From assembly GCA_028716705.1 (NCBI GenBank), contig JAQUPI010000009.1:1-44552 (forward strand): a DNA stretch of 44,552 bases, given 5' to 3'. The position numbers and the translations under genes are program-made. This stretch comes from Candidatus Omnitrophota bacterium. GTDB taxonomy: Bacteria > Omnitrophota > Gorgyraeia > Gygaellales > Profunditerraquicolaceae. Below the pieces are notes generated by a model. That model was not told where the DNA came from, did no database searches, and saw only the letters and a list, made by a program, of their open reading frames with translations. Shown here piece by piece: positions 1-44,552 of the stretch; positions within the stretch are counted from its first letter, which is position 1; every line of letters starts with the position of its first letter.

Positions 1-2
1 CG

Positions 3-1004
3 ATGGTACGGGACCTGCGGTTATTCAGCGAAATCGGGGAATATGAAATTGATTTTTCCGAAGTCAAAGGCCAATATATGGCAAAAAGGGCATTGGAAGT
101 CGCGGTGGCAGGGGGCCATAACGTACTGATGATCGGCCCTCCGGGCAGCGGCAAGACCATGCTCGCGAAAAGGATCCCTACGATAATTCCCGGATTAAGT
201 ATCGCGGAAGCCCTGGAAATCACTAAAATACATTCCGTTAAAGGATTGGTTACCGCTGAAGAAGGCATAATCAGCCGGAGGCCTTTCCGGTCGCCCCATC
301 ACACTACCTCAAGCTCGGCCTTGATCGGAGGAGGGCCTGTGCCCCAACCGGGCGAGATCAGCCTCGCCCACAGGGGTGTACTATTTCTCGATGAACTTCC
401 GGAATTCCCCCGCAACTGCCTGGAAGCGCTGAGGGAGCCGCTGGAAGAGGGATTTGTCCGGGTATCCAGGGCAGCCAGGTCATCTGTTTTTCCCGCTTCA
501 TTCATGCTGGTCTGCGCGATGAACCCCTGCCCCTGCGGTGCGCTCGGAGCGCTTAAATCCTCCTGCCGCTGCAGCACAACCGAAGTTTACAAATACCGCT
601 CGAAGATTTCCGGGCCTCTTTTAGACAGGATCGACATACATGTAGAAGTGCCGGCGGTCAAATACCAGGAAATAACCAGTAACCTGCCTTCGGAAACTTC
701 CGCCCAGATCAGCCAGCGTGTTAACCAAGCCAGGCGGAATCAAAAAGAAAGATTGAAGAATGAGAGTATCTTCCATAATGCCCACATGAACCATAAGCAG
801 GTAAGGAAATTCTGTGAGCTGGGTAAGGAGGAGAGCGAACTTTTAAAGATGGCGATGACCGAGCTGGATTTGAGCGCCAGGGCTTATGATAAGATATTGA
901 AGGTATCCAGGACTATCGCGGATCTGGAAGGAACCGGGGGGATCAAGACTGAACATCTTGCCGAAGCGGTGCAATACAGAAGCATAGACAGGCAATGGTG
1001 GTAA
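3..1004 (+). CDS. comM: ComM/YifB-family magnesium-chelatase-like AAA+ ATPase, 5'-truncated by the window edge
   Basis: This is the C-terminal 333 residues of a protein that is normally about 500 residues long. The reading frame is open to the window edge, so the ATG at position 3 is probably internal and the N-terminal Lon-protease-like domain lies outside. A Walker A motif GPPGSGKT is at visible residues 45-52, a Walker B-like stretch LFLDELPEF near 127-135, and a cysteine-containing segment (NPCPCG, CRC) near 175-190. The C-terminal end, with an arginine-rich helical region and the AVQYRSIDRQWW tail, fits the Mg-chelatase C-terminal domain. In characterised bacteria ComM is a hexameric helicase that promotes branch migration during natural transformation; that role is known for the family and not shown here. 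It is the only plus-strand gene I support and it converges on the receiver protein at 1020 with a 15-base gap. Confidence 0.93.
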   Translation: MVRDLRLFSEIGEYEIDFSEVKGQYMAKRALEVAVAGGHNVLMIGPPGSGKTMLAKRIPTIIPGLSIAEALEITKIHSVKGLVTAEEGIISRRPFRSPHHTTSSSALIGGGPVPQPGEISLAHRGVLFLDELPEFPRNCLEALREPLEEGFVRVSRAARSSVFPASFMLVCAMNPCPCGALGALKSSCRCSTTEVYKYRSKISGPLLDRIDIHVEVPAVKYQEITSNLPSETSAQISQRVNQARRNQKERLKNESIFHNAHMNHKQVRKFCELGKEESELLKMAMTELDLSARAYDKILKVSRTIADLEGTGGIKTEHLAEAVQYRSIDRQWW

Positions 1005-1019
1005 ACGCGGGCTTTCACG

Positions 1020-1760
1020 CTAGTTAGAGAGGCCTCTCAAGGATTTTATTTTTTCTATTTCCCAGTAGATCTTAGCTATTTCGAAAGGCTTATAAAGGCA
1101 CCCAAAATGCTCTATGCCGTCGCACCTGGAAGGGTCGCCTGTGATCAACATAAACCGGATCTCCGGCTTCATCTCCCGGACCTTCATATACAGATCTACC
1201 CCGTTCATATCAGGCAATTCTATATCGATAAACACGATGTCGAATGATCTTTGAGAAACTGCTTCCAGCGCCGCCCTGCCTTTTTTTAAGAGCGTAATCT
1301 CATATATACTGTCCTGAAACAGCCTCTTGAAAAAAGACAGGACGACCTCTTCATCGTCCACCACCATGATACTGATCTTCTTGGCGCTCAGATTAGTGTA
1401 TTCCTTCAACAGGGAATCGATCTGCCCCAGGTCCAGCGGTTTATGAATTGAATCCACCGCTCCTTCTTTCTTTAACTCCTCAAGCGATTCATCCGAGGCG
1501 TATCCGGTAACCATCACGCATTTAATCCCGGGCTGAGTTTTTTTAAGCTCCCTGAAAGTCTCCAGCCCTCCCATTTTCGGCATCATCACATCCAGGAATA
1601 CAATATCGAATTTATCGGCCTTCGCGGCCTCAATGGCCCCCGGCCCGTCCCCGGCGCATTTTACCTCGACATTCTCAAGGCTGAGGAAACGGACAAAAAA
1701 ATCCCTTACCACCTTGTCGTCATCAACCACCAGCGCCTTTATGTTTCTTTTGTCATTCAT
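1020..1760 (-). CDS. Tandem two-receiver response regulator without output domain
   Basis: The protein has 246 residues if translation starts at the ATG at 1760. The frame is open further upstream to 1850, but that extension only reads through the next gene and has no receiver homology. Two complete receiver (REC) domains follow each other. The first covers residues 7-120, with acidic triad DDD near 13-15, phospho-acceptor D57 and lysine in HKPLD. The second covers residues 129-240, with DDEE near 134, D179 in FIDIELPDMNG and lysine in YKPFE. There is no DNA-binding or enzymatic domain. The start overlaps the stop of the upstream receiver gene by 8 bases, which suggests translational coupling. 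The likely role is a phosphate sink or relay intermediate for the PAS kinase at 2594-4228; the partner is inferred from neighbourhood only. Confidence 0.88.
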   Translation of the reverse strand: MNDKRNIKALVVDDDKVVRDFFVRFLSLENVEVKCAGDGPGAIEAAKADKFDIVFLDVMMPKMGGLETFRELKKTQPGIKCVMVTGYASDESLEELKKEGAVDSIHKPLDLGQIDSLLKEYTNLSAKKISIMVVDDEEVVLSFFKRLFQDSIYEITLLKKGRAALEAVSQRSFDIVFIDIELPDMNGVDLYMKVREMKPEIRFMLITGDPSRCDGIEHFGCLYKPFEIAKIYWEIEKIKSLRGLSN

Positions 1761-2163
1761 GTTTCTTCTGCTTTCCCGGATCAAGGAGTATCCTGCTGAA
1801 GACAACCAGTTTAAGATATGCCAGATCGAAAGGCTTGACGATGTAATCATAAGCTCCCATTTTCAATGCTTGCGCCGCCAGGTTTTCTTCGGGAAAACCA
1901 GTGATCATCACTACAGCCGCCTTCTCATCGACCTTTTTTATAAGCTGGAGGACCTCTATCCCATCCATGCCCGGCATTTTTATGTCCAAAAGCACAAGGT
2001 CATAATGCTGCCTGACGACCTTCTCCAAAACTTCCGCTCCGCCTGAAACGACCTCTACCTGGTTATAACCTTCGTTCTTCAGGAATCTTTCAAGAAATTC
2101 CGTCACTGACTTATCATCATCGCAGATAAGAATTTTGCTCTTGGCTGCGTTTTCCGAAGACAT
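1753..2163 (-). CDS. Single-domain receiver (CheY/Spo0F-like) protein
   Basis: This 136-residue protein is a lone receiver domain. It has acidic residues CDDD at 14-17, phospho-acceptor D60 in LLDIKMPGMDG, a TG switch motif (VMITGF) and the conserved lysine in IVKPFD. The start at 2163 is supported by a strong ribosome binding site (GAGGAGGGG) about 8 bases upstream, even though this makes the gene overlap the preceding receiver gene by 47 bases. No output domain is present, so it can only act by protein-protein contact or phosphotransfer. It sits second in the kinase-receiver-receiver-double receiver string. Confidence 0.88.
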   Translation of the reverse strand: MSSENAAKSKILICDDDKSVTEFLERFLKNEGYNQVEVVSGGAEVLEKVVRQHYDLVLLDIKMPGMDGIEVLQLIKKVDEKAAVVMITGFPEENLAAQALKMGAYDYIVKPFDLAYLKLVVFSRILLDPGKQKKHE

Positions 2164-2560
2164 TTTTTTCCCCTCCTCTTACTTTTTCCATCAAGCCAAT
2201 CACGCGGCTTTCGATGACATCCTTGATCTGGTTTATGTCAAAGGGCTTCCGGATGGCGCTGTAAACGCCTTCTCTTTTGGCCTGCTCTAATATTTCTTCC
2301 ACCGCGTATCCGGTGATCATTACCGAGGCTGCCTCAGGGTTTATTTTGCGTATTTCGCGGTAGGTATCCAGCCCGTTTAAGCCGGGCATGCGCACGTCGA
2401 TGAAAAAAAGGTCGAATCTTTCGTTTTTTACCAGCTCGATAGCCTTATAGCCGTTTTCGGCAAACATATTATCCATACCCAGTAAAGATAACAGCCGCTT
2501 AAAAAAATCCCGGACGATCTTTTCATCGTCCACAACCAAAACTTTGATATCTTTATACAT
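2117..2560 (-). CDS. Single-domain receiver protein
   Basis: This 147-residue receiver domain has acidic pair DDE at 11-13, phospho-acceptor D55 in FFIDVRMPGLNG, the VMITGY switch region and lysine in IRKPFD. The final ~30 residues are a charged tail outside the fold. A GGGAGG box lies about 10 bases upstream of the ATG at 2560. It is the first receiver downstream of the PAS histidine kinase (33-base gap) and is the most similar of the set to the first receiver of the double protein: both share the VRDFF helix and a similar order of motifs. Recent local duplication of receiver domains is therefore likely; this is an inference from visible similarity, not an alignment score. Confidence 0.88.
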   Translation of the reverse strand: MYKDIKVLVVDDEKIVRDFFKRLLSLLGMDNMFAENGYKAIELVKNERFDLFFIDVRMPGLNGLDTYREIRKINPEAASVMITGYAVEEILEQAKREGVYSAIRKPFDINQIKDVIESRVIGLMEKVRGGEKNVFGKRSQEQNSYLR

Positions 2561-2593
2561 CGCCGTTCATCCTCCCGCCTGCCTTTATCGCCG

Positions 2594-4228
2594 TTATTTT
2601 TGAGCGGCGACAGCGGGTAATACTATCTTAAAAACCGTTCCTTCGTCCATCCCGCTTTCCACCGTGATCTTTCCGCCGTGCTCTTTGATGATGTTATAGA
2701 CAATGCTTAGGCCGAGGCCCGTACCTTCGCCCGCGGATTTGGTGGTAAAGAAGGGTTCATATATTTTCTCGAGGTTCTCTTTAGGTATGCCTATGCCGGT
2801 ATCGGCGATGGAAAGAAAGAGGGAATTATTCCCTTCGTCGGTATCCGTTTCAATAGTGACCGACCCGCCCTGTTTTCCGGACTTCTTTTGGATCGCCCAT
2901 CTGGCATTATTGATGATATCGAAGATTATCTGCTGCAGGAGCTGGACATCGCCTTTGACCGGGGGCAAATGCTGCCGGAGTTTTTTGTGAAAAACTATAT
3001 TCTCAAGGCTTAACTCGTGCTCGATCAAAAGCAGCACTTTTTCTACTATATCGTTCAGCGAGATGTTTTGGAATACGCCTTTGGAGGCGCGGGAGAAATT
3101 CAGGAGGGAATTGGTTATCCGGGCGCACCTCTGCGCGGATTCCTCTATGCTGTCCATTAGGTCATTAAAATCATTCATATTGAATTTCTGTTTATCGTTA
3201 AACACCATCCTGATCAGCTGCACGTTGTTCAGGACGCCTGTTAAGGGGTTGTTTATTTCGTGAGCGATCCCGCCCGCCAGTAAACCGATAGAGGCCATCT
3301 TGGCGGATTGTACCAGCTGCAATTGGGTGGCCTTGAGCTGTTCATAGGCGCTTTTTAACTCTTCTTCAGCCTTATTACGGGCGGTGACATCGCGAAAACT
3401 CCATACGCAGCCAACGATCTTGTCCCCTATTTTTTCAGTTTGAGAAAACCTGTCAAATATCCGTCCGTCTTTGAACCTCAATGTATTTGAGGATTGCGCT
3501 TCCGGGTTAGCGCACAACATGCGGACTTCGCCGATGAACTCCTCAGGATTGACGAGCTGGCCTAAAGCGTACTCCAGCAGCTTGCCGTCTTCACGCGCCG
3601 CGGCCAGGCTCTCTGGGATCTTCCATAATTGCAGGAATTTTTTATTATAGCTCACAACGCGCCCGTTCAGGTCCACCACAAGGATGCCATCCGCGGTGGC
3701 TTCCAGCGTCGCGTCATGCAAAGACAATATTCGCATCAATTCTTCTTCGGCTCTCTTCCGTTCGGTAATATCGCGGTCAATCCCGATATATCCCGTCAAA
3801 TTGCCTTTGACATCCCTGAACGGAGTGCCATTGGTCTCAAGGATTATCACCTTACCGTCCTTGCGGATCTTTTTATTAATAAAAGACTCTTTCTTTGAGA
3901 ATGCCTCAAAAGCCGCCCGCCTGATCTCTTCCTTATTCTCGGGTATCAGGTAATCATAAAAATACTTTCCGATCACTTCTTGGGTTCCATACCCCAGGAT
4001 CTTTTCTACGACGGAGTTTGAGTAAACGTAACGGCCGCAGGCGTCTACCTGCCAGATCCATTCTCCCGAACTTTCCGCGACGTCCTGGAAACGCCTGGTT
4101 ATTTCTTTTGTGGAATTCCTAAAATTGATCTTCGAAAGAGCGATCTTTTTGCGCAAACGAACGCAGACCGCGACGGATAGAATGATAATGAAAATAAAAA
4201 CACCCGAAGAAAAGAATACGTTCATCAC
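2594..4228 (-). CDS. PAS-PAS sensor histidine kinase
   Basis: This 544-residue kinase starts with one predicted membrane helix (residues 4-24) followed by a basic stretch. A PAS domain with PAC tail covers about 45-160 ([18 protein letters not shown]) and a second PAS about 165-285 ([15 protein letters not shown]). A short coiled linker leads to the HisKA domain with phospho-acceptor H323 in [12 protein letters not shown]. The ATPase domain shows an N box (IINNAR), G1 (DTGIGIP), F box (EPFFTT) and G2 (GTGLGLSI). There is no periplasmic domain, so the PAS domains probably sense a cytoplasmic or membrane cue. Translation begins at GTG 4228 or the ATG one codon later. The gene lies just after the terminator at 4258-4295, so it needs its own promoter, and it leads a string of receiver-only genes that are its likely partners. 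Confidence 0.92.
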
Positions 4229-4257
4229 TTTTTAAATCCTGTCATTTAACCGCAAAA

Positions 4258-4295
4258 TAAAAAAACCAAGCCTGCTTTTATACGGCGAGGCTTGG
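4258..4295 (-). terminator. Rho-independent terminator ending the AraC-regulator transcript
   Basis: Read on the minus strand, CCAAGCCT and AGGCTTGG form a perfect 8-bp stem around a 14-base loop (arms 4288-4295 and 4266-4273). A run of seven T follows, then ATTTT. It lies 55 bases after the stop of the response regulator at 4351 and before the PAS kinase, and so separates the peptide operon from the PAS kinase/receiver genes. Confidence 0.87.
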
Positions 4296-4350
4296 CATAT
4301 GTTCCTATCCTGGCTTTATTTTTTCTTCTCCTTTTCGGGTCAAAGGCGGC

Positions 4351-5088
4351 TCATTTGCTCAAAGCGGTTTTATCTTCTTTGGTTCTACGGTATTCGGTAG
4401 GCGTCATCCCTGTGCGCTTTTTGAAGATCTTCATAAAGGAATCCGGGCTGTGGTAGCCCACCCTGTAAGCTACCTCGTTTACGCTCTGTCCGGGGTCCCT
4501 CAATAACTGCTTAGCCGAATCCAATTTTAAATTTAACCTGAATTCTTTGAAACTTTTCCCCGATCTTTTCTTGAATGCCCGGCTTAAATATTTGTAACTA
4601 AGGAACAATTCCTGGGATATTTCTTTCAGTGAAAGCGGCCTGTTGTAATTTTTCCTGACCAGCCGCTCAGCGACGGTTATCTTATCGGGTTTTTCCCTCT
4701 TTTCTTTCTCTTTTTCGTAAGCCTGATTCGGGGCGAGCAGCTTGCGCAGGGTATCTTTCACATTATTGATGTCAAACGGCTTTTCTATATATTCGTCCGC
4801 GCTTAAACGCAGCGCTTCGATGGCGATGTCTTTTGAGCTGTAACCGGTCATGATCACGACTTTGGAATACTTGTTTATCCTTCTCATCTTCTCCAAAAGT
4901 TCCAGGCCGTTCATATCCGGCATCACCACATCCAGGATTATCAGGTCAATATCATTTGGCCTGTTCAGGATACCCAGGGCATCCTTGCCGTTGGAAGCAG
5001 TGACGATGTCATACTCGTCAAAGGCGGAAATAAAAACCTCCCTGATATTCGGGTTGTCCTCCACGACTAATATTTTTTCTCCCGCCAT
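4351..5088 (-). CDS. Response regulator with receiver and AraC-type DNA-binding domains
   Basis: This 245-residue protein carries an N-terminal receiver domain (residues 4-118; acidic residues ED at 10-11, phospho-acceptor D53 in LDVVMPDMNG, lysine in YIEKPFD). A basic linker leads to a C-terminal double helix-turn-helix of the AraC/XylS class (about 135-238; LSYKYLSRAFKKRSGKSFKEF and the family signature VAYRVGYHSPDSFMKIFKKRTGMTPTEYR). It is therefore a phosphorylation-controlled transcription factor. It follows the dCache histidine kinase by 59 bases, the usual arrangement of a cognate pair, and is the last gene before the terminator at 4258-4295. I see no ribosome binding site directly upstream. 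Its targets are unknown; nearby candidates are its own operon or the sigma-54 regulator/TonB gene unit. Confidence 0.92.
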   Translation of the reverse strand: MAGEKILVVEDNPNIREVFISAFDEYDIVTASNGKDALGILNRPNDIDLIILDVVMPDMNGLELLEKMRRINKYSKVVIMTGYSSKDIAIEALRLSADEYIEKPFDINNVKDTLRKLLAPNQAYEKEKEKREKPDKITVAERLVRKNYNRPLSLKEISQELFLSYKYLSRAFKKRSGKSFKEFRLNLKLDSAKQLLRDPGQSVNEVAYRVGYHSPDSFMKIFKKRTGMTPTEYRRTKEDKTALSK

Positions 5089-5147
5089 ATTTTAGTTTTG
5101 GTTAAGACCCCTTCAGTATAGAGTTTTTGCGATGAATGTAAATGGCT

Positions 5148-6920
5148 TCAGTCTACTTTCAGCTGTCCCGAGTCTACCTCAAGGGGGAATTTGAGCGTAA
5201 AAATAGTCCCGCGGTTAACGCCGCTTTCTACCCGGATGTTCCCTTTATGCTGTTCTACGATCTTGCGGCTTATTGCCAGCCCCAGCCCCATGCCTCCGTT
5301 TTTTGTGGTATGGAAGGGCTCGAACAATCTGTCCTGCTCCTCTTTTGAGATACCGCTGCCGGTGTCTTTTATCTTGACTTCAACGCCTTCCGTAACCAGA
5401 TCCAGAGAAATGGTAAGCCAGCCGCCTCCCGGCATGGCGTTTATGGAATTGATGATCAAGTTTTGAAATACCTCCCTTAACCTCTCGGCATCCGCTTCGA
5501 TGAAGAATTCTTCGCTGTGCGAATTATATTTTAGATTGATCTTATTCTCCGATAATTCTTCCTTCATTATCTCCAATACGCCGTCCATTATCTCTTTAAC
5601 GTTCGTCCTGGATACACGTAATTCCGATTGGCTGGAGAAATTGGAAAGGTCCTTAAACATGCGCTCCATCCTGCCTACTTCTTCAGGAAGAATTCTTCGG
5701 AATTTATCTACGAACAGCTCATCTTTATGCCGCAGCGGAAAAAGCTGGATAAAAGACTTTATGGAGACAAAGGAGTTCTTCAGCTCGTGGGCTATCCAGG
5801 CCGCGGCCTCCCCGATCGTGGAAAGCCGCTCGCGTTCCCTCGCCTTTTTTAGCTTTTTGGTCATATAATTAAAGGAACGGATGAGCTCTCCGATATCATC
5901 CTTTATCCTCATGTCGATCCTATGGTCTAAGTTTCCCGCGGCGACGCTCTTTATCCGGGAGGCGAGGTTTTTGATCGGCCGGGCTAAAAGCCTGGCCATA
6001 AGCATACTGACCAGGACAGCCAGCAATTCACTGAGGATTATGATCGTCCACGACTGAGCCTTCATCGCCTTGGAAAAATGATACGCTTCCTCCTGTTTTT
6101 GGCGCAAAACGATCCCCCATCCCGTGCCCGGGACCGGGGCATAAGCGCTGATGAATTTCCCCTCCGATCTATCTTCTAGTTCGACGGATTCGGTTTTTCC
6201 GGCCAACACCGACTGTACCTCTTTCTGTCCCTTGAGATTCTCATTCCTCAGCACCCTCTTTTTATCGGGGTGCGCGATCAGCGTCCCATCGTCCGAGACC
6301 AAAAACGCAATGCCCGTTTTCCCTATTTTAATGTTATCCGCGATCTTCCACACGCCTCTTAAATTGACGTCGGCTATTAACGCCGCGATCACCTTGCCTG
6401 TCTTTTTTACCGGGACAGCCATGGTTACCAGGGGGGTATGGTTGTCGAGGAAATTTACTCCGGAGATATAGGCCTTTCCCCGGATAGCGGCTTCAAATGC
6501 CTCTTTCGGATAGCCCCTGGGATTTTCCCTGCCCAAATCCGATCCGGCTAACGCCGTGCCTGACGAGTCTACCGACATGGCGCGGATGAAATCCGGATTA
6601 TCCAGGACCAACTCTACCAATACCGTCTCCTGCTTCCACGGCGCGGGGTAAACCGCCGACAGGATCGAGCCGGTGGTGTTCAAAATATCCTGCGGCCCCT
6701 TGACGAATAACCCAATTTCATTGGCCGCCCTGGTCGAGATCTGATTGTAATCGCTTAGGACGGCGTTTCTAAGCGCGTCCTGGGAAGTCTGGATCAAAAG
6801 CGCGCCTAAGAGCACCACCGGAATGGTGACAATGGCCAAAAGTATTACCGCGATACGCACCCACAATTTGCGGTAAAATAAACCCAATAAACGCCTTTTT
6901 ATTTCCCTTTTTAAACTCAT
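5148..6920 (-). CDS. dCache-HAMP sensor histidine kinase
   Basis: This 590-residue membrane kinase has a first membrane helix at about 21-43 and a periplasmic double-Cache sensor domain at about 44-285 (repeated features GVWKIADNIKIGKTGIAF, DDGTLIAHPDK and APVPGTGWGIVLRQ). A second helix covers about 291-310, a HAMP domain about 311-360, and HisKA carries phospho-acceptor H378 in AAWIAHELKNSF. The ATPase domain has NLIINSINAMPGG, KDTGSGIS, EPFHTT and GGMGLGLAIS. Double-Cache domains commonly bind small extracellular ligands such as amino acids, polyamines or peptides. The start lies one base after the stop of the ABC transporter, so it is co-translated with the peptide-export genes. This suggests, by context only, that it senses the exported product. 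The extreme C-terminus (VDSGQLKVD) carries a 7-base direct repeat at DNA level and may be an extension. Confidence 0.93.
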   Translation of the reverse strand: MSLKREIKRRLLGLFYRKLWVRIAVILLAIVTIPVVLLGALLIQTSQDALRNAVLSDYNQISTRAANEIGLFVKGPQDILNTTGSILSAVYPAPWKQETVLVELVLDNPDFIRAMSVDSSGTALAGSDLGRENPRGYPKEAFEAAIRGKAYISGVNFLDNHTPLVTMAVPVKKTGKVIAALIADVNLRGVWKIADNIKIGKTGIAFLVSDDGTLIAHPDKKRVLRNENLKGQKEVQSVLAGKTESVELEDRSEGKFISAYAPVPGTGWGIVLRQKQEEAYHFSKAMKAQSWTIIILSELLAVLVSMLMARLLARPIKNLASRIKSVAAGNLDHRIDMRIKDDIGELIRSFNYMTKKLKKARERERLSTIGEAAAWIAHELKNSFVSIKSFIQLFPLRHKDELFVDKFRRILPEEVGRMERMFKDLSNFSSQSELRVSRTNVKEIMDGVLEIMKEELSENKINLKYNSHSEEFFIEADAERLREVFQNLIINSINAMPGGGWLTISLDLVTEGVEVKIKDTGSGISKEEQDRLFEPFHTTKNGGMGLGLAISRKIVEQHKGNIRVESGVNRGTIFTLKFPLEVDSGQLKVD

Positions 6921-6921
6921 G

Positions 6922-8646
6922 TCACCTTACGGTTTGTTCAAGCCACATCCTCCAATAGCTTCCCTTTTGGCCTAAAAGCTCGAGATGGCTTCCTGATTCC
7001 ACAATGCGGCCCTTTTCGATAAAGACGATTTTATCCGCGTATATTACCGAAGAGATCCGGTGACTGATGATGAAGGTGGTCCGTCCGGCCATTAATTTCC
7101 TGAAGGCCTCTTCGATGATAAGCCGTTCTGTTTCGGAATCCACGCAAGAGGTCGCCTCGTCTAAGATCAGAATATCCGGCTCTCTTAAAATCGCCCTGGC
7201 GATAGAAAGCCTCTGCCTCTGACCAAAAGACAACTTTATCCCCCGCTCGCCGATCTCTGTATCATATCCGCGCGGCAAAGACGAGATAAATTCTTCAGCG
7301 TTGGCTGACCTTGCCGCTGCCTTAACCGCGGCCATACCGGCACCGGGATTACCATAAAGGATATTTTCCCTGACCGTCCCGCTGAACAGGTAATCGTCCT
7401 GCAAGACCATGGCGACCCGCGAACGGTAGTACTTTAATTCTAACTCTTTGAGGTCATAGCCGTCAATATAAATCGCTCCTTCCTTAGGCTCATAGAACCT
7501 GAGGAGTAAATTGATAATGGTGCTTTTTCCCGAACCGCTTTTTCCGGCAAGGGCGACAACCTCGGCCTCTTTTACTTCCAGGTTTATCCCGGATAAAGCT
7601 GCCTTGCGGTTATCATAAGCGAAACTGACCCCCGCGAACTTTATATCCCCCCTGATCTTCGAAGGGCGCAGGGTTTTTGCCGTCTCCTTGATCCCCGGTT
7701 CTTCCGCTAATACCCGGTCGATGCGCGCCAGGGCGGCGCTTGCCTCCTGGTAGTAATTATTGATCACCACCATTTTGATCACCGGGAAAAAGAGCATCCC
7801 CAGATAGGAATAAAAAGCCATCAGCGCTCCAGGGCTGAGGCGGCCCAAAAACACCTCTTTAGCGCCGAACCAGATGAGCGTGACCAGCCCCAGGGAACTG
7901 AAAAATTCGGACATCATCCATAAGAAGATACCCAATCTTTCGCTGGCCAGGGAAGCCTTGACTATCTCTTTCTGTTTGGAATCGAACCAGCCCGCTTCGT
8001 ATTCTTCCTTGGCAAATCCGCTGACCACGCGTATGCCGTTAAATACCTCGTTAAGCCTTGCGGTCAGCTCCGCGTATTTCTGGCGCACAAAGGCCTGTTT
8101 TTGCCCCAGCCGGGGGCTAAGCTTTAAAAATACCAGGCTGAAGGCGGGCAAATAGATCAAAGATATTAAGGTAAGCTTAAAATTTATGAAAAATAAAATA
8201 GACAGGACAAAGAAGAAGGTGAAGAACGAATAGGCAAAATCAATAGCCCCGCCGAATAAGAATTTCCTGATACTCTCCACATCCCCTATGATCCCCGAGA
8301 TTATCCTTCCCGTGGGCGTATTCTCAACGTAACTTACGGATAATCTTTGCAGGTGCCAGTAGAGCTTGTTACGCAGGTCCAAGACCGTATTTTCGGAGAT
8401 TAAAGCAAACAGATATTCCCTTAAAAAGCCAAAATAAAATTTCAGGCTGAAAACGATGATCAATCCCGCGGCCACCCAGTTAAGGAGCGCGGAGTTCTTA
8501 GCGGATAAGATCTCGTCAATGATCAGCTTGATCGCCCAGGGGAAAGCTAAACCTAAAAGGTTGGTAACCAGGGTGGCGCAAAGCGCGAGCAAGGCCTGTT
8601 TTTTGTAAGGGGCAAGGAGAAGGAAGAATTTCTTCGCATTTTTCAT
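6922..8646 (-). CDS. ABC exporter, fused membrane and ATPase domains (MsbA/LmrA-like)
   Basis: This 574-residue half-transporter has six predicted membrane helices in the first ~300 residues (type IV exporter fold). The nucleotide-binding domain has Walker A GKSGSGKST at 368-376, Q-loop VLQDD near 414, signature LSFGQ at 472-476, Walker B ILILDE at 492-497 and an H-loop ISHR near 533. It lacks an N-terminal C39 peptidase, so it exports without cleaving a double-glycine leader. It starts inside the last codons of the radical SAM maturase (4-base ATGA overlap) and ends one base before the dCache kinase. The natural inference is that it exports the modified peptide; lipid or drug export is the alternative suggested by the fold alone. 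Confidence 0.93.
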   Translation of the reverse strand: MKNAKKFFLLLAPYKKQALLALCATLVTNLLGLAFPWAIKLIIDEILSAKNSALLNWVAAGLIIVFSLKFYFGFLREYLFALISENTVLDLRNKLYWHLQRLSVSYVENTPTGRIISGIIGDVESIRKFLFGGAIDFAYSFFTFFFVLSILFFINFKLTLISLIYLPAFSLVFLKLSPRLGQKQAFVRQKYAELTARLNEVFNGIRVVSGFAKEEYEAGWFDSKQKEIVKASLASERLGIFLWMMSEFFSSLGLVTLIWFGAKEVFLGRLSPGALMAFYSYLGMLFFPVIKMVVINNYYQEASAALARIDRVLAEEPGIKETAKTLRPSKIRGDIKFAGVSFAYDNRKAALSGINLEVKEAEVVALAGKSGSGKSTIINLLLRFYEPKEGAIYIDGYDLKELELKYYRSRVAMVLQDDYLFSGTVRENILYGNPGAGMAAVKAAARSANAEEFISSLPRGYDTEIGERGIKLSFGQRQRLSIARAILREPDILILDEATSCVDSETERLIIEEAFRKLMAGRTTFIISHRISSVIYADKIVFIEKGRIVESGSHLELLGQKGSYWRMWLEQTVR

Positions 8647-10001
8647 GCCTGATGCCGCTTATTTACCATATCGTATTCCAGTTTGATCAGTTCCGGGATG
8701 ATCCGGTCAAAATACTCCCTTTTACAGGATAAGGAAGAGAAATTCCCCCGTTCAAGATAAGAAAAGAGCCGGCATCCTCCCTGGCACATTGGTACATACG
8801 GACAATCCGGAGCGCATTTATCCCAGGCATCGATGTTCAGAAAGTCATCCCTCCGCTCGTTGAATCCCTCGTTACGCACATCTCCGACGGAGAATTCCGG
8901 ATAACCCAAAAGCGAATTGCATTTATAGATCAGGCCCTTCGGGTCAATGGTCACGCCGCCGTCTTGCATGGTCAAAGGGCAGGCATTGATCGCCAGGCCG
9001 GAAGTGCGCAGCTTAAGCCCCCTTTTCAATAATTCGCGCTTGATACCGACCACTTCCTTGAATAATCCGTCTTTTTCCAGAAAAGAAAGACAGTGGCTTA
9101 GTTCTACCGCGGAAGGATCCTTTTTCGGGCCTAAGCGCGGGACAATCGGAGCGAAGATCAGATAATCGAGTTTACGCAGCAGGCCTTCTTTCTCAAGATA
9201 ATCGAAGAGCGGATAAATATGCGGAAAATTATTCCGGTCGAAATTCCCGGCAATGGCCACCTTTACCTTATCGATGATACCCTTTATATTTTCTATGATC
9301 AGGTCAAAGGTGGGTTTGCCGTCGCTAAAGGGCCGGTTCTTATTGTGCGCTTCCCTGTCCCCGTCGAGGCTGATGCGCACCTCATCCAGGCCCACGGTCA
9401 AAAACTTTTCTATCAATTCCGGATAGATCAGGCTGCCGTTGGTGATGATCCCGAAGGAAAAATCGATCCTGTTTTTCCGCGCCCACTCCTGCATATGCCA
9501 GGAGATATCATAGATCGGCCGGATATTCAAGAGGGGCTCTCCGCCGTAGTAAACCAGGTAGATTTTCTTCAGGTTGCGCTTTTGCGCGTGGCGGATCAGC
9601 CATTGGATCACCAGGTCGCTCGTCTCTTTATCCATGAATACCCGCTCCCGCACCGAACCCTCGAAGCAATAGACACAGTTAAAATTACAACTGTAGGTAG
9701 TCAGGATAGTGGTTTCAAAGGTCAATTTATCCGACTCATACTTCAGCTGCCGGAAGAAATCCTTTAACTTGCGCTTCTCCTCTTCTTCATTCTCGACAAC
9801 GATCCCGTTCTCTTTTAAGGAGGCCAGGTAACCCCTGGTCACCAGACTTAGGTCCTTTATCTTCACTGTCTCGATCTTATCGAGGATATTCTTCAGTTCC
9901 GGGTTTATCTTGATCAACGCCTGCGTGCGCACGTTGAAGAGAAGATATCCGCCCGGATGCGGGTAATCCTTGACCCAGAGATTGAATTTAGATTGCTTCA
10001 T
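8643..10001 (-). CDS. Radical SAM/SPASM peptide maturase
   Basis: This 452-residue enzyme shows the three-part architecture of RiPP-modifying radical SAM proteins. Residues 1-90 resemble a peptide-recognition (PqqD-like) winged helix (YLLFNVRTQALIKINPEL, then LKENGIVVENEEEE). The radical SAM core has C105, C109 and C112 in CNFNCVYC and the YYGGEPLL segment. The C-terminal SPASM domain holds C341, C361 (GX4C motif GLIYKC), C396, C400, C406, C410 and C426, enough for two auxiliary iron-sulfur clusters. Such enzymes install thioether, C-C or related crosslinks in a short ribosomal peptide. The 31-residue peptide gene 84 bases upstream is the obvious substrate. No good ribosome binding site precedes the ATG at 10001. 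Its N-terminal pattern recalls, from memory, the group named geopeptide maturases; I cannot verify that here. Confidence 0.93.
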   Translation of the reverse strand: MKQSKFNLWVKDYPHPGGYLLFNVRTQALIKINPELKNILDKIETVKIKDLSLVTRGYLASLKENGIVVENEEEEKRKLKDFFRQLKYESDKLTFETTILTTYSCNFNCVYCFEGSVRERVFMDKETSDLVIQWLIRHAQKRNLKKIYLVYYGGEPLLNIRPIYDISWHMQEWARKNRIDFSFGIITNGSLIYPELIEKFLTVGLDEVRISLDGDREAHNKNRPFSDGKPTFDLIIENIKGIIDKVKVAIAGNFDRNNFPHIYPLFDYLEKEGLLRKLDYLIFAPIVPRLGPKKDPSAVELSHCLSFLEKDGLFKEVVGIKRELLKRGLKLRTSGLAINACPLTMQDGGVTIDPKGLIYKCNSLLGYPEFSVGDVRNEGFNERRDDFLNIDAWDKCAPDCPYVPMCQGGCRLFSYLERGNFSSLSCKREYFDRIIPELIKLEYDMVNKRHQA

Positions 10002-10046
10002 TTAATGAACAATTAAAATCAAATAAAAATTATGTTTTGCAGTAAA

Positions 10047-10066
10047 CTCTGGTCGGCCGCCCAGAG
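10047..10066 (-). promoter_or_regulatory. Hairpin between peptide gene and maturase gene
   Basis: CTCTGG and CCAGAG form a 6-bp stem around an inner CGGCCG; the whole 20-base element is a palindrome with one mismatched pair. It starts 19 bases after the peptide stop and is followed on the minus strand by TTTA and a generally T-rich stretch, but not by a true T-run. It could be a partial terminator or an mRNA-stability element that keeps peptide output above maturase output, or a DNA operator. The role is inferred. Confidence 0.5.
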
Positions 10067-10085
10067 AAATACCGCAAGGAATTAA

Positions 10086-10181
10086 CTACCTTATGCGTAG
10101 ACCTTCGGTTCCCGTTGGAAAACAGCAACCGCGCAAGCTCATTGCGGAAACATCATCCGTTCCTTTTGTGATTATCTCCAT
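10086..10181 (-). CDS. Candidate RiPP precursor peptide, 31 residues
   Basis: This short frame runs from ATG at 10181 to TAG at 10086. It is preceded by a very strong ribosome binding site (AAAGGAGGTGACA) that overlaps the last codons and TGA of the solute-binding protein; only two bases separate that stop from this start, so the two genes are translationally coupled. The peptide has an acidic/hydrophobic first half (MEIITKGTDDVSAM at 1-14) that could serve as leader. The second half has G18 followed by CCFPTGTE (19-26) and a basic end LRIR (28-31). C19 and C20 are its only cysteines and are the likely modification sites. It lies directly upstream of a radical SAM/SPASM maturase and ABC exporter. 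Membership of a known precursor family cannot be checked here, and the peptide's fate is inferred from context. Confidence 0.8.
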   Translation of the reverse strand: MEIITKGTDDVSAMSLRGCCFPTGTEGLRIR

Positions 10182-10183
10182 TG

Positions 10184-11779
10184 TCACCTCCTTTCGTTTT
10201 TTAGATACCAATCCTTTATCGTATAATAGGGCATATATAAGGTAAAGAATTCATCGACATTATCAAATTTTGCTGAAACTGCGTGAAATACATAAGGAAA
10301 ATAAAGGAAGCAGGCCGGCTGGTCCGCATATATAAGCTGGTGGATTTTTCGATAAATCTCTTCCCGCTCTTTTTTATCTAGTGTAACTTCTGCCAATTCA
10401 AATAATTTATCGACATTTTCGTTCTTAAAAATCCATAATTTAGAAATTCGTTCAGATTGTCTACCAAGCCAATATTCCAAACCAGCGCTTTCCGCATCAT
10501 CGCCTATAGCCATAGGGAAGCTTAACTGTGCCTGCGGCTTATTGTTTTCAAAAAATTCCTTAGTTAGTTTTTCTTCTCCGGTGCATAACACCACCTTAAT
10601 CTTTATACCAATTTCCTGGAGCTGCTGGCGAATAAGCATGATTATCTTCTGGTAAATCTCACTCCTTGTGTCCACTAACACTCTGAGTTCAAATTCTTCA
10701 CCGCTTCTTTCTAATATCCCATCGCCGTCACTATCTACCCATCCCGTTTCTTTCAATAATTTCTTTGCTTTTTCAGGATTATATTTATAAGTCTTAACAG
10801 CGGAATTAAATAATGACGACTCGGGATAAAACGGGCCGCTGCATTCTATGCCATAACCATAGGCTAATTTCTCAATTAATTCTTTTCTATTTATAGAATA
10901 GGCAACTGCTTCGCGTAAATTCTTGTCGCTTAATAAAGAGTTATCTATTTTATAGAAAATAGCGTAATAAGAATCTACTGGGAAAGCATAGGTTTTAAAT
11001 GAATCGTCGTTTTTTATCAATTCGTAATCTTCTCTTTCAATAAAAGTGGCGTAATTTACTTCCCCACGCATCAGCGCATTCCAGAGGCTGCTTGAATCTG
11101 GATAAACTTTGACGATAATCTTATCCAAATATGGCCTGCCTTCATAGTAATCCACATTATATTCTAACGCGATCTGCTCGTCCTTCAATTCTTTGAATTT
11201 GAACGGCCCGGTGCCTATCGGATGAAAATTAAAAGCGTTGTTTTTTAATGATCCTCTTTCAAGGATATGCTTAGGAACTACCTCTCTGGTTAATCTATAA
11301 ATGAATGACGCGGAAGGTTTCTTTAAAATTATTCGGAAAGTATATTTATCATCTGCCTGAAAATCGCCGGCCAATTCAAAAATTTGGCGAAAGGGAGAAT
11401 CCGTACCCGGATCTATGATCTTATCGTAAGTGAATTTTACGTCATCAGCAGTACATTCAACGCCGTCATGAAAACGTACTCCTTTTCTTAAATGAAAAGT
11501 ATAAATCAGTCCGTCAGCGGATATATCCCAGCTCTCTGCCAGATCCGGATCAATTTCTCCTTCGGAGTTTAGCCGCACTAGGCGGTTAAAGATCAAATCC
11601 TGCAAAGACATGGAAACGCTGGTGGTAGTGATAAGCGGATTGATAATGGTGGGTTTATTGCGGGTGCCCCAGATAAGCGTACCGCCGTATGGTTTTCCCT
11701 TGGGGACTTCTTTGGTCGCGCCTTCGGCTTCGGCAATGGTAAGTGTGAGCATGATCAGCAGGCTGGTTATGATACGCAT
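10184..11779 (-). CDS. Extracellular solute-binding protein, family 5 (oligopeptide/nickel type)
   Basis: This 531-residue protein has a secretion signal in the first ~21 residues (MRIITSLLIMLTLTIAEAEG); no lipobox cysteine is seen. The mature part begins with GGTLIWGTRNKPTIINPL and has the family-5 core LVRLNSEGEIDPDLAESWDISADGLIYTFHLRKGVRFHDG, as in DppA/OppA proteins that capture peptides, heme or metal chelates in the periplasm. No DppBCDF-type permease or ATPase genes occur in the window, so it is unlikely to be part of a complete local uptake system. It is the first gene after a predicted sigma-54 promoter, and its stop codon lies inside the ribosome binding site of the 31-residue peptide gene. 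This points to binding or sensing of the peptide product. That role is inferred. Confidence 0.93.
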   Translation of the reverse strand: MRIITSLLIMLTLTIAEAEGATKEVPKGKPYGGTLIWGTRNKPTIINPLITTTSVSMSLQDLIFNRLVRLNSEGEIDPDLAESWDISADGLIYTFHLRKGVRFHDGVECTADDVKFTYDKIIDPGTDSPFRQIFELAGDFQADDKYTFRIILKKPSASFIYRLTREVVPKHILERGSLKNNAFNFHPIGTGPFKFKELKDEQIALEYNVDYYEGRPYLDKIIVKVYPDSSSLWNALMRGEVNYATFIEREDYELIKNDDSFKTYAFPVDSYYAIFYKIDNSLLSDKNLREAVAYSINRKELIEKLAYGYGIECSGPFYPESSLFNSAVKTYKYNPEKAKKLLKETGWVDSDGDGILERSGEEFELRVLVDTRSEIYQKIIMLIRQQLQEIGIKIKVVLCTGEEKLTKEFFENNKPQAQLSFPMAIGDDAESAGLEYWLGRQSERISKLWIFKNENVDKLFELAEVTLDKKEREEIYRKIHQLIYADQPACFLYFPYVFHAVSAKFDNVDEFFTLYMPYYTIKDWYLKNERR

Positions 11780-11797
11780 CTCTCACCTTCTTAATTA

Positions 11798-11813
11798 AGC
11801 AAATTCTATGCCA
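11798..11813 (-). promoter_or_regulatory. Predicted sigma-54 (-24/-12) promoter of the peptide operon
   Basis: The minus strand reads TGGCATAGAATTTGCT. The GG and GC doublets have exactly the 10-base separation of the sigma-54 consensus (TGGCAC-N5-TTGCW), and the only core mismatch is T for C in the -24 element. Transcription would begin near 11787, giving a very short leader (GGTGAGAG) before the ATG of the solute-binding protein at 11779. A sigma-54 activator gene lies 2 kb upstream. Confidence 0.75.
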
Positions 11814-11835
11814 AAGGCCGTAAAGAATAAGTTAC

Positions 11836-11862
11836 CAGGAGATCCCCGGCGGGGATATCCTG
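11836..11862. repeat. 12-bp dyad between TonB receptor gene and sigma-54 promoter
   Basis: CAGGAGATCCCC and GGGGATATCCTG are inverted copies with one mismatch around a GGC centre. The centre is about 60 bases upstream of the predicted transcription start. It could be an additional regulator site, or a hairpin at the end of the TonB-receptor transcript. The sequence after it on the minus strand (GTAACTTATTCTTT) is not a proper T-run, so I do not call it a terminator. Confidence 0.45.
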
Positions 11863-11901
11863 ATAAGCGATGGAATACTCTAAAGAGCGGGGTAAATATC
11901 G

Positions 11902-11919
11902 CGCACAGTTAACTGTGCG
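11902..11919. promoter_or_regulatory. Perfect 18-bp palindrome, candidate activator-binding (enhancer) site
   Basis: CGCACAGTTAACTGTGCG is a perfect palindrome about 120 bases upstream of the predicted sigma-54 transcription start. That is the usual distance for NtrC-class activators, which bind palindromes of 16-18 bp. No T-run follows on either strand, so a terminator is unlikely. The activator encoded at 13861-15228 is the obvious candidate to bind it. Confidence 0.55.
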
Positions 11920-11938
11920 ATCTCTTGCATCTATGCAT

Positions 11939-13831
11939 CTACCATTCTATGGCCGCACCGCCCTCAAAATATCTCTTCGGGGCGGGAAAGAAGTAATCCG
12001 ACCAGTACCTGCTGTCAAAAAGATTATAGATATTCAGAAAGAAGGTCAAGGCCTTGACCTTTTGCGAGGCCTTTAAGTCAAAGATAAATTTCCTATCTTT
12101 AGGCTGAAATATCTCGTAGGTATTATTCCAGTAATCGTAACGGCCGTTAAGGTAAAACGTAAAACCGGTTTTGCCCTTATAATCAAGCCCTAAGTCAAAA
12201 CTCTGCCTGGGGCTTCCCGCGTCCTGTACGGTCTGCCGGGTTGCCCTGTCTTCGATATCGTTAAAGGCCGCGGAGGCGAAAAGATCCAAACTTTCGAACA
12301 GCTCATATCCGGCCCGCGCCTCTACTCCCTGCCTTCTGAATTTCTGGAAATTCTTCTGGATCCATTCTCCCTGGGCGTTCGCGGCGCCCGAGATAGCATC
12401 CTTAACATCCTGCCTGTATAAGGAAAGCTTAAGCCATAAGGGAGAAAGGGCCCGGCTCTCCGCGCCCAGTTCATATACCCGGGCACGCTCCGGCTTGATC
12501 TGCGGATTATCCCCGGTAACCCCGGGAGAAACTCCGGCGTAATACTTCCAGAGTAAAGGCGGCGCGTTAAAAGCGCGGGAGAAGTTGAAACGGACCAGGG
12601 TATCCTTAAACTCCTCAAAATGGTATACGAACCCGGCAGACGGGCTGAACGCGCTGCCAAATTCGCTATTGTCGTCGAAACGTAACCCTGAATTCAAGTC
12701 CCAGGGCCCCAATTTCAAAGTATAGTTCGCGAAAGGCGCCTGTAAGTACAGGCTTTTGGCTTCTTCCAGGTACGTTGTCTTGAGAACATCGTAATCCGAA
12801 TCAAAGCCTACAGTCAGCAAGTCTTTCCCGCGGGGATGGGCCGAGGCGACCGCGCTTATCTCATAAAGCACATCCCTGCTCCTGACTACGTCGGGAGGCG
12901 CGTCTGTTAGCGGGACATCTGTCGCTACAGAAGAAAAATTCTTGGTGATAATGTCCTGGCGCGAATTTTTGAAGTCCACATTTAGATCCGCTCCTTGAAA
13001 TTTCTTATTCCAGCCGAATTTCCCATACTGGACCCGGTAAGGCGCCGCCGACCAGGTCCCGTCGGGGAATTCCCCGCTGTTTGCATCGCCCTGGCTAAAA
13101 CCGAATGACCCGGCTATTTTGCCTTTCTCCCGCAGATCATAAGAGAGCTTGCCGAATGCCTTTTTCTCCAGCACGTCGTCTCTCGGGCCTTTTCCTCCTG
13201 AATCCATATAACTGGAAAAAAGATAATACCCCAGGCCCGCGGCTTTTCCGGAGAGGTCAAAACTCTCTTTTTTGGTGCTGAATCCCGCGTATGAAGAAGT
13301 GACCTTGCCTTTAGGGACCAGCTTATTTCCTGTATCCTTGGTGATCACGTTTATAACACCTCCGAGGCTTGATCCCCAGGCGCTGGAGGCAGGCCCTTTG
13401 ACGACCTCTATCCTGGAGATATCTTCGATGGGGAACTTGGCGGGGTTGACCTGTCCCGATGCTTGAGTATTTAAAGGTATCCCGTCGATCATTACCCTTA
13501 CCTGGCGGGAAGCGGAACCCTGGATACTAATGGAAGTCGCGCGGCCAAAACCGCGGCGGGGGTCGATATAAATACCCGGGAGATAATTGAGGGCCTCGCT
13601 TAAATCTCTGGCAGGCAAAAGATTTAATTCTTCCCCGGTGATCACCTCTACGTTTTCGGATACCCGGCTTAAACCAAGGGGAGCCCTGCGGCTGGTTATT
13701 ACTATCCTCTCTAATTCAACTTCTTTTTCCTGAGCTTGAGCGTTTCGCGGCAGGACGATAGCCAGCCCCGTAAATAAGACCGCTCCGGCCAGATTGATCC
13801 GGGTAGATATCACTGAAGGTCTTTTACTCAC
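11939..13831 (-). CDS. TonB-dependent outer-membrane receptor (BtuB/FepA-like)
   Basis: This 630-residue protein has a signal peptide cleaved after about residue 33 (PRNAQA/QEKEV) and a TonB-box-like segment (LERIVITSRR at about 39-48). A plug domain follows at about 50-165 (LSEALNYLPGIYIDPRRGFG, VMIDGIPLNTQ, IEVVKGPASSAWGSSLGGVINVITK), then a 22-strand-type barrel ending in an aromatic tail (GGAAIEW). The start is GTG at 13831 with AAGG five bases upstream. Receptors of this type import large or scarce ligands such as cobalamin, metal-siderophores and other metallophores. It lies 29 bases after the sigma-54 activator and just upstream of the peptide operon. Specificity cannot be read from sequence; the length is near BtuB, but I see no cobalamin riboswitch. 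Confidence 0.93.
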   Translation of the reverse strand: MSKRPSVISTRINLAGAVLFTGLAIVLPRNAQAQEKEVELERIVITSRRAPLGLSRVSENVEVITGEELNLLPARDLSEALNYLPGIYIDPRRGFGRATSISIQGSASRQVRVMIDGIPLNTQASGQVNPAKFPIEDISRIEVVKGPASSAWGSSLGGVINVITKDTGNKLVPKGKVTSSYAGFSTKKESFDLSGKAAGLGYYLFSSYMDSGGKGPRDDVLEKKAFGKLSYDLREKGKIAGSFGFSQGDANSGEFPDGTWSAAPYRVQYGKFGWNKKFQGADLNVDFKNSRQDIITKNFSSVATDVPLTDAPPDVVRSRDVLYEISAVASAHPRGKDLLTVGFDSDYDVLKTTYLEEAKSLYLQAPFANYTLKLGPWDLNSGLRFDDNSEFGSAFSPSAGFVYHFEEFKDTLVRFNFSRAFNAPPLLWKYYAGVSPGVTGDNPQIKPERARVYELGAESRALSPLWLKLSLYRQDVKDAISGAANAQGEWIQKNFQKFRRQGVEARAGYELFESLDLFASAAFNDIEDRATRQTVQDAGSPRQSFDLGLDYKGKTGFTFYLNGRYDYWNNTYEIFQPKDRKFIFDLKASQKVKALTFFLNIYNLFDSRYWSDYFFPAPKRYFEGGAAIEW

Positions 13832-13860
13832 TAATCCTTGGCTTTAATTATCTCTTACTA

Positions 13861-15228
13861 TTATTTTTTCAGGCCCATGCTCTTCATCTTATTAAAGAGC
13901 GCATTGCGGTGGATGCCCAATAACCTGGCTGCCTTGGTTTGATTTCCGCTTACACGCTCTAATACCCCTTCGATATACTGCTTCTCGAAGTCCTTGCTTG
14001 CCTGCTTTAGCGCCCCGCCCCCGCCGAGCTTCTTTTCTATGCTGCCTTTTATAAACAGATCAAAAGGCAAATCCTTGGCAGTTATGAGCTTGCCGTCCTT
14101 TAAGGCTGCCAGCCGCTCGATAATATTCTTTAATTCACGGACATTCCCGGGCCAGTCGTATTCCAAGAGGCAATCCATGGCTTCTTTCGTCAAGCCTACG
14201 ATGTCTTTTCTAAACGCCTGGTTGTATCTTTTTAGAAAATATTCCACGAGCAACGGTATATCTTCCCTGCGTTCCCTTAAGGCGGGTAAGTTGACGGGGA
14301 CCACGTTCAAGCGGTAATATAGATCCTCCCTGAACTTCTCGCTATTGGCCGCGCTCTTCAAATCGGTATTCGTCGCCGAAATAATGCGCACGTCCACCTT
14401 GATCAGTTTATTCCCGCCGAGCCTCCTGATCTCCTTTTCTTCCAGCGCCCTCAGGAGATTGGCCTGGACATCCAATCTTAATCCGGAAATTTCGTCAAGG
14501 AAGAGAGTCCCTTCATCAGCCAATTCGAACATCCCCAGTTTCTGGCTGGTGGCATCGGTAAAAGCGCCCTTTTCGTGCCCGAAAAGCTCGCTCTCGAGGA
14601 GGTTTTCCGGGATCGCGGCGCAGTTGATAGGTATGAACGGCTTTTGTTTCCGGGGGCCGCGGAAGTGTATTGCCCGGGCGATCAACTCCTTTCCCGTGCC
14701 GCTTTCTCCAAAGATCAATACTGTAGCGTTGGTCTGGCTTACCTTTTCGATTATTTCGAATACCTCTCTGATCTTAGGGCTTCTGCCTATGATATTATCA
14801 AACCCGGCTTCCTCGCGCTGCCAACGCAGGTAAATCACTTCCCTGATCAGCCTATCCTGTTCTAAGGCCTTGCGCGCCACGGTGATCACTTCTTCCATGT
14901 CGAACGGCTTGGTAATGTAATTGCAGGCTCCTGACTGCATAGCTTCAACCGCCCTTCGCGCGCTGTCAGTGGCCGTCGCCATGATCACGGAAAGATTCTT
15001 GTCGTATTCTTTGATCTTGCGCAACACCTGCATGCCGTCCATGTCAGGAAGGGCGATATCCAGGAAGACAAGGCGCACCTGTTCGGCGGCGATCTTTTCC
15101 AGCGCTTCCTTGCCGCTCCTGGCGGTGGAGACCGTGAATTCCTCTTCTAATATAGCCGTCAGCGATTCCAGCACCGCCGGCTCGTCGTCAACGACTAAAA
15201 CAACAGGCAGATTTTTCTCTTTTTTCAT
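13861..15228 (-). CDS. NtrC-family sigma-54-dependent response regulator
   Basis: This 455-residue regulator has a receiver domain (residues 8-120, DDE at 14-16, phospho-acceptor D57, lysine in ITKPFD). A central AAA+ domain carries Walker A GESGTGKE at 174-181, the sigma-54-contact loop GAFTDA at 221-226, Walker B LFLDEI at 242-247 and WPGNVREL further on. A C-terminal Fis-type helix-turn-helix ends the protein (NQTKAARLLGIHRNALFNKM). The contact loop has D in place of the second G of GAFTGA, a variant also found in working activators. It is preceded by an extended -10 promoter and heads a probable two-gene unit with the TonB receptor. The sigma-54 promoter and 18-bp palindrome upstream of the peptide operon make that operon its likely target. 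Its kinase is not obvious; the dCache or the PAS kinase could serve. Confidence 0.94.
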   Translation of the reverse strand: MKKEKNLPVVLVVDDEPAVLESLTAILEEEFTVSTARSGKEALEKIAAEQVRLVFLDIALPDMDGMQVLRKIKEYDKNLSVIMATATDSARRAVEAMQSGACNYITKPFDMEEVITVARKALEQDRLIREVIYLRWQREEAGFDNIIGRSPKIREVFEIIEKVSQTNATVLIFGESGTGKELIARAIHFRGPRKQKPFIPINCAAIPENLLESELFGHEKGAFTDATSQKLGMFELADEGTLFLDEISGLRLDVQANLLRALEEKEIRRLGGNKLIKVDVRIISATNTDLKSAANSEKFREDLYYRLNVVPVNLPALRERREDIPLLVEYFLKRYNQAFRKDIVGLTKEAMDCLLEYDWPGNVRELKNIIERLAALKDGKLITAKDLPFDLFIKGSIEKKLGGGGALKQASKDFEKQYIEGVLERVSGNQTKAARLLGIHRNALFNKMKSMGLKK

Positions 15229-15254
15229 GAAGTTTCCGTCCCCGATTTTAAATT

Positions 15255-15263
15255 ATTATACCA
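15255..15263 (-). promoter_or_regulatory. Extended -10 promoter upstream of the sigma-54 activator gene
   Basis: The minus strand reads TGGTATAAT, an exact TGn extension plus consensus TATAAT, with a predicted start near 15248 and about 20 bases of leader before the ATG at 15228. No convincing -35 hexamer is seen at 17 bases, which is normal for extended -10 promoters. Confidence 0.6.
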
Positions 15264-15329
15264 CATAAGGAGCGTTATTGGCGATATCTTATCCAATAGG
15301 CGGGAACTTGTTTTTCTGAACTATGGGAT

Positions 15330-16766
15330 TCAGTTATCAGGGAGAATAACCGTTATATTTAACTCTTTTGGCAAAGCGATTATCATTCTGTCTCTATATT
15401 TAAAGATGACGCGGCATTGCCGCGTTAAAGAAGGCTCGAGTTCAAAGAAATCCTCTTCTCTTATATATAAGATCCGCGGCTTCAAAAGATCCGCTTTTAA
15501 GCTTTCCTCTAATCTCTCCCTGGTATCTATGTGTTTAACCCGGGTGAGCTCTTGAGAATAGAATAAGATCGCGGCCGAATCCTGCCTGTAAACTATAAAA
15601 TCATATTCCGGAAGCTGCCTCAGCAGAAGGTCAATGGCGGGAGACATGCGCACGGTTTCCGCGAAACGTTTGCTGCGGATATTCAATGGCAGGCATAAAA
15701 GGGCCAGGGACGCGGCGATCAGGATGAATTTAATACCTGCGGCGATCTTCGTTTTAAGCCCTTCCTTAAGAAGATGGTCCAGCGCGATGCCGGCCAAAAG
15801 CGCTGTTGCCGCGTACATCGGCAGTATGAAATAATGCAGCTTCTGCCTGCCGAACGAGAAAGCCGCAGGGAAAATAAGCGCCCAAATGACCAAAAGATAA
15901 AGCTCATGATCTTTATTCCTCTTTGCCTCCTTGACCGCCAAGTACCCTCCATAAACGGCCAGGGGAAGAAAATAAAAATACTTGTTTATTATCGCCGTTA
16001 TATAATAATGCCAGGGGACATTAAAGCCGGGCGATTTCATAAGGTGAAGGAAATTCCAGCCCCACCATCGCGAGAATAAAGTATTTTTGTCCAGCCAGAT
16101 CCAAAGCAACACAGGCCCGATAGCGAGCAGCAGCCCCAAGATAAAAAACGGCCGGAAGAATTCTTTAAACCTGCCTAACAGGACCAAATAAACGAAAACG
16201 ATCGCCAGGGGAGCCAGTCCGGAAATATCTTTGCTGAATATGGCTAAAGAAGTGGATAAACCGAATAAAAGGTAGTATTTCTTTGAACGCCTTTGCGCCA
16301 AAATAAATGACAGTATCGCTAAAGTAATGAATAATGTAACCGGAAGGTCCATCCGGCATTGGCGCGAAAGACGCACTATATGGTTGGTAAGCATAAAAAC
16401 CGCGCCCGCGAAGAATCCGGTCCATTGGTTCTTAAGTAACTTGCCGAAATAAAATATAGCCGCGGTCAATGCCAGGGCGCTGAGCATGGAGAACAGCTTT
16501 GCCGCAAATGTGGACACGCCTAAGATTTTAAAGAAAAACCCCGTTATCCAGATGCAGAGCGGAAAATGATAATAAAATACCCCCTGATATACGGGATCAT
16601 AAAGGCCGAGCCAGCTGTTGGTGCGCAGGGCCTCTTTCGCTACCGCCGCGTAATTACAGGAATCCGTATCCAGCCCTCCCGGAACCCAGGAATAGCTGAA
16701 GATCAATATCGCCGCCATTCCCAAAAGCAGGATTAAAAGATTATCCTTTTTTGCTATCTCAGCCAT
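15330..16766 (-). CDS. Membrane glycosyltransferase, family 39 / ArnT-like
   Basis: This 478-residue integral membrane protein has about ten hydrophobic helices. It begins with a PMT/ArnT-style N-terminus: a first helix, then a loop with the acidic pair GGLDTDSCNYAAVAKEALRTNSWLGLYDP, where such enzymes bind the polyprenyl-phosphate sugar donor. The soluble C-terminal domain (about 390-478) is small. Enzymes of this fold move a sugar from a lipid carrier to lipid A, protein or another envelope glycolipid on the outer face of the inner membrane; donor and acceptor are unknown here. It overlaps the upstream membrane family-2 glycosyltransferase by 8 bases, so the two probably act together. It is the last gene of the long directon that begins at the EF-G-like gene. 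Confidence 0.88.
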   Translation of the reverse strand: MAEIAKKDNLLILLLGMAAILIFSYSWVPGGLDTDSCNYAAVAKEALRTNSWLGLYDPVYQGVFYYHFPLCIWITGFFFKILGVSTFAAKLFSMLSALALTAAIFYFGKLLKNQWTGFFAGAVFMLTNHIVRLSRQCRMDLPVTLFITLAILSFILAQRRSKKYYLLFGLSTSLAIFSKDISGLAPLAIVFVYLVLLGRFKEFFRPFFILGLLLAIGPVLLWIWLDKNTLFSRWWGWNFLHLMKSPGFNVPWHYYITAIINKYFYFLPLAVYGGYLAVKEAKRNKDHELYLLVIWALIFPAAFSFGRQKLHYFILPMYAATALLAGIALDHLLKEGLKTKIAAGIKFILIAASLALLCLPLNIRSKRFAETVRMSPAIDLLLRQLPEYDFIVYRQDSAAILFYSQELTRVKHIDTRERLEESLKADLLKPRILYIREEDFFELEPSLTRQCRVIFKYRDRMIIALPKELNITVILPDN

Positions 16767-18273
16767 TCTTTTCTTCGGGGATATTTTTATATACTTTTTC
16801 CGTGGAATAGAATTGCATATATTTGCCTAAAGCCAGCCTTGTCTGCGCGTCCAGGGCGGGGGTAGAACCTAAGATCAATATAATTACCGGCGCCAGGGCC
16901 CATTCTATGACCATCATTATATACTTAAACCATTTTACGTCAGGCGGGCGCTTGGGAAGGATGGTCATGCTCAGGACGATCCAGATCAAGCTTGTCCCCA
17001 GGGCGAAATTAAGAAGGAGACCGCCTATTCTCGGCAGGTTATAGCCTATGGAAGTCTGGCTGAAGAATGCCCCGCCGAACAAAATGGGCAGCGGCGTGAT
17101 CAGCATGATGATCATCGCCCAGACCGCCCAGCTTATATGGCTTTCCAAAAGATTGAACGACCTCCTGATCTTTTTCGCTAAGGGTATTTTTTTATCATGG
17201 ATCAAGCCCTCGACAAGAAAAGGGAAATTCTCTACGCCCCAGGCCCACCTTCTCTTTTGCTTATACTGGACAACGACGGTCTTGAAGATGCTGGTGGAAT
17301 AAGCGGCGTCCATCGAAACAGTGATATACAGGGGGACGACGCGGTAATCACCCTTGTAATATAGGAACGCTTTCCAATAGACTACGGAATCGTCTGAGAT
17401 CATGTTTACCGGCCAGTAGTTTATGGCTACGAGCGTTTTAAAACTCATGCTGTGGCTGGAAAAAGTGACGAATTTTTCCAGGCGCATGCTTTCGATCATC
17501 TGGCAGAAAGAACCGCTTGTTTCCACCAATCTGGCAAAAGCCGGAGCGTACCAGATGTTATTATTGTATACAGGCATGGGCTGGTAACTCGCCTGATGAG
17601 GCCTGGATGAGGTCAGGAAATGGTAAGTAAGGCAGGCAAAATACTGCTTATCCACACAGGTATCAGCGTCAAAACATGAAATAAGGATGTCTTCGTAGGC
17701 AATCGAGCGTTTATCCAAGAATTCTTTAGCCTGTTTTGCGGCCCAGGTAGCGTTGGCGCCTTTGGTCCGGCTTTCTCCCGGGATCCCATCGGGATGGAAA
17801 GTGGAGATGTATCCAAAGAACCCGGACTTGAATTCCTCTTCCAGAATGGCCGCGTTAGAGCGCGAGTCGGAGCTGCGCTCTTCGAAAGCCATCACCACGA
17901 TCATCTTCTCTTTGGGATATTGGCAATCCGCGAGCGATTTCAAGGAAGGCCGCAGTATCTTGAGCCCCTCCTTATACACAGGGAAAATAATCAAATGGTA
18001 AACCTTTGCCCAATCTTTTTTCGGAGCCAGGCCAACACAATCCGATAACCAATCGCGATTTTTCTCATTCGACAGTTTCTTATAAGCCAGGACCAGAAGC
18101 GTGGTAAGATAGATCGTGCGGATATTCCAATAGAACTCAAAAATAATGATCAGGATCGCGCTGAGTATGGGCCTGAATATCGAGAGGCAAGCCAAAAAAA
18201 TAAGTATGCCCCAGGAGATGCAGGCCGGGATAATTTCGAGGTATCTTTTAGTCTTCGCGTTCCCGTTTTTCAT
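16759..18273 (-). CDS. Membrane-bound family 2 glycosyltransferase (cellulose-synthase-like)
   Basis: This 504-residue protein has two N-terminal membrane helices (about 14-60) and a cytosolic family-2 catalytic domain. The domain shows nucleotide-sugar-binding start IFPVYKEG, the metal-binding CFDADT, an acidic SDDSVVYW site and the QXXRW-type motif QKRRWAWG. Several C-terminal membrane helices follow (about 370-490). This layout is that of processive or polyprenyl-linked beta-glycosyltransferases that make or transport polysaccharide. It overlaps the PEGA-protein gene by 26 bases and the ArnT-like gene by 8. Which polymer or lipid it serves cannot be told from the sequence. Confidence 0.88.
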   Translation of the reverse strand: MKNGNAKTKRYLEIIPACISWGILIFLACLSIFRPILSAILIIIFEFYWNIRTIYLTTLLVLAYKKLSNEKNRDWLSDCVGLAPKKDWAKVYHLIIFPVYKEGLKILRPSLKSLADCQYPKEKMIVVMAFEERSSDSRSNAAILEEEFKSGFFGYISTFHPDGIPGESRTKGANATWAAKQAKEFLDKRSIAYEDILISCFDADTCVDKQYFACLTYHFLTSSRPHQASYQPMPVYNNNIWYAPAFARLVETSGSFCQMIESMRLEKFVTFSSHSMSFKTLVAINYWPVNMISDDSVVYWKAFLYYKGDYRVVPLYITVSMDAAYSTSIFKTVVVQYKQKRRWAWGVENFPFLVEGLIHDKKIPLAKKIRRSFNLLESHISWAVWAMIIMLITPLPILFGGAFFSQTSIGYNLPRIGGLLLNFALGTSLIWIVLSMTILPKRPPDVKWFKYIMMVIEWALAPVIILILGSTPALDAQTRLALGKYMQFYSTEKVYKNIPEEKNG

Positions 18274-19210
18274 CGGACTGCCTTAACCTCATCAATTCTT
18301 GGAACGGAGAGAGCTTGGCGTTTAGATCCAATTTATAAAGATTATCGTAAAGGTTGCCGTCTTCGGCCCTTTGCGTGTCCAAGAAATAAAGCGTATCGGT
18401 GCGGGTATCGTAAAAAGAAGGGGTATTTTTTTTAGCCAGGCTTAACAATATTACCGGTTCGCTCCGGGAGTCCGCTTCCATGACCGCGATATTCCTAAGG
18501 CCGATTATTATTAAGTGGTAACTGTCAGAATGCCAATACGCGTCAATTATCGGTTTATAGGGGTAATCGATGACAAAAGGCAGCCTGCAGAAGAGCTTAT
18601 GCTGCTGGGAAATATTGGTTATCCCGATCTTCCGGGAATTGAAATATAGGACTATTTCCCTGTCCGGGGATATCTTCCATTTATCCGCGGGAGGATCCAA
18701 AGGCACTGACTCAGCGACCCGTTCGGACCTGCGCCCCTCTGAATCGGGTTTATATATACCTCCGTCATCGGGGTTGACATAATAGATCGCCCCCCTTTCC
18801 TCGTCCGCCCAAAAAGTAGAGAGTGTTTCGCTGTTTATTTGTTTAATATCGGGCCTCAAAGGAAAAAGGATGATCTTTTCCAGAAACGTTACTTTGCCCG
18901 CGCTTATACCGGCCTGGTTTATCCATGGGTAATGGCCTTCTAATTCAAGCCGCACGGTGTAGTTTCCAGGGAGAAGCTCCGTTACTGTGGCCGGGGTCTT
19001 TGCCGGGAATAAAGTCTCATTCAGAAAGATATTGGCTCCTTGAGGCTGGGTTTTCAAAACCAGCAGCCCCGTCCTGGTGAACTTAAATGCCCGCCGGTCG
19101 AATTTATACCCCAGGGCAAAGGATAAGATCAAGGGCAGCCCCGTGATAAAAATAGCCACACTGGAATAAAACAAGAATGCCCTTATCCTTTGTTCATTGC
19201 GGGTGATCAT
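18248..19210 (-). CDS. PEGA-domain membrane-anchored protein
   Basis: I place the start at the ATG at 19210, giving 320 residues. The open frame extends to 19363, but that part is antisense-like composition lying over folE and has no fold. Residues 8-28 form a membrane anchor (AFLFYSSVAIFITGLPLILSF). A PEGA domain follows (about 45-100: GLLVLKTQPQGANIFLNETLFPAKTPATVTELLPGNYTVRLELEGHYPW), a surface/envelope beta-sandwich often linked to polysaccharide or S-layer attachment. The remaining ~200 residues look like beta-propeller repeats (ISPDREIVLYFNSRKIGITNIS). The gene starts two bases after the folE stop and overlaps the downstream glycosyltransferase, so it is probably involved in the same envelope process. 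The exact function is unknown. Confidence 0.85.
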   Translation of the reverse strand: MITRNEQRIRAFLFYSSVAIFITGLPLILSFALGYKFDRRAFKFTRTGLLVLKTQPQGANIFLNETLFPAKTPATVTELLPGNYTVRLELEGHYPWINQAGISAGKVTFLEKIILFPLRPDIKQINSETLSTFWADEERGAIYYVNPDDGGIYKPDSEGRRSERVAESVPLDPPADKWKISPDREIVLYFNSRKIGITNISQQHKLFCRLPFVIDYPYKPIIDAYWHSDSYHLIIIGLRNIAVMEADSRSEPVILLSLAKKNTPSFYDTRTDTLYFLDTQRAEDGNLYDNLYKLDLNAKLSPFQELMRLRQSDEKRERED

Positions 19211-19212
19211 TA

Positions 19213-19770
19213 TTATGGCTTTATCAGCGCCAGGCACTCCGCGCGCGTTTTTTCGTTCTGTTTGAATACGCCCCTTACGGCGGAAGTGACCGTTAATGTG
19301 CCGGGTTTTTTGATCCCGCGCATGGACATGCACATATGTTCGGCTTCGATGATTACCATGCATCCTTGAGGCTTTAATTTTGACATAATGATCTCGGCGA
19401 TCTGCGTAGTAAGCCGCTCCTGAACCTGCGGGCGCTTGGCTAATATGTCGACGACTCGCACCAGCTTGCTTAATCCGGTTACCCGCCCGCCTTTGGGTAT
19501 GTAAGCGATATGGGCTTTGCCTAAGAACGGGATAAGGTGGTGCTCGCAGCAGGAATATAAGGGTATATTCTTGAGCAAGATTATTTCCTCGTGTTTCTGG
19601 TCGAGGACGACCTCGAGTTCTTTCCTGGGGTCCAGCTTCATCCCGGAGAAGATCTCTTCATACATTTCAGCGAATCTTCGAGGAGTATCCTGAAGGTCTT
19701 TTCTTTTTGGGTCTTCTCCGATGGCTTCTAATATCTCCCTGACCGCCCTTTCGATCTTTTTCTTGTCCAT
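19213..19770 (-). CDS. folE: GTP cyclohydrolase I
   Basis: This 185-residue enzyme matches the usual FolE length. It catalyses the first step of tetrahydrofolate (or queuosine-precursor) synthesis, turning GTP into 7,8-dihydroneopterin triphosphate plus formate. Zinc ligands C75 and H78 are in [11 protein letters not shown], and C147 is in [11 protein letters not shown]; the family motif [20 protein letters not shown] is intact. It lies 13 bases after mnmE and two bases before the PEGA-protein gene, in a run that also carries folC and purH, so folate/one-carbon metabolism is a theme of this stretch. Confidence 0.97.
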
Positions 19771-19783
19771 CCCGCCTCCGATG

Positions 19784-21172
19784 TTACTTACCTATGCAAA
19801 AATCCGAGAATATCCTGTCCAGCAGGCTTTCTGAAAACCGTTTCCCCAATAATCCGTCTAAACCCCCCAGGGCGTCTTTGATATCCTGGGCCACAAACTC
19901 ATCCGGAAATTTATTATCCAGCGAATCAAGCGATCGCGCAATGATTTTTTGCGTAACTTTGAGTATCTCGATATGACGGAGCCTGCTTACCATCGCCGGC
20001 TCATTCTGCGCGATTTTCCCGCCGAAGACCATATCCGCTATGGCCGACTCAAGTACATTTATATTTATAAGTTTCTTCGCTGAAATCTCGATCACGCGGC
20101 TGAAGATCTTACACGCCCTATCCCGGTTTATTTTCTGCTTCAGGTCGATTTTATTTATGATCGCGATGACTTTCTTGCCTTTCATTTTTTCCGCGAGCTC
20201 GACATCCTGGCGGCTGAGCGGCTTGGATCCGTCAAGCAGAAAGATTATCAAATCCGCCGAGGTTACGTATTTTTTTGAACGCTGCACCGCTTTCTTTTCC
20301 ACAAGGTCCCGCGGCTCGATTATTCCGGCCGTATCCACTATCCTTACCGGAATACCCTTTATGTCTATGATCTCTTCTATCGTGTCCCGCGTTGTCCCGG
20401 CAACCGGCGTGACTATTGACCGCTCCTGCTTCAGGAGGGCGTTCAACAGCGAAGACTTTCCGACGTTGGGTTTACCGCAAATCACCGCGCGCACTCCTTC
20501 CCGCAATATTTTTCCGCGCCGCGAGCTTTCCAGCAGTTCCTTTAGCGCCTTGTCTATCGCCCTCAGCCGCCCCGGGATCTTCCGGCTTTCAGCGCTGCCG
20601 ATCCCCTCTTCAGGAAAATCAATGGCTGCTTCGAGTAAAGAAAGGATCCCCAATAATTCCCCGGAGATCTGGGATAATTTTTTGGATAGGCCGCCGCCCA
20701 ATTGTTCGACGCCGAGCCTTAATGCGGAATCTGTCTTGGCCCGGATTATATCCAGGACGGCTTCCGCCTGCGCCAGGTCTATCCTTCCGTTTAAAAACGC
20801 CCTTTTTGTGAATTCCCCGGGCGCTGCCATCCGGCAGCCGTTATCCAAAACCAGGTCCAAGACCCTCATCGTGGCGATGATGCCCCCGTGGCAATTTATC
20901 TCAACGACATCTTCTTTAGTATAGCTGCGGGGGGCGCGCATAACGCTCAAGATCACTTCATCGATGACCCCTTTTTCTCCGGCCTTAACGATCCAGCCGT
21001 AGTGTATCGTATATGTCCGGAACCGCGAAGGTTTTTCCCCGTCCCTGGAAACAAAGACCTTTTCGGCTACGGTTAAAGCGTCTTTGCCGCTTATCCTGAC
21101 AATGGCGATCCCGCAATCACCCATGCCTGTGGCGACTGCCGCGATAGTATCATTGGTATCGTATTTGATCAT
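19784..21172 (-). CDS. mnmE: tRNA modification GTPase MnmE
   Basis: The protein has 462 residues if started at the ATG at 21172, which has a GGGAG box nine bases upstream and gives the conserved N-terminus [16 protein letters not shown]. The frame is open further upstream, but only over folC. The N-terminal folate-binding domain (1-120), helical domain and an inserted Ras-like G domain are present: P-loop GKPNVGKS at 233-240, DTAG near 280 and NKID. The C-terminal CIGK motif with its essential cysteine is intact. With MnmG it installs 5-carboxymethylaminomethyl or taurinomethyl-type groups at wobble uridine 34, using a methylene-tetrahydrofolate unit. It overlaps the end of folC by 23 bases; no mnmG is in the window. 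Confidence 0.97.
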
Positions 21173-22490
21173 CCCTGAATTCTCCCACAACGAATAAAGA
21201 ACCGCAAACCAAAACCATGTCTTTTCTCGCGGCGATCCGTAAGACAAGTTCTTTTGCCTTTTTTACGCTGTCTGTTATGTGCGTCTTTTTGCCTGTAAAA
21301 TTCTCTTCCAGGTCCCGGGGGTCTGCAGCGCGGGGGTTATCCGCCTTTGTTAAAACAACCTCATCCGCCAAAACCTTAGCCTCGATACATATCCCCTTTA
21401 TGTCTTTATCGCTTGAAATTCCCATGACAAGGAACAGCTTGTTGTAAACAAAATTCTCTTTAACTGTTTCCCTCAGCGCCCTCATGGAAGCGGTATTCTG
21501 CGCTCCGTCAAGGACGATCAAGGGCCCGCGCGATAGGACCTCGCATCTTCCCGGCCAAAGCGTATTATAAAGCCCCCGCTTTATCGCTCCGGCTTCGATA
21601 CCCACGCCCTGCATTTCTAATGCCTCAATAACCCCTATGGCTACGCTGGCATTGATCAACTGGTGGTTGCCCAATAGTATCGTCCTTAAGCCGGGGTAAC
21701 TCTTTAATGACCCCGCCACGCGAAAACCGCTTTTTACCGCCTTATAAGTTATATCCCTGCCTACTTCGTACAATTTGGCGCCCTTTTGCCGGCATTTATC
21801 CCTGATAACCCGCGCCGCCTCTTCTTCCTGCGGCGCGCTGATAACGATCGAATTTGGGGTTTTAATGATACCTGCTTTCTCAATGGCGATCTCTCTGAGC
21901 GTATTGCCTAATTTTTGGGTGTGCTCGTAACTTACCGGGGTTATCGCGGAGACTAAAGAACCGGCGGAATTTGTCGCGTCAAGCCTGCCTCCAAGACCGG
22001 TCTCGAGGACGGCGAAATCAACCTTTTTTTCTTTGAAATAAATGAACGCCAAAGAGGTATAGACCTCAAAAAAAGAAAGAGGGCCGTATGTTGAATTTTT
22101 ATTGTACTCATCAATAGCGGGCCTTAATCTCTTAGTCAGCTCTGCCAGCTCTTTTTCCGCGATCATCCCCTCAAAATCCTTTACGGCCGCTCCGCCTGCC
22201 CGGCCGCTCAATACCCTGATCCTTTCCCGGAAATCCGATAAATGCGGCGAAGTATATAGACCTACCTTATACCCGGATTCTCTCAATATGTAGGCGATGA
22301 ACGCGCAGGTCGAGCCTTTGCCCTTCGTGCCGGCGATATGCAGGCATTTCAAGCTCTTTTCGGGGTTACCTACGCTTGAAAGGAAATTCTGGACGCGTTC
22401 TAATTTAAATGATTCCCTATAAGGATAAGCGGGGAACTTTTCATAATTGATAAAGGATCCTAAATATTGGAGTGTTTCTGGGTAGGTCAT
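21150..22490 (-). CDS. folC: Bifunctional folylpolyglutamate synthase/dihydrofolate synthase
   Basis: This 446-residue Mur-ligase-like enzyme has the P-loop GTKGKGS at 54-60, the LYTSPHLSDFRERIR segment and the family signature LETGLGGRLDATN. It also has the C-terminal LDGAQN motif where the DHFS/FPGS fold binds the amino-acid substrate. It adds glutamate residues to folates in the cytoplasm. It sits between purH (41 bases upstream) and mnmE (overlapping), which fits a one-carbon metabolism group. No clear ribosome binding site precedes the ATG at 22490; instead the intergenic DNA is a heptamer repeat and hairpin. Confidence 0.95.
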   Translation of the reverse strand: MTYPETLQYLGSFINYEKFPAYPYRESFKLERVQNFLSSVGNPEKSLKCLHIAGTKGKGSTCAFIAYILRESGYKVGLYTSPHLSDFRERIRVLSGRAGGAAVKDFEGMIAEKELAELTKRLRPAIDEYNKNSTYGPLSFFEVYTSLAFIYFKEKKVDFAVLETGLGGRLDATNSAGSLVSAITPVSYEHTQKLGNTLREIAIEKAGIIKTPNSIVISAPQEEEAARVIRDKCRQKGAKLYEVGRDITYKAVKSGFRVAGSLKSYPGLRTILLGNHQLINASVAIGVIEALEMQGVGIEAGAIKRGLYNTLWPGRCEVLSRGPLIVLDGAQNTASMRALRETVKENFVYNKLFLVMGISSDKDIKGICIEAKVLADEVVLTKADNPRAADPRDLEENFTGKKTHITDSVKKAKELVLRIAARKDMVLVCGSLFVVGEFRDDQIRYQ

Positions 22491-22492
22491 TT

Positions 22493-22535
22493 CAGGTGCC
22501 AGGTGTTAGGTGTTAGGGGGAAACCTAAAACCTAA
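22493..22535. repeat. Heptamer tandem repeat and inverted repeat between purH and folC
   Basis: Four imperfect 7-base units (CAGGTGC, CAGGTGT, TAGGTGT, TAGGGGG) occupy 22493-22520. The arm TTAGGTGTTAGG (22506-22517) pairs with CCTAAAACCTAA (22524-22535) with one mismatch, so a hairpin covers the purH stop codon. No T-run follows on the minus strand, so it is not a typical terminator. Confidence 0.55.
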
Positions 22536-24088
22536 TGCTTGAAGTGCCTGATCCCGGTAAAGACCATGGCGATCTTATGCTTATCGCAAGCCTTGATTAT
22601 TTCGTCGTCGGAAATGGAACCCCCGGGCTGGATTATGGCTTTAACTCCGGCTTTGGCCGCTTCTATGATAGCGTCCGCTTTCGGAAAGAACGCGTCGGAG
22701 GAAAGGGAGGAATTCCGGCTTAATTTTCCCGATTTGAACCTGGCGATCTTTACGGAATCGACCCTGGACATTTGTCCCGCTCCTATACCGACGGTCTTTG
22801 TGCCCTGGGTCAAGACAATGGCGTTGGATTTTACATGCTTGGCTACCTTCCATCCGAAGATCAGGCTTTCTAATTCTTTTTTTGTGGGTTTCTTTTTTGA
22901 GATTATTTTGAGGCTGCTCAGATCCAGTGTCTGTAAATTCTTATCTTGGGCCAGGAGCCCGCCGCTTACCCGCTTTAACTCAGGCTCGTCTATGGGGGCA
23001 GTGTCATTTAACTCTAATAAACGCAGGTTCTTTTTATTTTTAAACAGATCCAAAACCGCTTTATCAAAACCGGGAGCGATGACGCACTCCAGGAACCCGC
23101 TTTTAGCGATCGCCTTGCCTGCCTTAAGGTCCACTCTGCGGTTCAGCGCGACTATCCCGCCGAAGGCCGAAAGCGGGTCGCATTTATGCGCAGCCAGAAA
23201 GGCTTTCTCTAAAGTTTTGTCTTCCGCCGCTCCGCATGGATTATTGTGCTTTACGATTACGGCAGCGGGACCGTTGAATTCCCGCGCCAATTCCCAGGCG
23301 CTGTTTAAATCCAGGATATTGTTGAAAGAAAGCTCTTTACCCTGAAGCTGCTTGAGGTTTATCAGGCCTTTGTCTTTGCCTTTCTCTTTGTAAAAAGCCG
23401 CCTTCTGATGGGGGTTTTCACCGTACCTCAGATCCTGGATCTTCTCAAAAAATAAATTTAATTCCCTGGGTAACCCGCGGGATCCGCTTTGCGGCTTGAA
23501 ATAATTCCTTAAGTAACCATAGATCGCGTTATCATAGCGGCTGGTATGGTTAAAAACATCTATGGCCAGCTCACGCATTAGATCTTCGGACAAGCTCCCG
23601 TTATTCTTTTCCAATTCCTCCACAACGGAGTTATAACTCGCGGGATTGCATATAACCGCCACAAATTTATGGTTCTTCGCCGCGGAACGCAGCATTGACG
23701 GACCGCCGATATCTATATTCTCAATAACCTCCTCGATTTTAACTCCAGGCTTTTGGGAAGTCTTCTCGAAGGGATAAAGGTTTACCACTACCATATCTAT
23801 GAGCCCGATATCATGCTCTTTTAGGCTCCGCATATGCTCCGGTTTATCTCTTAGGGCGAGCAGCCCGCCGTGTATTTTAGGATGCAGTGTTTTCACCCTG
23901 CCATCGAGCATCTCAGGAAAACCCGTATATTCCGATACCTCTTTTACCGGAAGGTTGTTATCCCGCAGGATCTTGGCCGTCCCGCCGGTAGAGAGTATCT
24001 CGACCCCAAAACGGGTCAATTCCTTCGCAAAATCAAGGATGCCTGTTTTATCCGATACGCTGATTAACGCGCGCCTTATCTTGACCAT
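22532..24088 (-). CDS. purH: Bifunctional AICAR transformylase / IMP cyclohydrolase
   Basis: This 518-residue protein is full length. The N-terminal IMP cyclohydrolase domain (about 1-195) has STGGTAKILRD and GRVKTLHPKIHGGLL. The C-terminal AICAR formyltransferase domain has RYGENPHQKAAFY and the catalytic KHNNPCGAA. It carries out the last two steps of de novo purine synthesis, using 10-formyl-tetrahydrofolate. A GGAGGT ribosome binding site lies eight bases upstream of the ATG at 24088. The 98 bases separating it from the YchF-like gene contain no clear terminator, so it may be read from the EF-G promoter; purH and folC then link purine and folate supply. Confidence 0.97.
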   Translation of the reverse strand: MVKIRRALISVSDKTGILDFAKELTRFGVEILSTGGTAKILRDNNLPVKEVSEYTGFPEMLDGRVKTLHPKIHGGLLALRDKPEHMRSLKEHDIGLIDMVVVNLYPFEKTSQKPGVKIEEVIENIDIGGPSMLRSAAKNHKFVAVICNPASYNSVVEELEKNNGSLSEDLMRELAIDVFNHTSRYDNAIYGYLRNYFKPQSGSRGLPRELNLFFEKIQDLRYGENPHQKAAFYKEKGKDKGLINLKQLQGKELSFNNILDLNSAWELAREFNGPAAVIVKHNNPCGAAEDKTLEKAFLAAHKCDPLSAFGGIVALNRRVDLKAGKAIAKSGFLECVIAPGFDKAVLDLFKNKKNLRLLELNDTAPIDEPELKRVSGGLLAQDKNLQTLDLSSLKIISKKKPTKKELESLIFGWKVAKHVKSNAIVLTQGTKTVGIGAGQMSRVDSVKIARFKSGKLSRNSSLSSDAFFPKADAIIEAAKAGVKAIIQPGGSISDDEIIKACDKHKIAMVFTGIRHFKH

Positions 24089-24186
24089 AATATATTACCT
24101 CCATTAAATGCGATAAAACGATGGGTGGATAATGGATCTTTATCATTGAGTTTATTGGGGGAATTTTAAATTTAGGAATAAACGGA

Positions 24187-24888
24187 TTATTTATTGAACC
24201 TGAAATTAACCAAATCTCCGTCCTGCATTATATAATCTTTCTGTTCCAGGCGGAGCTTGCCCTGCTGTTTTGCCTGACTCTCGCCTCCCGCCTGCAGAAA
24301 ATCAGAGAGGCTGATGATCTCCGCGCGGATAAAGCCGCGCTGGATATCGGAGTGTATGGCTCCGGCCGCCTCCCAGGCGGTAGTTCCCTGACGGATCGGC
24401 CAGGCGCGGGTTTCTTTTTCTCCCGCTGTAAAAAAACTTATAAAGCCGGATTCTTTAAACGCCCGCAATAATAATTTATTAAAATCTTCAAGCTCTTGTT
24501 TTCCCGCGACTATAACCGGATTGTTGGTAAGCAAGCCATAGCCAGACATCATCTTTCTTTCATCCTGAGTCAGCTCGAGCCTGAAAATAAATTCCTCTTT
24601 TTCCAGGGCAGCCTTCAATTTACTCAATAAGGCTTTTTCGATATCATTTTCCACGCGGGAAAGGCGCGTTTCTATGAATTCAAGGTCTTTCAATATCAAA
24701 TCAGCGCGCGAGTCTTCATGGACTATTATCGCGTCCGCCTCTAAACAGGCGTCCTCCTTGCCGGTTTCGGCCTGGACATAGGTTTTCTTTTTGGCCTTTA
24801 CGAATTTATCTACCTCATCAAGGCGGCTGTCCTTTATATTTTGCTTACCGGCTGGCAGGCCGGGAAGGGCGAATAGGCCTATTTTCAC
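24187..24888 (-). CDS. YchF-like protein with eroded GTPase domain
   Basis: This 233-residue protein has the C-terminal two thirds of a YchF/Obg-family ribosome-associated ATPase. A coiled middle region (about 70-120) is followed by the complete TGS-like (DUF933) end, with RAWPIRQGTTAWEAAGAIHSD, FIRAEIISLSDFLQAGG and KLRLEQKDYIMQDGDLVNFRFNK. The N-terminal G domain is reduced to ~75 residues. The usual GLPNVGKST P-loop is replaced by LPGLPAGKQ, and the sequence jumps to DSRLDEVDKFVKAKKK, which in YchF lies after the P-loop. Full-length YchF is about 360 residues, so nucleotide hydrolysis is unlikely. The start is GTG at 24888, overlapping the EF-G-like stop by four bases, so the two are co-translated. 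It could be a regulatory remnant that still binds ribosomes. Confidence 0.85.
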   Translation of the reverse strand: MKIGLFALPGLPAGKQNIKDSRLDEVDKFVKAKKKTYVQAETGKEDACLEADAIIVHEDSRADLILKDLEFIETRLSRVENDIEKALLSKLKAALEKEEFIFRLELTQDERKMMSGYGLLTNNPVIVAGKQELEDFNKLLLRAFKESGFISFFTAGEKETRAWPIRQGTTAWEAAGAIHSDIQRGFIRAEIISLSDFLQAGGESQAKQQGKLRLEQKDYIMQDGDLVNFRFNK

Positions 24889-26843
24889 TGTTCTTCTTCC
24901 TGTTTTTTGGTAGCTAGATATTGGTTTATGATATTTTGGGCTATCTTGTGGGGAACTTCTTCATAATGCGAAAAACGCATGGTATACATCCCCCTGCCTC
25001 CGGTGATGGAGCGCAGGTCATTTGCGTAAGTGAACATCTCCGAAAGAGGGACCTGCGCCTTTAGTACCTGGCTTTTACCTTTAACCTCCATACCCATGAT
25101 CCGCCCTCGGCGGGAATTTATGTCTCCGGTTATCCCGCCCAAAGAATCCTCGGGTATGACTACCTCAACGTCCATGACCGGTTCTAAAAGGGCCGGGCCT
25201 GCCGCCTGGACAGCTTTGCGTAAGGCCATAGAACCGGCGATCTGGAAGGCCATATCCGAGGAGTCAACTTCATGGTATGAGCCGTCAACAAGGCGCACCC
25301 TGATATCTACTATCGGGTAACCCGCTACCGCCCCTTCTAAACAAGCCTGGGTAACTCCTTTTTCTACGGACGGGATGAAGTTCCTCGGGATCGCGCCGCC
25401 GAAGATCTTGTCAACGAACTCAAACCCTCCTCCCCTGGCCAAGGGCTCTACCTCTATCCAACAGTCGCCGTATTGCCCCCGTCCTCCGGATTGGCGCTTG
25501 AATTTACCCTGCACTTTAATACTCTTGGTAATGGTCTCTTTGTAAGAGACTTTCGGGGTGCCTAATTCCACCTCTACATTAAATCTTTTCTTCATCCGGT
25601 GCACCATGACCGCTAAATGCAGGTCGCCCAAACCGGAAATGATCAATTCTTTGGTTTGCGGGTCATGCGTTACCTTAAAGGTAGGGTCTTCGGAAGCGAG
25701 TTTATGCAGCGCGCCGGAAATTTTCTCCTCATCCTGGCGGGATTTAGGCTTGACCGAAGCGGATATCGCAGGCTCGGGAAAAATAACCGGCGGAAACAAG
25801 GCCTGGTTTTTTTCGTCACAAAGCGAATCGGAAGTCAGGGTTTCTTTGAGTTTAGCGATAGCTATGATATCCCCGCAGGAAGCCATATCTATGGGCCTTT
25901 GCTCTTTGCCCTGCAGAAAATAGATCTGCCCGATCCTTTCCCTGGTTTTTCTGTTTACGTTATAAAAACCGGTATTTGAAGCAAGTTTTCCGGAAAAGAC
26001 CCTAAGGCAGGTTAACTGTCCGACATAAGGATCGGATATGCTCTTGAAGACAAAAGCGCAAAAAGGCGCGTCTTCCTTTAAGGCAATTTCTTTTTTGTTC
26101 TCAGGGTTTGACGGATCGGCCGCCTCGGCCCGGCTTCTTTCAACCGGAGAGGGCAGATAAGCGATAACCGCGTTCAATAATCCCTCTATGCCTTTTTCGT
26201 CCAGGGCCGATCCCGATATCACCGGAAATAAATTCCGCTTTATCACTGCCTGGCGCAGCCCCCGGCTCAAATCTTCAGGCGATAACTTCTCTCCGCTGAG
26301 GTATTTTTCAAGGAGCTTGTCATCGCTTTCCGCGACGATATCAACCAGCTCCGGAGCGTCGGAAGAAGTTATTTCTACCGCTTTTTTCGAGAGCCTTTCC
26401 TTAATATCCTGAGCCGCCTTGTTCAGGTCGATACCTTCCTTGTCCGTTTTATTTATAAAGATCAGGCAGGGGAGGTTAGCTTCTTCCAAAAACTGCCATG
26501 CGCGTTCGGTGCCTACCTCAACGCCGCTTGACGCGTCCACGACGATGATCGCGCTGTCTACCGCCCGTAAGCCTGAAATTACTTCACCCAGAAAATCCGC
26601 GTAACCCGGAGTATCCACAATCTGGATGCGGTTGTCTTTGTAATCACAGAACAAGAAACCGGAATTTATGGAGCTTTTTCTCTCTATTTCATCAAAGCTG
26701 TAATCGCTGACCGTAGTTCCTTCGGCGATTGTCCCTTTGCGGGTAGTAGCCTTGCAAAAATAGAGAATGCTTTCCGAGAGGGTTGTTTTTCCTGATTGGG
26801 CGTGGCCTAAAAGGATAAAATTTCTTTTTTTCTGGACATCCAT
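24885..26843 (-). CDS. Elongation factor G-like GTPase (EF-G paralogue)
   Basis: This 652-residue protein has all five EF-G domains. The G domain has P-loop GHAQSGKT at 13-20, DTPGYADF at 77-84 and NKTD near 130. Switch I reads EIERKSSINSG where canonical EF-G has an RGITI-type motif, which places it among divergent EF-G-like (EF-G-II/FusA2) proteins instead of the main translocase. Domain IV (VSYKETITKSIKVQGKFKRQSGGRGQYGDCWIEVEPL) and domain V are intact. Paralogues of this kind are variously linked to translocation, ribosome recycling or tetracycline-protection-like functions; the role here is unknown. A near-consensus sigma-70 promoter lies upstream and the YchF-like gene overlaps its end. 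Confidence 0.93.
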   Translation of the reverse strand: MDVQKKRNFILLGHAQSGKTTLSESILYFCKATTRKGTIAEGTTVSDYSFDEIERKSSINSGFLFCDYKDNRIQIVDTPGYADFLGEVISGLRAVDSAIIVVDASSGVEVGTERAWQFLEEANLPCLIFINKTDKEGIDLNKAAQDIKERLSKKAVEITSSDAPELVDIVAESDDKLLEKYLSGEKLSPEDLSRGLRQAVIKRNLFPVISGSALDEKGIEGLLNAVIAYLPSPVERSRAEAADPSNPENKKEIALKEDAPFCAFVFKSISDPYVGQLTCLRVFSGKLASNTGFYNVNRKTRERIGQIYFLQGKEQRPIDMASCGDIIAIAKLKETLTSDSLCDEKNQALFPPVIFPEPAISASVKPKSRQDEEKISGALHKLASEDPTFKVTHDPQTKELIISGLGDLHLAVMVHRMKKRFNVEVELGTPKVSYKETITKSIKVQGKFKRQSGGRGQYGDCWIEVEPLARGGGFEFVDKIFGGAIPRNFIPSVEKGVTQACLEGAVAGYPIVDIRVRLVDGSYHEVDSSDMAFQIAGSMALRKAVQAAGPALLEPVMDVEVVIPEDSLGGITGDINSRRGRIMGMEVKGKSQVLKAQVPLSEMFTYANDLRSITGGRGMYTMRFSHYEEVPHKIAQNIINQYLATKKQEEEQ

Positions 26844-26879
26844 GTCTAAATCCCCTTTTGGCTGCTACAAGATTTAAAC

Positions 26880-26908
26880 ATTATATAACAGGCGGCCGGG
26901 AGGGTCAA
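26880..26908 (-). promoter_or_regulatory. Sigma-70 promoter of the EF-G-like/purH/folC/mnmE directon
   Basis: The minus strand has TTGACC (26908-26903), exactly 17 bases of spacer, then TATAAT (26885-26880). Transcription should start near 26873, about 30 bases before the ATG at 26843. It is the best housekeeping promoter I see in the window. Confidence 0.8.
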
Positions 26909-26941
26909 GAAAATTGCTTAAGGGAGCCCGCGGTAAAACTT

Positions 26942-28318
26942 TTAGAACTTAAATTGCAGCTCCGTCCTTAAAAATACGGCGTTGTCCCTGTTCCTGTAGA
27001 AATCCCCGGCAAATAGGTACTCCGCAAGAAAATAAGCAGAAACGGTTTTATTAAAAAAATAATCTATCCTTGCTTGCGGCAGATGCCCTCTATCTTTGCC
27101 TTCACCGGACAAAATAGCGCTCCGGGAGGCCTGTTCATTTGCGCGCAGGTAGTTATACCAGAAAGAAAGTTTCATTTTATCGGTAGGTTTTAATAATAAC
27201 TCTGCCCTTAATATGCCCAAATTTGTCCAGTACCCGAGCACACCGGTATCGGTGCCTATGCTTAATACGTACAATTCAGAAACCCAGTTCCAGCGGGAGA
27301 ACAACGGGTCCCAGGCCTCATTTTTGCCGGTCTTTTGATCATCTCCGGAAAGATAAATATAACCCATGCTCACCTGGGGGAGCCAGCAAACATCCTTAAA
27401 ACATTTATCCAGGAACGTGTAACCTCCGAATCCCTGCCGGTCATTTTCACCGTAGTTACCCGTTTGATACGCGAACTGGCCCCTTGCGGTCCAGGAAGAA
27501 AGATCGTATTTGGTAAAGAATCCGAAAGTATTGATCTTGCCTTTTTGGGCCTGCAACCCGGCCCCCCCGTCCTCTTCATTCTTGAAAATATAGTATGCCT
27601 CAAGCTTAAGATTTTCTATGGCTTTATTCTTCCAGTATAATACCCCTCCTTGCTCGTCGGTGGTATTCAACGCCTGAGGCGCCTTATCCAATGAAAGATT
27701 AGCTTGCTGTTTGAGCTTTGCCCTGTTAATCACCGGAAAAAATTTTTCGCTGCGCGGGTTATTTATGTAAAGTATATCCAGCTGGTTTTTCTCATTTACT
27801 TTCCAGTTCGCTTTAGCGGCGTTAAAATAATAAGTCCTTGAGCCGTCCTGGGGAGTGCCTTCCATGATCAGGAAACCTTCGCCGTATTCAAAGAGCAGAT
27901 CCTGCCTTCCTATGCGTAAATCCAGCGGGTATTCCAGAAAATTCCTCAGATCCATGTACAGGTTGTCAAAGACTACTTCGTTTATGTCAAAGTGGTAACC
28001 CTTTTTGCTGCCTGATTTATCGGGAGCGGCCGAGCTGGTCCCGCCGAAGTATGTATAGGCCCTGAACTCATCGCTGAGTTTGGCGAAAAGGGTCAGGTCC
28101 TCATCAACATCGGCTTGCCCCCAAACCGATGTTTTTATCCGGAAAAAGCTCCGGTTGTTCTTCACGCTTTTATCCATGTCGAATACATCGGACCATAATT
28201 CGTGCCTGAGGCGTAAATATGGCGCCCATTTGAACTGTACCTCGGCGTAAGCGGGAGCGATAAAAAGAACAGCTGTCGCGATTAAAGCACCTGTGGTTAT
28301 CCGCGATATTCTATTCAT
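26942..28318 (-). CDS. Outer-membrane beta-barrel porin, alginate-export type
   Basis: This 458-residue protein has a signal peptide (MNRISRITTGALIATAVLFIAPAYA, cleaved before EVQFKW). A barrel of alternating hydrophobic strands ends in phenylalanine (RTELQFKF), as expected for BamA recognition. The segments LRIGRQDLLFEYGEGFLIMEGTPQDGSRTYYFNAAK and LWYNYLRANE-like strands fit the alginate_exp family of 16-18-stranded substrate channels. It starts 14 bases after the symporter stop and probably supplies the same substrate across the outer membrane. That substrate (a small organic acid, sugar or uronate) cannot be deduced. Confidence 0.85.
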   Translation of the reverse strand: MNRISRITTGALIATAVLFIAPAYAEVQFKWAPYLRLRHELWSDVFDMDKSVKNNRSFFRIKTSVWGQADVDEDLTLFAKLSDEFRAYTYFGGTSSAAPDKSGSKKGYHFDINEVVFDNLYMDLRNFLEYPLDLRIGRQDLLFEYGEGFLIMEGTPQDGSRTYYFNAAKANWKVNEKNQLDILYINNPRSEKFFPVINRAKLKQQANLSLDKAPQALNTTDEQGGVLYWKNKAIENLKLEAYYIFKNEEDGGAGLQAQKGKINTFGFFTKYDLSSWTARGQFAYQTGNYGENDRQGFGGYTFLDKCFKDVCWLPQVSMGYIYLSGDDQKTGKNEAWDPLFSRWNWVSELYVLSIGTDTGVLGYWTNLGILRAELLLKPTDKMKLSFWYNYLRANEQASRSAILSGEGKDRGHLPQARIDYFFNKTVSAYFLAEYLFAGDFYRNRDNAVFLRTELQFKF

Positions 28319-28332
28319 TAAGGAGTGTTTTT

Positions 28333-29937
28333 TTACTTGCCCGGCTTGAGGTTAAAACAATTATCAATATGTTCTTGGGGCAATTTTTTTGTGAATAGGC
28401 TGACTAATACCGCCGTCACAAAAGAAATCGGCATAATTACGGCAATCGCGTCTATAACTGTCCATGGGAACGGGGCTAAACTTGGTTTATTAAATATAAA
28501 TTTGCATAAACCCAGGGCTTCCGATTCTTTCTGGTGAATGAACAATAGCCAAAAAGCGGTTCCCAGGAATCCTACCGCCATACTCGCGATGACTCCGGCT
28601 TTAGTCATCCCTTTCCAGAATAACGCTCCAATATAGGAAGGTAAGAATACGCTCGCGCATATACCGAAAAATATCGCCGTCCCTACGGCGATAATGTTCC
28701 CGGGGAGGCTGTACCCTAATATCACCGCGAATAAAACTCCAAGGACTATCCCTATGCGCGTGGCCAACACGGTGTATTTATTATGCCTGCCCCCCAAGAT
28801 CGCCCTTTCAAAAAAATCTCTTCCGATCGCCGCGCCCAAAGCTTGAAACTGGGAACCGGAACTGGACATTGCCGCGGATAAAATAACAAGCGTAAAGACA
28901 TACACGAACCACGCCGGCAAGGCGCTGTTTATATAGAGCGGGATGATCTTATCGATGTTGCCTCCTGAAACGGCTAACGATATCTGTCCAAATTTGGGAT
29001 CATTAAAGAAATGGACATTCGAGAGGGCGCCGACTATAAAGGCCGCGCCGATGATGCACAGAAAAAAAACGCCGCCCATCCCGACCGCGCGATTAAGCTC
29101 CTTGGCGCTCTTTACGGTCATAAATCTTACCGCCAGATACGGCTGGGCAAGGACCCCGACACCGACTCCCATGACAAAAGTTGTGATCATGGTCCACCAG
29201 ATATTAGAACCCAACGCGGGCATACGCGTCCACCCCAAATGACCAATCCTCGCGAGTTTATCAGGGACTTGCGTCGCCAATTGGGAAAGCGCCTGATGCG
29301 CGGGGGCTACTCCGCCTAATTTTAGATAGGTAATTGCCAGCAAGATGATCATCCCGATAAACATAATGGTTCCCTGGAAAGCGTCAATATACATGGTACC
29401 CTTTAATCCTCCGCTAATGACATAAGCGCAAATAATGAGCGTGTAAATCAGAAGGGCGACATTAAAATTCATAAAGAAGGTCGTTTCAATAAAACGGGCA
29501 GCCCCTATCAAAACAACAGCCGCGTATAGAGGCATAAACAAAAAAATGACCAGGGCGCTGGCGCCCTGGATAAACCGCGATTTAAATCTCCTGCCCAAAA
29601 ACTCGGGGAAGGTATGGGCGTCTAGCCTGTGCCCGATTTTCCTAGTGCGTTTGCCAAACACGATAAAAGCCACAATAATACCGAAGAGGACCGTCAAGAG
29701 AGTAAGCCATAAAAGACTCAACCCAAATAAGGCAGCCGCTCCCCCAAATCCAATAATAGCCGAGGTGCTGATGGCGGAAGCCCCATAAGAGATGGACATA
29801 ACGAAAGGATGTATGTCTCTTCCGGCCACTAAATAATCTAAGGCGCTTTTTGTCCTGCGGTAACCGCAATAACCCAGGAACCCTACCACGGATAGATATA
29901 TGATTACCACAATGGTCAATGTAAGCATATTATTCAT
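28333..29937 (-). CDS. Sodium:solute symporter (SSS family)
   Basis: This 534-residue inner-membrane protein has about 13 hydrophobic helices in the LeuT-like SSS order. Its N-terminal motif is YRRTKSALDYLVAGRDIHPFVMSISYGASAISTSAIIGFGGAAALFG, with the conserved sodium-site region near residues 50-70, and it has the central segment GGLKGTMYIDAFQGTIMF. It imports a small solute (acetate-, proline-, pantothenate- or sugar-like) with sodium. The gene is preceded by a 58-residue one-helix protein and followed by a porin, giving a compact import unit. Starts at 29937 or nine bases later are possible; the GAAAAGG box suits the second ATG better. Confidence 0.92.
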   Translation of the reverse strand: MNNMLTLTIVVIIYLSVVGFLGYCGYRRTKSALDYLVAGRDIHPFVMSISYGASAISTSAIIGFGGAAALFGLSLLWLTLLTVLFGIIVAFIVFGKRTRKIGHRLDAHTFPEFLGRRFKSRFIQGASALVIFLFMPLYAAVVLIGAARFIETTFFMNFNVALLIYTLIICAYVISGGLKGTMYIDAFQGTIMFIGMIILLAITYLKLGGVAPAHQALSQLATQVPDKLARIGHLGWTRMPALGSNIWWTMITTFVMGVGVGVLAQPYLAVRFMTVKSAKELNRAVGMGGVFFLCIIGAAFIVGALSNVHFFNDPKFGQISLAVSGGNIDKIIPLYINSALPAWFVYVFTLVILSAAMSSSGSQFQALGAAIGRDFFERAILGGRHNKYTVLATRIGIVLGVLFAVILGYSLPGNIIAVGTAIFFGICASVFLPSYIGALFWKGMTKAGVIASMAVGFLGTAFWLLFIHQKESEALGLCKFIFNKPSLAPFPWTVIDAIAVIMPISFVTAVLVSLFTKKLPQEHIDNCFNLKPGK

Positions 29938-29952
29938 CCTTTTCGATCTTCA

Positions 29953-30129
29953 TTATATATCTTTTTCCGCTTTTATTTCCGCCTTTACCCATTTGATATC
30001 TTCGGGCTGGATACGCTCGTCGCCCTTATTCCAATTCACGAATCCATAAACGATACAAAAGACAGCGCTTAAAATACTCAAAAGATAAGCCAGCCATACG
30101 CCGGGATCCGCTATACCCAATACAGTCAC
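29953..30129 (-). CDS. Small symporter accessory protein, 58 residues
   Basis: This short gene starts at GTG 30129, preceded by a GGAGGAG ribosome binding site five bases upstream, and ends at TAA 15 bases before the symporter. The N-terminus GIADPGVWLAYLLSILSAVF (residues 5-24) forms a single membrane helix. It is followed by CIVYGFVNWNKG and a charged cytosolic tail (KWVKAEIKAEKD). This is the recognisable pattern of the small proteins that accompany some SSS symporters. It probably stabilises or regulates the transporter next door. Confidence 0.85.
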   Translation of the reverse strand: MTVLGIADPGVWLAYLLSILSAVFCIVYGFVNWNKGDERIQPEDIKWVKAEIKAEKDI

Positions 30130-30264
30130 TTAACTCCTCCTTTTAGGCGGCAATATAGTCGTTACAGACGAAACAAAGAATTATTTTCTTTTCAATAAAG
30201 TTTATAAAGCTGAAAAATATCGGTTTCCGGATGAAAGATAAACAGGAAGGAGGGACGAAAAACA

Positions 30265-31452
30265 TTATTCCAGATAGGTGTAAATCTTCCCTTTGTAATT
30301 TCTTAGGACGTATTTCCCTTTTGCTTGGGAAAGGATATAATTCGGCCCGATGGGGATTTTTCCGCCTCCTCCGGGGCCGTCAATGACATAGGTGGGCACG
30401 GCATAACCCGAGGTATGGCCTCTTAATTTCTCTATTATATTTATCCCTACGGCTACCGGGGTGCGAAAATGTTGCGTACCCTTGACCGGATCGCACTGAT
30501 ATATATAGTACGGCCTGACCCTGATCTGCAAAAGCTCATGCACCAGCCGCTTCATTATATAGGGCCGGTCATTGACTCCTTTCAAGAGAACGCTCTGACT
30601 GCCCAGCGGGATCCCGCTGTCGGCAAGCATATCGCATGCCATTTTACAGCGCTTTGTGATCTCTTTGGGGTGGTTAAAATGAATGCTGACCCAAATCGGC
30701 GAGTATTTCTTGAGCATGTTTACAAGCTTTTCCGTGATGCGCTGCGGCAGGGTAACGGGTACGCGCGTGCCGATACGCAGGAATTCCACGTGAGAAATGG
30801 AACGCAGCTGTTGTATTAAACTCTCCAGCTCATCATCTTCCAATATGAGCGGGTCGCCGCCTGAAATAAGCACATCCCTTATCTTCCTGTTGGCTTTAAT
30901 ATATTCGATCGCCGCGTCAAACCTTCCGGCGGAATTGCTTTCGGGATGTTCGCCCACCAGCCTTCTCCTGGTGCAATGGCGGCAGTACATAGCGCATGAA
31001 TCTGTGGCAAGAAGCAGGACGCGGTCAGGATAGCGGTGAACCAGATGCGGCGCCGGAGAATCCCTGTCTTCAGCGCAAGGGTCGACCATCTCATGGGGGC
31101 CGACCACAGATTCGAAGCTGATCGGCACTGCCTGGCGTCTTATGGGACAGCCGGGGTCGTCCGGGTCGAGCAAGGTCACCCAATAAGGCGTTATCGCCAT
31201 GGATAATCTGCCGCTTGCCTTCTTGATCCCCTGCTCTTCTTCCGGAGTCAATTTTATGACTTCAGCCAGCTCTTCCTTTGTACGCACTCTGTGTTTCAGC
31301 TGCCAGTGCCAGTCTTCCCAGTCTAAAGGGTTTACATCCTTATACAAGCTGACCTGCTGATAATCTTGCTGCCTTCTGGATGCGCGCTGCGCGGTAACGG
31401 GAGTTTCCAAGACTAATTTTTGCGTCTCTGCCACGACAGAGTTATGGTTCAT
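30265..31452 (-). CDS. kamA: KamA-family lysine 2,3-aminomutase
   Basis: This 395-residue radical SAM enzyme is PLP-dependent. Cluster cysteines C153, C157 and C160 are in CAMYCRHC, and the PLP lysine is K365 in GPGGGGKIP. The two aspartates that bind the lysine side chain in the characterised enzyme are kept (D294 in KGVND, D321 in YQCD), unlike glutamate 2,3-aminomutases, so alpha-lysine to beta-lysine is the likely reaction. The first 11 bases overlap the end of the upstream ATP-grasp gene. Beta-lysine is used in antibiotics, osmolytes, EF-P modification and lysine fermentation. No EpmA/EF-P or fermentation genes are nearby, so a ligase product with the two adjacent ATP-grasp enzymes is the better inference. 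Confidence 0.94.
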   Translation of the reverse strand: MNHNSVVAETQKLVLETPVTAQRASRRQQDYQQVSLYKDVNPLDWEDWHWQLKHRVRTKEELAEVIKLTPEEEQGIKKASGRLSMAITPYWVTLLDPDDPGCPIRRQAVPISFESVVGPHEMVDPCAEDRDSPAPHLVHRYPDRVLLLATDSCAMYCRHCTRRRLVGEHPESNSAGRFDAAIEYIKANRKIRDVLISGGDPLILEDDELESLIQQLRSISHVEFLRIGTRVPVTLPQRITEKLVNMLKKYSPIWVSIHFNHPKEITKRCKMACDMLADSGIPLGSQSVLLKGVNDRPYIMKRLVHELLQIRVRPYYIYQCDPVKGTQHFRTPVAVGINIIEKLRGHTSGYAVPTYVIDGPGGGGKIPIGPNYILSQAKGKYVLRNYKGKIYTYLE

Positions 31453-32452
31453 TTAAAGCTCCCCTTCTTTCTGAGGCGCTTGATATTATCGCCTCGATTA
31501 TATTTTCATATTTCATTCCCGCGGCATAAGCCATTATCGGAAAATTCGATTCCTTGGGATTAAGTCCCGGTAGAGGGTTTATTTCCAGCACATAGGGGAT
31601 CCCGTCCGCGCTCAGCCGGAAGTCAGTACGAGAAATATCAAAGCACCCGACTGCCTGATGCGTCTTTAGGGCAGTCTCCTTTACAAGCTTTTCGGTATCT
31701 TTATCGAGCCGCGCCGGACAGTGGAAAGTAGGGATCAGGCCGAATTCTTCACTCCCCTGGAATTCTTTCATCCTCCAGGAATAGAAATATTCTCCGCTCC
31801 TTTGGCAGCTGGAAAAGTCTATTTCAAGGATAGGCAAAGCTATGGCCTTGCCATTCTCAAGGATACCTACGGTCAGCTCTTTCCCTTCGATGAACTCTTC
31901 CACAAGCACCTCTTGGCTGTATAGCTGCCGGATCTCTTTTACCTTGGCAAAAAGCGCCCCTTCATTATCGACGACATTAGAGGCGCTTATCCCTTTGGCG
32001 GAGCCTTCAAAATTCGGCTTTACGATAAGGGGGAACCTTAAAGAACCATCTAATTTCTCATCATCTTTGCGAAAAACCTGAAAATTAGGGGTAGGTATAT
32101 TCTCCGCTTTCAATATCTTCTTGGTAAGAGCTTTATTCAAGGCGAGCGCCAGGGAAAATGTGCCCGAGCCGGTGTATGGAATATCCAGATAATCCAGTAT
32201 GGCGGGTATTTCGGCTTCGCGGAACCTTCCGCTTTTGCCTTCGGCTATGTTAAAAACCATATCCACGCGGTTATTCTTGAAATAAGAAAAAAGGTTGGGC
32301 TGCTCTACGTCAACAAGATCAACCGTATGGCCGTTATTCCTTATCGCGCTGGATATGGCGCTTATGGTTTCTTCTGAGTCGAATTCGGAAAAATAATCCG
32401 CGGGCTTTGTTTGGTCTTTCTTCTTTAAATTATAGGTCAGGGCTACACGCAT
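31442..32452 (-). CDS. ATP-grasp ligase, D-alanine-D-alanine ligase-like (second of two)
   Basis: This 336-residue protein has the D-Ala-D-Ala-ligase fold. The N-terminal Rossmann-like part has FNIAEGKSGRFREAEIPAILDYLDIPYTGSG. The ATP-grasp core has FPLIVKPNFEGSAKGIS and VEEFIEGKELTVGIL, with metal-binding VLEINPLPGLNP near the end. It shares order and phrases (AENIPTPNF; IVKPNFEGS) with the gene upstream, so they are tandem paralogues. Its start touches the upstream stop (TAATG) and kamA overlaps its end. A true Ddl is usually a single gene beside mur genes; the pairing with kamA suggests condensation of amino acids, perhaps beta-lysine, into a dipeptide or peptide-like compound. The substrate is not known. 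Confidence 0.87.
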   Translation of the reverse strand: MRVALTYNLKKKDQTKPADYFSEFDSEETISAISSAIRNNGHTVDLVDVEQPNLFSYFKNNRVDMVFNIAEGKSGRFREAEIPAILDYLDIPYTGSGTFSLALALNKALTKKILKAENIPTPNFQVFRKDDEKLDGSLRFPLIVKPNFEGSAKGISASNVVDNEGALFAKVKEIRQLYSQEVLVEEFIEGKELTVGILENGKAIALPILEIDFSSCQRSGEYFYSWRMKEFQGSEEFGLIPTFHCPARLDKDTEKLVKETALKTHQAVGCFDISRTDFRLSADGIPYVLEINPLPGLNPKESNFPIMAYAAGMKYENIIEAIISSASERRGALNEP

Positions 32453-33441
32453 TATTCCAGGTTATACCTTTTTAGGGCGCTGTCCAATATCCTGCCGATA
32501 ATCTGTTCGTAAGTAATGCCGATCTCCTTGGCTACTAACAAGAAGACGTCCTCAGTTGATAGGGAAGGCAGAGGATTTATTTCCAGCACATAAGGATTAC
32601 CCTCGCTGTCCACCCGGAAATCCACCCTGCCGAAATCGCGGCATTCGACGGCATCATAGGTCTTCAGGGCCAATTCCATAATCCTCTTCCTTAAGTCCGC
32701 GTTAATATGCGCGGGGCAGATGTATTCCAGTCTGTCGGACTGGATCCTGGCAAAAGTATAGAATTTATCCTCAAGCTTCAGCCTGCCGTCTATCTTTATC
32801 TGCACTATAGGCAGCGCCTGCGGCGGATCATTGCCGATGACCGCCACGGTAAATTCCTGCCCGGATATAAATTGCTCTACAAGCGCGGGCTGCTTATATG
32901 TGTTTATTACAAATTCAACCTGTTTCTTCAGGTCTTCCCTGTTCTCAACCCTTGAGTTTTCGCTCAGGCCCTTGGAGGAGCCTTCAAAACGCGGCTTTAC
33001 GATGAGTGGGAATTTAAAATGGTTTGTGTTGGCAAGCGCTTCGGGGGATTTCAATTCAAAAAATTTCGGCGTGGGTATGTTTTCGGCGATAAAGATCTTC
33101 TTCGCCATGATCTTATCAAGCGTCAAGCTCAAGGTCAGGGCATCGGCACCCACAAAAGGTATGCCCGCCATCTCCAACAGTATGGGAACCTGCGATTCCC
33201 TGTTCCTGCCGGTAAGGCCTTCGGAGATGTTAAAAACAATATCCACATCGAGCGAGCCGATTTTCTCGAGAAGGCTTGATGCGTTGCCTATTTTTTTTAC
33301 TTTAAATCCGCACGCCTGGATGGCGGAGGCGATAACCTGGATAGTGGAAGGATGGTCGAATTCGGCGTTTGCATCTGGCGGGTCATCTTTCTTGAACGCG
33401 TAATCCGTCTTCAGATCGAAGGTCAAACCGACGGTCTTCAT
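32452..33441 (-). CDS. ATP-grasp ligase, D-alanine-D-alanine ligase-like (first of two)
   Basis: This 329-residue ATP-grasp enzyme begins at the ATG at 33441. It shows TIQVIASAIQACGFKV, FNISEGLTGRNRESQVPILLEMAGIPFVGAD, the ATP-binding FPLIVKPRFEGSSKGLS, VEQFISGQEFTVAVIG and the metal site VLEINPLPSL. It lacks an upstream ribosome binding site: immediately before the ATG is the T-run of a terminator hairpin (33447-33480). Expression is therefore probably controlled by transcription attenuation. It heads a three-gene set with its paralogue and kamA. Peptidoglycan Ddl function is possible but not favoured, because of the duplication and neighbours. Confidence 0.87.
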   Translation of the reverse strand: MKTVGLTFDLKTDYAFKKDDPPDANAEFDHPSTIQVIASAIQACGFKVKKIGNASSLLEKIGSLDVDIVFNISEGLTGRNRESQVPILLEMAGIPFVGADALTLSLTLDKIMAKKIFIAENIPTPKFFELKSPEALANTNHFKFPLIVKPRFEGSSKGLSENSRVENREDLKKQVEFVINTYKQPALVEQFISGQEFTVAVIGNDPPQALPIVQIKIDGRLKLEDKFYTFARIQSDRLEYICPAHINADLRKRIMELALKTYDAVECRDFGRVDFRVDSEGNPYVLEINPLPSLSTEDVFLLVAKEIGITYEQIIGRILDSALKRYNLE

Positions 33442-33446
33442 ATGAT

Positions 33447-33480
33447 AAAAAATAAGGGCTCAATTCCCGTTAGAGCCCTT
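33447..33480 (-). terminator. Leader terminator/attenuator before the ATP-grasp/kamA operon
   Basis: On the minus strand AAGGGCTC and GAGCCCTT form a perfect 8-bp stem with an 11-base loop, followed by A and six T. The T-run ends six bases before the ATG at 33441 and about 80 bases after the start of the predicted leader transcript. Because it stands between the promoter and the first gene, it is an attenuator candidate. A short leader frame (TTG 33503 or in-frame GTG 33491 to TGA 33438) runs through it and overlaps the ATG, but its start signal is weak: AAGGAGG lies 14 bases from the TTG. Stretches AGGT-TAG-ACCT and ACCT...AGGT upstream can form mutually exclusive pairs. Confidence 0.72.
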
Positions 33481-33566
33481 GTACTCTTCACCTGGTTTTT
33501 CAATTTATTAGGTCTAACCTCCTTAAGGCCGGCAATTTTACTCTCAATATCTTGTGTCTAGCTAAT

Positions 33567-33595
33567 TTTTTATCACAACATATTGTCTTTGTCAA
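33567..33595 (-). promoter_or_regulatory. Promoter of the ATP-grasp/kamA operon
   Basis: The minus strand has a consensus TTGACA (33595-33590), a 17-base spacer and TAAAAA (33572-33567) as -10. Transcription would start near 33560, giving a leader of about 120 bases that contains the attenuator hairpin. The promoter begins 36 bases after the stop of the glycosyltransferase gene at 33631. Confidence 0.62.
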
Positions 33596-33630
33596 GCATT
33601 TTCTGGTTTTCGGCCGGATTCCCGGAGTTC

Positions 33631-34572
33631 CTATCTCCGTCGAGAAAGCATCCTTTTGTCAAAAGCCGATTTCATTATTCCTGTCTTAGAAATAAATTGC
33701 TTGATCAATCCCGGCCTGAAGGATAAAACATAACACCACATGGCGGCATCGTATAAGGCTATGAGGGGCAGATGCGTCAAGAATCCGAAGAATGATTCAT
33801 TTTTGATCATCGCAAGGTAGCGGTTTTTTATCAGGTCCAGATGCAGGCTGTCATTGATGTACCTTCTCGCGAAAGGCTTATTTATCCCGGAGCCGCCCCT
33901 TGCCGTGGCGCCGCGCACATGGTAAGCTATGGCTTGCGGGATATAATATCCCTTCCATCCATGACGGTTAGCCCTCCAGGCGATGTCCAGGTCTTCGTAA
34001 AAAAAACGGAAATCATTATCAAAATATTCCGGGCCCATTTTGATATTCTCGAGCATCTTACGGCGGTAAAAGGCGACTGACCCGCTGACGCCGAATACAT
34101 ATCCTTTTCTTCCGTACTGGCCTTTATATTTAAGGCCGTACCCACGCTCTCTGGCGGTCCGCCAGGGGCTCAAGAATAATCCGGTACTGTCTATGATCTT
34201 TCCCCCAGGACGCAGGATCTTCCCGCTGACCATACCGATCTTGTCATCTATATCAAACGCCCTTATTGCCTCCTCTATGAACTTGTTATCCAGCACAACA
34301 TCGTCATTAAGGCAAAGGATGAAACAGCCGTTACTCATACCTATGCCTTTATTAATGGCCTCGCAATAAGTCAAGGGTAAGGCCGGGCCATGCAATTTTA
34401 TTTCCGGGAATTGCCCGAGGATCTTTTGCCTGAAATCTTCATTTAGTGAATTATCAATTATAAAAATTTGATTAACAGGATAGGATTGTTTCTTAAGAGA
34501 ATCCAGGCAGGCCTTAAGATTATCCTCTATATCGCGGGTTACTATAATGACATCAGCTGTTCCGCTTACCAT
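33631..34572 (-). CDS. Family 2 glycosyltransferase (rhamnosyltransferase-like)
   Basis: This 313-residue enzyme has a soluble GT-A domain: nucleotide-binding VIIVTRDIEDNLKACLDSLKKQSY, the metal-binding LCLNDDVVLD and the acceptor-side FFYEDLDIAWRANRHGWKGYYIPQA with the typical ED pair and basic residues. This is the pattern of WbbL/rhamnosyltransferase-like proteins of polysaccharide and glycolipid synthesis. A hydrophobic segment near 265-285 may place it at the membrane. It is the last gene of the right-hand cluster, 11 bases after the radical SAM gene. The sugar is unknown. Confidence 0.9.
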   Translation of the reverse strand: MVSGTADVIIVTRDIEDNLKACLDSLKKQSYPVNQIFIIDNSLNEDFRQKILGQFPEIKLHGPALPLTYCEAINKGIGMSNGCFILCLNDDVVLDNKFIEEAIRAFDIDDKIGMVSGKILRPGGKIIDSTGLFLSPWRTARERGYGLKYKGQYGRKGYVFGVSGSVAFYRRKMLENIKMGPEYFDNDFRFFYEDLDIAWRANRHGWKGYYIPQAIAYHVRGATARGGSGINKPFARRYINDSLHLDLIKNRYLAMIKNESFFGFLTHLPLIALYDAAMWCYVLSFRPGLIKQFISKTGIMKSAFDKRMLSRRR

Positions 34573-34583
34573 TTTTTCTCAAA

Positions 34584-35900
34584 TTAACAGGAATGCCCGT
34601 CTATTAATAAACTGCAAAAACTGCCGGGTTTGCCGCTATTATAATTTGGCAACCAGCCATAATAACACTGCGTTTGCGTCTTGTTCATATCATACGTGTA
34701 AGGAGTATAAAACGATGTCGCGACCAGTCTGAAATAGTCGCGCAGGTTGGGATAAATTACCTGTTTTGCCATTGAATACGGGAATCCCGGATTCCGCGTG
34801 AGGCAGGATAGCGTCTTTTCCATGAAATAGATCTTCGCCCGGAGCGGGGAATCCGCGTAAATCTCCTCAAATTCCTTTAAATAATCCGCGGCCTTCCGCA
34901 GGTCGAGCATCTCCCTCATCTTTTTGCCTCTGCCTTTTTTGGGAATGAAAATATACTGTTTTATATAACAGGCCGGCCTGTTTAATAAAAAGACCCTCAT
35001 GACATAGCTTATCTTTTGAAAAAGGAAAAACTCCTCCAGGGTTATCAACCCTTTTGTCTCTTTCGAGATCATCTCCACCAATTCATCAATGGTAAATTCC
35101 CCCTGAGACGAAAACGATTTTCGCCCCAGGTCAGAATAGCTCCTGATTACGATCGAACTTATAAAACTGTGCTCCCGCGCAAAATCCACTATCTCGCCGA
35201 TCCCGCCTTCGCTTATCCCGCGCACCACTACCTTGACGATCCCCGTCGATATACCAAGGAGCCTTAAGCTATCCAGCGCCTTTAATTTCTTAGAAAGTAA
35301 TTTTTCGCCCCTTATCAGCTCGTAGACATTTTCGTCGCTTAAAGAATCTACCCACATTATCACAAGGTTCAACCCGCTCTTTTTCAATTTCCGCAGGTAA
35401 TCAATATCGCCAAGCTTGATGCCGTTGGTGACAAGGAAAGGCCGGTGTCCGGCTCGAATGATTATTTTAATGATCTCTGAAATGTCTTCCCTGCTAGTAG
35501 GCTCCCCCCCGAGCATAAAGATGTTCCTTCTGGGCTCTCTTAGGGCCCGTACCATTTTTTCGATCTCTTCCAGGGGCATGTCATTATTTACTTTCCTGGA
35601 ATCGGAAAAACATATTTTACATTTCAGGCCGCAATTAAATGTCGGGTAGAAAAGGTAAATCCTTGTGTTTTTTGGGTTGCATATCGGCCTCCCGGCATGA
35701 ATAAGCTTATAGAACCTGTCGAGTTCTTTATAGTACCAGCCGTATTTGGCTATCTTCGCCTTAAATGATCCGTGTAAAACACAGGATTTTTTCAGCCAAA
35801 CCGAACCATTTTCCTCTACGACATCCGCCTCTATGTTATTTTTGCATACGGGACAGATGCTTTTTGTCCGGTCTATAATGGTTTTTTCAAGATTGGACAT
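34584..35900 (-). CDS. Radical SAM protein with N-terminal zinc-like domain (MJ0619/tetraether-synthase-like)
   Basis: This 438-residue protein starts with a small metal-binding domain, C16/C19 in CPVC and C40/H43 in SCVLHG. The radical SAM core follows with C90, C94 and C97 in CGLKCKIC and the MLGGEPTSRED segment. The remaining part carries further cysteines (RPACYIKQY, then TQCYYGWLPNYNSGKPGSFCSLLIDGHSC at the end). This order recalls archaeal MJ0619 and the tetraether lipid synthase group, as well as bacterial membrane-spanning lipid enzymes; family assignment is from memory of the architecture. It overlaps the ArnT-like gene upstream by 14 bases. Lipid or glycolipid modification is a plausible role, not proven. 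Confidence 0.82.
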   Translation of the reverse strand: MSNLEKTIIDRTKSICPVCKNNIEADVVEENGSVWLKKSCVLHGSFKAKIAKYGWYYKELDRFYKLIHAGRPICNPKNTRIYLFYPTFNCGLKCKICFSDSRKVNNDMPLEEIEKMVRALREPRRNIFMLGGEPTSREDISEIIKIIIRAGHRPFLVTNGIKLGDIDYLRKLKKSGLNLVIMWVDSLSDENVYELIRGEKLLSKKLKALDSLRLLGISTGIVKVVVRGISEGGIGEIVDFAREHSFISSIVIRSYSDLGRKSFSSQGEFTIDELVEMISKETKGLITLEEFFLFQKISYVMRVFLLNRPACYIKQYIFIPKKGRGKKMREMLDLRKAADYLKEFEEIYADSPLRAKIYFMEKTLSCLTRNPGFPYSMAKQVIYPNLRDYFRLVATSFYTPYTYDMNKTQTQCYYGWLPNYNSGKPGSFCSLLIDGHSC

Positions 35901-37464
35901 CTCTGCCGCTCCGGGTATACAGGTAAATATTTACCCCTTGGAATAAATGCTCCTCTTCGAGTATAAAATTTTTATTAAACCAGGCGATGGCGTACCTGCT
36001 GACATAGTCTTCCGGGTCTTTCTTTATGCCTGAGAATGACCAATCACTGACCACCAGCCAAATCCTTTTATAATCGCGCAGGTCATTTGCCCTGCCTATT
36101 TCTAAAAACTTCAGGATAGAAAACTCCGGCAGTTGCCCGAATATCCTGGTCCAGTCATGCTTGTAAACATCGCCCATCTTGATCCCATATTCCGGGAACT
36201 TTTCTTTATGGTAGTATAGAAACGGCATGTATGAAGACCTGCATATATGCAGGATCACGTCTTTTTCCTGGAACTTTTCCGCTAAATGTAAAGCTGACCC
36301 CCTGTAATCCTTTCTTGGCCATATGGAGGATAAATAATATTTTTCATAATTAGGAGGTAATTTATTTTCATAATAATTTTTTAAAGAGTAAGCAGTCAAA
36401 ACCAAATATACGCCACAGACCGCCAGAAATAATTTATTGACCCGTTCTATGCCCGCGGCCGCGATCAAATAGAACGCCGGCAGCGTAAAAAAGAATAACC
36501 GGTGCAAATAAAATGCGCGGAAACGGGGCATTAGCCATACCAGGCTGACCGGTACTATTGCCCAAAGGACAAGATACGGGAATTCACTTTTTTTATGCCA
36601 GTGATACATGGCCTTTAATGAAAGAAGTGTGAAAACGGACAGCGCTAATAATTGCGGTACCCAATGCGCGTTATAACCTAAAGAAAAGATCATGAAGGTT
36701 ATTACGGGCATTCGCGGTCCGAGATCCGGTATCCAAAAATATATATTCTTATCAGAAAAAATGGAAAACCTGATAACGGTCAGTATCAGGCAGGGAAAGC
36801 AGAACAATAAAAGGACCATTTGTAAATACAACCACTTTTTCTTAAACCCTTCTTTTCCAGGATAAAGCAGATAGAAAAATAAATTCTGTATTAAAACGAG
36901 TACCGAGTTTATGGAATGATTGTAAATAAAGGCCGCTGTCGCGATGATATAGAAAGACATTGTCAAGAAGGTCGGTTTTCTTAAAATCCTTAAGAAACAA
37001 TAGCTGGAAGATAAAGCTAAAAATATAGAAAGGGAATAGCCGGTCAATTCTTGGGAATAATATATATGCAAAGGGGAAAAAGCTAAAAGCAAAGCGCCTA
37101 AAACGCCTGTTTTTCTCGAAAAAATAAGCTTGCCGAGTAAATATATCAGGACCAGGGAAAGGATCCCGAATAAAACGGGAAAAAGTTTCAAAAAATAATC
37201 ATTTGAAGAAATACTCATCCAGCACTTGAGTAAGAAACTGAAAGTAAAAATAAATGCCCCGGGTAAATTTAATCTTATGGGGTATTCCATAAAATGCCTG
37301 GAAATGAAGAGCTGGACAGCTTCGTCAAACCAAAAGCTCATTTTGCCTAAATTGTATACCCTTAAAAGAAAACCGGAGAGAATGATAAAAAATAAATAAA
37401 CAAGGCTGATATTCAGCGCGGGAAAAGCTGATTTAAATTTTAGGAAATTCTTGTTATTGTCCAA
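35887..37464 (-). CDS. Membrane glycosyltransferase, family 39 / ArnT-like (second copy)
   Basis: This 525-residue protein has about eleven hydrophobic helices and a C-terminal soluble region of about 120 residues. The N-terminal loop MSFWFDEAVQLFISRHFMEYP, with the acidic DE pair, is characteristic of the GT-C fold that takes sugars from polyprenyl phosphate. It is distinct from the copy at 15330 and belongs to a different gene cluster. It overlaps the B12-binding radical SAM gene by 11 bases and the MJ0619-like gene by 14, so these three are tightly co-expressed. Acceptor and sugar are unknown. Confidence 0.88.
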   Translation of the reverse strand: MDNNKNFLKFKSAFPALNISLVYLFFIILSGFLLRVYNLGKMSFWFDEAVQLFISRHFMEYPIRLNLPGAFIFTFSFLLKCWMSISSNDYFLKLFPVLFGILSLVLIYLLGKLIFSRKTGVLGALLLAFSPLHIYYSQELTGYSLSIFLALSSSYCFLRILRKPTFLTMSFYIIATAAFIYNHSINSVLVLIQNLFFYLLYPGKEGFKKKWLYLQMVLLLFCFPCLILTVIRFSIFSDKNIYFWIPDLGPRMPVITFMIFSLGYNAHWVPQLLALSVFTLLSLKAMYHWHKKSEFPYLVLWAIVPVSLVWLMPRFRAFYLHRLFFFTLPAFYLIAAAGIERVNKLFLAVCGVYLVLTAYSLKNYYENKLPPNYEKYYLSSIWPRKDYRGSALHLAEKFQEKDVILHICRSSYMPFLYYHKEKFPEYGIKMGDVYKHDWTRIFGQLPEFSILKFLEIGRANDLRDYKRIWLVVSDWSFSGIKKDPEDYVSRYAIAWFNKNFILEEEHLFQGVNIYLYTRSGRDVQS

Positions 37465-39034
37465 TTTTTATAAAATGACCGCTGGATAACTTAAACAGCC
37501 GCGATAGCCAATAACTGTTTAACATATGCAGCCTCTCTTTTATGAAAAAATACAGCCAAAAAGGCATAAACCTGATCCGGTATTTCTTGGGTAATAAGTA
37601 CTTGAAATTAGCTTCCATGACCTTCTTCCGGGAATGTAACTGCTGTTTTAATTTATCCCTCCATCTTAGCCCGTTTATTTCGTCAAAGGCAAAGCACCTG
37701 CGGTGTATATCGTAAACAGGCCTCAGGTTCTCTATCCCGAATTTTTGCGGATCATTATATAAATTGGTCGCGTATTCCAATCTTAAAGAAGTCACTGATA
37801 GGATATTATCAATATATTTGGAGTTCTTCCGAATGAATTCGGTGGTATCAATAACATCTTTTTCCTCTTCATGCGGGAATCCCGCTATAATATGGATCCC
37901 GGCCCTTATCCCCGCTTCATATGAATACCTTAAAACAGACGAAGCGAGCTCAGCGTTAAAATCTTTACCCATGCGGCTCAGCATCCTGTCGCTTCCGGAC
38001 TCGATCCCAAACCACAAAGAAGCACATCCCGCCTTTTTCATCTTTTTTAAAATTTTCCTGTCTAGATTATCTACCCTGGCCGAAGCTTTCCAAAATATGT
38101 TTATTCCTTTTTCAATGAACGTATCGCATAATTTTTCGAGGTAATCATATGAGCAGTTTATAGTATCGTCGCAAAAATGAAAACAATTGTTCCCATAGCG
38201 CTCCTTCATAAGCGCGATCTCAGAAATTACCTTATCATGTGATTTAAATTCAACGGAGGAATGCAATGTTCTGCGTTTACAAAAATTACAATTATAGATA
38301 CATCCCCTGCTTATCTGATAAGGTAAATTCAGGGATCCCGCATCTTGTAATCTGGATTTATAAAAATCCAGGCGCAACCCCGAGAAATCCGGGATATCTA
38401 TGTCTTCGATGGAAAACAATTTTTTTGGATTTGCCCCGACCCTGCCGCTCTGTCTGTAGATAAGATTCGGGACTTCCTGGATGGGTATTCCCCCCGTCAG
38501 ATGCTCTATTAATCTGGTTAAGGGGACTTGGCCGTCTCCCACAACCATATAATCAACGAATGGGAACCGGCTGAAAAATTCTTCGCCGTGTATAGAAATA
38601 AACGGGCCGCCCACAACCGTCTTCGCTCCGGTTACAGACTTTAGCTTCTTCGCTAATAATGCGGCGAAGAGAAAATTATGGTAGCTCATCACAGGTATGC
38701 CGATCAGATCAAATTTACCGCAGTCATCAGATATTTGGATAATCCTGCCTATGAAATCATCTATATCTCTATTTTTGGATTTGCCGGATATATAGTCTAT
38801 TATTTCCCCGTCTCTTCTTAATATATTTACATTTATTTTTGAGTTTGAAAATAAAGGCAGTTTCCTGTTGAATTCCTCGATTTTTTCCGAGAAATTACCC
38901 AGGGTGACATTATACTTATTTTTTTTCAGGAATCCGGCAAGGACTCCTAAACCATATGGCAGGGGGATATTATTGTAAAGAAGGTCGGAGTATAAAAAAG
39001 GGGGAGAAATAAGCTGGACCTTAAATTCTCTCAT
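37454..39034 (-). CDS. Cobalamin-binding radical SAM protein
   Basis: This 526-residue enzyme has a class B layout: an N-terminal B12-binding Rossmann domain (residues 1-200, with LPYGLGVLAGFLKKNKYNV and VVGGPFISIHGEEFF) and a radical SAM core with C245, C249 and C252 in CIYNCNFC. Then come FHFCDDTIN, LWFGIESGSDRML and AGFPHEEEKDVIDT, which are typical of this class. These enzymes often methylate unactivated carbons or act on lipids and hopanoids, but substrates are very diverse. It follows the U32 gene by 30 bases and overlaps the downstream glycosyltransferase. Confidence 0.9.
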   Translation of the reverse strand: MREFKVQLISPPFLYSDLLYNNIPLPYGLGVLAGFLKKNKYNVTLGNFSEKIEEFNRKLPLFSNSKINVNILRRDGEIIDYISGKSKNRDIDDFIGRIIQISDDCGKFDLIGIPVMSYHNFLFAALLAKKLKSVTGAKTVVGGPFISIHGEEFFSRFPFVDYMVVGDGQVPLTRLIEHLTGGIPIQEVPNLIYRQSGRVGANPKKLFSIEDIDIPDFSGLRLDFYKSRLQDAGSLNLPYQISRGCIYNCNFCKRRTLHSSVEFKSHDKVISEIALMKERYGNNCFHFCDDTINCSYDYLEKLCDTFIEKGINIFWKASARVDNLDRKILKKMKKAGCASLWFGIESGSDRMLSRMGKDFNAELASSVLRYSYEAGIRAGIHIIAGFPHEEEKDVIDTTEFIRKNSKYIDNILSVTSLRLEYATNLYNDPQKFGIENLRPVYDIHRRCFAFDEINGLRWRDKLKQQLHSRKKVMEANFKYLLPKKYRIRFMPFWLYFFIKERLHMLNSYWLSRLFKLSSGHFIKIGQ

Positions 39035-39064
39035 TTATACGCATTTTGAATTTGGATATAGCGG

Positions 39065-40093
39065 TCAGGAAGGGAGCGATATCAGTTTATGCAGTTCAGA
39101 AGACATATGTTTCCTTATGCCTTCTCGTTCTTTATTCAAGTCTCCAAGCCTTTGCTTGATCTTCTCTATTATCTTGACAGTTAACCGGCCCTCTCTATAA
39201 AGATCTATAAATTCCCTGTAATTCCCTGTTATCTCACCTATGATCTCTGCCGGATATTCCCTGCCTTGGATTTTTAGCGTATCTATTCCCAGTTCGATAT
39301 AGCCGGGGATATCGTCTGTTATGGAAAAAAATACGTTCTCATTCTCCTTTAAAACCTTTAGATCCATTTTATGGAATTTTCTCAATACAATCTTATCGTT
39401 TATATAAATGCATGGCCTAAAGCATATGCCTCCCTTGTCCGGGTTTCCCATGATCTTTACCGTTTTTGTGCCGTCGCTGTCTTCCAAATCAATTTTCTGG
39501 AAGTGATCTTCAAATCTTTCGTATAACCGGCACCCGCCGACCCCTTTTACGCATCTATTGCCGTAGATAAGGACTTCTGTTTTGATGTTCAACTTATCGG
39601 CTTCCTCTTTTATCTTCTTTATTTGATCTAATTCTTTTAAAAGAGTGCTTATTACGAATTGCGAAATACCCAGGCCTTTATAATAAACTATTTTCTCGAA
39701 AGAAGTTATGTTGCATCCCACGCTGGCGTGTATATTGACGCCCGGGTATCTTTCTTTTATAAGTTTTATTAAATGCGGCGTCTTGACGATCAAATCGCGG
39801 ATTCCCCATTCAACGTAATCTTCAACCTTCGCCATGATCTTAAAAAATTGCTGTTCGTCTATATCCACATTTATGGCTACTCTCAATTTCTTATCAAGGG
39901 CCTTGGCGATGGACGAGGCCTCCCTTAATTCTTCATGGCTCAACTCATAATCGGAGTGCCTCCTGCTAAAACCCAAAGCTCCTACATAAACCGCATCCGC
40001 GCCTTTCTTAAGTATTTTTTGAACCATTTTAAGGTTTCCCGCGGGTCCCAGTAATTCCGGCGCTTTTTTAAGCGTAATTTGGGGTTTAGGCAT
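39065..40093 (-). CDS. U32-family protein with four-cysteine (UbiU/UbiV-like) signature
   Basis: This 342-residue TIM-barrel protein has the U32 start APELLGPAGNLKMVQKILKKGADAVYVG and the SFEKIVYYKGLGISQFVIST core. Cysteines C181, C188, C224 and C228 are spaced like the [4Fe-4S] ligands of UbiU/UbiV (first pair seven residues apart), so it is probably an iron-sulfur protein and not a peptidase. U32 proteins take part in hydroxylation of ubiquinone precursors, tRNA and rRNA. Here it lies eight bases after a PaaK-like gene and upstream of a B12 radical SAM gene, which suggests hydroxylation or another oxidative step in the same pathway (inference). Confidence 0.88.
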   Translation of the reverse strand: MPKPQITLKKAPELLGPAGNLKMVQKILKKGADAVYVGALGFSRRHSDYELSHEELREASSIAKALDKKLRVAINVDIDEQQFFKIMAKVEDYVEWGIRDLIVKTPHLIKLIKERYPGVNIHASVGCNITSFEKIVYYKGLGISQFVISTLLKELDQIKKIKEEADKLNIKTEVLIYGNRCVKGVGGCRLYERFEDHFQKIDLEDSDGTKTVKIMGNPDKGGICFRPCIYINDKIVLRKFHKMDLKVLKENENVFFSITDDIPGYIELGIDTLKIQGREYPAEIIGEITGNYREFIDLYREGRLTVKIIEKIKQRLGDLNKEREGIRKHMSSELHKLISLPS

Positions 40094-40101
40094 CTTGATC
40101 T

Positions 40102-41382
40102 TTATCTTTTGGCCCTTTTATCGATTATGCGCCTTTCCTTGATATTTGTCTTTTCCAAAGCTCTATGTCCCGCGATCTCTTCCGTTGCTATCCTTATCCC
40201 GAAGGTCTCCCTTAGCTTATCCCGCAAATAATTCATCTTATTCATCTTTTCCGCGCCCGAAAGTTTCCCTTTAAAGCTTATATATAATTTAATGTTATCA
40301 CAAAGATTCCTGTCTGTAAATAACTCGATAAGGTAATGCCGTATAAAAGGGGTATTCAAAACAAAGCCTTCTAATTCATTCGGGAGGATATTTACTCCTT
40401 TCACCTTAATCTTCTCATCTATTCTTCCTAAAATAGGGCCTAAACGCGGGGCAACCCTGCCGCATTTGCATTTTCTTGTAACCAAAAAAGAAATGTCCCC
40501 ATTGGCATACCTTATCAGGGGAAGGCCTTCCCTGCCGAAATGGGTGATGACCACCAGCCCCTCTTTTCCCGGCCCTAGTACTTTTAAAGTGTCCGGGTCC
40601 ACTATCTCTACATAAACCATCTCCGGCAGGATATGGTGCCCTGATTGAAAAATACATTCAAACCCAGGGCTTGCCTCTGTTGAGCCATAACCGGAAATGA
40701 TCTTTGCTCCCCAAATTTTCTCTACGCTTTTCCCCAGGATATTCCTGGAGAGGTCCTTTTGCATGATATTTTCCCCGAAGGTCACTATAAGGCGCGGTTT
40801 ATAGGTGCGCCTTGATATCCTGCTCCGCAATTCCTCCCCTAACCTCAAGATAAAAGAAGGCAAACCGAAAATAATCGTGGGATTGAATCTCTTTATAAAT
40901 TCCAAGTGTTTATCCGCACCTACATTGCCTGCCCTTAAAGAGCAAGCGCCTATTTTAAGGCAGCCTAACCATACGCTCAATCCGCCGATCCACATTGATC
41001 GCTCAACGGGAGCCGTGATATAGGCTACGTCGTCTTTGCGTAAACCAAAAACCGAGAATTTCTTTGCGATAAAATAAGAGTTATTTATGACATCCCTTTT
41101 GGTGAAAGGGAAGAAAATAGGCCTGCCCGATGTGCCGGTTGTGGTCACGATATCTGCCCACATATCCTTTGGGACGGCTATAAATTCCTCATTTCTTTCT
41201 GCCAGGTCTTTCCTGAATGTTATGGGTATCGATTCAAATTCGTCCAGAGAGGCAACCTTTCCCGGGAAATTTATACCGCGGAACAATTTTTTATAATAAA
41301 GGGAGTTGCTCTTTGAGTAAGCCGTTATCCGGTTGATTTTTTTTATAAGGTCCTTGTATAAGGCTTTATGGCCTATCTTCAT
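40102..41382 (-). CDS. PaaK-like AMP-forming adenylate ligase
   Basis: This 426-residue enzyme of the phenylacetate-CoA ligase family has the ATP-binding motif TTGTSGRP at about 81-88, SGYGSTEASPGF near 220, YANGDISFL and the GRIDEKIKVKGVNILPNELEG hinge. The C-terminal domain has ACT-like spacing. A CxC...C pair (RKCKCGR) near 310 is a common zinc-binding insertion in these enzymes. It activates a carboxylic acid as an acyl-adenylate, transferring it to CoA or another nucleophile. It overlaps the HemN-like gene upstream by 17 bases and is followed by the U32 gene, so an activated acid is probably an intermediate of the cluster's product. The acid is unknown. Confidence 0.9.
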   Translation of the reverse strand: MKIGHKALYKDLIKKINRITAYSKSNSLYYKKLFRGINFPGKVASLDEFESIPITFRKDLAERNEEFIAVPKDMWADIVTTTGTSGRPIFFPFTKRDVINNSYFIAKKFSVFGLRKDDVAYITAPVERSMWIGGLSVWLGCLKIGACSLRAGNVGADKHLEFIKRFNPTIIFGLPSFILRLGEELRSRISRRTYKPRLIVTFGENIMQKDLSRNILGKSVEKIWGAKIISGYGSTEASPGFECIFQSGHHILPEMVYVEIVDPDTLKVLGPGKEGLVVITHFGREGLPLIRYANGDISFLVTRKCKCGRVAPRLGPILGRIDEKIKVKGVNILPNELEGFVLNTPFIRHYLIELFTDRNLCDNIKLYISFKGKLSGAEKMNKMNYLRDKLRETFGIRIATEEIAGHRALEKTNIKERRIIDKRAKR

Positions 41383-42703
41383 TGGATTTTTGTATGATAA
41401 TTTCCTTACGGAAAGCCTCTTTATCCCTTAATATTTTCAAGCTATAGAAGCACCTCTTTACCAGCGCTTCGTAAAATATACCCTTAGGAGTCAGATTGAC
41501 GCTATTTTTGTCAATCTCGATGAGTTTAAATTCCTTTAAAACCTGCACGGCCCTTCTAAAGTAATATGTTATATCCTTTCCGAAACGCTCTTTAAAATCG
41601 CGGCGATCCAGGGTAAAATGCCCCATACTTCTGACGATATAATTGCCCATAAGGTATTTTCCCCGGAGCCGAAACCCTTTTTCTACCGGCAGCCTGCCCT
41701 TATCCAGGTAAGAAAAATATTTTTTCAGTTCTGCGGTATTCTTGTATGTAAGATCAGAGTTGTAAGAAAGGCTGTTCAGCCCCAGCCCTAATACCGGAGT
41801 GAGCATTGAAAAAAAATCATTGTATATATCAATGGACCGCTTCTTCACATAAGAATGCCTGCTGACCTGAGAATATCCTTTTGCATCCAGAAAATCGCGG
41901 GTAAAATGAAATATCCGCCTCATATTTTTTATGTCCACCGTTCTCATATATTCATAAAAAGGGATTTCCGCGCGCCTCGCGGTAAGCGGACATATACAGA
42001 TATGTTCCGGACCGAGCTGCACGGTAAGGCTTAATGTCTTGCGCCAACTGCCAAGACTCTGGCCAGGCAACCCAAACATTAAATCTAAATTTATATTATC
42101 AAACCCCGTCTTTCTTGCCCTATTGTAAATATGGACATCCTGATCAAGCGTGTCAAATCGATTGCATCTTTTCTTTACCTTATCGTCAAACGACTGTATA
42201 CCCAGGCTGATCCTGTTTACCCCGTGATCCTTTAATAGCCGCAGCTTGGAATCGTTAATTGACCCGTCCGGGAAGATCTCCACGCTCATCACCGCTCCGC
42301 TCTTGAAATCCATGGTATCGCGTGCGGTCTTTAAGACGCCTGCCAGCTCCGCTTCGCGCAATATACTGGGGGTACCGCCTCCTATGGAAAGATAGTTTGT
42401 AAGAAAACGGCGCGTAAATGAGGAAGCCAGTTTCATCTCTTTTTTCAAGCTTCCTATATATTTTTTTATGAGGCTGTAGGGCTGACTAAAATAGGCCGTA
42501 AAATCGCAAAAGAAACACTTTCTTTCGCAGAAAGGAATGTGGATATAAACTATCTTTTCCGGCTCATGGCTGTGTTTATGCCAGGCCCCCCTCGCCTCTC
42601 CTTCGTTAACGTGACTCCATAGAAATGTGTAAGGATAAGCCAAAAGCAAAATACCCGGATCTTTATTCAATTCTTCTTTTATGTATCCCCGCCAGCTCTT
42701 CAT
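41366..42703 (-). CDS. HemN/HemW-like radical SAM protein
   Basis: I choose the ATG at 42703 (445 residues). The frame continues upstream to a TTG at 42742, but that overlaps the GNAT gene and has no support. Cluster cysteines C59, C63 and C66 are in PFCERKCFFCDF, followed by the family's LSIGGGTPSIL, VEIFPDGSINDSKLRLLKDHGVNRISLGIQSFDD and LDLMFGLPGQ. The C-terminal winged-helix segment is present. Despite the likeness to coproporphyrinogen oxidase, no heme genes are nearby, and it is embedded between a GNAT protein and an adenylate ligase. A role in the local pathway (methylation, alkylation or cyclisation) is more likely; this is inferred. Confidence 0.88.
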   Translation of the reverse strand: MKSWRGYIKEELNKDPGILLLAYPYTFLWSHVNEGEARGAWHKHSHEPEKIVYIHIPFCERKCFFCDFTAYFSQPYSLIKKYIGSLKKEMKLASSFTRRFLTNYLSIGGGTPSILREAELAGVLKTARDTMDFKSGAVMSVEIFPDGSINDSKLRLLKDHGVNRISLGIQSFDDKVKKRCNRFDTLDQDVHIYNRARKTGFDNINLDLMFGLPGQSLGSWRKTLSLTVQLGPEHICICPLTARRAEIPFYEYMRTVDIKNMRRIFHFTRDFLDAKGYSQVSRHSYVKKRSIDIYNDFFSMLTPVLGLGLNSLSYNSDLTYKNTAELKKYFSYLDKGRLPVEKGFRLRGKYLMGNYIVRSMGHFTLDRRDFKERFGKDITYYFRRAVQVLKEFKLIEIDKNSVNLTPKGIFYEALVKRCFYSLKILRDKEAFRKEIIIQKSNEDRP

Positions 42704-42707
42704 GGCT

Positions 42708-43712
42708 TTATAACTTTTTACAAAAAGTGTAAAGGGTGGCAAAAGAATGCGTGAACCTTCTTCCCAGGATAAACCGGATCATAGGCAGATTATGAAGGTA
42801 CACCTTGCCGACAATTACTTCGGATGTTCTCAAGACCTGTTTATGAGCCCAATTAAAAAAGTGTGTTCCTATGTTTTCCCCTCGCTCTGCCCGTGAAATC
42901 CCGCCCATAACCGAAAAAGATAATTTTTTGTTCAGGGCGTCTTCGAATCGCCTATCGTATCTGTAACATAAAAATCCTACCGGTACTTCTTTCCTTGATA
43001 CCACAAATACATTATCCGCGTTTATGCCTAAACAGCAATTCCTTATACTTTCTAAATAATAAACCCGCTTCTCTTTTTCCCGTAAAAAAGGGGTCAGGCT
43101 GAATTTACTTTCCACATCATCGTTGATCTCTCCCGAAATTTTCATGATTTGCTTATAGTCGCTTTTTTTATATTTTCTGAATTCATATTCTTTTCCCAGA
43201 CTGTTTTTTCTATACAGGAACGGGCTGTCCCTCTTAGTGCTGATACCCTCTATTTCACCGCATATGAAATTGAATCCCAAAGAGCTTACAGCCTGGATCA
43301 ATGGCCAGCTTTTGGAATAAGCCGAAATGTATAGGGCTTTGATACCTGTCTTTTTCGCCAAATTTACGCTATTTATCACTAAATTCCTTGCCAGCTCATT
43401 CGCTTCTTTCCCTTTTAAGCGCCCATCTACTGACAGATATTCAATAGAACCTACGGGCAATTTAAAAAAATCACTATCCCAGCTCCTGAATTTCAATAAG
43501 GCTATCCCCGAGATCATTCTCCCCTTTTCGATCAATAAGGAGCTTTTTTTGTCGTTGTTCAAAGAATACTGGATGACGTTAACTAAATATTCCGTATATT
43601 CAGAAGGAGAAATGGATCCAGAGGAGACTAGAAGAGGAGGGTACTTATTAAATAAATAAGGGGCATTGATTATTTCTTCCGGGTTTAATTGTTTCGTGAT
43701 TAATAGGGTCAC
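42708..43712 (-). CDS. GNAT-type acyltransferase (WecD-like)
   Basis: This 334-residue protein has two N-acetyltransferase-like halves. The first contains the phrase FRSWDSDFFKLPVGSIEYL, reminiscent of dTDP-fucosamine acetyltransferases (WecD/RffC). The second ends with VMGGISRAERGENIGTHFFNWAHKQ, the acetyl-CoA-binding R/Q-x-x-G-x-G/A-like loop, followed by VYLHNLPMIRFILGRRF. Acylation of an amino sugar or an amino acid is likely. It overlaps the upstream glycosyltransferase by four bases and ends five bases before the HemN-like gene, so it belongs to the same transcript. Confidence 0.8.
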   Translation of the reverse strand: MTLLITKQLNPEEIINAPYLFNKYPPLLVSSGSISPSEYTEYLVNVIQYSLNNDKKSSLLIEKGRMISGIALLKFRSWDSDFFKLPVGSIEYLSVDGRLKGKEANELARNLVINSVNLAKKTGIKALYISAYSKSWPLIQAVSSLGFNFICGEIEGISTKRDSPFLYRKNSLGKEYEFRKYKKSDYKQIMKISGEINDDVESKFSLTPFLREKEKRVYYLESIRNCCLGINADNVFVVSRKEVPVGFLCYRYDRRFEDALNKKLSFSVMGGISRAERGENIGTHFFNWAHKQVLRTSEVIVGKVYLHNLPMIRFILGRRFTHSFATLYTFCKKL

Positions 43713-44440
43713 TGAAAATCGATCTCTTTATAAAGCTGTGTCTCCTCTTGCAAGTTTTGCCGTTCCTTTCCGTTAAAAATATCATTTTCCAAGATAAATA
43801 TCGCGGCCTTCATTAATTTTATAAAGTTATATCTTGTAGAAAATTTATTTGAGCCCATCAGGGGTATTTTTATCTCTGCGATCTTATAATATTTGTAAAA
43901 CCTTAATAGGCGCGGCATGCCGCCGAGTGAAATCAACTTGTCTATTACCCTTCTATTTCTCGCTTTTAAAGAGCTTCCTATGTCATGTATCCTCTTGCCG
44001 GCCCTCAGCGAGATGATCGAATTAAACGCGAAGGAAGCTATTTTTCTTACCAGAGAATGCTCGCGCTTTTCTCTCCAACTCAATACTATATCGTAGCCTT
44101 CATTTATTTTTTTTATAAATTGCGGAATGAATCTGGCCTCTTCAAAGGCGTCGTCGTCAAGGCTGATCACTATATCGCCTCTGCTATGTTTATATCCCGC
44201 TAAAAGGGCCCGGTGCTGTCCGAGATTCATATTTGACCGCATTATGCGTATACGGGGATCTTGTTTCCTGATCCCCTGAACGATTTCCGGAGTTTTATCG
44301 TCACAGCCGTCATCGACAAAAATAATCTCATAATTTTTACAAAAAGAAAGGACTTCGGCGAGAAGCGGATATAACTTCAAGACCCTTCTTCCGCTATTAT
44401 AAAGAGGAATAACTATGGAAATATACCCGGGTTCCTGCAA
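43709..44440 (-). CDS. Family 2 glycosyltransferase (dolichol-phosphate-mannose-synthase-like)
   Basis: This 243-residue GT-A enzyme has YISIVIPLYNSGRRVLKLYPLL, the IIFVDDGCDDKT and ISLDDDAFE motifs and NMNLGQHRALLAGYKHSRGD, as in DPM1/ArnC-type transferases that attach a sugar to polyprenyl phosphate. There are no C-terminal membrane helices, so it is a peripheral enzyme. Such an enzyme would supply the lipid-linked sugar used by the ArnT-like protein at 35887. Its stop overlaps the start of the GNAT gene (ATGA). The gene upstream is cut by the window edge and ends seven bases before this one. Confidence 0.9.
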   Translation of the reverse strand: MQEPGYISIVIPLYNSGRRVLKLYPLLAEVLSFCKNYEIIFVDDGCDDKTPEIVQGIRKQDPRIRIMRSNMNLGQHRALLAGYKHSRGDIVISLDDDAFEEARFIPQFIKKINEGYDIVLSWREKREHSLVRKIASFAFNSIISLRAGKRIHDIGSSLKARNRRVIDKLISLGGMPRLLRFYKYYKIAEIKIPLMGSNKFSTRYNFIKLMKAAIFILENDIFNGKERQNLQEETQLYKEIDFQ

Positions 44441-44446
44441 ATTTAG

Positions 44447-44552
44447 TTAAAAATATCTGAAAATGTCGCCCGTCGCGAAGCTGTCTATGATCTCTCTGAA
44501 CCGTTTATCCATTTTTTCTCTGGTAGCGCTGTCTATATATACAGCCCTTTCC
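44447..44552 (-). CDS. C-terminal fragment of an unidentified gene running off the window
   Basis: The last 106 bases contain an open frame on the minus strand ending at TAA (44447-44449). It encodes 34 visible residues with a charged helix-like stretch (TREKMDKRFREIIDSF) and the end GDIFRYF. The spacing (seven bases before the next start) and direction fit membership of the same operon. I do not recognise the family from this tail. Confidence 0.55.
   Translation of the reverse strand, partial: ERAVYIDSATREKMDKRFREIIDSFATGDIFRYF

Follow-up and report, generated by a model that had tools for sequence, protein, structure and literature searches.

The window, meaning the whole stretch of DNA that was analysed (44,552 nt), carries a run of genes on the minus strand that begins with a sigma-54-dependent (NtrC-type) response regulator (nt 13861–15228), a probable regulator whose gene adjoins the receptor gene in several relatives. 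It is followed by genes for a TonB-dependent outer-membrane receptor (nt 11939–13831), a family-5 (OppA/AppA/NikA-like) extracytoplasmic substrate-binding protein (nt 10184–11779), a short peptide (nt 10086–10181), a radical SAM/SPASM maturase of 452 aa (nt 8643–10001), an MsbA-type ABC exporter that lacks a peptidase domain (nt 6922–8646), a histidine kinase with an extracytoplasmic dCache domain (nt 5148–6920) and a response regulator with an AraC-type DNA-binding domain (nt 4351–5088). An RNA hairpin (nt 10037–10077, minus strand) is predicted between the peptide and maturase genes.

The peptide gene runs from ATG to TAG and encodes 31 aa (MEIITKGTDDVSAMSLRGCCFPTGTEGLRIR), in which a leader (MEIIxxGxD) and a core (CCxPxGT) are conserved. 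Its length is below the usual limits of gene finders, so that it is easily overlooked. A reading made from the sequence alone had proposed the frame as an overlooked precursor of the adjoining maturase, with a ribosome-binding site formed by the final codons of the binding-protein gene, and the latter can be read directly: the gene (nt 11779–10184) ends in GAA AGG AGG TGA, its stop lies 2 bases before the peptide ATG, and the motif AAGGAGGT (nt 10186–10193, minus strand) is 4 bases 5′ of that ATG. The same reading called this the strongest ribosome-binding site in the window. Two copies of the string are present, about as many as expected by chance (mean 1.7), and for the second (nt 33517–33524, minus strand) the closest listed start (33441) is 75 bases away. 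Only the copy at the peptide gene stands in the position of a ribosome-binding site, so it is the position that counts and not the string. The proposed translational coupling to the binding-protein stop holds in the window but is not general, since a distance of 0–4 nt to the upstream stop was found only in the window, L074, L077 and L090, and the gaps elsewhere are 13–233 nt.

Relatives of the maturase were gathered from genome contigs, from the family of the window, from a sample of the phylum and from two further families. A homologous peptide of 29–40 residues lies just 5′ of the maturase gene in every relative with intact upstream DNA, giving 20 distinct peptide-bearing loci in Omnitrophota (window included) and three in Nitrospirota; the outcome that the sequence-only reading named as refuting, absence of homologous peptides upstream of related maturases, is therefore not what is seen. 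The Omnitrophota consensus is MEIIxxGxDxV...LxCCWPPGTE, and C-C-x-P-x-G is invariant in a core set of 18 sequences. Examples of the homologues are MEVIRKGSDNVSKVGPLGCCYPPGTENLRVR (L010), MEIIKQGSDNVFEAGPLNCCFPAGTLSLRAE (L056), MEVIKEGTEIVHEISVLGCCWPPGTVSWTNPEPEE (L061) and MGEIKIINKGTDDVNQMAALGCCWPPGTETMVRPNEEEAK (L065). In two more distant members (L068 and L069) and in the Nitrospirota peptides (L016–L018), the Cys pair is retained but the core is not complete. The relatives mostly have W where the window has Phe, and acidic tails where the window has a basic one. In the core initially described as CCFPTGTE with a basic tail, the invariant residues are the Cys pair, Pro and Gly; Phe and the basic tail are local, and Glu is variable. 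Among the crosslink partners suggested at the same time, the adjacent cysteines and Pro are invariant and Thr is frequent, but Glu varies and Phe is replaced by W, Y or M.

Purifying selection, which had been named as a check, was found in 12 peptide pairs (pN/pS of 0.25–0.36, with synonymous differences of 0.5–1.0 per site). When both strands of 22 related loci (window included; 723 kb) were filtered for frames of 25–60 aa with a ribosome-binding site and Cys-Cys, the peptide was recovered at every intact locus, together with only two unrelated frames. A profile of the peptide, searched against 384 Omnitrophota genomes, matched 19 times at E ≤ 1.5e-6, and each of these matches lies in this operon. 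Two of them (G241 and G145) were without a maturase and could be taken for orphan peptides, but they are truncations, the contig ending directly after the receptor and binding-protein genes; wherever the contig continues, a radical SAM maturase follows the peptide. These three results rule out a chance ORF, and on these comparisons the short frame (nt 10181–10086, minus strand) is a genuine gene. No precursor family of Pfam or NCBIfam was matched by the window peptide, and sub-threshold geopeptide matches (NCBIfam) were found only for the peptides of L016 and L061. Very weak radical SAM matches (L071–L073, 26–31% identity) belong to other enzymes and have no such peptide.

Short peptides of other kinds were noticed near more distant enzymes. 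In a Desulfobacterales maturase relative (L020), the match at nt 10001 is preceded, at a distance of about 277 bases, by a Cys-rich peptide of another kind, MEWIVEPEDETQRLEGAPGCCCMCSVTCSNGGGCTYYTPFCPSFG. In a Clostridia maturase relative (L021), a short peptide that has a ribosome-binding site of its own, MIKIIKKARKSKSILKSSIAFSKDSCCGQRA, lies a little way before the match at nt 10001. At L071 (28% identity), a peptide frame (...VENCGGGSAPSDSTRVVICLDKP) lies 500 bases upstream of the match at nt 1501 and is followed by an apparent decayed second copy.

The maturase has an invariant CX3CX2C motif (C105/C109/C112) with a Radical_SAM Pfam match, and C-terminal SPASM-type cysteines that are invariant at C341, C361, C400, C406, C410 and C426 and nearly so at C396. 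Two features used to recognise the RaS-RiPP class are accordingly present: the cysteine motifs in the maturase, and a short precursor gene that is adjacent to it and conserved with it. The best NCBIfam model is TIGR04280 (geopeptide maturase), with 290 bits against a cut-off of 400; other Omnitrophota maturases tested scored 284 and 309 bits, whereas those of Nitrospirota L016 and L017 exceeded the cut-off (567 and 563 bits). In a phylogenetic tree, with midpoint rooting only, the Omnitrophota maturases form a branch separate from the geopeptide maturases. Since the Nitrospirota enzymes pass the TIGR04280 cut-off and the Omnitrophota enzymes do not, we place the latter as the sister group of the geopeptide maturases. 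The radical SAM proteins retrieved by a plasmid search were all distant (below 60% identity).

An AlphaFold model of the maturase (pLDDT 91) shows an N-terminal β3-α3 domain (three strands, three helices). Its best structural matches are CteB, TigE and SuiB, led by the thioether-forming CteB (5why/5wgg) with TM scores of 0.64–0.70 in a whole-chain search. CteB has a RiPP recognition element, and the N-terminal domain of the model is compatible with such an element. The predicted fold suggests leader docking and crosslinking chemistry.

A strong hairpin between the peptide and maturase genes was present in all 23 loci folded. In the window, the inner stem pairs nt 10061–10066 with 10047–10052 around an 8 nt loop, GCGGCCGA (nt 10053–10060). 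In the subclade of the window, which forms one side of a branch of the maturase tree with support of 88/89, nine loci (window, L010, L011, L012, L013, L055, L056, L058 and L059) share an identical loop core, GCGGCCG. Across these nine sequences, five of the six stem pairs have changed on both sides; L056 and L058 are one base off register in the alignment, and each forms all six pairs when read in its own register. The stem covariation score is 0.546 compared with 0.273 after shuffling (0 of 500), and drops when the partners are slid; relatedness inflates covariation counts, so the slid controls outweigh the shuffles. Outside the subclade, other hairpins occupy this place, many of them terminator-like. 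Rfam gave no match at gathering thresholds or at E ≤ 5, which speaks against a known RNA, and a genome-wide repeat was rejected because the other two copies of GGCGGCCGAC in the genome do not fold in this way. Strings resembling GRPTR and WAADQ can be read across the hairpin, but a second peptide was rejected because their frame relative to the peptide varies by locus and the stem covaries.

The role shared by these hairpins is most likely to provide more peptide than enzyme message. The invariant loop of the subclade suggests an additional partner. It contains a palindrome (CGGCCG) flanked by purines, and loops of this kind resemble dimer-forming kissing loops. Transcripts could pair loop to loop, or a dedicated protein could read the loop.

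The usual gene order in relatives is TonB-dependent receptor, family-5 binding protein, peptide, radical SAM maturase, ABC exporter, dCache histidine kinase and AraC-type regulator. It is kept across several Omnitrophota families, and the core from receptor to kinase and regulator recurs in loci with enough sequence. The exporter gene is not adjacent in L084, L087, L088 and L089, and the downstream regulator is variable in some loci. At L082, the operon is followed by two more genes that resemble those for TonB-dependent receptors (nt 15844–19401). The operon is sporadic, being found in 4/108, 3/37 and 8/32 genomes of three families. Among 107 genomes of the window's family, receptors and binding proteins of the window type (at least 54% and at least 64% identity, respectively) are confined to the four maturase genomes, the next-best matches having about 26–34% identity; no receiver-only genomes were found. 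A contig labelled Ignavibacteriales (L012, nt 1–1310) carries a partial copy with 74% identity over maturase residues 1–337. The maturase frame is cut short there and no exporter follows, as in a transfer remnant or a chimeric or misbinned contig.

The Nitrospirota relatives retain receptor, peptide and maturase. Adjoining these genes is a histidine kinase gene beside a binding-protein gene (L016, nt 4478–7054; L017, nt 4673–7582; L018, nt 5091–7659), and ABC_sub_bind was identified in the binding proteins of L016 and L017, the two scanned of the three loci. This suggests that the pairing of binding protein and kinase is a feature common to the Omnitrophota and Nitrospirota loci.

The exporter of the window has only ABC_membrane and ABC_tran above the Pfam cut-offs, and so differs from peptidase-coupled bacteriocin exporters, which have a C39 peptidase domain. 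A scan of selected neighbours identified no metal gene in the operon, and no gene for a leader-removing protease was identified. The receptor is most similar in the PDB to BtuB, with a weak match also to the PQQ transporter/YncD, and the nearest PDB relative of the binding protein is AppA. Searches of the window's genome (about 94% complete) revealed no permease of the Opp/Dpp type; the genome has no OppC match and, judged by sequence, only phosphate-type and sugar-type ABC permeases. OppC-type matches elsewhere in the genome were found in 15 of 20 host genomes. The absence of such a permease from the window's genome fits poorly with cytoplasmic import and well with periplasmic sensing. As that genome has no OppC match, the binding protein may work in the periplasm there and hand its ligand to the kinase.

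Among known systems, geopeptides (TIGR04229/TIGR04280) are related through the best-scoring maturase model, and the L016 and L017 loci, whose maturases pass that model, encode a CC peptide and a TonB receptor ahead of the maturase. The Omnitrophota loci differ in the low scores and separate branch of their maturases, and in having a CCxPxGT core, a family-5 binding protein and an ABC exporter, none of which were seen in the Nitrospirota loci. The window peptide does not match TIGR04229, for which the threshold is 30 bits; the best relative, L016, reached 11.2 bits. The term geopeptide gave no match in the literature searched. Ranthipeptide and sactipeptide maturases (CteB, PapB, CefB and Clo7bot types) have the same domain order, in which a docking-type domain at the N terminus is followed by the radical SAM core and the SPASM region, but the scores of the window maturase are all far below the cut-offs of these families, and the short CC core contrasts with their multi-Cys precursors.

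A parallel to the operon is methanobactin (MbnA/B/C with MbnT, MbnE and MbnM), whose operons comprise a precursor, a modifying enzyme, an exporter, a TonB receptor and a binding protein (PMC3621798). MbnT is the TonB receptor needed for uptake of Cu-methanobactin, and MbnE is described as OppA/AppA-related (PMC7558416). All these components have counterparts in the window, including a TonB receptor and an OppA/AppA-like binding protein within the operon. The systems differ in the modifying enzyme (radical SAM/SPASM instead of MbnB/MbnC, with no MbnB-type family in the 19 window proteins scanned with Pfam), in the exporter (ABC instead of MATE) and in regulation (two-component system instead of sigma/anti-sigma). 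No paper was found in the literature searched that joins a radical SAM enzyme, a TonB receptor and a precursor peptide with a histidine kinase or a metallophore. The available part of a Cariaco Basin survey reports that Omnitrophota biosynthetic clusters are expressed, and names no such peptide (PMC9902471).

What the sequences establish is the gene and its conservation, its one-to-one pairing with the maturase, and an operon that is likewise conserved. The 31-mer is very probably the precursor of a modified RiPP, and its product is likely to be exported and then re-captured or sensed. The N-terminal half (MEIIxxGxD) would act as a leader that docks on the N-terminal domain of the maturase, which would then form a crosslink in the CCxPxGT core, probably a Cys thioether as judged by the chemistry of relatives. 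The ABC exporter would release the product, which would re-enter through its own TonB-dependent receptor and be caught by the family-5 binding protein, while the dCache kinase would report it to the AraC-type regulator, which would tune the operon. The return leg resembles that of methanobactin, which makes a metallophore the most likely role, with the Cys pair among the putative metal ligands. On balance we favour this explanation as a whole, a radical-SAM RiPP that is exported and returned through its own receptor in the manner of methanobactin, most likely as a metallophore; taken separately, the choice of metallophore over signal is made tentatively, at a little below even chances.

The main rival to the metallophore is a cell-cell signal (pheromone): the modified peptide would be exported, re-admitted by the receptor and handed to the dCache kinase by the binding protein, with the AraC-type regulator completing an autoinduction loop in which metal plays no part. 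In most loci with enough sequence, the biosynthesis genes are indeed followed by a kinase and an AraC-type regulator, and in Nitrospirota a kinase and an ABC_sub_bind protein stand beside receptor, peptide and maturase. An Opp-type permease was not found in the window's genome, and the possibility that the binding protein passes its ligand to the kinase in the periplasm, and so serves sensing, keeps the pheromone reading alive; the lack of receiver-only genomes (0/107) also speaks for it. Sensors, however, occur in metallophore operons too, energised TonB receptors are known chiefly as importers of scarce nutrients and metal chelates, and the most conserved feature of the peptide is its Cys-Cys pair. 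We regard a signal as rather unlikely.

A small redox cofactor or protein-modifying group, with the receptor serving for salvage, is brought to mind by PQQ, itself a radical-SAM RiPP, and by the weak PQQ transporter/YncD match. With BtuB as the best match that similarity is generic, a dedicated exporter and sensor would be unexpected, and no candidate cofactor-using enzyme was noticed in the operon, making this role improbable. An antibacterial peptide is equally improbable. An exporter does follow the maturase, and the combination of a radical SAM enzyme with an ABC exporter is common among bacteriocins, but no immunity gene was identified, the exporter has no C39 peptidase domain, and the producer's own operon encodes a strictly co-inherited receptor and binding protein. 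Lastly, the frame might serve only as a regulatory leader ORF or for translational coupling of the maturase, its peptide having no role as a product, as the hairpin after the frame in every relative and the overlap of the ribosome-binding site with the upstream gene in the window would allow. This is most improbable, given that the amino acids are conserved despite heavy synonymous change, the invariant CC-P-G is unrelated to codon repeats, the coupling is not conserved, and a RiPP-type radical SAM maturase always comes next where the contig continues.

The peptide system is a variant within the radical-SAM RiPPs, next to the geopeptides, with an unusually informative operon. It may, as a tentative possibility, represent a new class of radical-SAM RiPP metallophores (or peptide signals) in Omnitrophota, equipped with a receptor, a periplasmic binding protein and a two-component sensor of its own, and with a new RNA element in one subclade. 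Its precursor falls below the usual length limits of gene finders, in a phylum almost without cultured members. Radical-SAM RiPPs are many and their known biological roles few; here, genes for export, return and sensing travel with the peptide, so that a role in metal scavenging or signalling is directly testable. The uncharacterised maturases of the geopeptide type, which are curated as no more than a hypothetical group, thereby gain a first functional hypothesis.
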